DNA from: Halegenticoccus soli
GTDB taxonomy: Archaea > Halobacteriota > Halobacteria > Halobacteriales > Haloferacaceae
Reading direction: 5' to 3'
Length of the DNA: 64,000 nt
Assembly (NCBI RefSeq): GCF_002844195.1
Contig: NZ_PEND01000002.1
Coordinates: forward strand, 310,001 to 374,000
The notes under the pieces were generated by a model, which had not been told where the DNA came from, did no database searches, and worked only from the letters and a program-made list of their open reading frames with translations. Both the position numbers and the translations under genes were made by a program. Every line of letters begins with the position of its first letter. The first letter of the stretch is position 1. This document shows, one piece after another, positions 1-64,000 of the stretch.

Positions 1-116
1 ACGACGTGAGAATCCGACCGATAGATTGATACGGATGACGAGCGGCCGACGCGCGTCTGACGCGCCGACCACCCCGACGCAGTCGTGCACTTTCACTTCC
101 GCTCCGCGTGCCGGAC

Positions 117-125
117 GTTTATATA
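117..125 (+). promoter_or_regulatory. TATA-like element upstream of ilvA
   Basis: The sequence TTTATATAC lies about 110 bp before the ilvA start. A second AT-rich stretch (about 196-208, GATAAACGATTAA) sits at the usual distance for a near-leaderless ilvA mRNA. The first element could therefore drive a longer leader or an alternative transcript. This is inferred from spacing only. Confidence 0.35.
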
Positions 126-231
126 CTCGGGGATCTATCGATGAGTTGCACGTCACACGCGTGCGTTCCCCCCTTTCCCCTCATCCTTTCCGGAGATAAA
201 CGATTAACAATCACCGCCGGGTACCTCACAC

Positions 232-1443
232 ATGCTTTCGCTTTCGGACGTTCTCGCGGCTCGCGACCGCGTCGACGAAGTGGCGCGCCGGACGCCGCTC
301 GAGTACTCTCACACCTTCTCGGACATGTCGGGCGCCGACGTCCGCCTCAAACTGGAGAACTTCCAGCGGACGGGATCGTTCAAGATCCGCGGGGCCATGA
401 ACCGGATCGCGACCCTCTCGGAGACCGAGAAGGACGCGGGCGTCGTCACCGCCAGCGCCGGCAATCACGCCCAGGGCGTTGCGCTCGCCGCCACCCGCGC
501 GGGCGTGGACTCGAAGATCGTGATGCCGGAGTACGCCCCGATATCGAAGATCAAGGCGACCCGGCGCTACGGCGGCGAGGTGATCCTCCACGGGGTCGAC
601 TACAACGAGGCGCAGGCGAAGGCTCACGAGATCGAGCGCGAGGAGGGGCGGACGTACGTCCACGCGTTCGACGACGAGCACGTCATGGCCGGCCAGGGAA
701 CGATCGGCCTGGAGATCCTCGACGGCTGCCCCGAAGTCGAGACGGTCGTCGTCCCCATCGGCGGCGGCGGCCTCATCGCCGGCGTCGCCACGGCGCTGAA
801 GGAGACGCGCGAGGAGATCCGCGTGATCGGCGTCCAGGCCGAGGGGGCGTCGAGCGCCGCCGAGTCGCTGAACAAGGGGTCGGTCCACGAACTCGACAGC
901 GTCGACACCATCGCCGACGGCATCGCCACGCGGTCCGTCGGCGAGGGCACCTTCGAGGTGATACGGGAGCGCGTCGACGAGGTCGTCACCGTCTCCGACG
1001 AGGAGATCGCGGTGGCGCTCGCCTTCCTGCTCGAACGGAGCAAGACGCTCGTCGAGGGCGCGGGCGCGGTTCCGCTCGCCGCGCTCCTGTTCGAGAAGTT
1101 CCCCTACGACCCGGACGAGACGATCGTCCCGGTGTTGAGCGGCGGCAACATCGACCTGAACACCCTCACGACCGTCATCATGCGCGGGCTGGTCGAAACC
1201 GGCCGCTACCTCAAGATCAGGACCGTCCTCAAGGACCGCCCGGGCGCGCTGGAGGATCTGATCGGGATCATCGCCGACGCCCGCGCGAACATCTACGCCA
1301 TCCAGCACGACCGGACCTCCCGGGACATCGCGATGAACGCCGCCGAGGTCGTCCTCGACCTGGAGACGCGCGGCGAGGACCACGTCGAGGAGCTGCTCGA
1401 CGCCCTGCGGTCGAACGGGTACGCGGTCGAGGTGCTGGTCTGA
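232..1443 (+). CDS. ilvA: Threonine ammonia-lyase (threonine deaminase)
   Basis: PLP enzyme of 403 aa that converts L-threonine to 2-oxobutanoate and ammonia, the entry to isoleucine synthesis, in the cytoplasm. The PLP lysine is K51 in the motif GSFKIRGA, and the phosphate-binding glycine loop PIGGGGLIAG lies near residue 175. The last ~75 residues (LKIRTVLKDRPGALEDLIG onward) form an ACT domain, which suggests amino-acid feedback control. The length fits the short single-ACT type. The ATG at 232 leaves a complete N-terminus. RidA, encoded at 2455, deals with the reactive products of this enzyme, so nearby location makes biological sense. Confidence 0.93.
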   Translation: MLSLSDVLAARDRVDEVARRTPLEYSHTFSDMSGADVRLKLENFQRTGSFKIRGAMNRIATLSETEKDAGVVTASAGNHAQGVALAATRAGVDSKIVMPEYAPISKIKATRRYGGEVILHGVDYNEAQAKAHEIEREEGRTYVHAFDDEHVMAGQGTIGLEILDGCPEVETVVVPIGGGGLIAGVATALKETREEIRVIGVQAEGASSAAESLNKGSVHELDSVDTIADGIATRSVGEGTFEVIRERVDEVVTVSDEEIAVALAFLLERSKTLVEGAGAVPLAALLFEKFPYDPDETIVPVLSGGNIDLNTLTTVIMRGLVETGRYLKIRTVLKDRPGALEDLIGIIADARANIYAIQHDRTSRDIAMNAAEVVLDLETRGEDHVEELLDALRSNGYAVEVLV

Positions 1444-1455
1444 GCGGCCGGCGGC

Positions 1456-2310
1456 TCACTCGTACGTCGGGACGTGCCCGCCGTCGAACAGCAGGTCGCC
1501 GCCGTCGAGGTGCTTCGCGTGCTTCGAGAAGCCGAAGACGAACAGGTTCGCCACTTCGACGGGTTTCATCATCTCCTTCACGCGCGACCCGCCGAGCATC
1601 ACGTCCTCGATGACCTCCTCCTCGGTGATCCCGCGCTCCCGAGCGGTGTCCGGTATCTGGTTCGTCACCAGCGGCGTGCTCACGTAGCTCGTGCTGACGG
1701 TGAACGCGCGGATCTTGCCCCCGCCCTCGGCGGCGATGGACTGCGTCAACCCCCGGAGGGCGAACTTCGAGGTGATGTAGGCGACCTTGTCCTGCGTGGC
1801 GACGTGGCCGTGGATCGAGCACATGTTGCCGACGCACCCGACGCCGTCGTCCGTCGCGCGGACGTGCGGCAGCGCCAGCTTCGTCAACAGCAGCGGCGCG
1901 CGAACCATCACGTCGTGCATCGTGTCGTACGTCTCCATCGGGAACTCCTCGATCGGGTCGATGTGCTGCATGCCGGCGATGTTGGCGACGTAGCGGAGCG
2001 ACCCCTCGTCGGCGGCCGCTTCGACGATCGCCTCGACCTGGGCGTCGTCCGTCAGATCCGCCCCGACGGTCTCCACCGTCCCGGCCGCGTCGATATCCGC
2101 CGCGAGGTCCGCCGTCTCTTCGAGCCCGTCCTCGTCAACGTCCGTCGCCACGACGGTCAGCCCGTTCGCCGCGAGCGCCGCCGCCGTCGCCCGGCCGATG
2201 CCCGACGCCGCGCCCGTGACGATTGCGGCGCTCTCCGGCGCGAATCGCTCGTCGTCGATCACCAGTACCTCGTCCGCGGTCAGGTCGGTTCCGTCTGCGT
2301 CGGTCGACAT
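1456..2310 (-). CDS. SDR-family oxidoreductase, 3-hydroxybutyrate dehydrogenase-like
   Basis: Classical short-chain dehydrogenase/reductase of 284 aa. It has an NAD-binding TGAASGIG at residues 32-39, D57 at the end of beta-2 (favours NAD(H) over NADP(H)), an NIAG motif at 110-113, and a catalytic S165, Y178, K182 set (YxxxK). An acidic ~25-residue N-terminal extension precedes the Rossmann fold. The C-terminus (GDLLFDGGHVPTYE) resembles 3-hydroxybutyrate dehydrogenases, but the substrate is not proven. It converges with ilvA (12 bp between stop codons) and is divergent from ridA. Confidence 0.82.
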   Translation of the reverse strand: MSTDADGTDLTADEVLVIDDERFAPESAAIVTGAASGIGRATAAALAANGLTVVATDVDEDGLEETADLAADIDAAGTVETVGADLTDDAQVEAIVEAAADEGSLRYVANIAGMQHIDPIEEFPMETYDTMHDVMVRAPLLLTKLALPHVRATDDGVGCVGNMCSIHGHVATQDKVAYITSKFALRGLTQSIAAEGGGKIRAFTVSTSYVSTPLVTNQIPDTARERGITEEEVIEDVMLGGSRVKEMMKPVEVANLFVFGFSKHAKHLDGGDLLFDGGHVPTYE

Positions 2311-2454
2311 GTCCGGACGGTACTCGGCGAAGCGGTATAAGCGGTGTCAACGTACCGACGGCGGAACGGCGGCCGCCGATTCGGCACGGTGCGCTCCCCG
2401 GCGCTCCGCTCTCGGGCTGTGTACCTTTATTGTACCGGCCTTCGATCGCCCGGT

Positions 2455-2835
2455 ATGAAGCGGATCATCAGCACGGACGACGCGCCCGCCGCGGTCGGCG
2501 CGTACAGCCAGGCGACGACGAACGGCTCCATCCTCTTCACCGCCGGGCAGATCCCCCTCACGCCGGACGGCGACCTCCTCGACGGCGAGGACATCGCGAC
2601 GCAGACCGAACAGGCGCTCGACAACGTGATGGCGATCCTCGAATCGGAGGGCGCGTCCGCCGCGGACGTGCTGAAGGTGACGGTGTTCCTCGGGGACATC
2701 GACGACTTCGACGAGATGAACGAGACCTACGCGACGTACTTCGACGACGAGCCGCCGGCGCGAAGCGCCGTGGAGGTGGCGAACCTGCCGAAGGGCGTCG
2801 GCGTCGAGATCGAGGCCGTCGCCGCGCTGGAGTAG
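2455..2835 (+). CDS. ridA: RidA family reactive intermediate/imine deaminase
   Basis: Cytosolic trimeric enzyme of 126 aa. It hydrolyses enamine/imine intermediates released by PLP enzymes such as threonine deaminase. The hallmark segments are AVGAYSQA near the N-terminus, TAGQIPL at 29-35, and the active-site R103 with E120 in the C-terminal VGVEIEAVA strand. The ATG at 2455 was chosen because the family begins directly at MKRIIST, and a TATA-like CTTTATTG lies about 29 bp upstream. The last base of its stop codon is the first base of the next gene's GTG, so the two are probably co-translated. Confidence 0.92.
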   Translation: MKRIISTDDAPAAVGAYSQATTNGSILFTAGQIPLTPDGDLLDGEDIATQTEQALDNVMAILESEGASAADVLKVTVFLGDIDDFDEMNETYATYFDDEPPARSAVEVANLPKGVGVEIEAVAALE

Positions 2836-3041
2836 TGCGTCGCAGAGTCAAATCGAGCCTCCTGTGGGGCGCGGTCGGCGCGCTGACCTTCCTCGTGCTC
2901 GCGCAGGGGTACGTCCTCGTCGACGGTCGGCTCCCCGTGGGCTTTCTCGCCCGCCTCGCCGTCGCCGCGCTGATCGGGGCCGTCGTCGCCGGGGCGACGT
3001 ACGCGACCGAACACCGGCTGACGACGAAGGGAAGGACTTAA
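2835..3041 (+). CDS. Small two-helix membrane protein
   Basis: Protein of 68 aa starting with GTG, which overlaps the ridA stop codon by one base. It consists of a short basic N-terminus, a first hydrophobic helix (about 8-26), a short loop, a second helix (about 34-55) and a polar tail. It looks like a haloarchaeal DUF-type inner-membrane protein. No enzymatic motif is visible. Its coupling to ridA suggests co-expression rather than a known function. Confidence 0.6.
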   Translation: MRRRVKSSLLWGAVGALTFLVLAQGYVLVDGRLPVGFLARLAVAALIGAVVAGATYATEHRLTTKGRT

Positions 3042-3069
3042 ACGCCGGACCATGCTACAATCGTTGCGA

Positions 3070-3150
3070 GCCGGGATGGCTGAGTGGTAAAGCGCACGCC
3101 TGGAAAGCGTGTTCCCTCTGGGATCCTGGGTTCAAATCCCAGTCCCGGCG
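3070..3150 (+). tRNA. tRNA-Ser (GGA)
   Basis: Complete cloverleaf. The acceptor stem GCCGGGA pairs with TCCCGGC. The anticodon stem CACGC/GCGTG encloses the loop CTGGAAA with anticodon GGA. There is a variable arm of the class II type and the T-loop TTCAAAT. The discriminator base is G, as expected for serine. CCA is not encoded. Confidence 0.95.
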
Positions 3151-3374
3151 CTTCTCTCGGGACGGAACGACGCACAGTCCAGCCTCGGCGCCGGTCGCGG
3201 GCGCACTCTCCGCGTCTTCGACTCCTCGTTCTCGCGGCGGACCGCCCGCCCGCGACCGGGCGCCTTCCGCGGCGCGAGGGGCCGCCCCTCCGCGCTCGTT
3301 CACGACGCCCCGATTTTCTGTTGTCGTTTCATCAAAAACGTTCATGACGGATGCGGGCCAACCATTGGCTGACA

Positions 3375-3545
3375 ATGCCTGACACGAAGAGCGGTCGAGA
3401 GAAGAAGGGGCTGAACAAGCAAGCGCAACTCGAAGCCCGCCTCGCTCGACGTGAAATCCGGGCACTGGACGGGGAGGAAGAGCCGCCGCGGTTCGACGAG
3501 ATCGACGAGGAGCTGCTCACCGAACCGCCCGAACTCGACGACTGA
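3375..3545 (+). CDS. Small acidic conserved haloarchaeal protein
   Basis: Protein of 56 aa starting at the ATG at 3375. The N-terminal half is basic and helical (KSGREKKGLNKQAQLEARLARRE). The second half is acidic and ends in PPELDD. There are no cysteines, signal peptide or membrane segment. The skewed halves suggest a nucleic-acid or ribosome-associated peptide, but function is unknown. Confidence 0.6.
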   Translation: MPDTKSGREKKGLNKQAQLEARLARREIRALDGEEEPPRFDEIDEELLTEPPELDD

Positions 3546-3895
3546 GCGTTCTGACCCGCCGGTTCGGCGGACGTCATTTTTGCGGGAGGTTCGCGCGATG
3601 TGATCTACGCGCTCCGGAGCGGCCCGGACTCGAGGCGTCCGACGCGCCCGCAGGACGCCCCCGAGGTCAGCGTCCGGTCGTCGCTTCGGCGTCCGGCGCC
3701 CGTGCCAAGTATATAAATGACCGTCACGATCGAAGATTTCTCCGCCGTCAGATCCCGTCGAACGTTCGCACGAACGTCCCGATTGGCCGGTTCAGTCGGC
3801 CGTTTTTCTCGAACTATTTCGCCCCGTGACTCGACCCGGGCCGAATCCATTTCCGCATATTTTATATAGAAGCACAAACAATCGACCGATGGACT
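3546..3895. other. Intergenic region upstream of thermosome gene
   Basis: 350 bp with no convincing gene. It holds the thsA promoter (TATA TTTATATA at 3861-3868) and a second strong TATA-like box (TATATAAA at 3710-3717). A short partial palindrome around GAACGTTC near 3758 is followed by CGAACG and could be a regulator site. The small open frame starting at 3717 reads like translated promoter DNA. Confidence 0.5.
3861..3868 (+). promoter_or_regulatory. thsA TATA box
   Basis: TTTATATA is preceded by a purine/C-rich BRE-like CCGCATA and lies 28 bp before the thermosome ATG. This spacing predicts a very short mRNA leader, typical of haloarchaeal transcripts. Confidence 0.7.
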
Positions 3896-5557
3896 ATGAG
3901 TCAGCGAATGCAGGGTCAGCCGATGATTATTCTCGGAGAGGATTCCCAGCGCGTCAAGGACCGCGACGCGCAGGAGTACAACATCGCCGCGGCCAGGGCG
4001 GTGGCGGAGGCCGTTCGTTCGACGCTCGGGCCGAAAGGGATGGACAAGATGCTCGTCGACTCGATGGGCGACGTCACCATCACGAACGACGGCGTCACCA
4101 TCCTGAAGGAGATGGACATCGACAACCCGACGGCCGAGATGATCATCGAGGTCGCCGAGACGCAGGAGGACGAGGCGGGCGACGGCACGACCACGGCCGT
4201 CGCGATCGCCGGCGAGCTCCTGAAGAACGCCGAGGACCTGCTGGAGCAGGACATCCACCCGACGGCGGTCATCAAGGGCTTCCACCTCGCGAGCGAGAAG
4301 GCGCGCGAGGAGATCGACAACGTCGCCGAGCGGGTCGACCCCGAGGACGAGGCGCTCCTGAAGAAGGTCGCCGAGACCTCGATGACGGGCAAGGGCGCCG
4401 AGCTCAACAAGGAACTGCTCGCCGACCTCGTCGTCGGCGCCGTCCAGCAGGTCACCGTCGAGGCCGACGACGGCTCCTACGTCGTCGACCTGGAGAACGT
4501 CAACATCGAGACCCAGACAGGCCGGTCGGCCGGCGAGTCCGAACTCCTCGTGGGCGCGGTCATCGACAAGGACCCGGTCCACGACGACATGCCCGTCGAG
4601 TTCGACGACGCCGAGGTGCTGCTCCTGAACGAATCGATCGAGGTAGAGGAGGCCAACGCCGACACGCAGGTCAACATCGAGAGCCCCGACCAGCTCCAGA
4701 AGTTCCTCGACCAGGAGGAAGAGCAGCTGAAGAAGAAGGTCCAGCAGATCAAAGACGCCGGGGCCGACGTGGTCTTCTGCCAGAAGGGCATCGACGACCT
4801 CGCCCAGCACTACCTCGCCAAGGAGGGCATCCTCGCCGTCCGCCGCGTGAAGAAGTCGGACATGAAGTTCCTGAAGAACGTCCTCGGGGGCTCCATCGTC
4901 ACTGACCTCGACAGCGTCGAGGACGGCGACCTCGGCCACGGCTCGGTCCGCCGCGACGAGGAGGACGAGCTGTTCTACGTCGAGGGCGACGACGCCCACG
5001 GCGTCACGCTGCTGCTGCGCGGCTCGACCGACCACGTGGTCGACGAGCTCGAACGCGGCATCGAGGACGCGCTCGACGTGGTCGCGACGACCGTCTCCGA
5101 CGGCCGCGTCCTCGCCGGCGGCGGCGCGATCGAGGTCGAACTCGCCTCCAGGCTCCGCGACTACGCCGACTCGGTCTCCGGCCGCGAGCAGCTCGCGGTC
5201 GAATCGTTCGCCGACGCGCTCGAACTCGTCCCGCGCGTGCTCGCCGAGAACGCCGGCCTCGACAGCATCGACACGCTCGTCGACCTGCGCGCGGCCCACG
5301 AGGACGGCGAGGTCCGCGCCGGCCTGAACGTCTTCAGCGGCGACGTGGAGGACACCTTCGACGCCGGCATCGTCGAGCCGGCCCACGCGAAGGAACAGGC
5401 GATCGCCTCCGCCACCGAGGCCGCCAACCTCGTGCTCAAGATCGACGACATCATCGCCGCCGGCGACCTCTCCACCGAGGGCGACGACGAGGAGATGGGC
5501 GGCGCCGGCGGCATGGGTGGCATGGGCGGTATGGGCGGCATGGGCGGCGCGATGTAA
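3896..5557 (+). CDS. thsA: Thermosome subunit (group II chaperonin)
   Basis: ATP-dependent chaperonin subunit of 553 aa that forms the double-ring, CCT-related folding chamber in the cytosol. Visible hallmarks are [16 protein letters not shown] (residues 44-59), the ATP/Mg loop GDGTTT at 95-100, an intact apical domain, and a GGM-rich C-terminal tail ([14 protein letters not shown]) like the GroEL and thermosome chamber tails. The length is normal for the family. The strong TATA box and 3' hairpin suggest an independent, highly expressed transcription unit. Haloarchaea usually carry several paralogues, so the exact subunit number cannot be assigned here. Confidence 0.95.
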
Positions 5558-5563
5558 AACGAC

Positions 5564-5604
5564 CTTTTGCTCTACGGGCCGCCTCCGGCGGCCCTCGGCA
5601 AAAG
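5564..5604 (+). terminator. Hairpin terminator after thsA
   Basis: It starts 7 bp after the thsA stop codon. The outer arms CTTTTGC (5564-5570) and GCAAAAG (5598-5604) enclose an 8-bp perfect GC stem (5576-5583 with 5587-5594) around a 3-base loop. The TTTT run lies within the 5' arm. Confidence 0.6.
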
Positions 5605-6091
5605 CTCGATCGAAAACGCTCGTCGCTCACTTCGCTACGCTCCGTTCGCTCCTCGGCTCGGGCCTGACGGCCCTCGCGGTGAGCGAACTGATCCCACATC
5701 CGTTTCGCCGCCGGACGACTGCGTTTCGACTCGTTTTTCCGCCCGTCACCCCCGACGAGCCGCCGTAATCGCCACTGGACGGGACCGACGGTCGCTCGTT
5801 CGACTGACGGCCGGTTCCTGTGTGCGGGAACCGCCGCACTCCCGTCGAATTCGATCGTCGACGACCATACTAGTGACAGCCGGGTGACCTGAACGCCGGA
5901 GGCCGATCAGCGCGCGCCACCGACCGCAGATCCGACTTGCGTCCACGTTGACTGATCACGTATCAGATTGCGATTAATTGATTGGTCTGTTATAATTTCA
6001 ATAATTCCTTAAGAAAGTATTTTATTGTGGAGTTTCATTTCTCCTATTGTATAGCTCAATCAACATTCGTAAGAAACAGATACATACATAA
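5605..6091. other. Long intergenic region with AT-rich promoter zone
   Basis: The first ~330 bp are GC-rich with the CGCTCACTTCGCT-type low-complexity sequence common between haloarchaeal genes. From about 5955 to 6091 the DNA turns markedly AT-rich (for example TGTTATAATTTCAATAATTCC). This is consistent with a strong or regulated promoter for the secreted protein at 6092. No gene is supported. Confidence 0.5.
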
Positions 6092-7213
6092 ATGGGACGT
6101 AAGAAGCGAGTAACGAGCGTTCTACTCACGGTGTGCGTTATCCTCAGCGTCATCGTGATGGCACAGCCCTCCGCCGCCGTTCTGACGACGGTCGACGGGC
6201 CCGATCAGGTACAGCAGTCGGAGACCGTCGAGCTGACCTCGACGGTGGAGATCAGAGAGGACGAGCGGATCCCGATAGACCGGTTCGCCCTCACGTTCGC
6301 CCCCGAGGACGGTGACGAGGGCGACCAGGTGACGGTCTACTTCGCGCCTAACGGGACGGTCCTCGACGTCGAGGGCGACAGCGACGGAATCGACGTGGAG
6401 AGCATGCAGGACTCGCTGGAGATCGACCCGGTCAGCACCGAGGGGTTCGCCACCGACTCGGGCACTGACGAGCGCACCGGGGAGACCTACGAGTTCGGCT
6501 ACGGCGAGCACGTCGACGGCGCTCCGTCATTCGAGTACGCGATCTCCTTCGACGCGTCCGCGTTCGACGAAGGCGTGTACACGACGCAGCTGGGCATCGA
6601 CACCGGCGACCGGACGCTCTTCACCTCCGAGGAGAAGTCGTTCGAAGTGACCGCCGCCGAGGAGCAGCCGGAGGAACCCGAAGAACCTGAAGAGCCCGAG
6701 GAGCCGGAAGAACCCGAGGAGCCGTGCCCGCCGGAGGAGCCGGAAGAGCCTGAGGAGCCGGAAGAGCCTGAGGAGCCGGAAGAGCCTGAGGAGCCGGAAG
6801 AGCCTGAGGAGCCCGAGGAACCCGAGCAGCCCGACGACCGCGAGCAGATCATCTCGATCATCGACCAGCTCATCGAGCTGCTGGAGCAGCTCCGCGAGCT
6901 CCTGGCCGGTGACGAGCTCGTCTCGCTGATCGACCAGCTCCTCGAACTGCTGGAGCAGCTCCGCGACGCCCTGGCCGGTGACGGCGAGATGCCGGAGATG
7001 CCGGACGACCCGGAGGAGCCGGAGATGCCGGAAGACCCGGAGATGCCGGAGGACCCTGAGGACCGCGACGAGCTCGCCTCCTTCATCGAGCGGCTCATCG
7101 AGCTGCTGGAGGACCTCCGCGACTTCCTCTCGAGCGACGCGTTCATCTCGCTGATCGACCAGGCCATCGAGGTGCTGGAGCAGATCCTGGACGCGCTGGA
7201 GCAGAACAGCTAA
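6092..7213 (+). CDS. Secreted protein with EEP-repeat linker and repeated amphipathic helices
   Basis: Protein of 373 aa, not assigned to a known family. A Sec-type signal peptide spans residues 1-29 (basic MGRKKR, hydrophobic core, AQPSAA cleavage site). A ~150-residue beta-rich acidic domain follows, then a Glu-Glu-Pro linker (about 190-248) interrupted once by CPP. The C-terminal part has four related ~22-residue Leu/Ile-rich helices of the form SLIDQLLELLEQLRDALAG. They are arranged as two pairs separated by a PEMPEDPEMP linker. No PGF-CTERM sorting signal or C-terminal membrane anchor is present. The layout suggests an extracellular coiled-coil oligomer on a rigid stalk; function is unknown. 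The gene sits alone between long intergenic regions. Confidence 0.8.
   Translation: MGRKKRVTSVLLTVCVILSVIVMAQPSAAVLTTVDGPDQVQQSETVELTSTVEIREDERIPIDRFALTFAPEDGDEGDQVTVYFAPNGTVLDVEGDSDGIDVESMQDSLEIDPVSTEGFATDSGTDERTGETYEFGYGEHVDGAPSFEYAISFDASAFDEGVYTTQLGIDTGDRTLFTSEEKSFEVTAAEEQPEEPEEPEEPEEPEEPEEPCPPEEPEEPEEPEEPEEPEEPEEPEEPEEPEEPEQPDDREQIISIIDQLIELLEQLRELLAGDELVSLIDQLLELLEQLRDALAGDGEMPEMPDDPEEPEMPEDPEMPEDPEDRDELASFIERLIELLEDLRDFLSSDAFISLIDQAIEVLEQILDALEQNS
6734..6805 (+). repeat. Four perfect 18-bp tandem repeats
   Basis: The unit GAGGAGCCGGAAGAGCCT occurs four times without a mismatch and encodes EEPEEP each time. Neighbouring EEP codons use different synonyms, so this block looks like a recent slippage expansion. 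It could vary in copy number without breaking the frame. Confidence 0.95.
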
Positions 7214-7417
7214 ACTGACGGCCGGACCCGACGCGGCGTCGTTCGGGCGGGCGGCAAACGAGCCGCCGTCCCGTAGTTGTCGGCCGGTTTCATTTTCTCG
7301 GAGCCGAGCGCGATGGTGACCTCGACAGCGTCGACAACGTCGACGGGCCGGTCGGCTTCCGCGTCGCCCGCGGGGACGATAATCCGCGTGTGTCGACCTG
7401 AACGCCCCGAGCGGGGA

Positions 7418-7915
7418 CTACGACCGCGCCGTTTCGTCGGGGCACTCGGCGCGTCCGGCCGTCACGGCGACCGTCGGCTCGGGGGTGCCTCGCTGTTCGA
7501 CGACGACGCCGAACTGAACGCAGTCGTACTCGACGTCGGTCGTCGAGAAGCCGTGTTCCGGGTTCCGGTCCCGTCCTTCGAGCCACGCGGTCGCGAGGTA
7601 CCGGCCGGGGCCTCGCGGGAGTCCGTCGAAGACGTGCTCCGAGCCGTCACGGGGGTCTCCGGGCGGCATCTCGGCGGTTCGTTCGTACACGACCTCGTCC
7701 GCATCGTCGATTCGGAGGTGGACCGTTCGCGCCTCTTCGGTGTCGTTCTTGGCGACGATGGGACCGACGATCCGGGCGGCGTTCCGCGATTCTGACGACT
7801 GTAATGACAGTGCCGAACAGCCAGCGACTGCTACTAGCGCGGGAGGGATCGACGCGACGAGGGCGCGTCTCGAAATTCGGGGCGCGACTACGTCCGACTT
7901 TCTCGTCCTTGTCAT
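7418..7915 (-). CDS. Tat-exported lipoprotein of unknown function
   Basis: Protein of 165 aa. The start is placed at the ATG at 7915, giving a short N-region before the twin arginines R16-R17. A hydrophobic stretch and the lipobox VAGC (Cys33) follow. The mature part is a small beta-sandwich-like domain with EARTVHLRIDDADEVVYE and PPGDPRDGSEHVFDGLP. It resembles the immunoglobulin-like carrier lipoproteins common in haloarchaea. It probably sits on the outer face of the membrane. No catalytic motif is seen. Confidence 0.7.
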   Translation of the reverse strand: MTRTRKSDVVAPRISRRALVASIPPALVAVAGCSALSLQSSESRNAARIVGPIVAKNDTEEARTVHLRIDDADEVVYERTAEMPPGDPRDGSEHVFDGLPRGPGRYLATAWLEGRDRNPEHGFSTTDVEYDCVQFGVVVEQRGTPEPTVAVTAGRAECPDETARS

Positions 7916-8031
7916 CAGATTTGCGATCGGATGACGATTACTGCACCAACTCGGACGAAACCATAGCATAATCCGTTTCGGGGCAGTCGCGTTCAGCAGT
8001 AACTAAATACGATCCCGCAAATTTTGCGCAC

Positions 8032-9024
8032 ATGAAGACGCTGCTGCTGAACAGCGCCGACGTGCACGAGAACGCTCCGATGCCGGAGCTCATCCGCGCG
8101 ATCGAGGACGCCTTCGCCGCCTACGAGCGCGGCGACGCGCAGATGCCGCCCAAGTCGTACATCGACCTGCCGCAGTACAACGGCGACTTCCGGTCGATGC
8201 CGGCGTACCTGGACGCGGGCGACTGGGACGCCGCGGGGATCAAGTGGGTGAACGTCCACCCGGACAACCGCGAGGCGTACGACCTCCCGACCGTCATGGG
8301 GACGATGATCTACTCCGACCCCAAGAACGCCTTCCCGCTCGCCGTCCTCGACGGCACCGAACTGACGATGCAGCGGACGGGCGCGGCGGCCGCGGTCGCC
8401 ACCGACCACCTCGCCGTCGAGGACGCCACGAGCATGGGCATCATCGGCGCGGGCGTCCAGTCGTACACGCAGCTGGAGGCGATCTCTGCGGTGCGCCCCA
8501 TCGAGGAGGTCGTGGTCTCCGACCTCGACGCGGAGCGCGTCGCCGCGTTCTGCGAGCGCTTCGAGGACCGCTTCGACGTTCGCGGCGGCTCCATCGAGGA
8601 GGCCGCCTCCCGCGACGTGCTCTCGACCGTGACGCCCGTCGAGGACCCCATCGTCCCCCGCGAGGCCGTCGGCGACCGCACCCACGTCAACGCGATGGGG
8701 GCCGACGCCGAGGGCAAGCACGAACTCGCCGACGAGGTGCTCCTCGACGCGAAGCTCATCATCGACGACTACGAGCAGACGACCCACTCCGGCGAGATCA
8801 ACGTCCCCTACCGCGAGGGGACGCTGACGGACGAGGACATCTACGGTGCCATCGGCGAGATCGTCGTCGGCGAGAAGGAGGGACGCACCGCCGACGACGG
8901 CGTCACGGTCTTCGACTCGACCGGGCTGGCGATCCAGGACGTCGCGGCCGCGCACGTCGTCTACGAGCACGCGAACGAGAACGACAACGGCTACCCCTTC
9001 GACCTGATCGGCCTCGACGACTGA
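8032..9024 (+). CDS. Alanine dehydrogenase / ornithine cyclodeaminase family (archaeal Ala type)
   Basis: NAD-dependent enzyme of 330 aa in the OCD/mu-crystallin superfamily. Visible features are the substrate-binding region with K71 and R115 (TELTMQRTGAAAA), the Rossmann motif GIIGAGVQ at 137-143, and D109-type acid residues near the active site. In archaea this fold often acts as alanine dehydrogenase (pyruvate + NH3 + NADH to alanine), but ornithine cyclodeaminase and imine reductase activities share the same signatures. Full length for the family. It is transcribed alone. Confidence 0.82.
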   Translation: MKTLLLNSADVHENAPMPELIRAIEDAFAAYERGDAQMPPKSYIDLPQYNGDFRSMPAYLDAGDWDAAGIKWVNVHPDNREAYDLPTVMGTMIYSDPKNAFPLAVLDGTELTMQRTGAAAAVATDHLAVEDATSMGIIGAGVQSYTQLEAISAVRPIEEVVVSDLDAERVAAFCERFEDRFDVRGGSIEEAASRDVLSTVTPVEDPIVPREAVGDRTHVNAMGADAEGKHELADEVLLDAKLIIDDYEQTTHSGEINVPYREGTLTDEDIYGAIGEIVVGEKEGRTADDGVTVFDSTGLAIQDVAAAHVVYEHANENDNGYPFDLIGLDD

Positions 9025-9200
9025 GGACGGTCCGCTTTTCGGTCGGTTCGCGCCCGCGCTACCAGTTCGAGCGAACGTCGGGATAATTGCCCACGCACGC
9101 TATCTCCGGAGAACTGGTGTCTTCCTAACCACCCACGGATTTGGATATATTTCCTCTCGGCACCAAAGATTTACGATAATGGGCTGGGTAGGTAGTAGTG

Positions 9201-9746
9201 ATGCCGCCTGATTCACCCGAACGATGGCCCGATGATATGGACAGCGAGGACCGTGTCCGGGCTGTCGCCGAGATGCTTACGCATCCCCGCAGTGCCTCGT
9301 GGGTTGCCGACCAAGCCAACGTCAACTACAAGACGGCACGCAAATACCTCGCTAAACTCGCTGACGATAAGCGGCTACTCACGACCGACCGTGGGCAAAA
9401 GACGCTCTACTACCCCAACCCGCGAGAACAGTTCTTCGGTGAAATCGGCGACCTCGTTGACGAACATACAAAGGACGAACTCACGGCTGAATTGAACGCG
9501 ATTAGCTCTCGGATCGAAGCGTGGCAGGATGAATACGACGTCGAAGATGCCGACGAACTCCGAACGACGCTCGACGAGTCACTACGTATCGAAGAACGCC
9601 GGGAACGCGAGCGGGTAATCGACACGTGGGAGTACAATCTGGAGATGCGGACACTCATCCGCCACGCAATTCGACTGTACGATGACCTCCACCAGTTCAC
9701 GGCTACCCACTCACTTGCGACATCTGAGGCCACGACGAACGGATAG
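9201..9746 (+). CDS. Winged-helix regulator, DUF7342-like
   Basis: Protein of 181 aa. An N-terminal winged helix (about residues 15-75) has recognition-helix text ASWVADQANVNYKTARKYLA and the wing YYPNPREQ. A long acidic coiled segment (about 85-150) and a final helical stretch follow. ATG 9201 is used; a GTG three bases upstream is also possible. Its codons contain more A/T than flanking genes. Two bases separate its stop from the next gene, so the two form one cassette. A DNA-binding antitoxin-like or autoregulatory role is inferred from the arrangement only. Confidence 0.75.
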   Translation: MPPDSPERWPDDMDSEDRVRAVAEMLTHPRSASWVADQANVNYKTARKYLAKLADDKRLLTTDRGQKTLYYPNPREQFFGEIGDLVDEHTKDELTAELNAISSRIEAWQDEYDVEDADELRTTLDESLRIEERRERERVIDTWEYNLEMRTLIRHAIRLYDDLHQFTATHSLATSEATTNG

Positions 9747-9748
9747 CG

Positions 9749-10300
9749 ATGCCGGGCGAAGAGCCAGAACTCGCCTTCGATGGCGGGAGTCCACGGACAC
9801 GGAAGCAAATTCTCTACCAACTCAATGATCGGTTGAAAATGGAGCCGGGAGTGGTGTATACACGGTTCGATCCCAGCCGCATCACGCCCGACACGGTTAT
9901 TGCGTCGATCAACCCGACGGAGTTCGTTGGGGAGGCGTATCCCGCACCGATCGGTACGCTTGAAGTGTGGTGGTCGCCACGAGCGGTCGGAACGGATCAC
10001 TTCACAATTCAGTGGTACGAGGAACCGGATAGCGAGGCTGCTATTGACGCTGCGGATGTGAACGACCCGACACTCCCCGAAGCCTACACGCTCAGTTGTG
10101 GCTGGCATCAGGATGAGCATTTCAACGATCTCGGCGAGGCACACTTTCAGGAGGAATACCCGGATGGGAGCACGGAGCGCTATGGCGTGACGTTCGGTGA
10201 TGCGACACCGCGGTGGATTCTGAGCGACTGTCTCCGAAACCTTCCGAACCGACTTACCGTATTTCGTGAGTCCCTCGACGCATCTCCGCAATCCAACTGA
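9749..10300 (+). CDS. Unknown protein paired with the winged-helix gene
   Basis: Soluble protein of 183 aa with no signal peptide or membrane helix. Conserved-looking segments are RFDPSRITPDTVIASI, LEVWWSPR and an aromatic/His block CGWHQDEHFNDLGEAHFQ followed by YPDGSTERYGVTF. I do not recognise a named family with confidence. The His/Asp/Glu-rich block could bind metal. It shares the lower GC of the gene just upstream, which points to acquisition of both as a unit. A toxin-like partner of the regulator is one possibility. Confidence 0.6.
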   Translation: MPGEEPELAFDGGSPRTRKQILYQLNDRLKMEPGVVYTRFDPSRITPDTVIASINPTEFVGEAYPAPIGTLEVWWSPRAVGTDHFTIQWYEEPDSEAAIDAADVNDPTLPEAYTLSCGWHQDEHFNDLGEAHFQEEYPDGSTERYGVTFGDATPRWILSDCLRNLPNRLTVFRESLDASPQSN

Positions 10301-10368
10301 TTCTCCGAAAGCGCACCTTATTTTCCGATTCAGGTGGCTGATAGAAAACGTGCGCTTCTCTCGAACTG

Positions 10369-10602
10369 CTACGGCGACGGCTCCCCGCCGCCGCGCCGGC
10401 CCGAGAGGGCGTCGAACAGTTTGCCGACGAGCCAGACGACGATCATGAACGGCAAAAGCGGGACGATGAGGATCACCAGGAGCAGCGCGTAGGCGATGCC
10501 GATGGTGTTCATCTCGCTGTCCGGGTGGCCGCGGTATGGGGGCGTGACCGTCCGGTAGGCTCTCGTCAGCGCGCCGGGTTCCCGCTCCTCGTTCGAACTC
10601 AT
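10369..10602 (-). CDS. Small single-helix membrane protein (DUF7535-like)
   Basis: Protein of 77 aa. A polar N-terminus (RTVTPPYRGHPDSEMN) is followed by one strong hydrophobic segment (about 33-60, TIGIAYALLLVILIVPLLPF) and a short basic Gly-rich tail. It resembles a widespread short haloarchaeal family of unknown function. It lies downstream of leuS on the same strand with a ~90 bp gap. Confidence 0.65.
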   Translation of the reverse strand: MSSNEEREPGALTRAYRTVTPPYRGHPDSEMNTIGIAYALLLVILIVPLLPFMIVVWLVGKLFDALSGRRGGGEPSP

Positions 10603-10695
10603 ACCCGCGAGTACGCTCGCGGGCCGAATAAGAGTTGACGGGATTCCTCCCTCGGCGGTTCACTCGGACTCCTCGGAGAGCGGCGGGCCGTCTCC

Positions 10696-13554
10696 TCACT
10701 CGATGTGGATCGCCGGACGGAACGGGACCGCGTTCTTCGCGCGGTCGGCCGGATCGTACGCCTCCTCGCCTTCGACGTACAGTTCCACGTCGGCGTCGAA
10801 CTCGCGCTCCAGGAAGTCGGTCGCGCCCTCGTAGACGGCGGTCTCGTCCGTCTCCGCCATCGCCGCCAGCGTCTCGTCGTCCCGGCCGCGCGCGACGTCG
10901 ACCAGGTCCTGCACCAGCCGGTTCACCTCGTCGCCGCGCTCGCGCAGGTCCGGGTCCTGCATCACGGTGCCCATGACCGCGCCCACGTCGGGGCCCTCCT
11001 CGACGACGGCGTCGAACACCTCGCGCTTCCAGTCGGCGGCGACGTACACCCGGATCACCTCGGGATCCGTGTCCGTGACGTCGACGATGTCGCGCACGTC
11101 GCCGGTCAGCCGCTCGACCTGCCGCTCTTCGACCTCGACGCGGACGTTCTCGAACTCGGCATCGGGCTCGGGCCACGGCGCGTCCTCGGCGGGGGTTCCG
11201 GTCAGCTGTTCGTGCAGTTCGTTCGTCACGAACGGGACGAACGGGGCCAGGAGGCGCAGCCGCGTCTCCAGCACCTTCCGCATCGTCCACCGCGCGCCCG
11301 GTCGGTCCAGGTCGGCCCGGCGGCGGTACCACCGGAGGTGCTCCTCGAAGCCGTAGAACGCCTCCTGGCTCGCAGAGCGCGTCTCCGAGCGCTCCATCGC
11401 CTCCGTGACCTCGCGGACGGTCGTCTGCAGCTTCGAGAGCAGCCAGCGGTCGACGTGCGCCAGCTCTCTTTCACCTTCGGGCGTCCGGATGATCTCCTGG
11501 GCCCGGTTCCAGAAGCGCTCCAGCTGGTCGCGGACGCTGCCCACCTGGTCGTCCCGCCAGTCGTAATCCTGCCACGGCTCCGCCGAGTTCAGGAGGAAGA
11601 ACCGGACCGTGTCGGCGCCGTACGTCTCGATCGCCTCGCCCGGCAGGACGACGTGGCCCTTCGAGGAGGACATCTTCCGGCCCTCCAGGAGACCCATCCC
11701 CATGATGACGATCCCCTGCGGCCACTTCGGCTCGGGGAACAGTTCCGCGTGGTGGAACAGGTAGAACGTCAGGTGGTTCGAGATCAGGTCGTTCGCGGAG
11801 AACCGGTAGTCGACGGGGTACCAGTAGTCCCACTCCTCGCGCAGCTCCAGCGCGGTCTCGTCGGGCTCGTCGACCGCCTCCGGTCCGTAGAACAGCGTGT
11901 CGAAGAACTCGCGGGTCAGCTCCTCGACGGGCACGTCCCGCAGGCGGTGGGCGACCGTGTAGTACGCCATGTAGATCGTCGAGTCCGACAGCGGCTCGAT
12001 GACGAAGTCCGGGTCCCACGGCAGGCGGGTCCCCAGCCCGTAGTTGCGGATGCAGGGCCACTCGTTCAGCCAGTCGATGGTGTGGTCGTACTCGCCGCGG
12101 GTGTTCTCCGGGACGGCGTCCATCCGGCTGACGACCTCGTGGGCCTTCGCCTTCCACGCCTCGTCGTCGTACCGCAGGAACCACGTCTCCTGCTCTGCGA
12201 CCTCGACGTCGCCGCCGCAGCGGCAGACGACCTCCTCGCTGAACTCGTACATCGAGTCGAACGCGCCGGATTCGCTGTAGTCCGCCCGGAACCGGTCGCG
12301 AACGTCCTCGACGACCTCGCCGGCGTACTCGCCGTACACGTCCAGCAGGCGACCGGCGTGGAACTCGCGGTTGTACACCTCCTTCGTCGCCTCCTTCAGC
12401 CGCGGGTCGTCCGACGAGTCGATGCCGCGCTCCTCGACGGCGTCGCGCGCGGGGATCTCGCCGTACTCGTCGATCTCCAGGATCGGAACGGGATCGATGG
12501 CCTCGACGTCGGCCGGATCGACGCCGTACGTCTCCATCCGCTCGGCGTCCGCTTTCGCCTCCAGCAGCGCGACGTAGTCGTCCGGGCTGTGCGCCGGCAC
12601 GGACATCACGACGCCGGTCGCGTTGTCGGCGTCGACGAACGTGGCGGGCAGGACCGGCACCTCGTCGCCGGTGATCGGGTTCGTCACGCGCTCGCCGACG
12701 AGCCGCTCGCCGGCGAACTCCTCGCGGATCTCGACCTCGCGGGCCTGCAGGCGCAGCTTCTCGACCGCGTCGACCGAGACGAACCACATCTCGCCGTCGA
12801 CCTCCGCCACCGCGTACTCCGACTCGGGGTTGACGTACGCGTTCGTGACGCCGTAGACGGTCTCTGGGCGCAGCGTCGCCATCGGCGCGACGACCGTCTC
12901 GCCGTCGCGCTCGAAGGTGAACCGCACCAGCGTGTACTCCTGGAACTCCGCCTCTTCGCCCTCCAGCAGGTCGTGCGTCGTGACGGGCTGGCGCTCGTTC
13001 GTGCAGTACTTGACGGGGTGCAGCCCCTTCTCCAGCAGGCCGCGCTCCCGCAGCGTCTCGTACTGCCAGGTGATGAACTTCGAGTACCGCTCGTCGTTCG
13101 TCGTGAACTCCCGGCGCCAGTCGATCGACAGCCCCAGGGACTTCATCCCCCTCTTGTAGTGTTCGTCGATGAAGTACCGGGCGAAGCCCATCGGGGTTTC
13201 CAGGTCCTGCAGCGTCTCCTCGGGGACGTTGTAGGTGTCGCGCAGGACCGACAGCTGCTTCTCCTCGCCCTTCTTCAGCCGCTCGACGGCCCCGATGATC
13301 GGCGTGCCGGTGACGTGCCAGGCGATGGGGAAGAGGACGTTGTCGCCCCGCTGGCGGCGGTACCGGGCGTACACGTCCGGCACGGTGTACGTCCGGGCGT
13401 GCCCGATGTGCATCCCGCCGCTCGGGTACGGGTAGGGGACGGTGATGAACGTCGGCTCCTCGGAATCGGCGTCGCCGGGGTCGGCCTCGTACCGGCCGGT
13501 CTCGGCCCAGCGCTCCCGCCAGCGCTGCTCCAGTTCCTGCGGGTTGTAGTCCAT
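10696..13554 (-). CDS. leuS: Leucyl-tRNA synthetase, archaeal type
   Basis: Cytosolic class I aminoacyl-tRNA synthetase of 952 aa that charges tRNA-Leu. The HIGH signature (HIGHARTYT) is at about residue 48 and KMSSSKG at about 626. Between them lies the CP1 editing domain (TLRPETVYGVTNAYV, MSVPAHSPDD). A CxC zinc-like segment (VVCRCGGDVEV) and an acidic C-terminal anticodon/tRNA-binding region are present. Length matches archaeal/eukaryotic-type LeuRS. A TATA-like ATTTTAAG lies about 20 bp upstream of the ATG, so the leader is short. Confidence 0.96.
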   Translation of the reverse strand: MDYNPQELEQRWRERWAETGRYEADPGDADSEEPTFITVPYPYPSGGMHIGHARTYTVPDVYARYRRQRGDNVLFPIAWHVTGTPIIGAVERLKKGEEKQLSVLRDTYNVPEETLQDLETPMGFARYFIDEHYKRGMKSLGLSIDWRREFTTNDERYSKFITWQYETLRERGLLEKGLHPVKYCTNERQPVTTHDLLEGEEAEFQEYTLVRFTFERDGETVVAPMATLRPETVYGVTNAYVNPESEYAVAEVDGEMWFVSVDAVEKLRLQAREVEIREEFAGERLVGERVTNPITGDEVPVLPATFVDADNATGVVMSVPAHSPDDYVALLEAKADAERMETYGVDPADVEAIDPVPILEIDEYGEIPARDAVEERGIDSSDDPRLKEATKEVYNREFHAGRLLDVYGEYAGEVVEDVRDRFRADYSESGAFDSMYEFSEEVVCRCGGDVEVAEQETWFLRYDDEAWKAKAHEVVSRMDAVPENTRGEYDHTIDWLNEWPCIRNYGLGTRLPWDPDFVIEPLSDSTIYMAYYTVAHRLRDVPVEELTREFFDTLFYGPEAVDEPDETALELREEWDYWYPVDYRFSANDLISNHLTFYLFHHAELFPEPKWPQGIVIMGMGLLEGRKMSSSKGHVVLPGEAIETYGADTVRFFLLNSAEPWQDYDWRDDQVGSVRDQLERFWNRAQEIIRTPEGERELAHVDRWLLSKLQTTVREVTEAMERSETRSASQEAFYGFEEHLRWYRRRADLDRPGARWTMRKVLETRLRLLAPFVPFVTNELHEQLTGTPAEDAPWPEPDAEFENVRVEVEERQVERLTGDVRDIVDVTDTDPEVIRVYVAADWKREVFDAVVEEGPDVGAVMGTVMQDPDLRERGDEVNRLVQDLVDVARGRDDETLAAMAETDETAVYEGATDFLEREFDADVELYVEGEEAYDPADRAKNAVPFRPAIHIE

Positions 13555-13710
13555 AGGTGTCCATGTGGGGTCCCGCCTTAAAATACGTCTTTACTTGACT
13601 TGCGCCCCTGTTCGATTGGGGCAAAAATTGCGAGAGGCGCTAACTCGTGGCACGGAGCGCTCCCGCGTCCCCCACGCTCCGATAGCCGGCGGTAGCGCCC
13701 GCTCGGCGGT

Positions 13711-13720
13711 CGAAACGAGC
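13711..13720 (-). terminator. Possible U-tract terminator after hsp20
   Basis: Read on the minus strand, the hsp20 transcript runs into CCCCGAATTTTTGCG about 55 bp after its stop codon. A T-run after a GC-rich stretch is the usual archaeal termination signal. A second ATTTTTG lies near 13622. Confidence 0.35.
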
Positions 13721-13772
13721 GCAAAAATTCGGGGTGGGGGCGTTCGGCGCGGAGAGCGCTCGTCCGATCGAC

Positions 13773-14210
13773 TCAGTCGACGTCGATGCGGTGCGAGGTC
13801 TCGCCCTCGTCGGCGTGGAGCTTCGGCAGGGCGACCGTCAGCACGCCGTTTTTGTAGGTTGCGCTCGCGCCGTCCTCGTCGACGTCCTCGGGGAGCCGGA
13901 TAGTGCGGCTCGCGGAGGCGCTCCGGCGCTCGCGGCGGATGAACTCGCCGGTTTCGCTCTCGTCCTCCATCTCGTGGTCCGCCCGGATGGTCAGGGTCCG
14001 CTCCGAGAGGGACACGTCGATGTCCTCCTTCTCGAAGCCCGGGAGGTCGGCCGTCACGACGATCTCGTCGTCGTGGTCGGCGACGTCGACGTTGACGCCT
14101 CCAGTCTGCATCACGCCGCCCTCCCACTGTCGACCCATGTCGTCGAACTGCCGGCTCATGCGCTCGAACATCCGCTCGATCTCCTCGAAGGGGTTAGAAC
14201 GTCGCATCAT
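13773..14210 (-). CDS. Hsp20/alpha-crystallin small heat shock protein (copy 1)
   Basis: ATP-independent holdase chaperone of about 145 aa. It has a Met/Arg-rich N-terminal helix (NPFEEIERMFERMSRQF) and an alpha-crystallin domain from about residue 40 with ADLPGFEKEDIDVSL and the conserved ATYKNGVLTVALPK near the end. No C-terminal IxI tail is visible. Tandem ATGs at 14210/14207 fit the family; an in-frame ATG at 14222 is also possible. A clear TATA sits just upstream. A second hsp20 gene lies 184 bp upstream on the same strand. Confidence 0.9.
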   Translation of the reverse strand: MMRRSNPFEEIERMFERMSRQFDDMGRQWEGGVMQTGGVNVDVADHDDEIVVTADLPGFEKEDIDVSLSERTLTIRADHEMEDESETGEFIRRERRSASASRTIRLPEDVDEDGASATYKNGVLTVALPKLHADEGETSHRIDVD

Positions 14211-14245
14211 CTTCCTATTCACCGCATCTTATTTCGACTTCCGAG

Positions 14246-14253
14246 ATATTAAA
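14246..14253 (-). promoter_or_regulatory. hsp20 TATA box
   Basis: On the minus strand the sequence is TTTAATAT, about 36-43 bp before the ATG at 14210. Spacing predicts a start of transcription near 14222, so the mRNA has almost no leader. Confidence 0.55.
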
Positions 14254-14393
14254 CATTCTTGGACGCTGAATAGCTAATCGCACGCTAGAAGGTACAGATG
14301 GCGTAATATCGGCCGATCTGGCGTCGCGCGTGGCGGGTGTCGACGCCGCGTCGTCGACGTCTCGACGTCGAGTCGTCGCCCCCGAACCGTCGC

Positions 14394-14807
14394 CTACTCC
14401 ACGTCGATGCGCCGCCCGCCGTCCGCGTCGTCGCCGAGCTTCGGCAACGTGACGGTCAGCACGCCGTTTTTGTAGGTTGCGCTCGCGCCGCTCTCGTCGA
14501 CCTCCTCCGGGAGGTAGACCGTCCGCGTCAGGTTCCGTCGAGCCCGTTCGCGGCGGTGGTACCGCGCGTCGGCCGCCTCACGCGAGCGGTCCGCTTCGGC
14601 GCCGATCCGGAGCTGACGGTCGGCGACGGTCACGTCGATGTCCTCCTTTTCGAACCCCGGCAGGTCGGCGGCGACGAGGACTTCGTCGTCCGTCTCGCTG
14701 ACGTCGACCGACACCTCGTGCCCGCCGAACCCGGCGTCGCTGAACCCGCGGTTCATCCGCTCGAACAGCTCGTCGATCTCCCTGAACGGGTCGTAGCGGT
14801 CCGACAT
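14394..14807 (-). CDS. Hsp20/alpha-crystallin small heat shock protein (copy 2)
   Basis: Holdase of 137 aa. The alpha-crystallin domain again shows ADLPGFEKEDIDVTV and SGASATYKNGVLTVTLPKL, nearly identical to copy 1. The N-terminus (SDRYDPFREIDELFERMNRGF) and the arginine-rich middle (HRRERARRNLTRT) differ. The two therefore arose by an older tandem duplication with divergence outside the core. ATG 14807 was preferred over a GTG three bases upstream. Confidence 0.9.
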   Translation of the reverse strand: MSDRYDPFREIDELFERMNRGFSDAGFGGHEVSVDVSETDDEVLVAADLPGFEKEDIDVTVADRQLRIGAEADRSREAADARYHRRERARRNLTRTVYLPEEVDESGASATYKNGVLTVTLPKLGDDADGGRRIDVE

Positions 14808-14960
14808 CACCGTCCCGTCGGTCTGCTTGTCACTTCAAGCTTCTTGCCGGTCTCATCGCCTGCCGTCGGCAGGCGGATACCGTCGCGTCGACGGTACGCG
14901 GATACCGGTGGGTCGAGCGCGTCCCGCCGGCGGCCGGCGGTCGGGGGACCGCTCCCCTCG

Positions 14961-15767
14961 TCAGTAGAGCACGTGACGGGTGTCGTACGAGCCGAGCCGC
15001 CGCACCCACCCGTTCGCGGCGATCCGTTCGACCTCCTCGACGGCGTCCTTCGCCCGCTGCTCGTACAGCCCCGCCTCGAAGTCGACGTGGAAGAGGTAGT
15101 CGCCGAGGCGGTCGCCGCTGGGTCGGGATTCGATCCGCGAGAGGTTGATGTCCCGCTCGGCGAACGCTTCGAGCAGTTCGAGCAGGAGGCCCGGGTAGTT
15201 CGCGTTCGGGTAGACGACGAGGGAGGTCTTGCCGCCCGCGTCGGAGCGCTCGTCCGCGGGTGCGACCACGAGAAAGCGCGTCGCGTTCGAACTGCGGTCC
15301 TGGATGTCCTCGGCGACGACGAGCAGATCCTCGCCCGCGTTGTCCGGATGTCCGATGCCCGCAACCGACGCGTCCTGCCTGGCGCGCTCGACTCCGCGGG
15401 CCGTGCTCGCGACCGCCTCGAGGCGGACGTCGGGGTAGTGCGATTCGAGGTACGTCCGGCACTGCGCCAGCGCCTGCGAGTGGCTGGCGACGACCGAGAA
15501 GTCCTCGCCCTGCGCGAGCAGCGCGTGGCGGATCGGCGTGACGATTTCCTGGACGACCGCGACGTCGTGCTCCGCGAGCGCGTCGAGGCTCTCGGTGACG
15601 CTCCCTTCGATGCTGTTCTCGATGGGTACGACGCCCCGGTCGAACTCCCCGTCGGCGACGGCGGCGACGATCGCGGTGACCGATTCGCGGAAGTCGACCT
15701 CGTCCGCGACGGCGCGGGCGGCGCGGTGCGAGTACGTCCCCGCGGGACCGAGCGTGACGGCTTTCAT
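14961..15767 (-). CDS. pheA: Prephenate dehydratase
   Basis: Monofunctional enzyme of 268 aa that converts prephenate to phenylpyruvate in phenylalanine synthesis. Visible: the N-terminal LGPAGTYSHRAA, IENSIEGSV, the catalytic T163-R-F motif, and a C-terminal ACT domain with the Phe-binding ESRPS motif (IESRPSGDRLGDYLFHVDFE). Feedback inhibition by phenylalanine is therefore likely. ATG 15767 is preferred over a GTG three bases upstream. Confidence 0.95.
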   Translation of the reverse strand: MKAVTLGPAGTYSHRAARAVADEVDFRESVTAIVAAVADGEFDRGVVPIENSIEGSVTESLDALAEHDVAVVQEIVTPIRHALLAQGEDFSVVASHSQALAQCRTYLESHYPDVRLEAVASTARGVERARQDASVAGIGHPDNAGEDLLVVAEDIQDRSSNATRFLVVAPADERSDAGGKTSLVVYPNANYPGLLLELLEAFAERDINLSRIESRPSGDRLGDYLFHVDFEAGLYEQRAKDAVEEVERIAANGWVRRLGSYDTRHVLY

Positions 15768-15876
15768 CACCCTGGCGTATCACCGTCGGTGTCAAAAGGG
15801 CGTCGGGTGCGACGGGCGCTTCGCGCGTCGGCACACGGCGACGGGGGCCGCCGCGGGGGACGAAGCCGTTCGATAC

Positions 15877-16536
15877 CTACCGGTCGGCGCAGAGCTCGAC
15901 GAAGTTCCGGAGGATCCGGAGCCCCGTCTCGCCGCTCTTTTCGGGGTGGAACTGCGTCCCGAAGACGTTCCCGGCCTCGTTGGCGACGATCGACGGGAAG
16001 TCGATCCCGTAGCCCGTCGTCGCGACGACCGCCCCCTCGTCCTCGGGGATCGCGTAGTACGAGTGGACGAAGTAGGCGTACTCGCCGTCGACCCCGTCGA
16101 CGAGCGGGTGGTCGCGCTCGACGCGCAGCTCGTTCCACCCCATGTGCGGCACCTTCTGTCCCTGCGAGAAGCGGACGTTCCGGCCGGGGATGAAGTCGAG
16201 CCCCTCGACGTCGCCCTCGCCGGCGCGCTCGGCCTCCTCGCTCGTCGTCAGGAGCATCTGCATCCCGAGGCAGATGCCGAAGATCGGCTGGCCGCGCTCG
16301 GCGGCCTCGCGGAGCGCCTCGCGGAACGGCCCCGCGTTCTCCATCCCCTCGCTGAACGCGCCGACGCCGGGGAGGACGACGCCGTCGGCGTCGCCGAGCG
16401 CGTCCGGATCGTCGGTGATCGTCACGGCCGCGCCGGCGCGTTCGAGCCCGCGCGTGGCGCTCCGGAGGTTCCCCAGGCCGTAGTCGACGACGACGACCTC
16501 GGCGAGCGCCTCCTCGGGCGGCGGAGTCGTGCTCAT
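15877..16536 (-). CDS. hisH: Imidazole glycerol phosphate synthase, glutaminase subunit
   Basis: Class I glutamine amidotransferase of 219 aa. It supplies ammonia to HisF for histidine and AICAR synthesis. The triad is complete: nucleophile C89 in GICLGMQM, and H197 with E199 in FGTQFHPEKSG. The N-terminal VVVDYGLGNLRS is diagnostic for HisH. The start at 16536 removes an unsupported extension. hisE lies 3.2 kb away on the same strand; hisF is not in this window. Confidence 0.95.
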   Translation of the reverse strand: MSTTPPPEEALAEVVVVDYGLGNLRSATRGLERAGAAVTITDDPDALGDADGVVLPGVGAFSEGMENAGPFREALREAAERGQPIFGICLGMQMLLTTSEEAERAGEGDVEGLDFIPGRNVRFSQGQKVPHMGWNELRVERDHPLVDGVDGEYAYFVHSYYAIPEDEGAVVATTGYGIDFPSIVANEAGNVFGTQFHPEKSGETGLRILRNFVELCADR

Positions 16537-16666
16537 ACCGTACACGCGGCGCCGGACGGTCAAGTGACTTTCCGTTCGGGCGGTTTCGCCGGCGGGTCAT
16601 CGGGAGGAGCGTGGCCGATCGGGGACACGGCGAGTCCCGACCGACCGGGGTGATCGATTCCCACGT

Positions 16667-16703
16667 GAGGGAGTCTCTGGACTCCTGCGCTACTCCCTCT
16701 CAG
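16667..16703. repeat. Hairpin repeat embracing the UDG stop codon (element E3)
   Basis: Arms GAGGGAGT (16667-16674) and ACTCCCTC (16692-16699) face each other. Read on the minus strand, the uracil-DNA glycosylase stop codon begins the motif TGAGAGGGAGTA. The same post-stop motif occurs in the larger elements at 19681 and 35009. Confidence 0.6.
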
Positions 16704-17296
16704 TAGTCGCCGAGCGTCGACTGGCCGCCGTCGCTCTCGACCGCGCCAGCGATCTCGGCCGCCTTGCGGATCGCCCCCTCGAACGTCTCGGCCTGGCTCC
16801 GGTCGTACAGCGTCGCGGCGGGGTGGACCGAGATCAGCACCCGGCGGGAGGCGTCGGCGATGCGGGCGTCGACGACGTCGCCGGCCTCTTTCGTCACCGC
16901 GACGGAGCGATCGAGGAGGTGTTCACTCGGGACCTTTCCGAGGGTGATGACGAGCTCCGGATCGACGAGGTCGACCTCCCGCTCCAGGTACTCCCGGCAG
17001 TTGTTCAGCTCCTCCTTCGTCGGATCGCGGTTCTCGGGTGGCCGACACCGGACGCAGTTCGTGATGCGCACGTCGGGACGCGAGAGGCCGACGTCGCGGA
17101 GCGCCTCGTCGAGCACGGCGCCGGAGCGCCCGACGAACGGCTCGCCCTGCTTGTCCTCGCTCGCGCCCGGTCCCTCGCCGACGAAGAGCAGGTCGGCGTC
17201 CTCCGGCCCGTCCCCGTTCACGATCTGGCTCCGGCCTTCGACCAGCGCCGGACAGCGCTCGCACTCCAGTACGCAGAGACCCTCCATCGTTCCCAT
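16700..17296 (-). CDS. udg: Family 4 uracil-DNA glycosylase (Fe-S type)
   Basis: DNA repair enzyme of 198 aa that removes uracil arising from cytosine deamination. The iron-sulfur cysteines are seen as CERC near residues 12-15 and NCVRCRPPENRDPTKEELNNC further on. The uracil pocket motif GEGPGASEDKQGEPFVGRSG and the C-terminal SVHPAAT motif are typical of UDGa. The start is set at the ATG at 17296 (another at 17287), since translation upstream is not family-like. The stop codon lies inside a repeated hairpin motif. Confidence 0.93.
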   Translation of the reverse strand: MGTMEGLCVLECERCPALVEGRSQIVNGDGPEDADLLFVGEGPGASEDKQGEPFVGRSGAVLDEALRDVGLSRPDVRITNCVRCRPPENRDPTKEELNNCREYLEREVDLVDPELVITLGKVPSEHLLDRSVAVTKEAGDVVDARIADASRRVLISVHPAATLYDRSQAETFEGAIRKAAEIAGAVESDGGQSTLGDY

Positions 17297-17362
17297 GTGC
17301 GGGCGTCCGGGCGGCAGCGGCTTAACTCTCCGCACTCCCTTCGCCGGCGATCTCTCGCGGCG

Positions 17363-17947
17363 TCACCCGTCGGCGCGACGATCTCCCGGACGACCGGCGT
17401 CGGCCCACCGCCGGGCGGCCCGGGCCGCCATGCGGGCGACGCGCAGCGGTTCCGGGCGTCCGCCCTCGGGGGTGTACGCGCGGACGATCCGCGCGGCCTC
17501 CCCGTCGCCGACGCCGACGGCGCGCGCGAAGACCGTCTCGCCGTTCACCTCGACCCGCCGACGCGGCGGCAGCGATCGGTACGTCGCCAGCCGCCGGTCG
17601 AGGTCGGCTCCGGAAAAGTGCTCGCGTAACGCCGATTCCAGCCCGGGGCTCGGTTCGAACGAGACCGAGACGACGGGGCGGCCGGTCGCCTCGCGGACCT
17701 CGCGGAGGTCCACGACGTTGAACCACGCGGGGGCGACGCCGGCGATCAGGAGGTGACGCACGTCCTCGCGGTCGAGGTCGCGGAACAGGTCCCCGACCGC
17801 GTCGGTGGCGTCGGTGCCGCCGACGGTACACGCGCCGAAGACGAGGCCGTCGACGACCCGGTCCGCCCGAACCAGCGCGCCGCACAGCACGCTCCGGTCG
17901 ACGCCGTCCGAGGCGGCGACGCCGAGCGTCCTGGCCCCGGGTTTCAC
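17363..17947 (-). CDS. DUF99 family protein
   Basis: Protein of 194 aa with GTG start. It matches the archaeal DUF99 family, which has an RNase H-like fold related to endonuclease V, although activity is not established. Conserved text includes VLCGALVRADRVVDGLVFG, HLLIAGVAPAWFNVVDL and GRPVVSVSFEPSPGLE. It begins one base after the stop of the small gene at 17949-18125, so the two are translationally coupled. Confidence 0.85.
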   Translation of the reverse strand: MKPGARTLGVAASDGVDRSVLCGALVRADRVVDGLVFGACTVGGTDATDAVGDLFRDLDREDVRHLLIAGVAPAWFNVVDLREVREATGRPVVSVSFEPSPGLESALREHFSGADLDRRLATYRSLPPRRRVEVNGETVFARAVGVGDGEAARIVRAYTPEGGRPEPLRVARMAARAARRWADAGRPGDRRADG

Positions 17948-17948
17948 C

Positions 17949-18125
17949 TCACCGCTCCTTTATGTCCTGCAGGCGGTCGAGGAGTTCGTCGTTCGAGGCC
18001 CCGATCTCGAACTCGACGCTTCCCTCGTGAGCCGACTGGCTCGCCGACACCCCTTCGCCCTCGTCGATGTCGGTGTCGTACTCCTGTCGCTCTCGTTCGG
18101 ACTCGTCGTAGCTCCCAAATCCCAT
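17949..18125 (-). CDS. Small acidic haloarchaeal protein (DUF5786-like)
   Basis: Protein of 58 aa beginning MGFGSYDESERERQEYDTD and ending ELLDRLQDIKER. The sequence is acidic and hydrophilic, with a C-terminal amphipathic helix. It looks like the DUF5786 family found throughout haloarchaea. Its TGA is followed after one base by the GTG of the DUF99 gene, which suggests a shared role or expression. A promoter TATTGTC/TAAAAAAT region is just upstream. Confidence 0.8.
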   Translation of the reverse strand: MGFGSYDESERERQEYDTDIDEGEGVSASQSAHEGSVEFEIGASNDELLDRLQDIKER

Positions 18126-18299
18126 ACGTGAGAGTATTGTCGATTCGGACTAAAAAATCCGGCGCAGTATCAGCCGTTCGGTAATTCCGGGCGGCGACGT
18201 CCGGCTCCGTTTCCGACGCGCGGACGCGCCTCGTTCAATTACCGGGTGGTATTGTCCGCCGTCAGCGATTTTTTCACCGTCCGCCGCCTGGCTCCGCCT

Positions 18300-18932
18300 A
18301 TGGAACCCATCGTCGTGACGGCCGACGCCGAGCAGTTCACCTGCAACGCGTATCTCGTCCCGGGCGAGCGGACCACGCTCGTCGACGCGGGGACGATGCC
18401 CGGCGTCGAGGACGTGATCGCCGACCACACGGACCGCCTCGACGCCGTCGTCATCACGCACCAGCACGCGGACCACGTCGAACAGCTCGACGCGGTGCTG
18501 GACGCGTTCGACGCCGACGTCTACGCGTACGGCGACCACCCCCGACGGACCCACGAACTCGAAGACGGCGACGCCGTCCCAGTCGGCGACGACGAGTACG
18601 AGGTCGTCTACACGCCGGGGCACGCCGCGGATCACGTCTCGCTCGTCGGCGAGCGGGCGCTCTTCAGCGGCGACGTCGTCGTGTACAACGACAGCGCCTT
18701 TTCGGACGGCAGTTTCGGCCGAACCGACATGCCCGGCCAGTCGCGCGAGCGCCTCATCGAGAGCCTCCGGACCCTCCTCGACCGGCTGCCCGACTCCGTG
18801 ACGGCGATGTACGCGGGACACGGCGATCCCTTCGTCGAGAACGAGGGGGGCGAGGACACCGTTCGCGACGTGATCGAACGGGCGCTCGGGCGGGCGGAGC
18901 GGCGGGAGCCGAAGTACCCCGACGGGGCGTAG
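18300..18932 (+). CDS. MBL-fold metallo-hydrolase
   Basis: Metallo-beta-lactamase-fold hydrolase of 210 aa. The zinc motif HxHxDH is complete (H54, H56, D58, H59). Further ligands follow in YTPGHAADHVS, FSGDVV and YAGHGDP. This pattern fits glyoxalase II-like hydrolases acting on thioesters or similar substrates; the substrate is not determinable. The ATG at 18300 gives a family-like N-terminus. Divergent from the DUF5786-like gene. Confidence 0.88.
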   Translation: MEPIVVTADAEQFTCNAYLVPGERTTLVDAGTMPGVEDVIADHTDRLDAVVITHQHADHVEQLDAVLDAFDADVYAYGDHPRRTHELEDGDAVPVGDDEYEVVYTPGHAADHVSLVGERALFSGDVVVYNDSAFSDGSFGRTDMPGQSRERLIESLRTLLDRLPDSVTAMYAGHGDPFVENEGGEDTVRDVIERALGRAERREPKYPDGA

Positions 18933-19014
18933 CGCCCCGCGGACGGTGCGCGGACGGGCGCGACCGCTCCGGTCCGCCGGTGCAGTTTATCCCTTCGGGC
19001 GACGTGTTAACGGT

Positions 19015-19413
19015 ATGGCAACTGATTCGAAGATCTCCCGGGACGGGAACGCGACCGTGCGCGACGCCGACGCCGGAACGCGATCGCTCACCCGGCTCCA
19101 CTACGTCGGCGTCGTCCTGGCGGCGGTGAGCGGGCTCATCCACCTCTTCCTGGGCGTCGCAAACCTCCCCTCGCCGCTGGCGATCGGCTTCGTCCTCGCC
19201 GGCCTCGGCTTCTTCGGCGGCGTCGCGCTGCTGGTCGCGGGCTACGACCGGCGACTCCTCTACGTCGCTGGGATCCCGTTCGTCGGGGTGCAGATCTTCG
19301 GCTACTTCGCCCTCAACTGGCCGGACGTCGTCTCCGCCGTCGGGCTCTTCGACAAAGCCGTCCAGCTGGCGCTCCTTGCCGTGCTCGTCGCGCTGTACCG
19401 TCGAGAGGCGTGA
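19015..19413 (+). CDS. Four-helix membrane protein (DUF7475-like)
   Basis: Protein of 132 aa. A ~30-residue polar N-terminus precedes four hydrophobic helices (about 33-52, 56-78, 82-100, 108-127). It is a small integral membrane protein with the motif HLFLGVANLPSPLAIGF in its first loop. The family is common in haloarchaea and uncharacterised. It converges with the L40e gene. Confidence 0.75.
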   Translation: MATDSKISRDGNATVRDADAGTRSLTRLHYVGVVLAAVSGLIHLFLGVANLPSPLAIGFVLAGLGFFGGVALLVAGYDRRLLYVAGIPFVGVQIFGYFALNWPDVVSAVGLFDKAVQLALLAVLVALYRREA

Positions 19414-19425
19414 GAAAGGGCGGGG

Positions 19426-19575
19426 CTACGCGTTTCGCGGCTCCTTGGACTTCGGCCGGAGGTGCTTGTACCCGCACTTCCGACAGCGATCGGCCCGCTG
19501 GGGGTTCCGGGCGTTACAGCGCATGCAGATCTTCTTCTCAAGCGTCCGCTTGACGGCGTGCTCGAAGGTGGGCAT
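19426..19575 (-). CDS. rpl40e: Ribosomal protein L40e
   Basis: Basic zinc-ribbon protein of 49 aa of the large ribosomal subunit. Zinc ligands are C17, C20, C31 and C34 in CMRC and CRKC. The basic tail [14 protein letters not shown] contacts rRNA. Lengths and motifs match archaeal L40e exactly. Confidence 0.95.
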
Positions 19576-19680
19576 ACGGCGTCCTTGCGGGCCTGTTCGT
19601 ATAATGCTTGCGAGACGACGCTCACCCCCGTCGGACCGTCGAGCGCGACGAGGGCGGTTTTCGGGGCCCGAGCCGTCGTC

Positions 19681-19784
19681 ACAGGGAGTATCGGAGGTGT
19701 TCATAGCTCCCCGGCGAAGAACCGAGAGACGCCGCCGAGGGACGGGCTTCGGAACCGCCGGCTGGCTCCGATACTCCCTCTCAG
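19681..19784. repeat. 104-bp inverted-repeat element (E1) after hisE
   Basis: Perfect 14-bp inverted arms AGGGAGTATCGGAG (19683-19696) and CTCCGATACTCCCT (19766-19779) enclose about 69 bp. The outer ends read CACAGGG on the left and CTCTCAG on the right. The right end contains the hisE stop codon. A copy with related arms and nearly equal length lies at 35009-35114. Confidence 0.8.
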
Positions 19785-20110
19785 TGGCCGCCGAAGCGCG
19801 CGTCGAGTTCCGCCCGGAGGTCGTCGAGGGTCACGTCCTTCGCCGCGAGCGTCACGAGGAGGTGGTACACGAGGTCCGCCCCCTCGGCGGCGATCTCCTC
19901 GCGGTCGTCGTCCTTCGCGGCCAGTATCAGCTCCGTCGTCTCCTCGCCGAGCTTCTCCAGGACGGCGTTGTCCCCCTTCTCGTGGGTGAAAAGCGAGGCG
20001 GTGTACGACCCCTCCGGGAGCTCCGCCTTCCGGCGCTCGATGAGCGCGAACAGCTCGTCGAGGACGTCTCCCTCCGGGCGATCGGGTGCGGGCGCGTCGC
20101 GATCGTTCAT
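19781..20110 (-). CDS. hisE: Phosphoribosyl-ATP pyrophosphatase
   Basis: Enzyme of 109 aa catalysing the second step of histidine synthesis, the hydrolysis of phosphoribosyl-ATP. The all-alpha NTP-PPase motif is complete: [32 protein letters not shown] (EExxE type) and [13 protein letters not shown]. The start is at 20110, after an unrelated Arg-rich open stretch. The stop codon lies in a repeat element. Confidence 0.95.
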
Positions 20111-20243
20111 ACCCCTTCGGTCGAAGGGGGGACGGAAAAACGTCTCCGTCCGTGGCGAACGGGACCGCCGTCGGCGTCGTGCGACCATCGACCTACCGTT
20201 CGGCTGCGTCCCGTCCGCCGATCGGAAAAAACGCGCGCCCGTC

Positions 20244-21545
20244 TCAGTCGAGCAGCGCCGAGGGTGCGACCACGTCCACGTCCTTGTTCGCCACGTGGTT
20301 GACGACGTTCCGGAAGTCGTCGGGCGAGGTTTCGAAGTCCTGCCCGTTTCCGATGTCGTGGTAGGTGACGACGGCGAGCTGGTTGAACTCCGCCGCGAGG
20401 TTCGTTATCCGGCGGGTTCCCTGCGGATCTCGGCCGAGGATGCGAGAGATCGTGTGCATGCCCGACGGCTGCTCCGCGTTGTTCGGACAGCCGGCGTACA
20501 GGAAGCCCGTCTCGTGGTGCTTCTGCAGGAGCTCCAGCGTCTCCCCGTTGATGCGGTGGTACGGCGTAACGAAGTGACGCGAGCCCTTCTCGAAGCCCTT
20601 GAGTTCGAGGTATCGCTTGGCCTCCGTGATCATCTTCTCCTGTTCCTTCTTCGGATACTCGGGCAGCGGTCTCCCGGTCTGCGGGTGCGACATGATGTCC
20701 CAGCCGGCGTCGCGCATCTCCCGCAGCTGACCAGTGTCCAGCTGTTCGGAGCCGCCGACCGTGTCCGGGATGACGGCAACTCCCCCCGGCCAGTTGCGCT
20801 TCTGGAACTCCTTGAAGGCGACGTCGTACTGGGTCACGTGGTTGTCGTCGAAGGTGAAGATGACCTTCCCCTTGTCGGGCTTTTTGATCTTCCGCAGGTC
20901 GTCGATCCAAAAGCGGATGGGCGTCCCCTGTTCCGACTCCACGACGATGCGGATCTCCTGTACGTGCTTCAGGTCCGGGTTCCCCGTTTTCCCCGTGTAC
21001 CCGACGTCGAACCGGAGCCAGCCGTCGAACTCCTTGTTGATGTACCGCCTGCACGTCAGCATGTCGCTCCGTCCCGGCGCGAGCACCTCGATCGCGATCC
21101 GCCCCTCGGCCGGCTTCTCCAGTTGCGCGGCCAGCGTGAGGTCGTGCTTCGTGAGGTCCAGCCCGTCCGGGAACGCCCTGAACACCCCGGCGACGCGACC
21201 GTTCTTGTTCTCCAGCCGAAGCGACTGCGATCCCTGGTGCGCGTTCTGGCCGTCGAGCGCGGCGTTGCCCTCGATGACTCCCCACGAGGACTCCTGGAAC
21301 TTCTCGAACTCGAAGTCCTCGACGACCTCGCCGCGCGAGAACGCGTTCTGCGAGGAGCCGCCGTTCCCGCCGTTCCCGTCGTCGCCGGGCGTCGCCGTCT
21401 CGGTGCCGTCGTTCGCGTCGGTTTCGGGGGCCGAGCTCGTCTGCCCGTCGTCGCTGCCGCCGCCGATTCCCATGCACCCGGCGACCGCGCTAGCACCTGC
21501 ACCGAGCGCCGCAAGGAAGCTCCGCCGCTTCGTTGCTCGTTTCAT
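20244..21545 (-). CDS. Tat lipoprotein with polysaccharide deacetylase (NodB) domain
   Basis: Exported protein of 433 aa. Residues 1-24 carry a twin-Arg-like signal (KRRSFLAALGAGA) and lipobox AVAGC. A Gly/Asp/Thr-rich linker follows to about 65. Residues 70-220 form a beta-sandwich that resembles a carbohydrate-binding domain. The C-terminal part is a NodB-type barrel with FTFDD, the metal-binding MSHPQTGRPLP motif and VTPYHR. It probably deacetylates or hydrolyses N-acetylated cell-surface sugars outside the cell. Transcribed alone. Confidence 0.85.
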   Translation of the reverse strand: MKRATKRRSFLAALGAGASAVAGCMGIGGGSDDGQTSSAPETDANDGTETATPGDDGNGGNGGSSQNAFSRGEVVEDFEFEKFQESSWGVIEGNAALDGQNAHQGSQSLRLENKNGRVAGVFRAFPDGLDLTKHDLTLAAQLEKPAEGRIAIEVLAPGRSDMLTCRRYINKEFDGWLRFDVGYTGKTGNPDLKHVQEIRIVVESEQGTPIRFWIDDLRKIKKPDKGKVIFTFDDNHVTQYDVAFKEFQKRNWPGGVAVIPDTVGGSEQLDTGQLREMRDAGWDIMSHPQTGRPLPEYPKKEQEKMITEAKRYLELKGFEKGSRHFVTPYHRINGETLELLQKHHETGFLYAGCPNNAEQPSGMHTISRILGRDPQGTRRITNLAAEFNQLAVVTYHDIGNGQDFETSPDDFRNVVNHVANKDVDVVAPSALLD

Positions 21546-21844
21546 CGACCGTGCCTCGTTCCGGAACCCAGTTTATAATGCGGTGGGTAAGGAAACGATT
21601 CCAACACGTCAACGTTCTCGAAACCGGATCGTTCAGCCGAATCGAAAGTCCCGCTCGTCGTCCGGTGACCGTTTATCGCCGCCGTTCGAAGTTCGAACGG
21701 TCCCGAAAGCCGCCGAACGGTGGCTTAGGACCTGAATAATCGGGACACTCGGTGGTTCGGTTCTCGGATCGCGGCGGTCCGTCGGCGGAGCGACCCCGAC
21801 GGTCGCCCGATCTCCGCACCGCGCGCTGATCGGTACCGCGTCGC

Positions 21845-22423
21845 TCAGTCGAAGAACGCCAGTCGGTGGAAGCGGACGTCCGGCGTCAGTTCGGGGTGGA
21901 ACGACGTGCCGACGACGGGACCCTCGCGCACGGCGACGGGCGTGCCGTCCCACGCCGCGAGCACCCGCGCGTCCGCCCCCACCTCGTCGATGAGCGGCGC
22001 GCGGATGAACACCGCGGGGAACGGCTCGTCGAGGCCGCTCACGTCGAGCATCGCCTCGAAGCTGTCCTTCTGTCGGCCGAAGGCGTTGCGGTCGACCGTC
22101 ACGTCGAGGAGGTCGAGCGTCCTCACGCGCTCGTCCTTCGCGTCGCGGGAGGCGACGATGAGCCCGGCGCACGTGGCGAGAACGGGCTTCCCCGCCGCGA
22201 CGTGCGCGCGGATCTCCTCGTCGATCCCTTCGTCCCGGAGCAGCCGCGAGATCGTCGTCGACTCCCCGCCCGGCAGCGCGAGCGCGTCGCAGTCGGGGAC
22301 GATCCCCGACCGACGGATCTCGACGACCTCGGCCGTCTCCCCGCGGGAGCGGGCGGCGCGGTCGATCGCGGCGGCGTGCTCGCTCACGTCCCCCTGAACG
22401 GCGACGACACCTACGCGTGGCAT
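21845..22423 (-). CDS. pdxT: Pyridoxal 5'-phosphate synthase glutaminase subunit
   Basis: Glutaminase of 192 aa that feeds ammonia to PdxS for direct synthesis of PLP. The class I triad is present: C85 (ATCAGLIV), H176 and E178 in SFHPELTPD. PGGESTT at 51-57 is the PdxT oxyanion segment. PdxS is not in the window. PLP supply matches the several PLP enzymes nearby, though that link is only general. Confidence 0.95.
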   Translation of the reverse strand: MPRVGVVAVQGDVSEHAAAIDRAARSRGETAEVVEIRRSGIVPDCDALALPGGESTTISRLLRDEGIDEEIRAHVAAGKPVLATCAGLIVASRDAKDERVRTLDLLDVTVDRNAFGRQKDSFEAMLDVSGLDEPFPAVFIRAPLIDEVGADARVLAAWDGTPVAVREGPVVGTSFHPELTPDVRFHRLAFFD

Positions 22424-22481
22424 GGCCGATCGTCGGGACCGGCCGGTCAAAAAGAACGCGACCCGAGGCGGGATCGTCCTC

Positions 22482-22646
22482 TCAGAACGCCAGGATGTTC
22501 AGGATCTCGACGCCGACGCCGAAGAGGACGCCGAACGCGACGACGCTCTTCGGGTCGATCCGGATGGCGTTGCGGTCCTCCGCGTCGAAGTATCGGACGA
22601 GCCCGGCGCTCGACATCAGCCCGCCGGTGTTCTGCCCTCTGCTCAT
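22482..22646 (-). CDS. secG: Preprotein translocase subunit Sec61-beta
   Basis: Protein of 54 aa of the SecYE-beta translocon. It shows the family signature [19 protein letters not shown] and [12 protein letters not shown], followed by one C-terminal membrane helix. The ATG at 22646 is chosen because the family starts here. Shorter than most annotation cut-offs but unmistakable. Confidence 0.93.
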
Positions 22647-22800
22647 GTGTGTGTCTCCACCGGTCACCCGCCTAAACGTTTCGCTCCGGGGCGACTCTCG
22701 CGGGAGACGATCCTCGGCGAGGGTCGCCCCCGATCGGGGACGGCCGGACCGCGGTGGGAAACCCTTATGCGCGCCGATAGGCAACTCCGAAGAGGGTACA

Positions 22801-23067
22801 ATGACTGTTCGACTCAAGGACTTCTACGCCGACTGGTGCGGGCCGTGCAAGACGCAGGACCCGATTCTGGAGGATCTGGAGGGGGACTACCCCGACGTAT
22901 CGTTCGAGAAGGTGAACGTCGACGAGGAGCAGGACGTCGCCAACGAGTACCAGGTCCGCTCGCTCCCGACGCTCATCGTCGAGAACGACGACGGGGTGGT
23001 CGACCGCTTCGTCGGCGTCACCCAGCGCGAGGACATCGAAGCGGCGCTGGCTGAAGCCGGCGCGTAG
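22801..23067 (+). CDS. Thioredoxin-like protein
   Basis: Cytosolic redox protein of 88 aa. The active site is DWCGPC with C13 and C16, and the cis-proline loop is RSLPTLIV. It is about 15 residues shorter than standard thioredoxin because the first beta-alpha unit is missing. This short form is common in haloarchaea. It exchanges disulfides; the partner reductase is not in the window. Confidence 0.9.
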
Positions 23068-23195
23068 AACCGCTCGGCTTTTCGCCCGACGTCGCTCTCG
23101 ATCCGAGAGCCGCGGCGCTCCGGTTCTCCGTCCCTCATCCGAGAGCGCTCGACCGCCTCGGACCTTCCTCGGAGGGCGCTCCGCCGCCCCCGGCG

Positions 23196-23864
23196 CTACA
23201 CGAAGCGCACGCCGAGGTCGTGCATCCCCTCGTTGTTCATCGCGACGTTGATGAGAAGCGGCGTGATCGCCTCGATCTCGGGCGCGTTGGCGAGCCCGCC
23301 GGCGTCGAGGACGCGCAGCCCCTCGATCCCCTCGGCGAGCAGCCGCACCGTCTCCTTGGCGTCCTCGTCGTCGCCGACGAGCAGCGTGTCGACGCCGAGC
23401 TCGGCGTCGAGGTCGGCGAGGCGACCGGCCGCGAGGTTGTGGAACGCGCCGACGACCGGCACCCCCTCGGGGGCGGCGTCGGCCGCGAGCTGCGTCACGC
23501 TCCCGGCGCTCGGCCGGTGGTAGTGAAAGCCGTCCTCGTCGCGCTTCATCCCGGTCGCCGGGCTGACGAGCACGTCGCCGTCGTCGAGCCGCTCGGCGAT
23601 GGCCTCGACGGTGTCGGCGACGTGGTACGGCGGGACCGCGAGGACGATCACGTCGGCGCGGTCGGCCGCCATCCCGTTTTCGAACCCCTTGATCGACACC
23701 TCGACGCCGCGGCTGTCGAGCTCGGTCTCGTACTCCTCGGCCTTCGTCCGCGCCCGCTCCGGGTCGCGGGAGCCGACGAGCACCTCGTGGTTCGTGTGGA
23801 AGGCCCACCGGAGGGCGAGCCCCTCGCCGATGTCGCCGGTGCCCCCGAGTAACGCGATTCGCAT
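23196..23864 (-). CDS. npdG: NADPH-dependent F420 reductase
   Basis: Enzyme of 222 aa that transfers hydride between F420H2 and NADP. The NADP-binding loop GGTGDIGEG (7-15) is followed by VGSRDPERA, which binds the 2'-phosphate. VLAVPPYHV and SPATGMKRDEDGFHYHRP are typical of the Fno/NpdG family. Presence indicates F420 metabolism in this organism. Confidence 0.93.
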   Translation of the reverse strand: MRIALLGGTGDIGEGLALRWAFHTNHEVLVGSRDPERARTKAEEYETELDSRGVEVSIKGFENGMAADRADVIVLAVPPYHVADTVEAIAERLDDGDVLVSPATGMKRDEDGFHYHRPSAGSVTQLAADAAPEGVPVVGAFHNLAAGRLADLDAELGVDTLLVGDDEDAKETVRLLAEGIEGLRVLDAGGLANAPEIEAITPLLINVAMNNEGMHDLGVRFV

Positions 23865-23922
23865 ACCCCGTCTGCGGCCGGACGGGAAGTAAGCCTTGCG
23901 CGACCGGAGGCTTCTGCCTGCG

Positions 23923-24150
23923 TTACTCTCGATCGTCGCGGTCGTCGCCGACGACGCCGACGCCGAGGCGCTCGAAGCCGCCCCGGTAGACGAGCCAGTA
24001 CGCGACCACGGGGACGACCGCCAGCGTCGGCAGCAGCACGACGAGCTGGGTGAACGGATCCGGCGGCAGCAGCATCGCTTCGACCGTGAGGACGACGGCG
24101 TCGAGCGCCAGGAGCGTCAGCACGTACGTCGGCAGGCGCCTCCGGAGCAT
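23923..24150 (-). CDS. Small two-helix membrane protein
   Basis: Protein of 75 aa starting MLRRRLPTYVLTLL. It has two hydrophobic segments (about 8-27 and 35-54) and the tail RGGFERLGVGVVGDDRDDRE. It is located two bases after the HAD gene on the same strand, so it is very likely in one operon with it. Haloarchaeal family of unknown function. Confidence 0.65.
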   Translation of the reverse strand: MLRRRLPTYVLTLLALDAVVLTVEAMLLPPDPFTQLVVLLPTLAVVPVVAYWLVYRGGFERLGVGVVGDDRDDRE

Positions 24151-24152
24151 CG

Positions 24153-25016
24153 TCAGTCGAGCAGGTCGGGGAGGTCGTTCACCGAGTCGATCACGGCCGC
24201 CGCGCCGACCGACTCGTACTTCCGTCGCCCCTCCTCGCCGGTGAGGCCGCCGGTGAGCACGCCGACGCCGTAGTACTCCCGGTCGGAATCGACCTCGGCG
24301 GCGTTCGTCGCGGTGCGCACGTCGTCGAGCGTGTCGCCCGCGAAGGCGACGGCGGCGGCTCCGAGCCTGTCCGCGAGCGTCGTCAGGGCCCGCGGGTGGG
24401 GTTTTCCCTCGTCCCAGTCGTCCATCGTGAACCGGCGCTCGTCCGGAACGTCGAGGCCGACGCGCGAGAGGGCGATCTCGGCCTCGGCCGCCGGCCGTCC
24501 CGTCAGCACGCCCACCTCGAAGCGATCCGTCAGCGCCTCGGCGGTCTCCGGCTCCAGGAGCGCCGGCTCGTCGTGGATGTACCCCGGCGCCTCGAACGGC
24601 GGCTCCCCGCCCTCGAGCTCCCGGTAGCGGTCGCTTCCGAGGTACAGCGCCTGGAACGTCTCCCGGAGCGCCTCGCGGTCCCACCGGTCCCGAACGCGCG
24701 CCTGCGAGACCCGCGGCAGCTCCGCGACGACCTCGCGCGCCGCTTCGAGGCCGCCCCCCCGCTCGGCGATCGCGTCCGTGAACTCGGCTACCGAGAGCTT
24801 CAGTCCCTCGCGCCGGCCGAGGACGAAGAGCGCCGCCGCGTCCGTCAGCTCCCAGTCGTTGTTGAATCCCCCGGCGTCCTTGAACAGCTGGACGTCGCCG
24901 ATCTCGATCGTCCGCCCGTACAGCCGGTCGACCGACTCGACGATCGCCCGGCGGTACGAGCCGGCGACGTCGACCAGCACCCCGTCGATGTCCAGGACGA
25001 CTGCGTCCGCGTGCAT
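24153..25016 (-). CDS. HAD-superfamily hydrolase (haloarchaeal TIGR01548-like)
   Basis: Phosphatase-fold protein of 287 aa. HAD motifs are all visible: DIDGVLVD with nucleophile D9 and acid D11, a Thr in VGVLTGRP, Lys in DEGKPHPRA, and the acidic pair in [11 protein letters not shown] large helical cap lies between motifs 1 and 2. The TIGR01548 group is found in haloarchaea; its substrate is unknown. Start at 25016 after a short unsupported extension. Confidence 0.85.
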
Positions 25017-25191
25017 GCGTCTGGGGTGACCCTTCGAAACCAAGGGTGTTCCGGGTTCCCTCTCGTCGGGGGCGTCGCCCGCCTCGGCGGGCCCCGGTTC
25101 GTCGGAGACGCGGTCGCGGATGCGGCCGCCGGTTTGGACTCCCTGCCGGGCTTGGCGGCCTGCCGACGCGGCCGGCGGGCGTTGCGGGCGC

Positions 25192-25596
25192 TCACTTCGG
25201 GGTAGCGACGAACAGCGTCTCGCGCCCCACGGTCTCCCGACGTACCGGGATCGCGGGCTCGTCGTAGCCGAGGGTGGTGAAGAGGAAGTCGGCCCCGGCG
25301 GCGCGGGCGACGCGGCGCGTCGGCCGGTGGAGCTCCGGCGGGAGATTCAGCGCGTAGACGGCGTCGACGTAGTACAGCGGCCCCGGATCGTCCTGCTCGC
25401 TCCTGGCGACGACGTCGTCGCGGACGAACCGGACGCCCGCCGGGACCTCCCGGTCGTGGACGTCCGTCGCCGTCACCGCTTTCCCGGCCGCCGCGAGCGC
25501 GCCCGCCACGTCCGGCCGGCGGCCGATCCCCACCTCGACCAGCCGGTCGTACCGCCCGAGTCGCGCCGCCAGCGCCTCGCGTGTCGCGTTCGTCAC
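25192..25596 (-). CDS. UPF0146 family protein
   Basis: Protein of 134 aa with GTG start. It resembles a shortened Rossmann methyltransferase fold: [19 protein letters not shown] at the start, [11 protein letters not shown] and [11 protein letters not shown] in the middle, and [13 protein letters not shown]. It matches the archaeal UPF0146 family. Whether it binds SAM is unknown, since the usual glycine-rich loop is degenerate. Confidence 0.83.
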
Positions 25597-25635
25597 GTCG
25601 GGATATTTATTGGCCGGCCCCGCTTAACGCCTTCC

Positions 25636-26157
25636 ATGCTTGTCGATATCGTGCCCATCGGTGACGTTCCCGCGCAGGTCAAGCGGGAGGCGTCGGCGGC
25701 GCTGCGTTCAGTGTACGACGTCGACGTGACCGTCCACGACGAGCAGGGCATCCCCGAGGGCGCGTTTGACCGCGGTCGCAACCAATACCGGGCGGAGGAG
25801 TTCATCGAACTCGCGAGTCGGGTCGGGTCGGGCGAGAAGAACATCGGCCTCACGACGCAGGATCTCTACTACCGGCGCCGAAACTACGTCTTCGGGCTGG
25901 CGTACCTCAACGGTAACGGCTCGGTCATCTCGACGTACCGGCTCCAGACCTCCTCCGACGGCGGTATCTCGACGAAGCCGGCGAGCGAGGTGTTTTCGGA
26001 CCGCGTCCGCAAGGAGGTCGTCCACGAGATCGGCCACACCTTCGGCCTCGAACACTGCGACAACTCGAAGTGCGTGATGAGCTTCTCCCCGACGGTCCGC
26101 GAAGTCGACGTGAAAGAGGAGAACCTGTGCGGGACGTGTAGCCGGATCCTCGGTTGA
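25636..26157 (+). CDS. amzA: Archaemetzincin metalloprotease
   Basis: Zinc protease of 173 aa of the archaemetzincin family. The extended zinc motif is complete (H130, E131, H134, H140 followed by C141), and the four structural cysteines C141, C146, C165, C168 bind a second zinc. The Met-turn is seen as CVMSF. It is probably cytosolic, since no signal peptide is present. Substrate unknown in archaea. It is divergent from UPF0146 across a compact promoter. Confidence 0.93.
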   Translation: MLVDIVPIGDVPAQVKREASAALRSVYDVDVTVHDEQGIPEGAFDRGRNQYRAEEFIELASRVGSGEKNIGLTTQDLYYRRRNYVFGLAYLNGNGSVISTYRLQTSSDGGISTKPASEVFSDRVRKEVVHEIGHTFGLEHCDNSKCVMSFSPTVREVDVKEENLCGTCSRILG

Positions 26158-26338
26158 ACGACCGCTGTCGTCCCGCTTCCCCTCTCGCGGCTCCCGGCTT
26201 CCTCTGTTTCTCGTCTCGTCCGCTCCGAACGCCGCGAGAACGCGGCGCGGGCGGAACTCGACGGCTGGTAGCACCGGTCCAGAGCGTGACTCGACCCCGT
26301 CCGCAGGACGTTTCCCCGTACGCGTCCCCCTTTTCGTC

Positions 26339-27348
26339 ATGATCGAACTCGACGGCTCGGGCGGCGGCGGCCAGCCGGTTCGCACGGCGCTCGGCCTCTC
26401 GATGGTGACGGGCGAACCGTTCCGAATGGCCGGGATCAGGGCGGCCCGGCCGAATCCGGGGTTCCGGCCCCAGCACCTGACCGCGGTCGAGACGGCGGCG
26501 CGCCTCTGCGACGCGCGGGTCGAGGGGGTCGAACTCGGCGCGGACGAGGTGACGTTCCGCCCCGGCGCGGTTCGCGGCGGGGAACTGGCGGCCGACATCG
26601 GCACGGCCGGCAGCGTGACGCTGCTTTTCGACGCGCTGCTGCCGGTCGCGGCCGCCCTCGACGCGCCGCTCCGCGTCCGGGCGATCGGCGGCACCGACGT
26701 GAAGTGGGCGCCGCCGGTCGGGTACGTCCGACGGGTCAGGCTCCCGCTCCTCTCGCGGTTCAGGTTAGACGCGGGAATCGACGTCGAACGAACCGGGTTC
26801 TACCCGGCCGGCGGCGGCCGGGCGACGCTCCGCCTCGAACCGTCGGCGCTCGAGCCGATCGACCTCCGGTCGCGGGGTGACCTGGAGGCGGCGACGGCGT
26901 ACTCGAAGGCGAGCGACTCGCTCGCCGGGGCCGAGGTCGCGGAGCGACAGGCCGACCGCGCACGGGAGCGCCTCGAAGCGCGCGGCGTCCCGATCGAGAT
27001 CCGCGAACCGCGGTACGTCGAGACCCGTTCGCCGGGGTCGTCGTTCCTCCTCGTCGGCTCCTACGGGGAGTCGATCGCCGGCTTCGACGCGCTCGGCGAG
27101 CGCGGGCTCCCGGCCGAACGGGTCGCGGACCGCGCGGTCGATCGGTTCCTGTCGTTTCAGGAGGGGCCGGGGACCTCGACGAACACCTGGCCGATCAACT
27201 GATGACTCACCTCGCGCTCGCGGGCGGCGCGGTCCGAATCCCCGCCGTCACGGACCACGTGCGGACCAACCGCGAGGTCGTCGAGGCCTTCGGGTACGAC
27301 CTCGATGTAGACCGGCGGGACGACGGCTCGGCGCTGCTGATCGCGTGA
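26339..27348 (+). pseudogene. rtcA: RNA 3'-terminal phosphate cyclase, frameshifted near the C-terminus
   Basis: The first frame (26339-27202) encodes 287 aa with the RtcA signatures DGSGGGGQPVRTAL, NPGFRPQHL and GGTDVKWAPPVGYV. After FQEGPG the frame departs into TSTNTWPIN and stops. The missing C-terminus continues in the next frame: DLDEHLADQLM, then LALAGG, PAVTDHVRTNREVVEAFGYD and a stop at 27346-27348. One base is missing in or beside the run GGGG at 27169-27172. The break removes about 55 residues, including the conserved TDH motif. It is either a real inactivation or a homopolymer sequencing error. RtcA converts RNA 3'-phosphate to 2',3'-cyclic phosphate. Confidence 0.88.
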
Positions 27349-27394
27349 TCGGTCGGCGGCCGCCGCCGTCGCCTCTCGAAGGCGGCTCGCGGGC

Positions 27395-27760
27395 TCAGGC
27401 GTCTCGACTCTCGCCGTCGTCCGGGTCGCCGCTCTCGACGTCGATGCGCTGAACGTCGCTCTCGCCCCGGCTCTCGCCGCCGCCGAGCAGCTTCGACCGC
27501 AACCCGTCGGCGACCGACTGGACCTGGTCCCGGAGCGTCTTGACCTCCTCCTCGAACGCCTCGACGGATCGCTCGACGTAGTATACCCGCTGGTAGGGGA
27601 TTCGTCGGACGAGGTCGCGGCCCTGCTCGTCCTCGCCGGTCTTGACGATCCAGTGGTCCTGGAAGTAGGCGACGTGCTCGTTCTGTACCGTCCGCTCGAC
27701 GGTGCCGTCGTCCGGATCCTCGTACGCGATGGTCGCCTGCCCGAGGTCTTCTTCCACCAT
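27395..27760 (-). CDS. Conserved haloarchaeal protein with C-terminal coiled coil
   Basis: Protein of 121 aa starting at the ATG at 27760. The N-terminal ~65 residues are beta-rich (TIAYEDPDDGTVERTVQNEH, YFQDHWIVKTGEDE). A helical segment follows (VYYVERSVEAFEEEVKTLRDQV) and the tail is acidic and disordered. No known domain recognised. Converges with rtcA. Cytosolic by composition. Confidence 0.65.
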   Translation of the reverse strand: MVEEDLGQATIAYEDPDDGTVERTVQNEHVAYFQDHWIVKTGEDEQGRDLVRRIPYQRVYYVERSVEAFEEEVKTLRDQVQSVADGLRSKLLGGGESRGESDVQRIDVESGDPDDGESRDA

Positions 27761-27913
27761 ATCGATACAGTGTCCTCGCACGCAGGTAGGCGCTGTGGCC
27801 GTCCCAGGGCGGTCGCTCGTCCCGAGGGAGACCGCTCGTCCCGGGGCGGCGTGCCGTCTACTCCGCCGTCGCCGGCGGTGGATGACGCGGTGGCGGACGA
27901 CGCGGCAGATCGC

Positions 27914-28363
27914 TCAGCTCGGCGCGTACGTCCCCGTCAGCGTGGCCTCGGCGAGGACGTGCCCGTCCATCGCCTCCTGCACCTCGGCCTTCGTCGATCC
28001 GGGATCGAGCGGGAGGCGGGTGTCGAGCGCGTACAGCCGGAACCGGTACGCGTGCTCCCGATCCGGCGGGTTCGGCCCCCCGTACCCCCGCTCGTCGTAG
28101 TCGTTCCGGCCCTCCGCCGCCTCGTCGGCCGTCCAGTCCTCCGTGATCTCCTCCGTGTCGGGGTCGACGTTCCAGACCGCCCAGTGGGTCCACACTTTCC
28201 CCGCGGGCTCTCTCGCGTCCGGGTCGTCGACGAGGAGGACGAGCGACGCCGCGCCGTCCGGCACGTCCTCGATCCGCAACGGGGGGTTCACGTTCTCCTC
28301 CCTGTAGCCGTGCCGCCGCGGGATCGGCTCGCCGTCGCCGAACGCTGGGCTCGTGAGTCGCAT
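27914..28363 (-). CDS. PEBP family (YbhB/YbcL type) protein
   Basis: Phosphatidylethanolamine-binding-protein fold of 149 aa. The anion/ligand-binding signature is present: LLVDDPDAREPAGKVWTHW and, further on, YGGPNPPDREHAYRF. No signal peptide is seen. The ligand in archaea is unknown. The start at 28363 (MRLTSPAF) matches family starts. Confidence 0.9.
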   Translation of the reverse strand: MRLTSPAFGDGEPIPRRHGYREENVNPPLRIEDVPDGAASLVLLVDDPDAREPAGKVWTHWAVWNVDPDTEEITEDWTADEAAEGRNDYDERGYGGPNPPDREHAYRFRLYALDTRLPLDPGSTKAEVQEAMDGHVLAEATLTGTYAPS

Positions 28364-28440
28364 GACGCAGTCGAGCGTTCGACCCCGACACCGAATACGT
28401 TTGCGGGTGGGTGCCAAAGCGCGCGCAGAACGACGCGATC

Positions 28441-29430
28441 TCAGGGCCCGCCGATCCGCTCCTCCGGCGGGACGAACGCCCCGACGGAGACGGTGTGGAG
28501 GGTGACCGTTCCGACCCGGAGGAGGTACGAAAGCAGGAGCGCGAGCGGCGAGAAGATGATCGCCGTCCCGACGCTCGCCACGAGCGGCAGCGACTGCGCC
28601 GGCACCGTGGTCGACGGCACCTGCCGGTACACCAGCGTCAGGTAGTACGCGACGAGCACCGCGAGCAGGCCCAGGTAGATGAGCCGCCGCGACAGTCGGG
28701 CGAGGTCCTGCTGGATGGCGATCGTCTTGAAGAACTGCCTGATCGTCGCGACGGCCTTGAGGAGCTCCAGGACCGCGTCCAGCTCGTCGCGGATCGACTC
28801 CGAGACGAGATCGCCGTACTCGCGCTGCAGGCGCATCGTCTCCGTGATGTACGCGGCGTAGGACGATCCGAAGATGACGAGCAGTGTGTCGACCGTGCTC
28901 CGGTTTTCTTCGGCCTGCTGGAGGTGTTCGGCGTACGACGCGAGGTCGTCGACGTACGAGTCGAACTCCCGGCGGACGTCGCCGTCGCGGCCGCCGCCGG
29001 ACTCCTCGACGCGGCGACGAAGCTCCGTAACGCGGTCCTGGAGCGTATCGGCTACGAGGACGAGAAACGCCCCCGGATCGTTCGGGCTCGAAGCGCGGCC
29101 AGCGAGGCGTTCGACGTTCCGTCTGAATGCGAGGTTCCCCTCCAGCGTGTCCGTCAGCTCCGACGGGGAGCCGAACACCCGCGACAGGATGAGCTGGTTG
29201 ATCGACAGCGTCACGGTGACGAGCGTGAGCAGTCCCGCGAGGACGCCGCTGCGGAGCATCGGCGCGAGCCGGCTGTTCGGTCCGAGATCGATCAGCGTCG
29301 CCTTGTTGAGCGCCAGCGTGAGCAGGAACACGCCGAGCACGATGACGGCCGCCACCACCGTTCGGCTGCCGCTCAGCAGGTACCAGTGGACGATCGTGGG
29401 ATGCCGCTTTCCCTCGGCGGGCGCATTCAT
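28441..29430 (-). CDS. Four-helix membrane protein with large cytosolic helical domain (paralogue A)
   Basis: Protein of 329 aa. Two N-terminal membrane helices (about 23-42 and 60-80) are followed by a ~150-residue soluble coiled region, then two C-terminal membrane helices (about 230-250 and 270-295). Conserved blocks are TVTLSINQLILSRVFGSP, a TIRQFFKTIAIQQDLARLSR segment and LSYLLRVGTVTLHTVSVGAFVPPEER. The same order and motifs occur in the gene at 53277, so the two are paralogues. Function unknown; layout recalls sensor or channel-like bestrophin-shaped proteins, but no such motif is present. Confidence 0.75.
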   Translation of the reverse strand: MNAPAEGKRHPTIVHWYLLSGSRTVVAAVIVLGVFLLTLALNKATLIDLGPNSRLAPMLRSGVLAGLLTLVTVTLSINQLILSRVFGSPSELTDTLEGNLAFRRNVERLAGRASSPNDPGAFLVLVADTLQDRVTELRRRVEESGGGRDGDVRREFDSYVDDLASYAEHLQQAEENRSTVDTLLVIFGSSYAAYITETMRLQREYGDLVSESIRDELDAVLELLKAVATIRQFFKTIAIQQDLARLSRRLIYLGLLAVLVAYYLTLVYRQVPSTTVPAQSLPLVASVGTAIIFSPLALLLSYLLRVGTVTLHTVSVGAFVPPEERIGGP

Positions 29431-29651
29431 GGCGTCCCGGCGACCGCGCGATCGGCGGCGTCGCCCCGCGCGACTCGTCTCTCGGCGTCGAAGGCCGTCG
29501 CTCTCCGGCTCGAAACCCGACCCCGACCCGTCGTTCGTCCGTTCGTCATCTCAGTCGAGTGAACGAACCGCCGACGCGGAAATAAGTACAACGGCCGCCC
29601 GACGCGACCGTATGGGGCACTCGGGGACGACTGGAACCGCGGACCCGCCGC

Positions 29652-31466
29652 TCAGGGCGCGTAGTAGTACTCACCCTGTTTTTTCTGCTTGCGGTCGAGC
29701 TGGCTGCCGGGCTTGTTGATTCGCGGGCGGCCCGTCCGCTCGTCCCGGCGGAAGGTGATGTCGAGGTCGGCGAGGAAGTCGTTCATGCCGTCGCGCATCC
29801 CCTGCGGCTTCGACGCGCGTCCGCGCCGCGCGGGCTCGCCGTCGAACACCATCAGGCGGTCGGCGAGCAGGTCGATCATGTAGATGTCGTGGTCGATCAC
29901 CATCACCGTCGCGTCGTGGTTCTCGGCGTACCGGCGGACGGCGCTCGTCGCCTGCACGCGCTGTTCGACGTCGAGGTGGGCGGAGGGCTCGTCCAGGAGG
30001 TAGAGGTCCGCCTCCTTCGAGAGGCAGGCGGCGATGGCGACGCGCTGCCGTTCGCCCCCCGAGAGGTCCGTGAGGTTCTGCTCCATGATGCGGTTGAGCT
30101 GGAGCGGCCCCGCGATCTCGGTGTTCCAGAACGACGTGCCGAAGTCGTCCGTGATCGACGAGAGGAAGGCGTCGACCCGCATCGGCTGGTCGATCTCGAT
30201 GTACTGCGGCTTGTAGGAGATGTCGAGGTGGAAGTCGAGCTCGCCCTCGTCGGGTTCGAGCGCCCCCGCGAACATCTTCGCGAGGGTCGACTTCCCGATG
30301 CCGTTCGGCCCGACGATGCCGAGCACCTCGCTGTGGTGGATCGCGCCGCCTTCGACCGCCAGCGAGAACTCGCCCTCGCCGTAGGACTTCGTCAGGTCGG
30401 GGTACTCGACGAGCACGTCGTCCTTCGCGGTCTGTCTCGGGGCGTGCTCCTCGAAGGTGATCGCCTCCGGTCGGATGCGCATGTTCTCGTTCGTGAGGTA
30501 CCCCTTCAGGTACTCGTTGATGCCGTTCCGGACGGATTTCGGGTCCGTGACGACGCCGAACGCGCCGGGCTCGCCGTACGCCACGTGAAGGGTGTCCGCG
30601 AGGAGGTCTAGCACCGCGAGGTCGTGTTCGACGACGAGCATCGACCGCTCGTCGTCCTCGGCGAGCTCCTGGATCAGCCGCGCCGCGACGACGCGCTGGC
30701 CGATGTCGAGGTACGGGGTGATCTCGTCCAGGAAGTAGAAGTCGGCGTCGCGGGCGAGCGTCGCCGCGATCGCGACGCGCTGGAGCTCGCCGCCGGAGAT
30801 GGAGTCGATCGGCTGGTCCATCACCGGCCGGATGCCGAGCCGATCGACGAGGCCGTCGAGCACGCCGCGCTCGTCCGTCCGCTCCAGCAGCGCGCGGGTG
30901 TTGCCCGAGAAGCGCTTCGGAATCTGATCGACGTACTGCGGCTTGCGGGCGACCGTGATCTCGCCCTCCATCAGCTCCTCGACGTAGTTCTGGAGCTCCG
31001 TCCCGCGGTAGCGGTCGAGGACGGCGTCCCAGTCGGGCTCGGCTCCGTAGTCGCCGAGATTCGGCGTGATCTCCCGGGCGAGGATCCGAACGGCCGTGGA
31101 CTTCCCGATGCCGTTCGGTCCGAGGATGCCCGTCACCCGGCCGCCTTCGGGAACCGGCAGCCCGTAGAGGGCGAAGGCGTTCTCGCCGTAGCGGTGGGTC
31201 GGCTCGTCGGTCAGCTCCTGCGGGAGGTTGATGATCTCGATCGCGTCGAACGGGCACTTCTCGACGCAGATGCCGCACGTCTCGCCGAGGCAGATCTCCT
31301 CGCTGATGCGGATCTGGTTCGGGTCGCCCTCGTCGGCGTCCTCGCCGCGGAGCGTGATGCACTCCTTCCCGGTGCGGTTCGGCGGGCAGTAGTTGCTGCA
31401 CTCGTAGTTGCACCGGTCGGGCTGGCACCTGTCGAGGTCGACGACGGCGATGCTGTGTTCGGCCAT
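29652..31466 (-). CDS. rli1: Ribosome recycling ATPase ABCE1 (Rli1)
   Basis: Essential Fe-S ABC protein of 604 aa that splits ribosomes after termination. The N-terminal domain carries two 4Fe-4S cluster motifs (CxxDRCNYECSNYCP region and CLGETCGICVEKCPFDAI). Two nucleotide-binding domains follow, each with a Walker A GPNGIGKST, signature motifs SGGELQRVAIAATL and SGGERQRVAIAACL, and Walker B sites. Start chosen at MAEHSIAVVDLDRC (31466). The EMC6-like gene lies two bases upstream on the same strand. Confidence 0.96.
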   Translation of the reverse strand: MAEHSIAVVDLDRCQPDRCNYECSNYCPPNRTGKECITLRGEDADEGDPNQIRISEEICLGETCGICVEKCPFDAIEIINLPQELTDEPTHRYGENAFALYGLPVPEGGRVTGILGPNGIGKSTAVRILAREITPNLGDYGAEPDWDAVLDRYRGTELQNYVEELMEGEITVARKPQYVDQIPKRFSGNTRALLERTDERGVLDGLVDRLGIRPVMDQPIDSISGGELQRVAIAATLARDADFYFLDEITPYLDIGQRVVAARLIQELAEDDERSMLVVEHDLAVLDLLADTLHVAYGEPGAFGVVTDPKSVRNGINEYLKGYLTNENMRIRPEAITFEEHAPRQTAKDDVLVEYPDLTKSYGEGEFSLAVEGGAIHHSEVLGIVGPNGIGKSTLAKMFAGALEPDEGELDFHLDISYKPQYIEIDQPMRVDAFLSSITDDFGTSFWNTEIAGPLQLNRIMEQNLTDLSGGERQRVAIAACLSKEADLYLLDEPSAHLDVEQRVQATSAVRRYAENHDATVMVIDHDIYMIDLLADRLMVFDGEPARRGRASKPQGMRDGMNDFLADLDITFRRDERTGRPRINKPGSQLDRKQKKQGEYYYAP

Positions 31467-31468
31467 GG

Positions 31469-31783
31469 TCAGAAGGTGACGCCGGCGGAGAGCAGGATCG
31501 CGTACGTGATGAACCAGAGCGTGAAGGTCATGAACGCGACGTAGATGTAGTCCTTGGGCCCGAACTCCTCCACGTCGACGCCGACCAGCCGCAGCAGCGG
31601 GAACTGCGCGAGCACGAAGGCCCCGAGCACCAGCACGGACTGGACGTCCCGGGCCGCCGCCACAGTCGTGCCGAAGAGGAATCCGGACACGAGGCCCGCA
31701 GCCACGCCGGCGAGGCAGGCGAGCGTCGTGACCGTCACCCCCCGCATGTGGTCGGAGAGGCCGGTAGCCGTTTGCGTAGCCAT
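31469..31783 (-). CDS. EMC6-like archaeal membrane protein
   Basis: Protein of 104 aa with three hydrophobic helices. A short polar N-terminus ends in GLSDHMRGVTVTT. The signature VEEFGPKDYIYVAFMTFTLWFITYAILL at the end is typical of the archaeal EMC6-like family. Its stop is two bases before the ABCE1 start, so it leads that operon. A role in membrane-protein insertion is suggested by the EMC homology and the link to a ribosome recycling factor. Confidence 0.8.
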   Translation of the reverse strand: MATQTATGLSDHMRGVTVTTLACLAGVAAGLVSGFLFGTTVAAARDVQSVLVLGAFVLAQFPLLRLVGVDVEEFGPKDYIYVAFMTFTLWFITYAILLSAGVTF

Positions 31784-31990
31784 GTTCGAAGGTGCGGTAG
31801 CGGGCGTCAAAAGGCGTTCGATTGCGCCGGGATTCGGCTCGAAACGCGCGCTGCGCCGGACGGGTTTCCGACGCGTTCGTCCGTCCGTTGTCTCCGTCCG
31901 GCGTCTCCGTCAGACGTCTTCCCCCGCCCGACATACCAGTCGTCCGATCGGCGTCCCGCTTTTATGCGAGAACGGTGTACCCTCCACGTG

Positions 31991-32146
31991 ATGACTTCGT
32001 CCGCCACCAGCGCGTGTCCGCTCTGCGACCACGCGTGCGCCGACCGGAACCACCTCCGCCAGCACCTGCACAGACACCACCGGAAGATCGAACTGATCGA
32101 CACGTACCTGGAGACGACGGACCGGCGTCGACCCATCGAGGCGTAG
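31991..32146 (+). CDS. Short C2H2-type zinc finger protein
   Basis: Protein of 51 aa consisting almost only of one finger: C9-x2-C12-x12-H25-x3/4-H29/H30 (ACPLCDHACADRNHLRQHLH). Such single-finger mini proteins are frequent in haloarchaea. It may bind nucleic acid or protein. A GTG three bases upstream is an alternative start. Confidence 0.7.
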   Translation: MTSSATSACPLCDHACADRNHLRQHLHRHHRKIELIDTYLETTDRRRPIEA

Positions 32147-32312
32147 CGAAAGTCCCGGCCCGTCCCCGTCCCCGCATCCGCTTGCTGTCGACGCCCCGTC
32201 CCGCTGTCGACGCTCCGCCGCGACGTCGGCCTCTCGTCGTTCGGTCGACGAACGTCCGGAGCGGCGGTCGGTCATCAATCTTTATGCCGGTGGCGCGTTT
32301 CGATTCGTAACG

Positions 32313-32633
32313 ATGGCTGGAACAGACAAAGAGAGCCTCGACGATCTCCCGCCGAGCGCGAAGTTGGTGTTCAAAGTACTGGAGTACAACGGCCCGCTCA
32401 CGCAGAAAGGGATCGTCGAGGAATCGATGCTGTCGGCCCGGACGGTTCGGTACGCCCTCGAACGGCTGGAGGGCATCGGCGTCGTCGACGAGGACGTGTA
32501 CTTCGCCGACGCCCGCCAGAACCTCTACCAACTGAACACCGAGGCCGACGGGGGTCAGGAGTCGATCGACTCCCGGACCCGCGGAAACTCCGAGAGCTCG
32601 GAGGAGAAAACCGAGGCGTGCTGCGCCGAATAA
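32313..32633 (+). CDS. Winged-helix transcriptional regulator (MarR/TrmB-like)
   Basis: Protein of 106 aa. Residues 12-75 form a winged helix: LPPSAKLVFKVLEYNGPLT, a recognition helix in SARTVRYALERLEGIG, and the wing YFADARQNLYQL. The tail is polar and ends in EACCAE, a vicinal Cys pair that could sense redox or metal. The gene has its own promoter (ATCTTTATGCC upstream). Target genes unknown. Confidence 0.82.
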   Translation: MAGTDKESLDDLPPSAKLVFKVLEYNGPLTQKGIVEESMLSARTVRYALERLEGIGVVDEDVYFADARQNLYQLNTEADGGQESIDSRTRGNSESSEEKTEACCAE

Positions 32634-32996
32634 CTCAGTTCTGCTCGCCGTAGACCCGATCCTACCACCGCTCGGTCCGTCGCGCGGCCGGCACGGCACC
32701 CCGGACCCCACGTTTTTCGCGCCTCCGAGCCGCCGGGCCGCCTATCGTCCCCGTGGGATCCTCTCGTCGGCGAATTAGAGCGTTTCAGCGGCTCTGGGGT
32801 CGCCGACGCGGTGATCAGCTACTTCCAACCGGCCCGGAACGTCGAGTGAGAACACGGAGATCCAGGGGGCCGCGACGAGTCAGAAGCGATTCGTCGGTTT
32901 CGTACCCGATCGGGCGAATTGAAGCCACCGGGCCAGTTCTCGCCTACGTCCCGAAGTGAAGTCGCCCCATGCGCCGACGAACCCCCGTCGTCGCGG
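32634..32996. other. Intergenic stretch without a supported gene
   Basis: 363 bp between two converging genes. Composition is less GC-rich than coding DNA around it. No ribosomal start with a family-like product is seen in any frame, and no strong hairpin. It may contain terminators of both genes. Confidence 0.4.
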
Positions 32997-34877
32997 CTAC
33001 GCCGGCACGACGGTGATCTGCCGCTTCCGATCGATCGCGTTCTCCAGTTCGTCGGCGATGGCGCTGCCGCGCGACACCTGGATGTCGCCGCCGCGGCCGA
33101 CGGTCGCGGTGAAGAGGTACTCGCCGCCCGCCCGCACCTCGACGGTCTCGCCGACGTGCTCGTCCATCCGGATGACCACGTGGCGGGAGGTGATCTCGGG
33201 CGTGACGACCTCGCCCTCGGGCTCGCCGACCTCCCCGCCGTACGACGCGCCGCCGCTTCCGCCACCGCCACCGCGGCCGCCGCTACCGCCGAACTGCGGG
33301 TTGTCCTCGTGGGTCCGGACGTCGATGTCGATGCCGAGGCGCTCTTCGATGTCGTTGATGCGGCCGCCGCCCTTGCCGATGACGTAGGAGATGTCGTCCT
33401 CCTCGACGTACACGACCGCCTTGTCGCCCCCTTTGAGCCGCACGTCGACGTGCCCGCGGGCGACCGAGCGGATCTCGCGCTCGATCTCCTGGCGGGCGAT
33501 GCGGTTGACGCCCGTGTCGTCGCCGTCGCCCTCCCGGAGCGGGACCGTGACGACCTGCCGGTTGAACGAGTAGATCTCGTACACCGGGCGGCCGGTCTCG
33601 AAGTCGCGGACCTGGATGACCGGGCGGGCGAGGTCTTCGGCCGTGAGTCCCTCCGGCACCTTCACCTCGGTCGTCACGTCGTACACCGTGTGGACCTCCC
33701 CCGCGTCGATGTAGACGACGGTGTCGACGACCTGCGGGATCATGCCGAGTTCGACGCGGCCGACGAGCCGCTGGAGCGCGTCGATGGCGCGCGTGGCGTG
33801 GACGACGCCGACCATCCCGACCCCGGCGAGGCGCATGTCGGAGAAGACGCCGAAGTCCTCCGTCTTCCTGACCTCGTCGTAGATCGTGTAGTCCGGGCGG
33901 ACCAGGAGCAGCGAGTCGGCGGTCTTCTCCATCTGCCCGGCGAGGGCGGTGTACTGGGTGATCTCCGGGCCGACCTGCAGGTCGCGCGGCTTTTCCATCG
34001 TCTTGACCGCGTAGTCGTTGTCGTTGAGGAACTCGGCGACCGCCTGCGCGAACGTCGACTTGCCCGCCCCCGGCGCGCCGGAGATGAGGACGCCGCGCTG
34101 GCGCTCGGCGAGGCGCTCTTTGAGCTCGTCCGCGAACTCGTAGTCTTCGAGGTCGGTCTTGACGATGGGGCGGACCGCGGTGATCTCGAGGGCGTCCGCG
34201 AACGGCGGACGGGCGACGGCTATCCGGAAGTCGTGGAACTGGACGATCGTCATCCCGGGCTCCTGGAGCTCGATGAACCCCTCGGGGCTGGCGCGGGCGC
34301 TCTCCTCGACGTCGTGCGCCCACGACCGCAGCTGCTCCTCGGTGGTGACGTCGTCGCGGATGGTCTGGTAGTGCATGTCGCCGATCTCGCCGCGCTTTGC
34401 CTTCGGCCGCGTCCCCACCTTCAGGTGGACGCTCATCGTCCCCTCGTCGAAGAACTCCTCGATGGCGAGGTGTTCGACGTCGCGCCCGCGCGGCTCGACG
34501 TACTCGACCGCGAGGCCCTTCGCCTTGCTGACCTCCGCCTGGACGGCGTCGCTCGTCAGGAGCGTCGCGTCGTGTTCGGCCGCGATATCACGGATGAGGG
34601 CGTCGACGTCGCCCTCGTGGGCGGCGTCCTGTTCCCCCGCGCTCGGCCGACGGCCGACGAACTCGACCGACACCTCGCCCTCGTCGGCGTACCCGACGAG
34701 GCGCTGTAGCTCCTCGAGGCCCTCCCAACCGCTGTCGTGTCCGGCGTTCGCCTGCGATTCGAGCTCGCCGACGACCGCCTCCGGGACGAACACGGTCGCG
34801 TCGGCGTACGCCCCCGAGTCGATCCGCTCGGACACGCGACCGTCGATGACCGCGCTCGTGTCCGGCACTACGTTCAT
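32997..34877 (-). CDS. PIN domain - PilT-type ATPase - KH domain protein
   Basis: Protein of 626 aa conserved across archaea. The N-terminal PIN domain (MNVVPDTSAVIDGR, then TLLTSDAVQAEV) spans about 1-150 and has acidic nuclease-type residues. A PilT/VirB11-like ATPase follows with Walker A GAPGAGKST near residue 267 and VRPDYTIYDEVR. A KH motif YVIGKGGGRINDIEERLG lies around residue 510, then a Gly-rich linker and a TRAM-like beta domain. It probably acts on RNA in an ATP-dependent way; its exact job is unproven. The start at 34877 is set by the PIN motif. Confidence 0.92.
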   Translation of the reverse strand: MNVVPDTSAVIDGRVSERIDSGAYADATVFVPEAVVGELESQANAGHDSGWEGLEELQRLVGYADEGEVSVEFVGRRPSAGEQDAAHEGDVDALIRDIAAEHDATLLTSDAVQAEVSKAKGLAVEYVEPRGRDVEHLAIEEFFDEGTMSVHLKVGTRPKAKRGEIGDMHYQTIRDDVTTEEQLRSWAHDVEESARASPEGFIELQEPGMTIVQFHDFRIAVARPPFADALEITAVRPIVKTDLEDYEFADELKERLAERQRGVLISGAPGAGKSTFAQAVAEFLNDNDYAVKTMEKPRDLQVGPEITQYTALAGQMEKTADSLLLVRPDYTIYDEVRKTEDFGVFSDMRLAGVGMVGVVHATRAIDALQRLVGRVELGMIPQVVDTVVYIDAGEVHTVYDVTTEVKVPEGLTAEDLARPVIQVRDFETGRPVYEIYSFNRQVVTVPLREGDGDDTGVNRIARQEIEREIRSVARGHVDVRLKGGDKAVVYVEEDDISYVIGKGGGRINDIEERLGIDIDVRTHEDNPQFGGSGGRGGGGGSGGASYGGEVGEPEGEVVTPEITSRHVVIRMDEHVGETVEVRAGGEYLFTATVGRGGDIQVSRGSAIADELENAIDRKRQITVVPA

Positions 34878-35008
34878 ATGAGTACTGCGTAGGCGAGCCT
34901 GATAAGAGTATATAACGGCCCGCGTCCGCGGCCGGAGCCACGCGGCGCCTCGTCGCCGTCCCCGGGCGGAATCTGTCGAGCGCGGATTCTTCCGAGACGG
35001 CGTCCGCT

Positions 35009-35114
35009 CACAGGGGTTATCGTAGCCGACCGGAGGGAACGAGCCCCCGGCCGGGTACGGGAGATCGATCCCGCGAGAAGAGTGCCTTTGAACTCCTCCG
35101 ATAACCCCTCTCAG
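35009..35114. repeat. 106-bp inverted-repeat element (E2)
   Basis: Perfect 11-bp arms AGGGGTTATCG (35012-35022) and CGATAACCCCT (35099-35109) enclose about 76 bp. The left end reads CACAGGGG and the right end CTCTCAG, as in E1 at 19681. The right end contains the stop codon of the acidic gene at 35111. Confidence 0.8.
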
Positions 35115-35356
35115 CCCTCCTCGGCGTCGTCCGGCGAGCCGTGTTCCGATTCGACCCACTCCTCCTCGTCGGCGCTCGCCTCCCCGTCCTCACCTTCGTC
35201 CTCGCTTTTCTCCGCTTCTTTTTCCTCCTCCTCTTCCCCCTCGTCCGAGTCGCCCTCGCGGCGGTTCGTCTGTTCGACGGCGTCCACGTCCTGCTCGCCG
35301 CCGCCGTACTGTTCCTGATCCCCTTCGTTCTCCGAGTTGTCGGTGTCTTCGGTCAC
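35111..35356 (-). CDS. Highly acidic Glu-rich small protein
   Basis: Protein of 81 aa with a GTG start. It contains about one third Glu plus Asp, including the tract GEEEEEKEAEKSEDEGEDGE, and no hydrophobic core. It is likely disordered. The opposite strand has a hydrophobic open frame of similar size, but acidic low-complexity proteins are common in haloarchaea and this strand fits better. Its stop codon is in the E2 repeat. Function unknown. Confidence 0.5.
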   Translation of the reverse strand: MTEDTDNSENEGDQEQYGGGEQDVDAVEQTNRREGDSDEGEEEEEKEAEKSEDEGEDGEASADEEEWVESEHGSPDDAEEG

Positions 35357-35464
35357 GATTGCTCCCTCCGCCTCCGAGTTGGGCGCGGCGGCGGTTAACT
35401 TCGCTGCGCGGAAAAGCAAGGGGCCGTCGGGTCGCTTAATGCGACGGGCGTCCGTGTCGCACCC

Positions 35465-36622
35465 ATGCAAACGGTCACAGAACTCGCCCGCGCGCTCGTT
35501 TCGATCCCCAGCCACGAGGACGAGACCGCGGCGGGCGACGCCATCGAGGCGTGGCTCCGCGAGCACGCGGACGCCGACGTGCTGCGCGACGCCGCCGGGA
35601 ACGTCATCGCCCGAAAGGGCTCCGGGGACGTCTCGCTCGCGCTGGTCGGTCACCACGACGTGGTCCCCCCGGCCGACGAACAGACCGACGAGGACGGCGG
35701 GTACGTCGTCGAGGTGCGCGACGGCCGGCTGTACGGCCGCGGCGCCGCGGACATGAAGGGGGCCGTCGCGGCCGCGATGGTCGCCTTCCGGGACGCGGAC
35801 CCCTCGTGCGAGCTCGTCTTCGCCAGCTTCGTCGGCGAGGAGGTCGGCGGGACGGGCGCGCGGGCGGCCATCGAGGGGACCGCCGACGCACGCGGACGGA
35901 GCGGATCAGAAGCTCGCGGAGACGCGTCCGAAGCTCGCGGGAGCGGCGCCGACTCCCGCGGCGGGTTCGCACCCGACTACGCCATCGTCGGCGAGGGCTC
36001 GACGAACTACTCCGCGGAGGGCGTGACCGACGTGGTCGTCGCCCACAAGGGCCGCCGCGGGAGCACCATCACGGCGCGGGGCGAGGCCGTCCACGCGAGC
36101 GTCCCCGAAACCGGGGTGAACGCCGTCTACCGCGCGTGCGACGCGGTCGACGTCGTCCGGGACATGGCGTTCCCGGCGGTCGAGGTGTTCGGCGAGCGGG
36201 TCCGCGGGAGCGTCGCGGTCACCGGAATCGACGGCGGGTCGGCGTGGAACGTCGTTCCCGAGACGTGCACCGTGACGGTCGACGAGCGGACGGTCCCCGG
36301 CGAGCGCGCCCCGCTGGAGCGCGTCGAGGAGATCGAGGGCGTCACCTGGCGGGTGGATCAGGACCTCCCGCCGATGGCCTGCGACGACGAGGCGTTCGCC
36401 GAGACGGTGCTCGACGCCGCCCGCCGCGTCCAGGAGGGCGAGCCGCAGCTCGTGACGAAGCCGCACGCGACCGACGCCGGGTGGCTCGCGCAGGCCGGGA
36501 CGACGTGCGTCGTCTGCGGCGCGTCCGAACCGGGCGAGGCGCACACGAAAACCGAGAGCGTGGGTCTGGACGTACTGGACCGCTGCTACCGGATCTACCG
36601 CAACGCGGCGGAGTCGCTGTGA
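35465..36622 (+). CDS. M20 family metallopeptidase (DapE/ArgE-like)
   Basis: Cytosolic di-zinc hydrolase of 385 aa. Metal and catalytic residues are seen: H63 and D65 in LVGHHDVVPP, D96 in YGRGAADMKGA, E125-E126 in SFVGEEVGG, and a late TKPHATDAGWLA His segment. A dimerisation lid domain lies in the middle. Family members cleave N-acyl amino acids or succinyl-diaminopimelate; haloarchaea lack peptidoglycan, so the substrate is open. Residues ~140-167 are an extra Arg/Ser/Gly-rich insert encoded by a short duplicated DNA tract. Confidence 0.87.
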   Translation: MQTVTELARALVSIPSHEDETAAGDAIEAWLREHADADVLRDAAGNVIARKGSGDVSLALVGHHDVVPPADEQTDEDGGYVVEVRDGRLYGRGAADMKGAVAAAMVAFRDADPSCELVFASFVGEEVGGTGARAAIEGTADARGRSGSEARGDASEARGSGADSRGGFAPDYAIVGEGSTNYSAEGVTDVVVAHKGRRGSTITARGEAVHASVPETGVNAVYRACDAVDVVRDMAFPAVEVFGERVRGSVAVTGIDGGSAWNVVPETCTVTVDERTVPGERAPLERVEEIEGVTWRVDQDLPPMACDDEAFAETVLDAARRVQEGEPQLVTKPHATDAGWLAQAGTTCVVCGASEPGEAHTKTESVGLDVLDRCYRIYRNAAESL

Positions 36623-36720
36623 CGGGTGCCGTGACGGCTCCCACCGCGCTCTTTCGGGCCGCCCCGACTCGCGCTGACCGCCTACCCAGCCTGAAGCGCC
36701 TCGAACTCCGTCCCGTCGCG

Positions 36721-37323
36721 CTACCTCGACCGGCGCGCGCCGCCGACGTCGAGCACGCGGACGCTGTCGATTCCGACGACCGTGCACCCGTCGCGTGCGG
36801 ACGCTCCGACGAGGATCAGGAAGGCGTCGTCGGGTTCGAGTTCGAGGTCACGGACGCGGAACTTGAACACCGTGTCGTTCGTGCCGCTGCCGTTGACGTC
36901 CTCGACCGTGAACCGGATCGGCTCGGCGTACCGGCCGTCGGACGTCTCCAGCAGGCCCCGGATCTCCCGGCAGTTGCGGTCGTACGTCGGGTCCCGGTAG
37001 TCCTGGCAGCGGCCGAACGCCGCGTCGTACTCCCCCTTGACGGGGTAGAGCTTCACCGATCCGGGGGCGAACCGCGGCCAGCCGGCGGCCACGCTCACCA
37101 CCCCGTTACTCCCGGGGTTGATGGCATTCGGACAGCTGTCGGGCTTCACGTCGACCCAGCAGGCGCGACAGCAGTCGGTCGCCGCAGCCCGTCCCGCCAC
37201 AGCCGGCAGGACGAGGGCGGCGCCGGCCGCGACGGCCGCGCCGCTCCGCAGGACGCGCCGGCGGCTGACGCCGGTTTCGATTTCCGCTCCGCTCGACACC
37301 GCTGATTCGTTCCCGCGAATCAT
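36721..37323 (-). CDS. Tat-exported Cys-rich protein (copy 1)
   Basis: Exported protein of 200 aa. The Tat signal has R21-R23 (SRRRVLRSGAAVAAGAAL) and ends near VAGRAAAT. The mature part opens with CCRACWVDVKPDSCPNAI, resembling the IKPGSCPNPIN module found in many bacterial and archaeal surface proteins. Two internal Cys pairs and VEDVNGSGTNDTVFKF follow, which looks like a divergent calcium-binding DxNxDG loop. No anchor is seen. It is a paralogue of the gene immediately upstream (37607). Confidence 0.78.
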   Translation of the reverse strand: MIRGNESAVSSGAEIETGVSRRRVLRSGAAVAAGAALVLPAVAGRAAATDCCRACWVDVKPDSCPNAINPGSNGVVSVAAGWPRFAPGSVKLYPVKGEYDAAFGRCQDYRDPTYDRNCREIRGLLETSDGRYAEPIRFTVEDVNGSGTNDTVFKFRVRDLELEPDDAFLILVGASARDGCTVVGIDSVRVLDVGGARRSR

Positions 37324-37606
37324 AGTTCAGTATACACGTCGCGGGCGGGAATATCTCTTCCGCCTGTAAGTCCACCCACGCGTCTGTACGCCGCGGGGGT
37401 CTCTCGGGAGGACGCCGAGGCCGACTTGCGCCGATCCGCGCCAGTCGGCCAGCGCCGACGCTGGTTGCTGCCGATCCGCGCCGACCGACGCCGACCGACG
37501 CCCACCACCGTCGACTGACGCCCACCAGCGTCGACCGACGCCGCCCACCGCTCGACGCGGTCCCGTCGATCGATCCCGTCCCGTCGATCGATCTCTTCCC
37601 GGTCGC
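37324..37606. other. Intergenic region with short direct repeats
   Basis: This 283-bp spacer between the two Tat paralogues is made of small direct repeats built on CGACCGACG, CCCACCA and GTCGATCGAT units (see the repeat entry). A minus-strand promoter for copy 1 must lie at its left end, near 37330-37345. Confidence 0.5.
37481..37593. repeat. Cluster of degenerate short tandem repeats
   Basis: CCGACCGACG occurs twice in tandem (37481-37500). A 20-bp unit follows twice with two differences (37501-37520 and 37521-37540). A 15-bp unit TCCCGTCGATCGATC is repeated with an 18-bp period (37561-37575 and 37579-37593). Confidence 0.85.
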
Positions 37607-38179
37607 TCAGCCGTCCGTGCGGACGTCCACCGCGTCGATTCCGATGACGCTGCAGTCGCCCTCGGCGTCGTGGCCGGCGAGGATCAGGTGCGCGTCGTCG
37701 GGTTCGAGTTCGAGGTCGGCGACCCGGACGGTGAATATCGTGTCGGGCGTTCCGTCGCCGTTCATGTCGAGCACCGCCCAGCTCTCGGGCCGCGCGAAGC
37801 GCCCGTCGCGCTCCGCGAGCAACTCCCTGATCCCCCGGCAGTCCCTGTCGTACCGCGGGTTCTGGAAGCTCTGACACCCGTCGAAGCCGGCGTCGACGGA
37901 CCCCTTCGTCGGAATGAACTTCACCTTCTCCGGGTCGAAATGCGGCCACCCGGCCGCGATCAGGATCACCTCGTCGTCGGGGACGATCGCGTTCGGACAG
38001 CAGTTGGGTTTCACGTCGACCCAGCAGACGCGACAGCAGGCGTGGGCGCTCGCTCGACCGGCGAGCGCGGGCAGGGCGACCGCGGCCGAGGCCGCGACGC
38101 CTCTCATGAACAGTCGGCGGTCGACGCCGCTCCGCGTTTCCGGGTCGCTCGGCGCCGTCTCCACGGGTTCGAAGGCCAT
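37607..38179 (-). CDS. Tat-exported Cys-rich protein (copy 2)
   Basis: Exported protein of 190 aa, start at the ATG at 38179 (another at 38191 in frame). The Tat motif is R21-R22 in VDRRLFMRGVAASAAVALP. The mature domain begins CCRVCWVDVKPNCCPNAI and keeps the Cys pattern of copy 1. It has a better calcium-loop match, DMNGDGTPDTIF, and the shared DLELEPDDAHLIL. A surface-exposed binding role is likely, but the partner is unknown. Confidence 0.78.
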   Translation of the reverse strand: MAFEPVETAPSDPETRSGVDRRLFMRGVAASAAVALPALAGRASAHACCRVCWVDVKPNCCPNAIVPDDEVILIAAGWPHFDPEKVKFIPTKGSVDAGFDGCQSFQNPRYDRDCRGIRELLAERDGRFARPESWAVLDMNGDGTPDTIFTVRVADLELEPDDAHLILAGHDAEGDCSVIGIDAVDVRTDG

Positions 38180-38481
38180 GTGGGGTAACATCGTCAAACA
38201 CGGAATTAGCACTGCCGGTACCGCCACGTCGAGCGATACGTCGTTTCGACGGGAAGAACGGTCGGTCCGTGTCGCGCGTTTCAACGGGGAGAGCGGTCGA
38301 CTCGTGCCCGTCGCCCGCCTCGGCGGGGCGGGCGCGCGGGCGGCCCGTCCGTCCCGGCGATCACCAACGCGTCCCGGCGATCCTCTCCGCGCCGGGCGGC
38401 GACACCCCGAGCCGACGCCGACAGCGGTTCCGTGTTCCGGAAGCACCGAGTTGATAACGGACGCCCGCACACAGGCAGGGT
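38180..38481. other. Divergent intergenic region
   Basis: 302 bp between the Tat gene and the M32 gene. A 13-bp direct repeat CGTCCCGGCGATC occurs at 38350-38362 and 38370-38382. A likely TATA for the M32 gene is GTTGATAAC at about 38451-38459. No gene seen. Confidence 0.4.
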
Positions 38482-40008
38482 ATGGCAACCGAAGCGAGTT
38501 CGGAGGAGGCTCCGGACGCCTATCGTCGCCTGATCGAGAAGGTCCAGCGGATCACGAACGTCGGCAACGCCGCCGGTCTGCTCTCCTGGGATCAGCAGGT
38601 GATGATGCCCGACGAGGGGACGCCCGCCCGTTCGAAGCAGCTGTCCGCCCTGTCGGCCATCAGCCACGACCTCCTCGTCGACGACGAGATGGGCGAGCTC
38701 CTCGACGAGCTGGAGTCGTCGGAGCTCTCCGACGACCAGGCGGCCGTCGTCCGCGAGGTCCGCCGGCGCTACGAGCGGGAAGCCCGCGTCCCGACGGACC
38801 TGGTCGAGGAGATCTCCGAGACCTCCTCGGAGGCGCTCCCCGCGTGGAAGGAGGCGAAGGCGGAGAACGACTTCTCGACGTTCGCCCCGTACCTGGAGAA
38901 GCACGTCGAACTCAAGCGGGAGTACGCCGAGCACGTCGACCCCGACCGCGACCCCTACGAGGTGCTGTTCGAGGACTACGAGCCGTACCTGTCGCTCGAA
39001 CGGGCCGAGGAGATCCTGGACCGCCTCAAGGAGACGCTGGTGCCGATGATCGACGAGATCCGCGAGTCGGACGCCGACCTCGCCGTCGACGCCTTCGCGG
39101 GGACGTTCGAGGAGGCCGAACAGGAGGCGCTGTTCCGCGACGCGCTCGACTTCCTCGGGTACCCCTGGGAGCGGGGCCGCCTCGACACCGCGCCGCACCC
39201 CTTCTCGATGGGGACGACGTTCGACGCGCGCGTGACCACGCGGTACGACGAGTCGGACCCCCTCGACGGGCTCATGTCGACCGTCCACGAGTTCGGCCAC
39301 GCCACCTACACCCTCGGCCTGCCCGACGATGCGTACGGCACGCCGCTCGGCCAGGCGCGGGACCTCTCCGTCCACGAGTCGCAGTCGCGCCTCTGGGAGA
39401 ACCACATCGGCAGATCGAAGGCGTTCTGGGAGGCGTTCCTCCCGACGTTCAAGGAGCACTTCCCGCAGAGCGAGGGCGTGACGGTCGAGGAGGCCTACGA
39501 GGCCGCGAACCAGGTGTACGAGGACAACGTCATCCGCGTCGAGGCGGACGAACTCACCTACCACCTGCACATCGTCGTCCGGTTCGAGATCGAGCGCGCC
39601 CTCGTCAGCGGCGACCTCGACGTCGAGGACGTCCCGGAGGTCTGGAACGACAAGTACGAGGAGTACCTCGGCATCCGCCCCGACACGGATTCCGAGGGTT
39701 GCCTCCAGGACATCCACTGGAGCCACGGCAACTTCGGGTACTTCCCGACCTACTCGCTCGGCAGCGTTATGGCCGCCCAGCTGTTCGCGGCCGCCGAGGA
39801 GGACGTCGGCGATCTCGACGGGAAGATCCGCGAGGGCGACTTCGACGACCTCCACGAGTGGCTGACGGAGAACGTCCACCGCCACGGTCAGCGGTACGAG
39901 ACGAACGAGCTGGTGCGGAAGGCGACCGGGGGGGACTTCACCGCCGACGCCTTCGTCGAGTACGTGACCGACAAGTACGGCGAGCTCTACGGCCTGGAAT
40001 CGGCCTGA
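38482..40008 (+). CDS. M32 family metallocarboxypeptidase
   Basis: Thermostable carboxypeptidase Taq-like enzyme of 508 aa. The zinc motif is H269-E270-F-G-H273 in STVHEFGHATYTL, followed by the ESQSRLWENHIGRS motif that supplies the third ligand and DIHWSHGNFGYFPTYSLG, both diagnostic for M32. The protein is mostly alpha-helical. It removes C-terminal residues from peptides in the cytosol. Full length. Confidence 0.95.
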   Translation: MATEASSEEAPDAYRRLIEKVQRITNVGNAAGLLSWDQQVMMPDEGTPARSKQLSALSAISHDLLVDDEMGELLDELESSELSDDQAAVVREVRRRYEREARVPTDLVEEISETSSEALPAWKEAKAENDFSTFAPYLEKHVELKREYAEHVDPDRDPYEVLFEDYEPYLSLERAEEILDRLKETLVPMIDEIRESDADLAVDAFAGTFEEAEQEALFRDALDFLGYPWERGRLDTAPHPFSMGTTFDARVTTRYDESDPLDGLMSTVHEFGHATYTLGLPDDAYGTPLGQARDLSVHESQSRLWENHIGRSKAFWEAFLPTFKEHFPQSEGVTVEEAYEAANQVYEDNVIRVEADELTYHLHIVVRFEIERALVSGDLDVEDVPEVWNDKYEEYLGIRPDTDSEGCLQDIHWSHGNFGYFPTYSLGSVMAAQLFAAAEEDVGDLDGKIREGDFDDLHEWLTENVHRHGQRYETNELVRKATGGDFTADAFVEYVTDKYGELYGLESA

Positions 40009-40182
40009 ACCACCCTCGCGTCCTCTCACCGTCCCCCTCGCTTTCTTTTTCCGCCCGTTTTCTCTCCCCCTCTCGATCCCCGACGCGCTCGATCGCCTCG
40101 ACTACCCGGCGCTCGGACGCGTTCCGGCGGCGATCCGCGCCCCGCTCCCGCGCCGTCTCTACTGTGACAACAACTGTCAAAG

Positions 40183-40202
40183 CCAGTACCTCTAAGTACT
40201 GG
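40183..40202. promoter_or_regulatory. Palindrome over the TATA region of a zinc-finger gene
   Basis: CCAGTAC (40183-40189) and GTACTGG (40196-40202) flank CTCTAA; together CTCTAAGTA is the best TATA match, 28 bp before the ATG at 40223. A second inverted repeat TGACA-ACAAC-TGTCA lies at 40165-40179. The layout fits a repressor operator. Confidence 0.45.
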
Positions 40203-40222
40203 TATGGCATAGCACAACGTGT

Positions 40223-40405
40223 ATGGCGTCAGCACCGAGCAGAGACGACGAACTGTTCGACCAGTTCCTCTCCGATCGGGGTCACCAGACGGAACCCGTA
40301 CGCTGGGACCGATCCTATAACAAGAAGCAATGTCCCGAGTGCGGCGCTCTTCACGACCAATCCGCGACGGAATGCTCGGTCTGCGGGTGGGGACCGGACG
40401 CCTGA
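40223..40405 (+). CDS. HVO_0416-type zinc finger protein
   Basis: Protein of 60 aa. The N-terminus is acidic/polar (DDELFDQFLSDRGHQTEPVRW). One zinc ribbon follows with C37, C40, C51, C54 in QCPECGALHDQSATECSVCGW. It matches the short haloarchaeal family. Likely leaderless mRNA. Possibly involved in RNA or protein contacts. Confidence 0.85.
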   Translation: MASAPSRDDELFDQFLSDRGHQTEPVRWDRSYNKKQCPECGALHDQSATECSVCGWGPDA

Positions 40406-40468
40406 ATCGGCGCTTTCCGTTCCGGTAGAGTTATATTCTATTATTTCTGGAGTTATGCTCGGGGAAAT

Positions 40469-40627
40469 ATGCCTGAATGTCAGAACTGCGGTTCCTTCGT
40501 TACCGCGGACTACGTCCGCGTCTTCTCGCCGAACGACCTGGAGAACCCCCGCGTCTGCCCGCGCTGTAAGGACAAGATCCGCGACGGATCGACCATCCGC
40601 GAGGCCCGCTCGACCCGCCGGACGTAA
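40469..40627 (+). CDS. DUF7563-type small zinc-ribbon protein
   Basis: Protein of 52 aa, starting MPECQNCGSFVTADYVRVF, with C4, C7 and C30, C33 (VCPRCKDKI) as a treble-clef/ribbon pair. The tail is basic (REARSTRR). An AT-rich promoter (GTTATATTCTATTATTTC) lies upstream. It lies 64 bp after the preceding zinc-finger gene. Confidence 0.8.
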   Translation: MPECQNCGSFVTADYVRVFSPNDLENPRVCPRCKDKIRDGSTIREARSTRRT

Positions 40628-40788
40628 TCCGGCGGATCGATCCCGGTCGCGGGATCGCGGGCTCCGCTTCCGCGACGGTCGCCGCGCGCCCGGCGTTTCT
40701 TTCCGTTCCCGCCGTTCCTGTCATATGGTCTGCACCCGCGGCTGAGAAGCCACGCCGTTTATCAGGGGGCGGGGCGTGCACGGGGACA

Positions 40789-42630
40789 ATGAGCGATTCC
40801 GACGCCCACATCACCCGCCTGTTCGGCGGACCGGGCAGCGGGAAGACGACGGCGCTGCTCGACCGCGTCGACGAGATTCTCGACCGCGACGACGTGGAGA
40901 TCAGGGACGTGCTCGTCGTCTCGTACACCCGGGCCGCCGCCGCGGAGGTCCGCGAGCGCCTCGCGGAGCGACTCGACGCCTCGCCGCGCTCGCTGCAGGG
41001 GAACGTCTGCACGATGCACGCGAAGGCGTACGAACTGTTGAACCTCTCCCGCGGCGACGTGGTGAGCGAGAAGGACAAAAAGGGGTTCTGCGAGGAGTAC
41101 GGCATCGAGTACGAGGACGAGTACGGCGGGGCCGGCCGCCGGACCGCCCGCTCGACCACCATCGGCAACAAGATCATCGCCACGAGCCAGTGGCTCCAGC
41201 GCACCCGCCGGGAGGTCGCGGACTGGTACGACGTGCCGTTCCAGTGGAACGTCGAGAAGGTCCGCCTCCCGCCGGAGATCGATCCGAACGCCCAGGAGGG
41301 CAACAAGTACACGCCGACCTGGCCGTCGGACGACGACCGCGTCGACGTGCCGGAGGCCATCAGGGCGTGGCGTGCGTACAAGGGCGAACACGGGCTTGTC
41401 GGCTTCGCCGACATGCTCGAACGCGTCAAGCAGCGCTCGCTCGTGCCGAACGTGGACTTCCTCGTCATCGACGAGTTCCAGGACATCACCTCGCTCCAGT
41501 ACGAGGTGTACGAGGAGTGGAAGCCCCACATGGAGGGCGTTCTCATCGCCGGCGACGACGACCAGGTCGTCTACGCGTGGCAGGGCGCGGACCCGAACCT
41601 GCTCCTCGACGCCGACCGCGACGAGGACGTGGTGCTCCCCAACTCCTACCGGCTGCCGTCGCGCATCCTGCACGTCGTCAACCGGGAGATCAGGCACATC
41701 GACAAGCGCCAGGAGAAGGACCTCAAACCCCGCAAGGAGGGCGGGGCGGTCGAGGCGGTCGAGAGCCCCTCGATGCTCAACCTCGTCCGCAACGTGCGCT
41801 ACACCGTCCAGCAGGACGAGGGGAGCATCATGGTGCTGTTCCGGGCGCGCTACCAGATGTTCCAGTTCATCGACGAGTTCATCCGCGAGGGGATCCCGTT
41901 CAAGGTGCTCACCGACCAGCGGATGTGGACGGACCGCCTCACGCAGTACGTCCGCGCCGTCGAGCGCCTCTCGGACGACGAGCCGGTCACGGCCCTCCAG
42001 GCGCGCCGCCTCGCCGACATGCTCCAGGAGTCGGCCTTCGGGACGAACGACCGCGACGACCTGTTCACCCTCGTCGACGACTACGAGGCCGAGGCCGACG
42101 TCGACGACCTGGCCGAGATCGAGGTGCCGGCCGACGAGGTCCGGAACCTCGCGCCGTTCATGCCCGACGCCGCCTCCGCCGGCGACATGGTCCGGAAGGT
42201 GACGAGCTTCCAGCGCAAGTCGATCGCCGCCTACTTCGCCGGCGACTACGACGGGATGGACCCCAACCGGGTTCGCGTCGGCACCATCCACAGCGCGAAG
42301 GGTCGCGAGGCCGACCACGTCTTCGTCTCGACCGACCTCACCGAGAAGGTGGTCGAGCAGATGGCGGCGACCATCGAGGACCAGGGCGACGTGGAGGGGG
42401 TCGAGGAGTTCACGAAGACGACCGACCCCGTGCCGGTCCTGACGGACAACGAGCGCCGCGTCTTCTACGTCGGGATGAGCCGCGCCCGCGAGCGCCTGGT
42501 GCTCCTGGAGAACCTGATCGACGGCGCGCCGACGCTCCCGATCAGCGTCCTCCTGTACAACGAACTCCGCGACGCGCCGGCCGAGGAGATGCTGGCCGAG
42601 GCGCAGGAGCCCCCCGCGCCCGAGCCGTGA
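40789..42630 (+). CDS. UvrD/Rep-like superfamily I helicase
   Basis: ATP-dependent DNA helicase of 613 aa. Walker A is GGPGSGKTT at 13-21; motif II is DEFQD starting at D228; motif III GDDDQVVYAWQGADP, motif V GTIHSAKGREADHVF and motif VI YVGMSRARERLVL are intact. The region 60-200 differs from bacterial UvrD and marks the haloarchaeal subgroup. It probably serves repair or recombination. The M24-like gene starts eight bases after its stop. Confidence 0.92.
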   Translation: MSDSDAHITRLFGGPGSGKTTALLDRVDEILDRDDVEIRDVLVVSYTRAAAAEVRERLAERLDASPRSLQGNVCTMHAKAYELLNLSRGDVVSEKDKKGFCEEYGIEYEDEYGGAGRRTARSTTIGNKIIATSQWLQRTRREVADWYDVPFQWNVEKVRLPPEIDPNAQEGNKYTPTWPSDDDRVDVPEAIRAWRAYKGEHGLVGFADMLERVKQRSLVPNVDFLVIDEFQDITSLQYEVYEEWKPHMEGVLIAGDDDQVVYAWQGADPNLLLDADRDEDVVLPNSYRLPSRILHVVNREIRHIDKRQEKDLKPRKEGGAVEAVESPSMLNLVRNVRYTVQQDEGSIMVLFRARYQMFQFIDEFIREGIPFKVLTDQRMWTDRLTQYVRAVERLSDDEPVTALQARRLADMLQESAFGTNDRDDLFTLVDDYEAEADVDDLAEIEVPADEVRNLAPFMPDAASAGDMVRKVTSFQRKSIAAYFAGDYDGMDPNRVRVGTIHSAKGREADHVFVSTDLTEKVVEQMAATIEDQGDVEGVEEFTKTTDPVPVLTDNERRVFYVGMSRARERLVLLENLIDGAPTLPISVLLYNELRDAPAEEMLAEAQEPPAPEP

Positions 42631-42637
42631 TCGAGTC

Positions 42638-43888
42638 GTGACCCCGCCAACCGGCGATCCCTCTCCGCCGTTCACCGACTCCCCCGAATCGTCCACTGAC
42701 TCCTCCCCGTCGTCCACCGATTCCCCCCCGTCGCCGCCCGCGGGCTTCGACTTCCTCGACCGGGCGCTCGCCGAGCGCGGGGCGGCCGCGTTCGTCCACG
42801 TCGGCGACCGCTTCGACGCCGACCTCCGGTACCTCTGCGGCGTCGCCGGGTACGACGGCGAGGCGGCGTTCGTCTCGACCGGCGACCGGGCGGTCCTCTC
42901 GGTTCCGTCGCCCGCGAGCGGGCGGGCGGACCCCGCGTTCGGGGGCGAGGTGCGGGCGCACGACCTCGACGCCTCCGCCGGAGAGCGGGCGTCCCGGATC
43001 CTCTCCGATCTGCTCGACGGAACGGACGGGAACACGGTGCTGGTCCCGCGACACGTCCCGCACGACGCGGCGGTCTACCTGCGGCGGACGGGGCACGAGG
43101 TGGCGTCGACCCGCGCGGTCGCCCGCGCCCGCGCGGTGAAGACCGGCGACGAGCTCGACCGCCTCCGTCGGGCGCAGCGCGCCGCGACGCGAGCGATGGC
43201 TCGCGCGGAGGCGATCCTCGCCGAGTCGACGCCCGAAGGCGACGCGCTCGTCTGGAACGACGACCCCCTCTCGGCCGAGCGCCTCCGTCGGCGGGCGAAC
43301 GAGACGCTCGCCGGCCGCGGCGCGAGCGACGCCGGGAACACCGCCGTCGAAGTCGGCGGAGGGGGAGGTTTCCCGGGCGAGGGACGAGACGCCGGCGAGG
43401 AGCGGTCGGCGGACGCCGCCGAACTCAGCCCGGGCGAAACCGTCACCGTCCGCCTCGCCCCGCGCGGGCCGCACGGCTACCACGGCTTTCTCCGCCGGAC
43501 GTTCGTCGTCGAGGGCGACGGCGGCTGGGAGCGGCGAGCCCACGTGGCCGCCGAGGCCGCGCTGAACGCGGGGCTCGCGCACGCCAAACCGGGGGAATCG
43601 GCGCGAACCGTCCGCGAGGAGGTGCTCGCGGAGGTCGCGGCGTACGGGTTCGATCCGGACGCGTCGGTCGTCGGCGACGCCGGACACGGGGTCGGCCTCG
43701 ACCGCCGCGAGGCCCCGCGGCTGACGGGCGAGAGCGCCCTCGAAGCCGGGAACGTCCTGGCAGTCACCGCGGGCGTCGACGACCCGGACGAGGGTCGCGT
43801 CCTGCTCTCGGATCTGGCGGCCGTCACCGACGAGGGGTGCGAACTGCTCGGCGAGTACCCGCGGTCGATCGTCCCTCGGAGCCGCTAG
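42638..43888 (+). CDS. M24 (Xaa-Pro peptidase-like) homologue lacking metal ligands
   Basis: Protein of 416 aa with GTG start, a Ser/Pro/Asp-rich N-terminal tail (to about 35), an N-terminal creatinase-like domain and a pita-bread domain. The fold motifs can be aligned but ligands are changed. VDLG becomes VRLA, GYxSDxTRT becomes GYHGFLRRT, TIEPG becomes AVTAG, and the RIED position reads LLSD. Only the GHGVGL histidine remains. The protein should not act as a dinuclear metallopeptidase. It is coupled to the helicase upstream. Confidence 0.8.
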   Translation: MTPPTGDPSPPFTDSPESSTDSSPSSTDSPPSPPAGFDFLDRALAERGAAAFVHVGDRFDADLRYLCGVAGYDGEAAFVSTGDRAVLSVPSPASGRADPAFGGEVRAHDLDASAGERASRILSDLLDGTDGNTVLVPRHVPHDAAVYLRRTGHEVASTRAVARARAVKTGDELDRLRRAQRAATRAMARAEAILAESTPEGDALVWNDDPLSAERLRRRANETLAGRGASDAGNTAVEVGGGGGFPGEGRDAGEERSADAAELSPGETVTVRLAPRGPHGYHGFLRRTFVVEGDGGWERRAHVAAEAALNAGLAHAKPGESARTVREEVLAEVAAYGFDPDASVVGDAGHGVGLDRREAPRLTGESALEAGNVLAVTAGVDDPDEGRVLLSDLAAVTDEGCELLGEYPRSIVPRSR

Positions 43889-43927
43889 TCCTGTTCCCCG
43901 GAGCCGCTCGTTCCGTTCCCGGTACCA

Positions 43928-44197
43928 CTACTCCTCCCGCGTCCGGCGCGCGTCGTCCCCCTCGGGGTCCTTCACCGCCTTTCCGATCGTCGCCTCGGCG
44001 AGTTTCGACGGCACGTCGCCCGGCGTCGTCAGCTTCTGCGGCAGCAGCACCATCAGGACCGCTACGACGAGCAGCGCCCCCCCGAGGAACGTCCGCCCGT
44101 CGAGCAGCGCGTTCAGCCCGAACATCCCGACCGGAAGCGCGAAGATCAGCGTCGCCCCCAGGCCGATCATCTCCAGAATACCTATTCTCGCCCGCAT
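43928..44197 (-). CDS. Two-helix membrane protein (DUF7533-like)
   Basis: Protein of 89 aa with start at the ATG at 44197. Two membrane helices (about 9-30 and 36-52) are followed by a cytosolic tail with LPQKLTTPGDVPSKLAEA and an acidic end. Conserved, uncharacterised haloarchaeal family. Divergent from riboflavin synthase. Confidence 0.7.
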   Translation of the reverse strand: MRARIGILEMIGLGATLIFALPVGMFGLNALLDGRTFLGGALLVVAVLMVLLPQKLTTPGDVPSKLAEATIGKAVKDPEGDDARRTREE

Positions 44198-44293
44198 CGT
44201 TCGTGCGTACTCGGTCGGCGGTGAAAACACCCGCGCCTCGGCGCGCCGTTCGACAGCGGAACCCTTTCGGCCCGACCGCCCCAACGCGGGGGT

Positions 44294-44947
44294 ATGTTCA
44301 CCGGGATCGTCGAGGGGACCGGCGAGATCGTCGGGGTCGAGGACGCCGAGAGCGGCCGTCACCTTCGCATTCGGGCGTCGGATCTGGACGACCTCCACCA
44401 CGGACAGTCGATCAGCGTGAGCGGCGTCTGTCTCACGGTCGAAGCGTTCGGCGACGACTCCGACGAGGGCGACCCGGCCGACCGCTGGTTCGAGGTGTTT
44501 CTCGCGGCCGAGACGGTCGACAGAACCTACCTCGGCGCGGTCGATGAGGGCGACCGGGTGAACGTCGAACGCGCCCTCCGGGCGGACGGTCGGCTCGACG
44601 GGCACGTCGTTCAGGGTCACGTGGACGCGACGACCACCGTCGAGGGGATCGAGCGAGTCGGGGACGACTGGCGCTTCGAGTTCGCCGTCCCCGAGGGCCT
44701 GGAACGGTACATCGTGAGCAAGGGATCGATCGCGCTCGACGGGATCAGCCTCACGGTGGCGGAGCGGACCGACGACCGGTTCGCCGCGGCGATCATCCCG
44801 ACGACGTACCGGCTCACGACCCTCTCGGAGAAGGCGGTGGGGGACCCGGTCCACGTCGAGGTCGACGTGATCGCGAAGTACGTGGAGCGAATGCTCGGGG
44901 GGTACCGGGAGCGACTGACGGGCGTCGGGTCGCCGTCGCCGGAGTGA
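44294..44947 (+). CDS. ribE: Riboflavin synthase, alpha-subunit type
   Basis: Enzyme of 217 aa that dismutates two 6,7-dimethyl-8-ribityllumazine molecules to riboflavin. The two lumazine-binding barrels are seen: MFTGIVEGTGEI with SVSGVCLTV in the first, and HVVQGHVDATTTVEG with IALDGISLTV in the second. A 15-residue acidic insert (GDDSDEGDPADRW) extends a loop in the first barrel. This is the bacterial-type enzyme, also usual in haloarchaea. Confidence 0.95.
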   Translation: MFTGIVEGTGEIVGVEDAESGRHLRIRASDLDDLHHGQSISVSGVCLTVEAFGDDSDEGDPADRWFEVFLAAETVDRTYLGAVDEGDRVNVERALRADGRLDGHVVQGHVDATTTVEGIERVGDDWRFEFAVPEGLERYIVSKGSIALDGISLTVAERTDDRFAAAIIPTTYRLTTLSEKAVGDPVHVEVDVIAKYVERMLGGYRERLTGVGSPSPE

Positions 44948-45130
44948 TCGGCCGGGGGCGGCGGCGCTCTCTTCGGGACGCTTCCGCGCGCCGTCGTGCC
45001 CACCGGACCCATGGTAGGTGATCGCACAAACCGCAAGACGGCGGCGAGTTGGGCCGTACTCCGTATCGAAATGGTTTTAGGGCAAACGTCCGAAAGAGTC
45101 CCACAGAGCGCCTTAGCGCGTGAACTTACC

Positions 45131-46399
45131 ATGAGCGAAGACAAACCGCACCAGAACCTGGCCATCATCGGCCACGTCGACCACGGCAAGAGTACGCTCG
45201 TGGGCCGACTCCTCTTCGAGACGGGGAGCGTCCCCGAGCACGTAATCGAGCAGTACCGCGAGGAAGCCGAAGAGAAGGGTAAGGGCGGCTTCGAGTTCGC
45301 CTACGTGATGGACAACCTCGCCGAGGAGCGCGAGCGCGGCGTCACCATCGACATCGCCCACCAGGAGTTCGACACGGACAAGTACTACTTCACCATCGTC
45401 GACTGTCCCGGCCACCGCGACTTCGTGAAGAACATGATCACGGGCGCGAGCCAGGCCGACAACGCCGTGCTCGTCGTCGCGGCCGACGACGGCGTCGCCC
45501 CGCAGACCCGCGAGCACGTGTTCCTCGCCCGCACCCTCGGCATCAACGAGCTCATCATCGCGGTCAACAAGATGGACGTCGTCGACTACGAGGAGTCCAC
45601 GTACAACGAGGTCAAAGAGCAGGTCTCCCAGCTCCTGAAGCAGGTCCGCTTCAAGTCCGAAGACGCGACCTTCGTGCCGATCTCGGCGTTCGAGGGCGAC
45701 AACATCGCCGACAGCTCGGACAACACCTCCTGGTACGACGGCCCGACGCTCCTCGAAGCGCTCAACGACCTCCCCGAGGTCGAGCCGCCGACGGACGCGC
45801 CGCTGCGCCTGCCGATCCAGGACGTCTACACCATCTCCGGCATCGGCACCGTCCCCGTCGGCCGCGTCGAGACCGGGACGCTCGAACCCGGCATGAACGT
45901 CTCCTTCCAGCCGTCCGACGTCTCCGGCGAGGTCAAGACGGTCGAGATGCACCACGAGGAGGTGCCGCAGGCCGGCCCCGGCGACAACGTCGGGTTCAAC
46001 GTCCGCGGCGTCGGCAAGGACGACATCCGCCGCGGTGACGTCTGCGGTCCCGCCGACGACCCGCCGAAGGTGGCGGAGACGTTCAAGGCCCAGATCGTCG
46101 TCATGCAGCACCCCTCGGTCATCACCGCCGGCTACACGCCGGTCTTCCACGCCCACACCGCGCAGGTCGCGTGTACGGTCGAGGAGATCAACCAGAAGCT
46201 CAACCCCAAGACGGGCGAGGTCGCAGAGGAGAACCCGGACTTCATCAAGTCCGGCGACGCCGCCATCGTCACCGTCCGCCCGCAGAAGCCGCTGAGCATC
46301 GAGCCGTCGGGCGAGATCCCCGAGCTGGGCAGCTTCGCCATCCGCGACATGGGCCAGACCATCGCGGCCGGCAAGGTGCTCGAGGTCAACGAGCGATAA
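45131..46399 (+). CDS. tuf: Translation elongation factor 1-alpha
   Basis: GTPase of 422 aa that brings aminoacyl-tRNA to the ribosome. G1 is [10 protein letters not shown]3 DCPGHRDF, and G4 NKMD, followed by barrel domains II and III. Full length. The TATA-like GGTTTTAG and a short leader lie before ATG 45131. It is directly followed by rpsJ with no gap, the standard archaeal order. Confidence 0.97.
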
Positions 46400-46708
46400 A
46401 TGCAGCAAGCACGCGTTCGGCTCGCCGGGACGAAGCCGGAGGACCTCGACGAGATCTGCGACGACGTCCGCGAGATCGCGAACAAGACGGGCGTCAACCT
46501 CAGCGGCCCCATCCCGCTGCCGACGAAGACGCTCGAGGTCCCGACACGGAAGTCCCCGGACGGCGAGGGCACCGCGACCTGGGAGCACTGGGAGATGCGC
46601 GTCCACAAGCGCCTCATCGACATCGACGCCGACGAACGCGCGCTTCGCCAGCTGATGCGCATTCAGGTGCCCAACGACGTCAGCATCGAGATCGTCCTCG
46701 AGGACTGA
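46400..46708 (+). CDS. rpsJ: Ribosomal protein S10 (uS10)
   Basis: Small-subunit protein of 102 aa. It contains [39 protein letters not shown] and the C-terminal RLIDIDADE motif. Its ATG directly follows the EF-1 alpha stop codon, so the two are translationally linked. Confidence 0.97.
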
Positions 46709-46891
46709 GCACCGCACCGGACGGACGACGCTCTCGAACGCCCCGGTATCGCACCCCGCGGCGTTCGATTCGCCGCCCGTTCGGCTCCGATGGCCGCGCG
46801 ATAGGCGCTAAGGCGTTTGCGCCATCGTCCTTTTCTTTCGCCGCGACGTCTCGGGAGCGCCGTTTTTGTTCCTCCGGATCCGACGTACCGT

Positions 46892-47410
46892 ATGGGCCGA
46901 CTCTCGGGCAGTCCGACGGTCGAGACGCTCGTCGCCTTCGTCGTCGTGTTCGCGCTGCAATCGGTCGCCCGACCGCTAGGTCTCGGCGGGCTGTTCGTCC
47001 TCGCTCCGCCGCTGTACGAGACTCCGGTCGCGCTCGTCCTGCTCGGGCTCCCGGTCGAGCACGAGACGACCCGCGCGCGGTTCCACGCCTTCTTCCTCGT
47101 CACGGGCTCGCTCGCTGCCCTCGCCGAGATCACCGTCGGCGCGCTGTTCGCGCCCCGCGCCGTCGGCGTTCTCGGCGCGAGCGGCGCGCTCTTCGCCCTG
47201 CTCGGGTACATGCTGACCGGGAACCCGCTCTCGGGGTCGGCGCTCGACCGGCTGAACCTGAGCCGGCGGGCGCAGCTTCTCGTCTTCGCGGCGGTCGCCG
47301 TGGTGATCACCTTCGCGACGAGCGCCCCCCGCGTCGCCCTCGTGGCGCACTTCACCGGCCTGTTGCTCGGTCTGGTCGCCGGCCGGACGCGGCTACTCCG
47401 GGTGCGGTGA
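46892..47410 (+). CDS. Rhomboid-family intramembrane protease
   Basis: Integral membrane protein of 172 aa with about six hydrophobic helices. The catalytic serine lies in GASGALFALLGY (GxSG) and the histidine in LVAHFTGLLLGLVAG (HxxGxxxG). It is shorter than many rhomboids, lacking an N-terminal cytosolic domain. Substrate unknown. Transcribed alone after the EF-1 alpha operon. Confidence 0.78.
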   Translation: MGRLSGSPTVETLVAFVVVFALQSVARPLGLGGLFVLAPPLYETPVALVLLGLPVEHETTRARFHAFFLVTGSLAALAEITVGALFAPRAVGVLGASGALFALLGYMLTGNPLSGSALDRLNLSRRAQLLVFAAVAVVITFATSAPRVALVAHFTGLLLGLVAGRTRLLRVR

Positions 47411-47561
47411 TCGGTTCGGAACCGTCCGCCCGAAACCGACGACGGTTGAAGCGGCGTCCTCGAAACCCCCGACGGCCGTCGGCGGGTGCCAATCGCTGTC
47501 GGGCGGCGCGGCGCCGTCGAAACAGAAGCTACAAGTAAACCGGCGGACTTGATTGGAGTGC

Positions 47562-47633
47562 GGGCTCGTAGATCAGCGGCAGATCGCTTCCTTCGCAAGG
47601 AAGAGGCCCCGGGTTCAAATCCCGGCGAGTCCA
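47562..47633 (+). tRNA. tRNA-Ala (CGC)
   Basis: Cloverleaf with acceptor stem GGGCTCG/CGAGTCC including the G3-U70 wobble pair that is the alanine identity element. Anticodon stem CTTCC/GGAAG holds loop TTCGCAA, anticodon CGC. T-arm CCGGG-TTCAAAT-CCCGG. Discriminator A. CCA not encoded. Confidence 0.96.
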
Positions 47634-47703
47634 CTTCCTTCCCTCACTTCGTTCGGTCAGTCGTGAACTCGCCGACCCTCGCGAACGCTCCGCGTTCGCT
47701 CAG

Positions 47704-47717
47704 TCCCGGCGAGTCCA
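47704..47717 (+). repeat. Direct repeat of the tRNA-Ala 3' end
   Basis: TCCCGGCGAGTCCA is identical to the last 14 bases of the tRNA gene (47620-47633), 84 bp downstream. This is what an att site left by tRNA-targeted integration looks like. No integrase gene is seen in the window. Confidence 0.6.
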
Positions 47718-47782
47718 TCCGGAATAAAAGCGGTTTCGAACGCCCCCTGGGGCCCGTTCCGGCTGACGCTCCCTCGTCGTCC

Positions 47783-48052
47783 GTGCCCTGGTTCTGGAGG
47801 CAGGAGCCGAACATTCATCGGCCCATCTTTTCGGCGTTCAGCGCCGTCAGCACGATTGTCGCGTCCGCTTCCAAGGCTCGCACCTCGACAGAGGCACTCG
47901 TCCGGACGACGCCTGACGTCCCGATCGAGAGGTTCCATCGCTACCGGTGCGTCTACCGCAACCTCCGCAGTATCACACGGGAGAACAGCGACATCGACGG
48001 CCCGGAATGGTGTCCGAACGGGTGCGAACAGCAGGGAAGGGACGATCAGTAA
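47783..48052 (+). CDS. Small ORF of unknown function, possibly a remnant
   Basis: Open frame of 89 codons from a GTG. Its first half reads poorly (SAFSAVSTIVASASKARTST). Its second half looks like protein: VPIERFHRYRCVYRNLRS, then DIDGPEWCPNGCEQQGRDDQ, with cysteines that could form part of a zinc site. The stop TAA overlaps the ATG of the next small ORF (TAATG). It may be the 3' end of a decayed island gene. Confidence 0.3.
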   Translation: MPWFWRQEPNIHRPIFSAFSAVSTIVASASKARTSTEALVRTTPDVPIERFHRYRCVYRNLRSITRENSDIDGPEWCPNGCEQQGRDDQ

Positions 48053-48162
48053 TGCGCGGTCTCGACGACCTCACGCGGGCCGAGATGGGCGGATGTGACG
48101 AGTCGGGTCACGAGATGGGGCGGCAGAAGAAGATTCCGGCGAGCGAACTGTTCGACGGATAG
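48052..48162 (+). CDS. Very short ORF coupled to the preceding frame
   Basis: Peptide of 36 aa starting MRGLDDLTRAEMGGCDESGH and ending SELFDG. It begins at the ATG inside the TAATG overlap. No homology recognised. It converges with the PIN toxin gene two bases after its end. Could be a mini protein or a remnant. Confidence 0.3.
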   Translation: MRGLDDLTRAEMGGCDESGHEMGRQKKIPASELFDG

Positions 48163-48163
48163 C

Positions 48164-48595
48164 TCAATCGAACGGATTCACCGCCGTGTTGAGCGGCGTC
48201 ACCCACTCGATGGCGTCAAACTCGGAGTCGAAAGTGTAGATGTATTCGAGTCCGACACGGCGCATGTAGGCGGCGAGCACACCGTCGACGAACGACAGGC
48301 TCTGATGGCGCTGGTACAGGTCGACGCCGTTTTTGAAATCGCTCTTCGCCGCGTAGCGAAGCTCGAATCCGGCACTCTCGTTCAGGAGGTCGTAAGTCTC
48401 TTCACCCAGCTGATGCGCCCCACGGCTGTGCATGAGGTTCAGCGTCTCCGCGATCACGTAGTCGGTGACGTGAGCTGTGGGTAACTCGCCGCGGTCAATC
48501 GCGCGAACGATTTCGAGCGCTCGATCGTGCCGGTCTCCGGAATCTTCGTTCCGGGCGTAGATGATGACGTTGGAGTCGATGAGCGCCGCGCGCAT
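48164..48595 (-). CDS. PIN-domain toxin (VapC-like)
   Basis: RNase-type toxin of 143 aa. PIN acidic residues appear in order: D7 in ALIDSNVIIYARNE, E in YVIAETLNLMHSRG, D in LSFVDGVLAAYM and D in YTFDSEFD. It probably cleaves tRNA or rRNA when freed. Its ATG overlaps the antitoxin stop by one base (TGATG), the usual vapBC arrangement. Confidence 0.88.
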   Translation of the reverse strand: MRAALIDSNVIIYARNEDSGDRHDRALEIVRAIDRGELPTAHVTDYVIAETLNLMHSRGAHQLGEETYDLLNESAGFELRYAAKSDFKNGVDLYQRHQSLSFVDGVLAAYMRRVGLEYIYTFDSEFDAIEWVTPLNTAVNPFD

Positions 48596-48858
48596 CACTC
48601 GCTGCTCGCGTTGACGCCCATCGCGTCGATGTCGTCCTCGGTTACTTCTCCGAGATGTCCGGGTTCGGCGTCTTCCCAGACGCCGTATCGCTGTTTGACG
48701 ACTTCGACGCGTAGGTGTCCGTCCTCGGTCGCGGTCCACCGGAGCTTGTCTCCCGGCTGGACGTCGATGCGTTCGCGAACGCGCGCGGGGATGGTCGCGG
48801 CGTAGTTGTCGTTAATCACCGTTTCGTCGGACGTTTCCCCGGTGTCCTCGGTCCCCAT
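48595..48858 (-). CDS. AbrB/MazE-like antitoxin
   Basis: Protein of 87 aa. The swapped-hairpin AbrB domain covers residues 15-60: TVINDNYAATIPARVRERI, VQPGDKLRWTATEDGHLRVEV. The C-terminal arm (YGVWEDAEPGHLGEVTEDD) would wrap the PIN toxin encoded just downstream. It likely represses its own promoter, which lies in the AT-richer stretch 48859-48905. Confidence 0.85.
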   Translation of the reverse strand: MGTEDTGETSDETVINDNYAATIPARVRERIDVQPGDKLRWTATEDGHLRVEVVKQRYGVWEDAEPGHLGEVTEDDIDAMGVNASSE

Positions 48859-48936
48859 GCTTAGCCGTTTGATCCTCGGAGGGATAAGCAATTGGGGACT
48901 CAATTGGATAGGGAATCGTACGAATCCGAACGGACG

Positions 48937-49062
48937 GTGACACCGCTTATCGAATGGAGACGATCGAGCGAGATCGCTGCGGACGACCGTCTCGCCTCTT
49001 GCACTGCCCAGACGCAGGCCAGTTCGGCCTCGACGAGCGACGACTACTACGGCGAGGAGTGA
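48937..49062 (+). CDS. Short ORF, possible gene fragment
   Basis: Frame of 41 aa from GTG 48937 (VTPLIEWRRSSEIAADDRLA, then SASTSDDYYGEE at the end). The frame is open further upstream to beyond 48883 without a good start, which suggests a truncated gene. Composition is protein-like in its C-terminal acidic end only. Confidence 0.25.
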   Translation: MTPLIEWRRSSEIAADDRLASCTAQTQASSASTSDDYYGEE

Positions 49063-49131
49063 CTGATGACGCGCGACCGCGGCACCGTCGTGAAAGGTCC
49101 CGACCTCCTCGTCAGGTGTCAGATGATCGGT

Positions 49132-49971
49132 CTAGCAGTCCTCGTCAGCCGCGTTTTCTTCCTCCGGTCCGTCGTCTGACTCCTCCTCGTTCTGCTCACC
49201 GTCGTCGTCACGCTCGGAACTGCCGTCCTGTTCCTCGTCGTCACTCTCGTCGACTTCCGTCATCTCGACGGTGAGTTCCGTATCCCCGTCAACCTCGAAA
49301 GAGGAATCGTCGGAGGAGGGTTCGTATCCATCGACCTCGTAGATGTTGTAAGCGTACCTCCCTTGCTCGCGGACGACCCATGACGCCTGCCCGTCTTCGT
49401 CGAGCTCTCGTTCGCCGAGGATCTCGGCCTCGGTCCCGAGGAGCGTGATTTTCCCCTGTAACGGTTTTCCATCCCGATCGACGACGGTGATCGTGATATC
49501 GTACTCCTCGGGGCCGCTCTCGTCCTGTTCCTCCCCCTCGTTGGAGTCGTCGGCCCAGTGACTCTCGTCGTCGCTGCGGAGGATCTCCTCGCCGTCGGGG
49601 TCAAGGATCGCGATCACGTCACTTCCGTCGTCACGAATGAGGCCCCCGTCCGAGTCAAAGTCGACGTCGGCATCGACATCCTTGTAGCCCGTCGCGACCG
49701 TCAGCGTCTCACCCGCGCCGATCACGGTCCCGTCTGGGAAGGGTCGATCTTGTTCGTTCTCACCGTTCGCCTCGAAGTCGATCGCGTAGCCCGTCAGGTC
49801 GAAGTCACTCTCGGCGGGGTTCTTGAGCACGACATACTCATCTTTCGTGTTCACTTCTGCGAAGGCGAGCCCTGAGTGATCTGAGGCGACTACCGTACTG
49901 CCCGCCCCGAAACCCGCGAGACTCAGTGCTGCCCCTGCGCCGATCATGAACCGTCGTCGATTACTCTTCAT
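49132..49971 (-). CDS. Tat-exported lamin-tail-domain (LTD) protein
   Basis: Secreted protein of 279 aa. Tat signal N-terminus with NRRRFMIGAGAALSLAG. Residues ~33-120 fit an Ig-fold LTD domain (LAFAEVNTKDEYVVLKNPAE, LTGYAIDFE, VIGAGETLTVATGY). A second beta domain (ITITVVDRDGKPLQGKITLLG) looks like a carboxypeptidase-regulatory-type fold. The C-terminal ~50 residues are almost only Glu/Asp/Ser and end in Cys. Less GC-rich than the core genes. Surface role inferred. Confidence 0.8.
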   Translation of the reverse strand: MKSNRRRFMIGAGAALSLAGFGAGSTVVASDHSGLAFAEVNTKDEYVVLKNPAESDFDLTGYAIDFEANGENEQDRPFPDGTVIGAGETLTVATGYKDVDADVDFDSDGGLIRDDGSDVIAILDPDGEEILRSDDESHWADDSNEGEEQDESGPEEYDITITVVDRDGKPLQGKITLLGTEAEILGERELDEDGQASWVVREQGRYAYNIYEVDGYEPSSDDSSFEVDGDTELTVEMTEVDESDDEEQDGSSERDDDGEQNEEESDDGPEEENAADEDC

Positions 49972-50453
49972 GCTACGACTATCAGTGCTGCCAACAAGAT
50001 ATTAGTAATTTTTATATAATTTCAGGTATTAAAACACAACGTATTAACAGTTATCGCATGTCTGTTCAGTGACTGTTTTCGAGCGTGATGATCGCTTCTA
50101 CAACCTAACTCTTGCCCAGCGTAAGCAAGCCGCTCCCGAGCGGTTTGATGTCTCTCTAGAAGGTCCGACGACTCAAAGGATTACACTCGCTTCGAAACGG
50201 TGCGGGAGGTAGTTTCCCCCGATCCCCCCGGCGCACACTGACACACCACACTCCTCTGGTGCCGAACCCCGTGTGGGGGATCGTTCTTATCGCTCATATA
50301 TTATTCGCTTAAAATATAATGAAACTAAAATTCCGGGAGATTTTAATATAGTGGGCGATATCGTGAGTTTGAACGTGCTCAGAGGCACCACGAGGACGTT
50401 CACGGTTTGACACACCACCCCTCTGCCCCATTTTGACGGTACCGCGAAAGGCG
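49972..50453. other. AT-richer intergenic region of the island
   Basis: About 480 bp with no supported gene. It holds the LTD promoter region near 49985-50045 and a very AT-rich stretch at 50290-50350 (for example CATATATTATTCGCTTAAAATATAATG). TGACACACCAC occurs at 50239-50249 and 50408-50418, and in reverse near 52579. This looks like a decayed mobile-element or regulatory area. Confidence 0.4.
50407..50419 (+). repeat. Left member of a distant 13-bp inverted repeat
   Basis: TTGACACACCACC is the exact reverse complement of GGTGGTGTGTCAA at 52578-52590. The two enclose 2.2 kb containing the Lrp-like, HTH_10 and small Cys-motif genes. Confidence 0.6.
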
Positions 50454-50648
50454 TTAGAGTCCCTGCCGATGGTTGTGTTCGGCTTGGTCTGCAGCTTGCC
50501 GAAGCGAGTGGCCGAGTCGCCTGGCTTGGTAGGCGCTGATCTGCCGGACAAGGTCCTTCGTTTCATCGTCGTTGGTGAGGTACACTCCGCCACAAGGGGA
50601 TCGATTCTCGAACTCTGAACCGGTCGTGGCTCGGCCAGTTGTTTTCAC
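50454..50648 (-). CDS. Possible small helical protein
   Basis: Frame of 64 aa. Its second half reads as a polar amphipathic helix, NDDETKDLVRQISAYQARRL and further to HNHRQGL. It is divergent from the Lrp-like gene (22 bp between starts), the position of a small partner or remnant. No family recognised, no neighbouring support. Confidence 0.3.
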   Translation of the reverse strand: MKTTGRATTGSEFENRSPCGGVYLTNDDETKDLVRQISAYQARRLGHSLRQAADQAEHNHRQGL

Positions 50649-50669
50649 GGTGGAGGTCGAACGGGGGGT

Positions 50670-51146
50670 ATGCCGTCTGCCGAGTTAGACGAGGTCGATC
50701 GGGGGATCCTTCACGTGCTTCAGCAGGACGCGCGTCGCATCACCACGCAGGAGATCGGCGAGAAGGTCGACGTTTCGGCGAGCACCGTTCGCAACCGCAT
50801 CGGCACCCTCGAACGGTCGGGCGTCATTCGCGGGTACCACCCGAACATCAACTACGAACGGGCGGGTTACCAACTCCACCTCCTTTTCATGTGCGCTGCC
50901 CCCGCCACCGACCGGGAAAAGCTTGCGAGAGAGGCGACCGGCGTGAAGGGCGTCGTCCGGGTCGACGAGATCGTGGGGAGCGAGCAGAACATTCTCGTCG
51001 AAGCTGTCGCGGCGGACACGGATCAGCTGGGCGAAACGCACGATGGGCTCGCGGAATTAGGGTTGACTATCGCCCACTCGAATATATTCAGAAACCGATA
51101 CGTCCAGCCGTTCAATCACTTCGGGATCGATCGGGCGACCGACTAA
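50670..51146 (+). CDS. Lrp/AsnC family transcriptional regulator
   Basis: Protein of 158 aa. N-terminal HTH: ELDEVDRGILHVLQQDARR, EIGEKVDVSASTVRNRIGTLE, SGVIRGYHPNINYERAGY. The C-terminal RAM/ligand-binding domain begins near residue 65 (LHLLFMCAAPATDREKLA), although conservation is weak. Such proteins sense amino acids or act as global regulators. A 16-bp inverted repeat follows its stop. Confidence 0.88.
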   Translation: MPSAELDEVDRGILHVLQQDARRITTQEIGEKVDVSASTVRNRIGTLERSGVIRGYHPNINYERAGYQLHLLFMCAAPATDREKLAREATGVKGVVRVDEIVGSEQNILVEAVAADTDQLGETHDGLAELGLTIAHSNIFRNRYVQPFNHFGIDRATD

Positions 51147-51178
51147 ATGTCGTCGAAAAATCCTATTCGTCCTTAACT

Positions 51179-51248
51179 GTTGCTATTTTCGCAGCCGAAC
51201 GGCGGAATGCTGCGGACCTGTCCGCGATCGAACTGCGAAAATAGCAAC
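51179..51248. repeat. 16-bp perfect inverted repeat between Lrp and HTH_10 genes
   Basis: GTTGCTATTTTCGCAG (51179-51194) and CTGCGAAAATAGCAAC (51233-51248) are exact reverse complements, 38 bp apart. It starts 33 bp after the Lrp stop codon. Could be a terminator, a dimer operator pair or a MITE-like relic. Confidence 0.9.
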
Positions 51249-51377
51249 GAATTTCGTGGGGGACGGTTCTTCCTAGCGCATGGACGACCGCCGTAGAACG
51301 AGTGGAGAGCGCCCCGAAAGTGACGCGGGAGTTGATGAGTCGGACGACTAGACACGACCGTTAAACTACGAATATTC

Positions 51378-52031
51378 ATGATTACAGCGAAATTCCTCGC
51401 CGAGATCCCCCTGCTCCGGCGGTCTCTCTCGTCGGTTCCGAACATGGTGCTAACCGTCGAACCCGGGCAGTTCCCGTTCGTCGGGAGCAAATCTGCCAAA
51501 CTCCTCGTGTGGGCGACCGGAGACGAGTTCGAGCGCTTCGAAGCGGACGCTCGAGACGATCTCACAGTGATGGGGATCGATCTGCTCGTCAGCGAAGACT
51601 CGAGCCGTCTCTACCGAATCGAGTTCCTGAAAGAGGAGCTCGAAGCGCTCTTTGCGACGCTGTTCTACGATCACGATACGATCCTCGTCAAGTGTGAGAT
51701 CACCGATGCGGGGTGGGAAATCCGGCTGCAAGCGCTCCACAAGTCCGCGATCTCGCTAATCCACGACCGGTTGGAAAGCCGGGACATTCAGGTCCACGTC
51801 AAGTCGATCTACTCCGATTCGTACCACAGATCGCCCCGGAACACCCTCTCCGAAAGGCAACACGAAGCGCTCTCGATAGCGTACGATCGGGGCTACTTCG
51901 ACGTTCCTCGTCGAACCACCCTCGAGGAACTCGCGGAGGAGTTCTCGGTTTCGAGCCAGGCGCTGTCCGAGCGGCTTCGGCGAGGAACGGCGGCCGTCCT
52001 CGAAGAGGCCCTCGACGGCTCTACCGCTTAG
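51378..52031 (+). CDS. HTH_10 (bacterio-opsin activator-like) regulator
   Basis: Protein of 217 aa. N-terminal ~150 residues form the Bat-associated input region with SSRLYRIEFLKEELEALF. The C-terminal HTH_10 domain is clear: LSERQHEALSIAYDRGYFDV, then PRRTTLEELAEEFSVSSQAL and SERLRRGTAAVLEE. Haloarchaeal activators of this group control diverse genes. Targets unknown; an adjacent operon partner is not evident. Confidence 0.88.
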   Translation: MITAKFLAEIPLLRRSLSSVPNMVLTVEPGQFPFVGSKSAKLLVWATGDEFERFEADARDDLTVMGIDLLVSEDSSRLYRIEFLKEELEALFATLFYDHDTILVKCEITDAGWEIRLQALHKSAISLIHDRLESRDIQVHVKSIYSDSYHRSPRNTLSERQHEALSIAYDRGYFDVPRRTTLEELAEEFSVSSQALSERLRRGTAAVLEEALDGSTA

Positions 52032-52190
52032 TTCGACGACCGCGCGTGACGCGACCAAACGGTGCGGACGCGCCGACCGTCACCGCGTTTCCTCGCGCGG
52101 GCAACGTATGCCGCTCTCGAGAGCGTCATCAAGCACCGACGTGGAAAGTCGTCAGATTGAGGCGGGCCTACCCTGTACACCCGCGTGGGC

Positions 52191-52427
52191 ATGGACAGGA
52201 AGCGTACGGACTCGCGGCTGGATTCGCGAAGCGAGCCGAACGGGCAGGCGAGCTCTCCGCCCGAGCCGGCGGCACCGGCGGAGCTGAACTCGTACCAGTT
52301 GGACTGTCTCGCCTGCTCCTACGCCCGGATCGTGGACGGAATTCAGCCCGCGCTCGAAACGAGCATAGAACACGAAGAGAAGCACGGCGACGATCACTTC
52401 GTCGAGCTCGAACTGCTCGAGGACTGA
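52191..52427 (+). CDS. Small Cys-motif haloarchaeal protein
   Basis: Protein of 78 aa from ATG 52191 (GTG at 52185 possible). A disordered Arg/Ser/Pro/Glu N-terminus is followed by a compact part, DCLACSYARIVDGIQPALET then EHEEKHGDDHFVELELLED. CxxC and a later HxxxxxxH could bind zinc. Not assigned to a named family. Confidence 0.55.
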   Translation: MDRKRTDSRLDSRSEPNGQASSPPEPAAPAELNSYQLDCLACSYARIVDGIQPALETSIEHEEKHGDDHFVELELLED

Positions 52428-52821
52428 GCCGGAGTGGTAGACCAGGTAAATTCACGACTGACCGTGGGGATAATTAACGGCTGACTGTGCAAGCACCACC
52501 GTTAAACGGGACTCCCGAGTCCACGTGAACGGCGGGGCGCGGTCGGTGCCCGAGAGGATCCCAGCGAAATCCGTGAAGGTGGTGTGTCAAGCCAATCCTC
52601 GAAAACACAGTGAGCGCCTGCCCCCGCCGACTCGCTCTCCGCGTCTCCGAGCGAACATCGGTCCGAGAACCGGACCGTGAGCGTTCCCGCAAAAAGAGAA
52701 CGTCCACGGACGCCCCGGCCGTTCGAGGCGGGAGGGGCTGTTCGTGTTAGGGACTCTCAGATAGGAGATTTCCGCTTTTGTAGCTGCGGCGCGTGCTTAC
52801 GGAGGATGGGAGGGGCCTGAG
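52428..52821. other. Intergenic island DNA, no supported gene
   Basis: 394 bp. It contains the right 13-bp inverted repeat (52578-52590) and the run GCAAAAAGAGAACG near 52690. No open frame has family-like content. Confidence 0.4.
52578..52590 (+). repeat. Right member of the distant 13-bp inverted repeat
   Basis: GGTGGTGTGTCAA, exact reverse complement of 50407-50419; the match continues with one mismatch over the next three bases. Confidence 0.6.
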
Positions 52822-52995
52822 ATGGGAGGAACGAGGCGTTACACCGTCACTGTCCGCGGGACTACCGTCGTACTCGTGATCACGTACGACGGGCAGCGCG
52901 AGGCGATCCAGATGTGCCCGGATCGGGCCGAGAGTCTGGGCGTCTCTCTGAACCAGGCGGCCGACACCGCTCGAAACAACCGCGATAGCGGCTGA
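52822..52995 (+). CDS. Small beta-rich hypothetical protein
   Basis: Protein of 57 aa starting MGGTRRYTVTVRGTTVVLVI and ending in a helical ESLGVSLNQAADTARNN. No signal or cysteine pair. A G-rich stretch (GATGGGAGGGGCCTGAG) precedes the start and may hinder or aid initiation. Unknown function. Confidence 0.45.
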   Translation: MGGTRRYTVTVRGTTVVLVITYDGQREAIQMCPDRAESLGVSLNQAADTARNNRDSG

Positions 52996-53276
52996 GCGAC
53001 CGCGGCTTCCGAGGTCGCCGGGGTAGCGCGCGTCCGAAAAACGCGACGAGCGCGGCCCAACCCTCTCCGGTGGACCCGCATCCGGGTCGTCAGCGCGCGA
53101 CGGCTCGGCCTGCCGGACGAAACCGTTCGCCGCCCCGACTTGCCGTTTGACGCGGGGTTCGGCGGTCGTCTCCCGAGCCGCCGGACAAAAGCGCGCTTCG
53201 ATGTAAGGCCGGAGACTCATCCGCCCGGACGGTGACGTAGGTGGTACGGGTCGCTCGCAAAGCGCCACCACACACA

Positions 53277-54293
53277 ATGCACGGGGAACTCGCCGACGAA
53301 GCCGGAACGCCGACGGGGGACGCGCTCCGGTCGCGAATCGCCCGCTGGGCGCTGCTCGACGGCGACCGGATGGAAGTCTCCGCGGCGCTCGTCGCCGGGA
53401 TCTTCGGCGCGTTCGTGTCCCTCGCGGTCGCCGGCCTGATCGGCGTCAGCGCCTCGCGGATGATGTGGTTCCTCAACGGCACTATCAACGGGCTCCTCAC
53501 GCTGATACCGATCACGATCGGAATCAACCAGATCATCCTCTCGCAGGAGCTCAATCCGCTCGGAACGTTCTCCGATCGGTTCGAGCAGACGGTGACGTTT
53601 CGCGAGCGAGTCGAAGCGGTCACCGACACGACCGTGAGCCCGTCGCAGGCCTCGGAGTTCTGCTCGGACCTCTTCGCCGCGCTCCGACGCCAGGCGCTCT
53701 CCTTCGGGGAGGCGTGCGACGCTATCGACGACACGGATCTGGAGGACGAGGCGTGCGACTACGCGGAGACGGTCGCGGACCTGGCCGAGCGGATGGAAGT
53801 CGAGATGGACCGGCTCGACTACGATCTCCTCGACACGTTCCTCGCGCTGCTCGACTACCAGGACACGGAGCAGTTTCACAGGACGCGAGAGCTCCGGAAC
53901 GCGCACGCGGGGGCGCTCCCGGACGAGGCGACGGAGCGGCTCGATCGAATCGAGGAGCTGTTCAAGGACATCGACACGATCCGCGAGTACCTCAAGACGC
54001 TGTCCGTGCAGCGGGAACTCGCACAGCTCTCCCGGGTGCTGCTGTACACGGGTCTCCCGGCGATCGTGGTCGCCGGTCTCACCATCCTCGCGTACAAGAG
54101 CGCCCCCGGAATCGCGCTCTCCGACTCCGCCCTGATCCTCTTCGCCGGCGGTGCGTTCGCGCTCTCGCTGCTCCCGCTCGCGGTTCTCGTGGCGTACATG
54201 CTCCGCGTCGCGACGGTCGCCAGGCGGACCGCCGCGTTCGGTCCGTTCGTCTCCCGCGACGAGCGCCGTCGCATCCGTCGACAGAACCGCTGA
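53277..54293 (+). CDS. Four-helix membrane protein with cytosolic helical domain (paralogue B)
   Basis: Protein of 338 aa. Layout equals the gene at 28441: two N-terminal membrane helices, a ~150-residue soluble helical region, two C-terminal helices. Shared blocks include ITIGINQIILSQELNPLGTF, TIREYLKTLSVQRELAQLSR and VAYMLRVATVARRTAAFGPF followed by VSRDERRR. Divergence in the soluble part is large. Start at the ATG at 53277. Function unknown. Confidence 0.75.
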   Translation: MHGELADEAGTPTGDALRSRIARWALLDGDRMEVSAALVAGIFGAFVSLAVAGLIGVSASRMMWFLNGTINGLLTLIPITIGINQIILSQELNPLGTFSDRFEQTVTFRERVEAVTDTTVSPSQASEFCSDLFAALRRQALSFGEACDAIDDTDLEDEACDYAETVADLAERMEVEMDRLDYDLLDTFLALLDYQDTEQFHRTRELRNAHAGALPDEATERLDRIEELFKDIDTIREYLKTLSVQRELAQLSRVLLYTGLPAIVVAGLTILAYKSAPGIALSDSALILFAGGAFALSLLPLAVLVAYMLRVATVARRTAAFGPFVSRDERRRIRRQNR

Positions 54294-54354
54294 CTGTCAC
54301 CCGCGCCGTCCGTTCGTGTCGCTAGATTATGTTTTTCCCCGACGTAGTAACGGT

Positions 54355-54483
54355 ATGAACTTCCACCTGCCGTCGGTCTACACCCCGGAGGGAGCGTACG
54401 AGTACTACCTCGCGTTCATCTTCCTCGCGCTTCTGACGGTCTGTGCGCTCTTCGTCGTGACGGGAATCGTTCAGCTTCCGTGA
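54355..54483 (+). CDS. Tiny single-span membrane protein
   Basis: Peptide of 42 aa, MNFHLPSVYTPEGAYEYYLA followed by one hydrophobic helix and the tail GIVQLP. A TATA-like AGATTATG lies about 30 bp upstream. Short single-span proteins of this type are often subunits of larger membrane complexes. Partner unknown. Confidence 0.5.
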   Translation: MNFHLPSVYTPEGAYEYYLAFIFLALLTVCALFVVTGIVQLP

Positions 54484-54597
54484 GCGTGTCGGTGACGACC
54501 GCTGTCCGACCACCGCCGTCAGATCACTGTCGTCCGACCACAGCCGTCCGACGACTCCCGCCGACTCCCGCGGCGCTCGACCCGCCCCGAGGATCCG

Positions 54598-55794
54598 TCA
54601 GACCACGCCGTGGTGCTCGTAAAAGCGCCGAACGCGCGGGTCGGCGAGCAGCGGCCGGTACGTCTGCATCGCCTGGATGCTCGGCTTGTTGTTTCCTTCG
54701 ACGATCGTGAACTCGCCCTCGCCGGTGACGACCACGTCCCAGCCGGCGTACGGCGCCTGCGAGAACGCGTCCGCGATCTCCAGCATCCCCTCGCGGATCT
54801 CCTCCCACCCGGGGATCCGAACCCCCTCGATCTGCGCGCCGGTCTCCGGGTGCCTCGCGTGCCAGTCCGTTCCGTAGGCCGGCTTCGTCGTCGCCGGACC
54901 GAGTTCGCCGGTCTCGACGTCGATCTCCGACATCACGCCGCCCTGCGACCAGTTGTCGAGCGGCGCGGAGTGCGACGAGCCGATGCGCTGGGTGGCGATC
55001 GGAATGAAGGGTTCGTCCGCTTCGTAATCCCACATGGTCATCACCCGGAGCGTGTTGGGCGTGTCGGGGAAGAACGCGTCGGCGTAGTCGGCCTGTTCGA
55101 CGAACGCGGAGACGAGGTACTCGTCGAGGTCGTCGACGAACGATTCGAACGCCCCCGCGGACGTCGGCTCGCCGTCCACCACGTAGCCGCCGTCCGCCTT
55201 CGAGCAGATGTGGACGTCCTTGCCGAAGCCGCCGAAGATGGGCTTCAGCACGAACCGATCGCCCGCCGTCAGCTCCTCGGCGAACCACTCGCCGGCGTCA
55301 GTTCCGCCCGGTTCGGCGGCGCCGTTTTCGACCTCGGACCCGACGGTCCCGACCCCCGAGGGGATCGCGGATACCCGCGTCGGCCGGCTCGCCGCCGACA
55401 GGTCGGGCGCTCGAAACTCGCCGCCTCTGAGCACGCCGTGCACCGTCGATTGGTGCGCCGGGAACGCCCGCATCATCCAGTGGAACACGAGCTTGTTCTC
55501 GAACACCGTCCGCCACCGTCCGTTGATCCGCCCCGTGCGCTGTATCTGCAGATCGGAGAGATACTGCTCCGGCCCGTACGCGTCGAAGTCGTAGAACGCG
55601 GCGGTGCGGCTCTGAAAACCGTGTCGCCAGAGCCAGAGCCGTCGTCGCGGCGGCAGTTGGTACTCCGACATCGTCGCGACTTCCCCCTCGATCGCGTTCG
55701 CGACCTCGTGGAGCCGCTGCGTTGCGTCCGGTACGGACCGTCGCGCCGCCTTGTAGAGCTTTTCTGCGGCCTGACTCGGATCCATGTCGTCCAC
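54598..55794 (-). CDS. Sugar-transfer-associated ATP-grasp protein (copy 1)
   Basis: Protein of 398 aa with an ATP-grasp fold. Residues to ~110 form an N-terminal domain (RRRLWLWRHGFQSRTAAFYD, FENKLVFHWMMRAFPAH). The ATP site is FVLKPIFGGFGKDVHIC. Catalytic/metal residues lie in TLRVMTMWDY, LDNWSQGGVM and EGNNKPSIQAMQTY. It resembles the family (PF14397) that modifies capsular or surface sugars. A disordered linker (~125-170) differs from copy 2. Confidence 0.8.
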   Translation of the reverse strand: MDDMDPSQAAEKLYKAARRSVPDATQRLHEVANAIEGEVATMSEYQLPPRRRLWLWRHGFQSRTAAFYDFDAYGPEQYLSDLQIQRTGRINGRWRTVFENKLVFHWMMRAFPAHQSTVHGVLRGGEFRAPDLSAASRPTRVSAIPSGVGTVGSEVENGAAEPGGTDAGEWFAEELTAGDRFVLKPIFGGFGKDVHICSKADGGYVVDGEPTSAGAFESFVDDLDEYLVSAFVEQADYADAFFPDTPNTLRVMTMWDYEADEPFIPIATQRIGSSHSAPLDNWSQGGVMSEIDVETGELGPATTKPAYGTDWHARHPETGAQIEGVRIPGWEEIREGMLEIADAFSQAPYAGWDVVVTGEGEFTIVEGNNKPSIQAMQTYRPLLADPRVRRFYEHHGVV

Positions 55795-55819
55795 CTAGCG
55801 TACAGTTCCGACAACTGAA

Positions 55820-55827
55820 TAATTAAA
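55820..55827 (-). promoter_or_regulatory. TATA box of ATP-grasp copy 1
   Basis: Minus-strand TTTAATTA, 26-33 bp before the ATG at 55794; predicts a nearly leaderless transcript separate from copy 2. Confidence 0.6.
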
Positions 55828-55958
55828 TTCGACCATCATTCTCACGTAGCGAAACGAATTTCACGCGATGAGAACGCTCTCCGTCTCAACACTCTCCGTT
55901 CCCCGCTGATCCGAGAGCGCGCCGCAAGCGGCGTCCCCGTCCGAGTCGCCGCGGACGC

Positions 55959-57146
55959 TCAAAGGACGTCGTGGTGCTCGAAGAAGCGCCGGACGCGCCG
56001 GTCGGTCAGCAGCGGCCAGTACGCTTGCATCGCCTGGAGGCCCGGCTTGTTGTTCCCCTCGATGATCACGAACTCGCCCTCGCCGGTGACGATCGCGTCC
56101 CAGCCGGCGTACGGCGCCTGCGGAAGCGACGCCGTGATCTCCAGCGTGCGCTCGCGGATCTCCTCCCACCCGGGAATCCGAACCCCCTCGATCTGCGCGC
56201 CGGTCTCCGGGTGCCTCGCGTACCACTCCATCCCGTCGGACGGCTTCGGCGCCGCTGGACCGAGTTCGCCGGTCTCGACGTCGACTTCGGCCATCATTCC
56301 CCCCTGCGACCAGTTGTCGAGCGGCGCGGAGTGCGACGTGCCGATCCGGTGGGCGGCGATGGGAACGAACGGCTCGTCCGCGTCGACGTCCCACATCGTG
56401 ATCACGCGGAGCGTGTTCGCCGCGTCCGGGAAGATCGCGTCGACGTAGTCGGCCTGCCGAGCGAACTCGGAGACGAGATAGCCGTCGAGGTCCGAGACGA
56501 ATTCGGCGAACTCGCGGGGCGTCTTCGGGTCCCCGCCGACGACGTACCCGTCGTCGGTCTTCGAACAGATGTGGACGTCGTCGCCGAAACCGCCGAAGAT
56601 GGGCTTCAACACGAACCGATCGCCCGCCGACACCTCCCGTGCGAACCACGCTGCGGCGTCGATCGGATCGCCCCTCGCCTCCGCACCTCTCTCGGCGTGC
56701 GTCGTACCGGACGACTCGTCGGTCGCCGGGACGCCTTCTCGCTCCGACGCCGCGGGCGGACCGATCGGGACGGCGTGCCCTTCCCGGAGCGCGCAGTGGA
56801 CCGCCGGACGGTTCGCCGGGAACGCCCGCATCATCCAGTGGAACACGAGCTTGTTCTCGAACACCGTCCGCCACCGTCCGTTGATCAGCGGCGTCCGCTC
56901 TATCTGCCGGTCGGTGAGATACTGGCTCGGATCGTGCGCGTCGAGGTCGTAGAGCGCGCCGTTCCGGCTCTGAAAGCCGTGCCGCCAGAGCCAGAGCCGC
57001 CGGCGAAGCGGCATCGGATAGTTCGATATCGTCGCGGCTTCCACCTCGACGACGTTCCTCACCTCTCTCAACCGCCGCCGCAGCGACGGGAGTGCGCGTC
57101 GCGTCGCCGCCCTGTACGCCCTCTCTACGGTCTGGTTCGCGTTCAT
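55959..57146 (-). CDS. Sugar-transfer-associated ATP-grasp protein (copy 2)
   Basis: Protein of 395 aa, paralogue of copy 1. All active-site blocks are kept: FVLKPIFGGFGDDVHIC, NTLRVITMWDV, LDNWSQGGMM, EGNNKPGLQAMQAYWPL. The N-terminal NGRWRTVFENKLVFHWMMRA is identical in both copies. The linker (about 120-165) is unrelated in sequence. 164 bp with its own TATA separates the genes, so each may be expressed alone. Substrate unknown. Confidence 0.8.
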   Translation of the reverse strand: MNANQTVERAYRAATRRALPSLRRRLREVRNVVEVEAATISNYPMPLRRRLWLWRHGFQSRNGALYDLDAHDPSQYLTDRQIERTPLINGRWRTVFENKLVFHWMMRAFPANRPAVHCALREGHAVPIGPPAASEREGVPATDESSGTTHAERGAEARGDPIDAAAWFAREVSAGDRFVLKPIFGGFGDDVHICSKTDDGYVVGGDPKTPREFAEFVSDLDGYLVSEFARQADYVDAIFPDAANTLRVITMWDVDADEPFVPIAAHRIGTSHSAPLDNWSQGGMMAEVDVETGELGPAAPKPSDGMEWYARHPETGAQIEGVRIPGWEEIRERTLEITASLPQAPYAGWDAIVTGEGEFVIIEGNNKPGLQAMQAYWPLLTDRRVRRFFEHHDVL

Positions 57147-57416
57147 CTGACGTCCCCGTGAGTTACGGTTCCATCGAACGCACGGTTAGTTCTGTACGCC
57201 AGTCTCACTCGGTGAAAATTCTGCCCCGTCGAGCGACCCTCCGAAAGACGGTCACGTCGTAGCGGCGGGTCGTCGCGTGGCTTCGTCGTCCCACCGCGAC
57301 CCAGATACCCCCGCGGCGTGCGATTTCGCGCCGCGCGTCGGTTTCGCGTTGTTCCCGCGGTTTCCCGACGACGAGGCGTGTGGGCGGTCGGCGGCCGTTT
57401 CGGGGGGCGAGTCGAG

Positions 57417-58733
57417 CTAGGTCGTCGCCCCGTCTTCGCCCCCGCTCGCGTCCGCTTCGTCCTCGACGACCACCAGTCCGCGGCTGTTCACGGCGTGGGG
57501 GTCCAGGCCGATCTCCTCCATGAACTGCTTGTAGAGCCGTTCGGCCGTCTCGGCGTCCTTCTGCTTGTCGGAGGCGCGGTCGCAGAGTTCGAGGAGATCC
57601 TCCGGCACGTCGTTCTCGTGGACGATCCAGTGGTTGACGAGGTCCGACAGGCGTCGGATCGGGCTGGTGAAGTGCCCGTAGATGTCGAAGTTGAGCGCGT
57701 GGTGGCCGCCGAAGGGATCGTTCATGTACTTCGCGCGGGGCATCACCCGAAGCACGGCGCGCTGGATCTTCCTGAGCGCGCGCGGCGGGGCCTCTTCCAG
57801 CGCCGCGTTGACCGCCTTTCGGGGGTCGTCGAGCGTGCCGCTCGGGATCTTGACGCCGTCCAGCTCCATGATCTCCCGGAGCGCCTTGTCCCACTGGTCG
57901 GGCGTCGGCTGCGGGTGGACCCGGTACATCGCCTCGACGCCGCGGTTCCACATGAGCTCGTGGGTGACGGCCTTGTTGGCCTTGAGCATGCACTCTTCGA
58001 CGATGGTGTGCGCGCGGTCCCGGCGGGGGTTGAGCACGAGCGAGCCGTCCTCCTTGCGCTGTTCGTGCATCCGATCTGCGAGTTCGAACACGAGCGACAC
58101 CTCCTCGTGCAGCGGCGCGTCCGGCTCGTCGAGCCGGTTTTCGCACTGGGTGTACGTCAGGCGCTCGTCGCTTCGGACGACGGACTTGTAGATGTCGATA
58201 GAGTCGAATGAGAGCGTCTCCCTGTCGACCCGCATCTCGACGGTGTGCGCCAGGCGGTCCTCCTCGGGCACCAGAGAACAGACCGTCTCCGCCAGCACCG
58301 GCGGGAGCATGTGCACCGTGTAGGCCGGCAGGTAGACCGTGTTACACCGCTTTACGGCCTCCTCCCACATCGCAGAGTCCGGGTGGACGTAGTGGCTCAC
58401 GTCCGCGATGTGCACCCACAGAGTGTAGGCGTCGTCGCCCTCCTCGATGCTGATGGCGTCGTCGAAGTCCTGTGCGTCCACGGGGTCCGTCGTCCACGTC
58501 GTCAGGTCGCGGAGGTCCGTTCGACCCTCCGCTTCGTCCTGGATCTCCTCCTGGACGCCCTCGGTCCGATCTTTCGCCTCCCGGAGAACCGCCGCCGGGA
58601 ACTCGTCGCGGAGTTCGAACTCCTCGAACAGCTCCTCGCGCTTGTTCTCCAGGTGCCTGGCCACCTCCGGGGTGATCTCCACGGGACCTTGGCCCTCGGC
58701 CGTTCCGGCCTGGGCCTGCGCGTCGTTCGACAT
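57417..58733 (-). CDS. RNB-domain ribonuclease (RNase II/R type)
   Basis: Exoribonuclease of 438 aa. The active-site motif DPVDAQDFDDAIS provides the Mg-binding aspartates, followed by LWVHIADVSHYV, TVYLPAYTVHMLPPVL and the HFTSPIRRLSDLVNHW block. Cold-shock and S1 RNA-binding domains of bacterial RNase R are missing. This short version is the haloarchaeal form. 3'-5' RNA degradation is the expected role. Confidence 0.93.
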   Translation of the reverse strand: MSNDAQAQAGTAEGQGPVEITPEVARHLENKREELFEEFELRDEFPAAVLREAKDRTEGVQEEIQDEAEGRTDLRDLTTWTTDPVDAQDFDDAISIEEGDDAYTLWVHIADVSHYVHPDSAMWEEAVKRCNTVYLPAYTVHMLPPVLAETVCSLVPEEDRLAHTVEMRVDRETLSFDSIDIYKSVVRSDERLTYTQCENRLDEPDAPLHEEVSLVFELADRMHEQRKEDGSLVLNPRRDRAHTIVEECMLKANKAVTHELMWNRGVEAMYRVHPQPTPDQWDKALREIMELDGVKIPSGTLDDPRKAVNAALEEAPPRALRKIQRAVLRVMPRAKYMNDPFGGHHALNFDIYGHFTSPIRRLSDLVNHWIVHENDVPEDLLELCDRASDKQKDAETAERLYKQFMEEIGLDPHAVNSRGLVVVEDEADASGGEDGATT

Positions 58734-58885
58734 AGTTCCGATAAGGGGGGAGAGGTAGTTAGTCGTGTCGGGGTACCGTCGTCCGGTTCGTCCGATCGAC
58801 GAGTCCGATTTCCATCGAGGAGTCCGATCCGGACCGAGTACGCGCGCTCTCGAAACGGGAAGCTCCCGTTAGCGGCGGAGGTGCG

Positions 58886-59182
58886 TCACCGTTCCTCGGC
58901 CGAGTCGTAGCGCTCCTCTACCGCCCCGAGATACCGCGCGAGGAACTCTTCCTGGCTCGTCCCGTCCTGTTCGATCTCCAGCAGCATGGATTCGAGGCCG
59001 TCCCGGGGCTGATGACAGAGGTCACGATAGCACGCCTTACAGAGGTGCTCGAACTCCTTTCCGTAGCGGTCCCAGCGGTTGCCCTCCTTGTCGTACTCGC
59101 GCGCCTCCGAGCGGAGGACGGACGTGCCGCAGGCGATGCAGACGACCGTCTTCCGGTCCCGGTTGGTCCGGGGGCGCCACAT
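58886..59182 (-). CDS. Small zinc-binding protein (DUF7562-like)
   Basis: Protein of 98 aa. Two Cys pairs, CIACGTSV and CKACYRDLC, separated by about 28 residues (YDKEGNRWDRYGKEFEHL), form a probable zinc site. The C-terminal half is an acidic helix (LESMLLEIEQDGTSQEEFLA). Conserved in haloarchaea; function unknown. Same strand as RNase gene upstream region. Confidence 0.75.
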   Translation of the reverse strand: MWRPRTNRDRKTVVCIACGTSVLRSEAREYDKEGNRWDRYGKEFEHLCKACYRDLCHQPRDGLESMLLEIEQDGTSQEEFLARYLGAVEERYDSAEER

Positions 59183-59445
59183 GGATGGAATCTCGTCGCG
59201 CGGTCACTTAGCGTTTGTCACGGCTTCGGGTTCGGTCGACGACGTTCAGTCGGGCGATTATGACCGTATCCGCGACGTTCTCTCGAACCACAATTTGTCG
59301 ATAAATGCCCTCCTAACCGGGGACTGTTCGACCGGCCGACCGATGCCCGCCGACCGACGGCCGGCTCGGCGCGACTGGTCGCCGGCCGTCGGGAGCGCGC
59401 CGCGGTAACGGATAGTTTAACCCTCGGGCGGCCGCACGCTGAGCC

Positions 59446-59925
59446 ATGCAGGTCAAGTCACGTCACCACCTCCGAAGCGACGAGATCAGGGAGCTCGAAG
59501 ACGTGCTCGCCTCGCAGCTCGGCGTCGAGCTCGACGCCGACACGTACGAGTTCGTCGAGCTGAAGGACTCGCCGTTCGACCTCGTGCTCGTCGACGGCGA
59601 CCCGCTCGTCTTCTACGTCGACGACGAGCCGTTCCTCACCGTCCGCGGCGCGAACGAGCGCCCGCCGACCCGGGGCGTCGTCACCGTCGACAGCGGCGCT
59701 GTGTCGTTCGTCAGCAACGGCGCCGACGTCATGCGACCCGGCATCGTCGAGGCCGACGAGGGGATCGAGGCCGGCGATCTCGTCGCCGTCGCCGAGGAAG
59801 CGCACGGCAAGGTGCTCGCCGTCGGCCGGGCCCTGGAGGACGGCGCCGACCTCGTCGGCGACTCCGGCAAGGTCGTCGAGTCCGTCCACTACGTCGGCGA
59901 CGAGCTGTACGGCTTCGACGTCTGA
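59446..59925 (+). CDS. PUA-domain RNA-binding protein
   Basis: Protein of 159 aa. N-terminal ~70 residues: MQVKSRHHLRSDEIRELEDV and DLVLVDGDPLVFYVDDEPFL, a pre-PUA domain. The PUA domain follows with VTVDSGAVSFVSNGADVMRPG, GIEAGDLVAVAEEAHGKVLA. Related to the MCT-1/TMA20-like archaeal proteins that bind ribosomes or tRNA. Alone in its unit. Confidence 0.9.
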   Translation: MQVKSRHHLRSDEIRELEDVLASQLGVELDADTYEFVELKDSPFDLVLVDGDPLVFYVDDEPFLTVRGANERPPTRGVVTVDSGAVSFVSNGADVMRPGIVEADEGIEAGDLVAVAEEAHGKVLAVGRALEDGADLVGDSGKVVESVHYVGDELYGFDV

Positions 59926-59993
59926 ACCGCCCGAACTCTCCCCATTCCGCCGGATGTCTCTCTCCGGACGCGGTTCGCCCGTTCCTCCTCGGA

Positions 59994-61361
59994 TCACTCC
60001 TCGATCGGCGAGCCGCGCGGCGACGCCTCGCGGCTCGTCACGTACACCGCCGGCCGGCGGCGGACGAACTCGTCGACGAAGGCGTCGACGACGACCGCCG
60101 CCTGGAGGCCCAGGTAGAGCGGGAGCGTGATCGGTACGAGGTACTCGCGCGGGTCGTGCGCGCGGCCCGCCCGCGCGTCGCGGAGAAAGACGGCGTAGGG
60201 CAGCAGTAGCGCCGCCGCTGCGGCCGCGGTCGACGCTGCGAGGGCGGACGGCGGCGGCGCGGGCGCACCGCCGAGAACCGACAGCGGGACGAGCGGCGAC
60301 GCGAGCGCGAGCGCCGGGAGCGTCAGGACGGTGCAGAACGTGTAGAGCGCGTCGAGCCGGACCGTCGTCGGCAGGTCGGAATCGGCGGGGAGCCGCGCGA
60401 GGTACCGCCGGGCGACCTGCATCCCCCCGCGGGCCCACCGCTTGCGCTGGCTCCACCAGGCGGCGAGCGTTTCGGGGTTCCGCTCGGCGGTGACGATCCC
60501 CGGATCGACGCGGATCCGCCCGCCGCGGGCGTGGATGCGCGCCGCCATGTCCAGGTCCTCCAGGAGCACCGTCTCGTCGAACGGGCCGAGCGCGTCGAGC
60601 GCGGCCCGCCGAAAGAACGCCTGCCCGCCGGTGAAGAGGTCGAACCCGCCGCTCGCGTCCCGGGCGACGAACTCGATCCGCTCGACGACGTGTCGCTCGA
60701 CCGTCGCGTGGAGCGCGACGAGCGACGCGGCGGCGTTCGTGCCGTAACAGCGGCCCTTCACGCACCAGGTCCCTCCGTCGGCGAGGAACCACCCCGCCGC
60801 GCGGCGGACCGCGCCGGGTTCGAACCGCTGGCCGGCGTCGATGCTCGCGACGATCTCGCCGCGAGCGCGCCGGAGCGCCCGATTCACCGCGGCCGCCTTC
60901 CCGGCCGGCGGGGCGTCCCGCCGGACCGCCTCGACTCGCGGGCTCTCGGCGGCGAGCCGCTCGGCGATCGCCGGCGTGCCGTCAGTCGACGCCGCCTCGT
61001 AGCCGACGACGACGTCGAGCCGCTCGGGCGGATACGACTGCCGGAGGCAGGCCGAGACGGTTTCGGCGAGCGCGTCGGCCTCGTTGTACGCGGTGACGAC
61101 CACGGTGACGCTCGGGAGCGCGGCGTCGGAGTCGACCTCGGGCGGCCTGTCCGGCTCTCGGAGGGCGAACAGCGCGGAGAGGAGCATCCGGATCGCGAAT
61201 CCCGTCGTCGCCGCGAGAATCAGCCCGGAGAGCAGGCGCGCGTACTCGCCGACGGCGAGGGCGGGGACGACCAGCCCGCCGCCGACGAGCGCGGCGAGCG
61301 CGGCGGTGCCGACGGCGTCCCGCGCCGAGCGCGCCGCCTCGGCGGGCGTCAGCACGTCCAT
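59994..61361 (-). CDS. GT2 family glycosyltransferase, membrane bound
   Basis: Protein of 455 aa. Two N-terminal hydrophobic segments, a GT-A domain (VVVTAYNEADALAETVSACL), the acceptor ED in LLEDLDMAARIHARGG and the QRKRWARGGMQ motif, then three or four C-terminal membrane helices. The metal-binding DxD reads D175-A-G instead. It resembles processive polysaccharide synthases and dolichol sugar transferases. Three bases after the upstream gene, so in one operon. Confidence 0.85.
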   Translation of the reverse strand: MDVLTPAEAARSARDAVGTAALAALVGGGLVVPALAVGEYARLLSGLILAATTGFAIRMLLSALFALREPDRPPEVDSDAALPSVTVVVTAYNEADALAETVSACLRQSYPPERLDVVVGYEAASTDGTPAIAERLAAESPRVEAVRRDAPPAGKAAAVNRALRRARGEIVASIDAGQRFEPGAVRRAAGWFLADGGTWCVKGRCYGTNAAASLVALHATVERHVVERIEFVARDASGGFDLFTGGQAFFRRAALDALGPFDETVLLEDLDMAARIHARGGRIRVDPGIVTAERNPETLAAWWSQRKRWARGGMQVARRYLARLPADSDLPTTVRLDALYTFCTVLTLPALALASPLVPLSVLGGAPAPPPSALAASTAAAAAALLLPYAVFLRDARAGRAHDPREYLVPITLPLYLGLQAAVVVDAFVDEFVRRRPAVYVTSREASPRGSPIEE

Positions 61362-61364
61362 GGG

Positions 61365-61856
61365 TCACTCGCCGCCGTCTCCCCCCTCGTCGCGGAGCCG
61401 CGATCCGACCCAGGTCCCCAGGGTGAGCCCGTAGATGAGGTGGCTGACGTGGAAGACGAGCGACTCGTCTGGCTCCAGTGACATCCCGAGCAGGCGTCCG
61501 AGCACGACGCGGGTCCCGAAAACGGAGAGGATCGCCCCGAACAGCGCGCCCGCGGCGACGCCTCTTCCCTCGGTCGGGGGGCGCTCGCTCGCCCGCGCCA
61601 GCGCGGCGAAGACGCAACCGCCGCCGACGCCGTACAGCAGGTGCAAAAAGAGCGCCACGACCGGGTAGTCCGACGGTTCTCCACCCCCGACGTACGTCGC
61701 CCAAAACTTCGCCGTGGGCGGAAGCGAGCGGGCGATCGGAAGCCGGTAGGCGGTCATGACGAGCGTCGCGAGCAGCCCGCCGACGACGCCCTCCTCGATC
61801 GTTCGCGCGGCGGTCCGTCCACTCGGCCGTCGGCGCGTGGGTCGGAGTATGCGCAC
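61365..61856 (-). CDS. DUF6789-like membrane protein
   Basis: Protein of 163 aa with GTG start. Basic N-terminus, then four hydrophobic helices. Conserved text GGLLATLVMTAYRLPIARSL and HLLYGVGGGCVFAALA, HLIYGLTLGTWVGSRLRD. The stop is three bases before the glycosyltransferase start. Its job may be tied to that enzyme. Uncharacterised family. Confidence 0.75.
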   Translation of the reverse strand: MRILRPTRRRPSGRTAARTIEEGVVGGLLATLVMTAYRLPIARSLPPTAKFWATYVGGGEPSDYPVVALFLHLLYGVGGGCVFAALARASERPPTEGRGVAAGALFGAILSVFGTRVVLGRLLGMSLEPDESLVFHVSHLIYGLTLGTWVGSRLRDEGGDGGE

Positions 61857-61969
61857 GTCGGTTCGTTTCGACGGGACGGCCGTTATCCCTTCGGCCCGCC
61901 GACCGGACGGTCCGGCGGCGCGAACCGTCTGACGTAAGAACTAATGGCACCCCGGCGAGTGTAGGGCTC

Positions 61970-62335
61970 ATGGGTATCATGAGCAAAATCCTCGGCGGGG
62001 GTGGTGCCCGCAGCACCGAGGACTACGTCGAATTGGACCTGGACGACTTCGACACCGCCCGCGGCGAGGCGGGGATGACGGTCCACATCGCCGAAATCGG
62101 CGGCCAGCAGGACGTGGTCGCGATCAAGGACGCGGTGTACGACGGCGACTTCGTCATCGCCGACATCACCCGCCTCCGGACGCGGGACCGCACGGTCGAG
62201 CACATCATCGACGAACTCCGGCAGGTCGCCCGCGAAGTCGACGGGGACATCGTCCAGAAGGGCGACGACCAGCTCATCGTCGCGCCGACCGGCGTGACCA
62301 TCGCCCGGCGGAAGCTCGGCGCTAAGACGCGATAA
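61970..62335 (+). CDS. sepF: Cell division protein SepF
   Basis: FtsZ membrane anchor of 121 aa. N-terminal amphipathic membrane-targeting helix MGIMSKILGGG, an acidic linker, and the SepF core: DVVAIKDAVYDGDFVIADIT, TVEHIIDELRQVAREVDGDI and LIVAPTGVTIARRK. In haloarchaea SepF recruits FtsZ2 and is essential for division. Full length. Confidence 0.95.
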   Translation: MGIMSKILGGGGARSTEDYVELDLDDFDTARGEAGMTVHIAEIGGQQDVVAIKDAVYDGDFVIADITRLRTRDRTVEHIIDELRQVAREVDGDIVQKGDDQLIVAPTGVTIARRKLGAKTR

Positions 62336-62502
62336 CGCGGACGTTCCGGATCGAACAGTCTCGTCCCGGGTCGGACGATCCCGTTCGGTTCCGTCGTCGA
62401 TTCTGCCTCCGTTCTCCCGACTCCTCGCGTTCTCGGCCGGTTCGCTCCCGGCTCTCGGTGCCGTCGAAGCGCGGAGCGGGTGTGCTTCGGTCCATCACAA
62501 TC

Positions 62503-62510
62503 AGGTTAAG
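62503..62510 (+). promoter_or_regulatory. Likely TATA region of the leader peptide/uvrA transcript
   Basis: AGGTTAAG, 27-34 bp before the ATG at 62537. This places the transcript start at or just before that ATG. Confidence 0.4.
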
Positions 62511-62536
62511 TGCGTCCGCCCCCGAGGGTGGATCAG

Positions 62537-62611
62537 ATGACGAGTCGCGAGCATCCGGTATCGCTGGCCGCACAGGCAGGGACGGGGACGCTTCCGATCG
62601 GGTGTCCATGA
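62537..62611 (+). CDS. Leader peptide overlapping the uvrA start
   Basis: Frame of 24 aa: MTSREHPVSLAAQAGTGTLP plus four residues. Its stop TGA (62609-62611) overlaps the uvrA ATG in the sequence ATGA. The predicted transcript begins near its own ATG, so it could be leaderless and couple translation to uvrA. No family known; a true coding status is unproven. Confidence 0.4.
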   Translation: MTSREHPVSLAAQAGTGTLPIGCP

Positions 62612-64000
62612 GCAAGGAGTACATCGAGGTCCGGGGCGCGGAGGAGCACAACCTGAAGGATCTCGACGTTCGGATCCCGCGGGAGTCCTTCAACGTCGTC
62701 ACCGGCCTGTCGGGGTCGGGCAAGTCCTCCCTCGCGTTCGAGACGGTTTACGCCGAGGGGCAGCGGCGGTACATCGAGTCGCTGTCAGCCTACGCCCGGA
62801 ACTTCCTCGGGCAGATGGACAAGCCGCAGGTCGAGTCCGTCGAGGGGCTCTCCCCCGCGATCTCGATAGATCAGAAGAACGCCGCGAACAACCCGCGTTC
62901 GACGGTCGGCACCGTCACGGAGCTGCACGACTACCTCCGGCTCCTCTACGCCCGCGTCGGCACCCCGCACTGCCCCGAGTGCGGCCGCGAGGTCGGCGAA
63001 CAGAGCGCCCAGCAGATGGTGCGTCGACTGCTCGAACTCCCCGAGGGGACGCGGGCGATGATCGCGGCCCCCGTCGTGCGCGATCAGAAGGGCGCGTTCG
63101 AGGACCTGTTCGACGAACTCGTCTCTGAGGGGTACTCCCGCGTCGAGGTCGACGGCGACATGTACGACCTCACCCTGGAGCGCCCCGATCTGGACGAGAA
63201 CTACGACCACACCGTCGACGTGATCGTCGACCGCGTGAAGGTGACGGAGGAGGCCCGCTCGCGCGTCACCGACAGCGTCGAGACCGCGCTGGAGGAGGCC
63301 GGCGGGGTGCTCAAGGTGATCCTCCCCGACCCGCCGGAGGGCGTCCACCTCGGGACCGTCGCGCGCTCGACCGGCGACCTCGCCGGCGAGGGCGACGACC
63401 GCCTCGTCGTCGAGTTCTCCGAGGAACTGGCCTGCACGCACTGCGGCATCGACTTCTCCGAGATCGAGACGCGGAGCTTCTCGTTCAACAGCCCGCACGG
63501 CGCGTGTCCGGAGTGCGAGGGCATCGGCAACACGAAGGAGATCGACGAAGACCTCGTCGTGCAGGATCCTTCGAAGCCCCTGAAACACGTTTTCGAGCCG
63601 TGGAGCTACAAGCGCTCGTACTACCGGACTCGGATCGACTCCGTCGCGGATCACTTCGGCGTGAGCGTCGACACGCCGTGGGAGGACCTCGACGCGGACG
63701 TCCGGCGGCAGTTCCTCCACGGCACCGACCGGCAGGTCGTGTTCAAGCGGACGACGCGAAACGGCGTCCGCCGGAAGGAAAAGCGCTTCGAGGGCGTCAT
63801 CCCGAACCTCGAACGCCGGTACGTCGAGACCGACAGCGAGGGCACCCGCGACCACATCGAGGAGTACATGGCGGTCACGACGTGCCCGGCCTGCGACGGC
63901 ACGCGCCTCAAGCCGCAGAGCCGGTCGGTCCTCGTCGACGGCACCGCCATCACCGAGGTCAACCGCATGAGCATCGGCGACGCTCTCGACCACTTCGAGG
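62608..64000 (+). CDS. uvrA: Excinuclease ABC subunit A (5' part)
   Basis: Partial, runs off the window; 464 codons visible. DNA damage recognition ATPase of nucleotide excision repair. Walker A GLSGSGKSS near residue 33, then SLSAYARNFLGQMDKP, and zinc-finger cysteines CPECGREVGEQ, CTHCGIDF and CPECEGIG. Start ATG 62608 matches the family start (SKEYIEVRGAEEHNLK). Confidence 0.95.
   Translation, partial: MSKEYIEVRGAEEHNLKDLDVRIPRESFNVVTGLSGSGKSSLAFETVYAEGQRRYIESLSAYARNFLGQMDKPQVESVEGLSPAISIDQKNAANNPRSTVGTVTELHDYLRLLYARVGTPHCPECGREVGEQSAQQMVRRLLELPEGTRAMIAAPVVRDQKGAFEDLFDELVSEGYSRVEVDGDMYDLTLERPDLDENYDHTVDVIVDRVKVTEEARSRVTDSVETALEEAGGVLKVILPDPPEGVHLGTVARSTGDLAGEGDDRLVVEFSEELACTHCGIDFSEIETRSFSFNSPHGACPECEGIGNTKEIDEDLVVQDPSKPLKHVFEPWSYKRSYYRTRIDSVADHFGVSVDTPWEDLDADVRRQFLHGTDRQVVFKRTTRNGVRRKEKRFEGVIPNLERRYVETDSEGTRDHIEEYMAVTTCPACDGTRLKPQSRSVLVDGTAITEVNRMSIGDALDHFE

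Follow-up and report, generated by a model that had tools for sequence, protein, structure and literature searches.

The helicase-M24 locus

The window (the whole 64,000-nucleotide stretch of Halegenticoccus soli DNA that was analyzed) carries a UvrD-like helicase gene followed on the same strand by a gene with an M24 peptidase fold.

40789..42630, + strand: UvrD/PcrA-like SF1 helicase, 613 aa (PF00580, 1.3e-28; PF13361, 4.1e-15)
42638..43888, + strand: M24-fold pseudo-peptidase ORF, 416 aa, GTG start

The two genes are separated by 7 bases (the helicase stop ends at 42630 and the GTG is at 42638), which corrects the 8-bp gap given in an earlier sequence-only reading of this DNA. Downstream of the pair are a small predicted membrane ORF (43928-44197, - strand), with matches in 96 fetched loci, and a riboflavin synthase gene (ribE, lumazine-binding; 44294-44947, + strand), with matches in 69. 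Elsewhere in the window, two adjacent paralogue-like ORFs (36721-37323 and 37607-38488, both - strand) have a twin-arginine-like signal and a common CCR-CWVDVKP stretch.

We analyzed the 416-aa protein against Pfam and found PF00557 (Peptidase_M24) as its sole domain, covering residues 175-398 with an E-value of 3.9e-19 and a score of 69.7 bits, where the cut-off is 23. An AlphaFold2 model built with 119 related sequences (pLDDT 90.9, pTM 0.87) contained the complete two-lobed pita-bread fold, with low confidence at residues 1 to ~30 and in the loop 243-251 (pLDDT <50). The top structural matches were prolidases and Xaa-Pro peptidases, namely 1wy2 from P. horikoshii (Z 37.0 over 334 residues), 3q6d (Z 36.8) and 1pv9 (Z 35.4), and the sequence itself matched 1pv9 with an E-value of 6.3e-9. 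The window protein is therefore an M24 homologue of the Xaa-Pro peptidase/prolidase type, and resembles the M24B Xaa-Pro dipeptidases and aminopeptidases (prolidase, PepQ, YpdF) over its whole length. Seven other M24 matches were found in the same genome.

Loss of the metal site in the window copy

The residues at the metal site were assigned by alignment to intact references, which were two paralogues from the same genome (L002 and L001) and orthologues. They are listed here together with a motif that is considered below.

43451..43453, + strand: Arg272, replaces metal ligand Asp1
43487..43489, + strand: Phe284, replaces metal ligand Asp2
43520..43537, + strand: GGWERR motif, residues 295-300; G295, G296, R299 and R300 unchanged across linked copies, whether intact or dead
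43685..43687, + strand: His350 (GHGVGL), sole metal ligand retained
43706..43708, + strand: Arg357, replaces the second active-site His (HExP)
43766..43768, + strand: Thr377, replaces metal ligand Glu1
43808..43810, + strand: Ser391, replaces metal ligand Glu2

The five ligand columns are D,D,H,E,E in active M24 members but R,F,H,T,S in the window copy, and the second histidine of active members (HExP) is Arg357. Compared with the M24B prolidases, the window copy thus has four of the five metal ligands and the second histidine replaced. The catalytic-His column was also without a histidine, although this column is near the poorly aligned, low-confidence loop. Since 58 orthologues have D,D,H,E,E,H,H at these positions, the register of the ligand columns is not in doubt. 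The sequence-only reading had proposed that all four acidic ligands were replaced, that the second histidine had become arginine and that GHGVGL persisted within an M24 fold; the alignment bore this out at every position, no acidic residue was placed at a ligand position, and the confident full-length model agreed.

Conservation of the gene pair in haloarchaea

Helicase matches were present in 291 of the 292 genomes sampled from the class, most with E-values near 0. The M24 gene lay directly 3' of this same helicase in five of the nine haloarchaeal families examined, and it was the next gene downstream in 37 of 40 loci picked by the helicase alone; the three loci without it were L078 and L079 (family f3) and L085 (f10). 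A further 54 helicase loci of families f3, f6 and f8 had no M24 gene within about 1.3-1.5 kb. At L085 ribE begins ~22 bases after the helicase, and at L079 it is followed by the membrane ORF and ribE, indicating that the helicase slot exists without the M24 gene. Because four families (f3, f6, f8 and f10) have the helicase alone, the helicase is not strictly dependent on its neighbor.

Combining the helicase-chosen and M24-chosen loci, and omitting the duplicate L089, gave 139 linked copies, which confirmed that the pair is syntenic in other haloarchaea. Among these, 134 start between -11 and +25 bases from the helicase stop, as judged from starts picked mechanically near the helicase end. The window gene fits the helicase-linked M24 orthologue group as we define it here, being on the same strand and next downstream and having the GG-W-x-RR motif and Glu332. 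A search of genome contigs also found a related locus (L039) in Natronocalculus amylovorans. At two loci of genus g10, L064 and L113, the helicase is separated by other ORFs from an intact M24 gene, which starts 907 and 633 bases past the helicase, respectively.

Open frames of ~1000 aa raised the idea of a helicase-M24 gene fusion; this was rejected, as a stop separates the genes in the loci read, with one stop each in 30 of 30 in-frame loci. A read-through fusion model of 30 paired loci reached a pLDDT of 67.5 and a pTM of 0.44, with the helicase part unfolded and much of it below 50. We also considered whether the Pro-rich C-terminal tail of the helicase (PEPEP) might be bound by the Xaa-Pro fold and dropped the idea for want of a clean correlation: the tail is common in family f1 with both intact and dead copies, and f7 has the M24 gene without the tail. 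Five helicase columns were conserved with the M24 gene and free without it, and none the opposite way; we set this comparison aside as too small and confounded by phylogeny.

Intact and dead copies in the same slot

All five ligands and both histidines were present in 58 of the 139 linked copies, while the remaining 81 were without at least one ligand. Because of these 58 intact syntenic copies, the helicase-linked M24 family as a whole is not one of pseudoenzymes. Ligand loss was mostly all-or-nothing, the only intermediates being L100 (4/5 ligands) and L111 (3/5); the other altered copies retain 0-2. Nine unlinked homologues (L133, L156-L160, L162, L166 and L167) were all intact, so that ligand loss was found in linked copies only. 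Both states occur within genus g14, where 13 linked copies are intact and 9 are altered, and every linked copy was dead in families f4 (17/17) and f7 (8/8). Two tandem M24 copies were found in no linked locus. In genome G122 a dead linked copy (L055) coexists with an intact unlinked one (L133), and G166 and G178 have the same arrangement; a division of labor between such copies is possible.

An uninterrupted frame was retained in 80 of the 81 dead copies, a count to be read with the fact that finding loci by similarity favors open frames. The exception, L052 (genome G056, g14), has its M24 frame broken into pieces in two frames, which reflects either recent pseudogenization or an error in sequencing. 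The linked genes at four loci of genus g24 (L048-L051) are short (210-222 aa) and have neither N-lobe, metal site nor GHGVG; RTFVVDG-GGW-RRA and AEL-AYGL are retained in all three of the short forms that were inspected. The residues that replace the ligands vary between dead lineages. Four other changes (S274A, Y282H, V354L and H357R in window numbering) recur in separate dead lineages, including the dead g14 rows. They could be remodelling, and biased mutation may also have caused them, H to R and Y to H being single transitions that raise G+C.

History of the losses

On the helicase tree at least 12 changes between the intact and dead states were required, or 14 when absence was counted as a third state. 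The M24 tree (thinned to 114 rows, with g24 and L052 omitted), which carries a long-branch warning, required only 5 changes because 56 dead rows form one clade in it (SH-aLRT 99). We built a second M24 tree from 54 rows chosen from the set, with 87 constrained columns dropped and a mixture model. Here g6 left the dead clade for its helicase-tree neighbors g8 and g25, 17 dead rows from f1, f4 and f7 stayed joined (support 98), and the count was again 5. A single clade of all dead rows was rejected on both the 114-row tree (p-AU 0.042) and the 54-row tree (p-AU 5.6e-5), and the dead g14 rows and L142 were placed among intact relatives in both. Since the outgroup of nine unlinked rows is entirely intact, we take the intact state as ancestral. 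We therefore claim several independent losses of the metal site, between 5 and 12 on these trees, with loss also within a single genus.

Selection and retained residues

We compared dN/dS (NG86) in printed pairs, up to four per group, and found values of 0.196-0.579 in dead groups and 0.128-0.410 in intact groups; in nearly all of these pairs the helicase value was below that of the M24 gene. To place the dead copies against neutrality, six dead pairs were compared with simulations. Their dN/dS of 0.27-0.46 was under all 60 neutral simulations (lowest 0.67) in 6 of 6 pairs, and only 2 of the 60 neutral simulations of the window pair were free of stops. The dead copies are thus relaxed but still constrained, evolving faster than the intact ones and yet below neutral. 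The proposal that a maintained pseudoenzyme is coupled to the helicase agreed well with these values and with the synteny.

An alignment of 119 sequences (the window copy and 118 linked copies) had 17 invariant columns: P137, H142, K168, E172, G280, R287, T288, G295, G296, R299, R300, E332, G337, G351, G353, E358 and P360. None of these is a metal ligand. The 17 positions hold in 58/58 intact and 76/76 full-length dead copies (L052 and the four g24 rows omitted). Nine of them (K168, E172, R287, T288, G337, G351, G353, E358 and P360) belong to the general M24 scaffold, since they are also present in both paralogues. On the other hand, G296, R300 and E332 are specific to linked copies, occurring in only 0/9, 1/9 and 2/9 unlinked homologues, respectively. 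In the AlphaFold2 model the GGW-RR motif comes after the strand 285-290, where helix 297-314 begins, and helix 322-334 contains E332. Judged from the known fold, the GGW-RR region would be an exposed face. R300 and E332 may form an internal salt bridge.

Relation to known systems

The sequence-only reading had drawn a parallel with FACT/Spt16. This held for the fold only: the Spt16 N-terminal domain has the same two lobes (5ce6, Z 31.3, rmsd 3.6, 361 aligned), and prolidases are closer (Z up to 37). An excerpt of PMC4741192 describes that domain as an inactive aminopeptidase that binds H3/H4. The window protein differs from Spt16 in standing alone at 416 aa with no fused Spt16 domains, and in having close relatives that keep the active site. 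A second M24-family pseudopeptidase, EBP1/PA2G4, retains 2/5 metal ligands according to part of PMC11266112. EBP1 is of the methionine-aminopeptidase type, while the loss in the window family is recurrent among syntenic orthologues. On the helicase side, a possible counterpart is HVO_0415 of Haloferax volcanii, named UvrD, whose deletion mutant had no UV sensitivity and which is thought to be redundant; the excerpted text of that report mentions no M24 partner (PMC7776575). The neighboring tag, HVO_0416, is a small CPXCG protein in an excerpt of PMC6560208. Our searches of open-licence PMC papers showed no report of the helicase-M24 pair or of recurrent M24 inactivation. M24 pseudopeptidases were already known from EBP1 and Spt16, and it is the recurrent loss in one operon slot that is of real interest.

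Interpretation

The account toward which we lean is that the linked gene encodes a binding protein associated with the helicase, one that evolved from an enzyme and in which catalysis was dispensable and was lost several times. The gene would descend from an active Xaa-Pro-type M24 metallopeptidase that became the operon partner of the haloarchaeal UvrD-like helicase. It probably keeps a second, non-enzymatic job, and the simplest account is a function for which the fold and the GGW-RR region are required and the metal is not. That job would most likely be binding of the helicase or of something the helicase meets on DNA; given the shared operon, the likeliest partner is the helicase itself or the DNA or proteins around it. 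It might be carried by a part of the C-lobe, the RTFVV-GGW-x-RR strand-loop-helix and the next helix with Glu332. Catalysis would have been an additional activity with which the protein could eventually dispense, and several lineages, the window genome among them, would have lost it. An adaptor role in DNA metabolism, as had been suggested from the sequence, is plausible.

Several other explanations were weighed against this one. Slow decay of the gene, with catalysis useless in some lineages and its operon place holding it for a time, is favored by the higher dN/dS of dead groups, the truncated g24 forms, the broken frame of L052 and the absence of the gene from the f3, f6, f8 and f10 loci. 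We consider such drift toward loss improbable, as dN/dS was under every neutral simulation in all six pairs, 80 of 81 dead copies keep one frame (with the bias toward open frames noted above), the gene is dead and yet kept throughout f4 and f7, and 17 residues are invariant. It is somewhat unlikely that the protein is a maintained binder unrelated to the helicase, the two genes being merely on a common transcript. Four families do have the helicase without the M24 gene, and the membrane ORF and ribE are also conserved neighbors in a generally syntenic region; however, linked copies have common residues missing from unlinked homologues, and only linked copies have lost ligands.

Creatinase carries out metal-free catalysis in an M24-type fold, and creatinase structures are among the close folds (1chm and 1kp0, both Z 33.3). 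A changed enzyme of that kind is nevertheless very improbable here, since replacements at the ligand columns differ by lineage, which leaves no common new active site, and the catalytic-His column is lost too. The number of losses would shrink if one ancient dead allele or paralogue had spread by recombination into the helicase slot. The M24 tree speaks for this, as it joins 56 dead rows so that 5 changes suffice, and 17 dead rows of f1, f4 and f7 still join without the 87 constrained columns. We regard such a spread as unlikely, because one clade of all dead rows was rejected, g6 moved to g8 and g25 once the constrained columns were dropped, neither M24 tree separates the dead g14 rows or L142 from their intact relatives, and no linked locus has tandem copies.

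Homology, loss of the site, synteny of intact and dead copies, purifying selection and invariant non-catalytic residues were all shown. Going beyond these, we infer a binding function for the retained role, with the helicase as the partner. A bolder form of the helicase-associated reading, which we put forward tentatively and hold to be possible though somewhat doubtful, is that a dedicated haloarchaeal helicase cofactor was recruited from a peptidase and became a pseudoenzyme several times in parallel, that the GGW-RR region is the retained interaction surface, and that the non-catalytic role came before catalysis and outlasted it.

Pseudoenzymes are mostly encountered once their evolution is complete, whereas here intact and dead copies occupy the same operon slot in related species. 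The order of events, the first function and the need for catalysis thus become testable by copy swaps in a tractable haloarchaeon, and on the bolder reading these orthologues, some of them within one genus, would form a natural series. The M24 protein is also a candidate accessory factor of the helicase, which is conserved in archaea and whose role is unclear.
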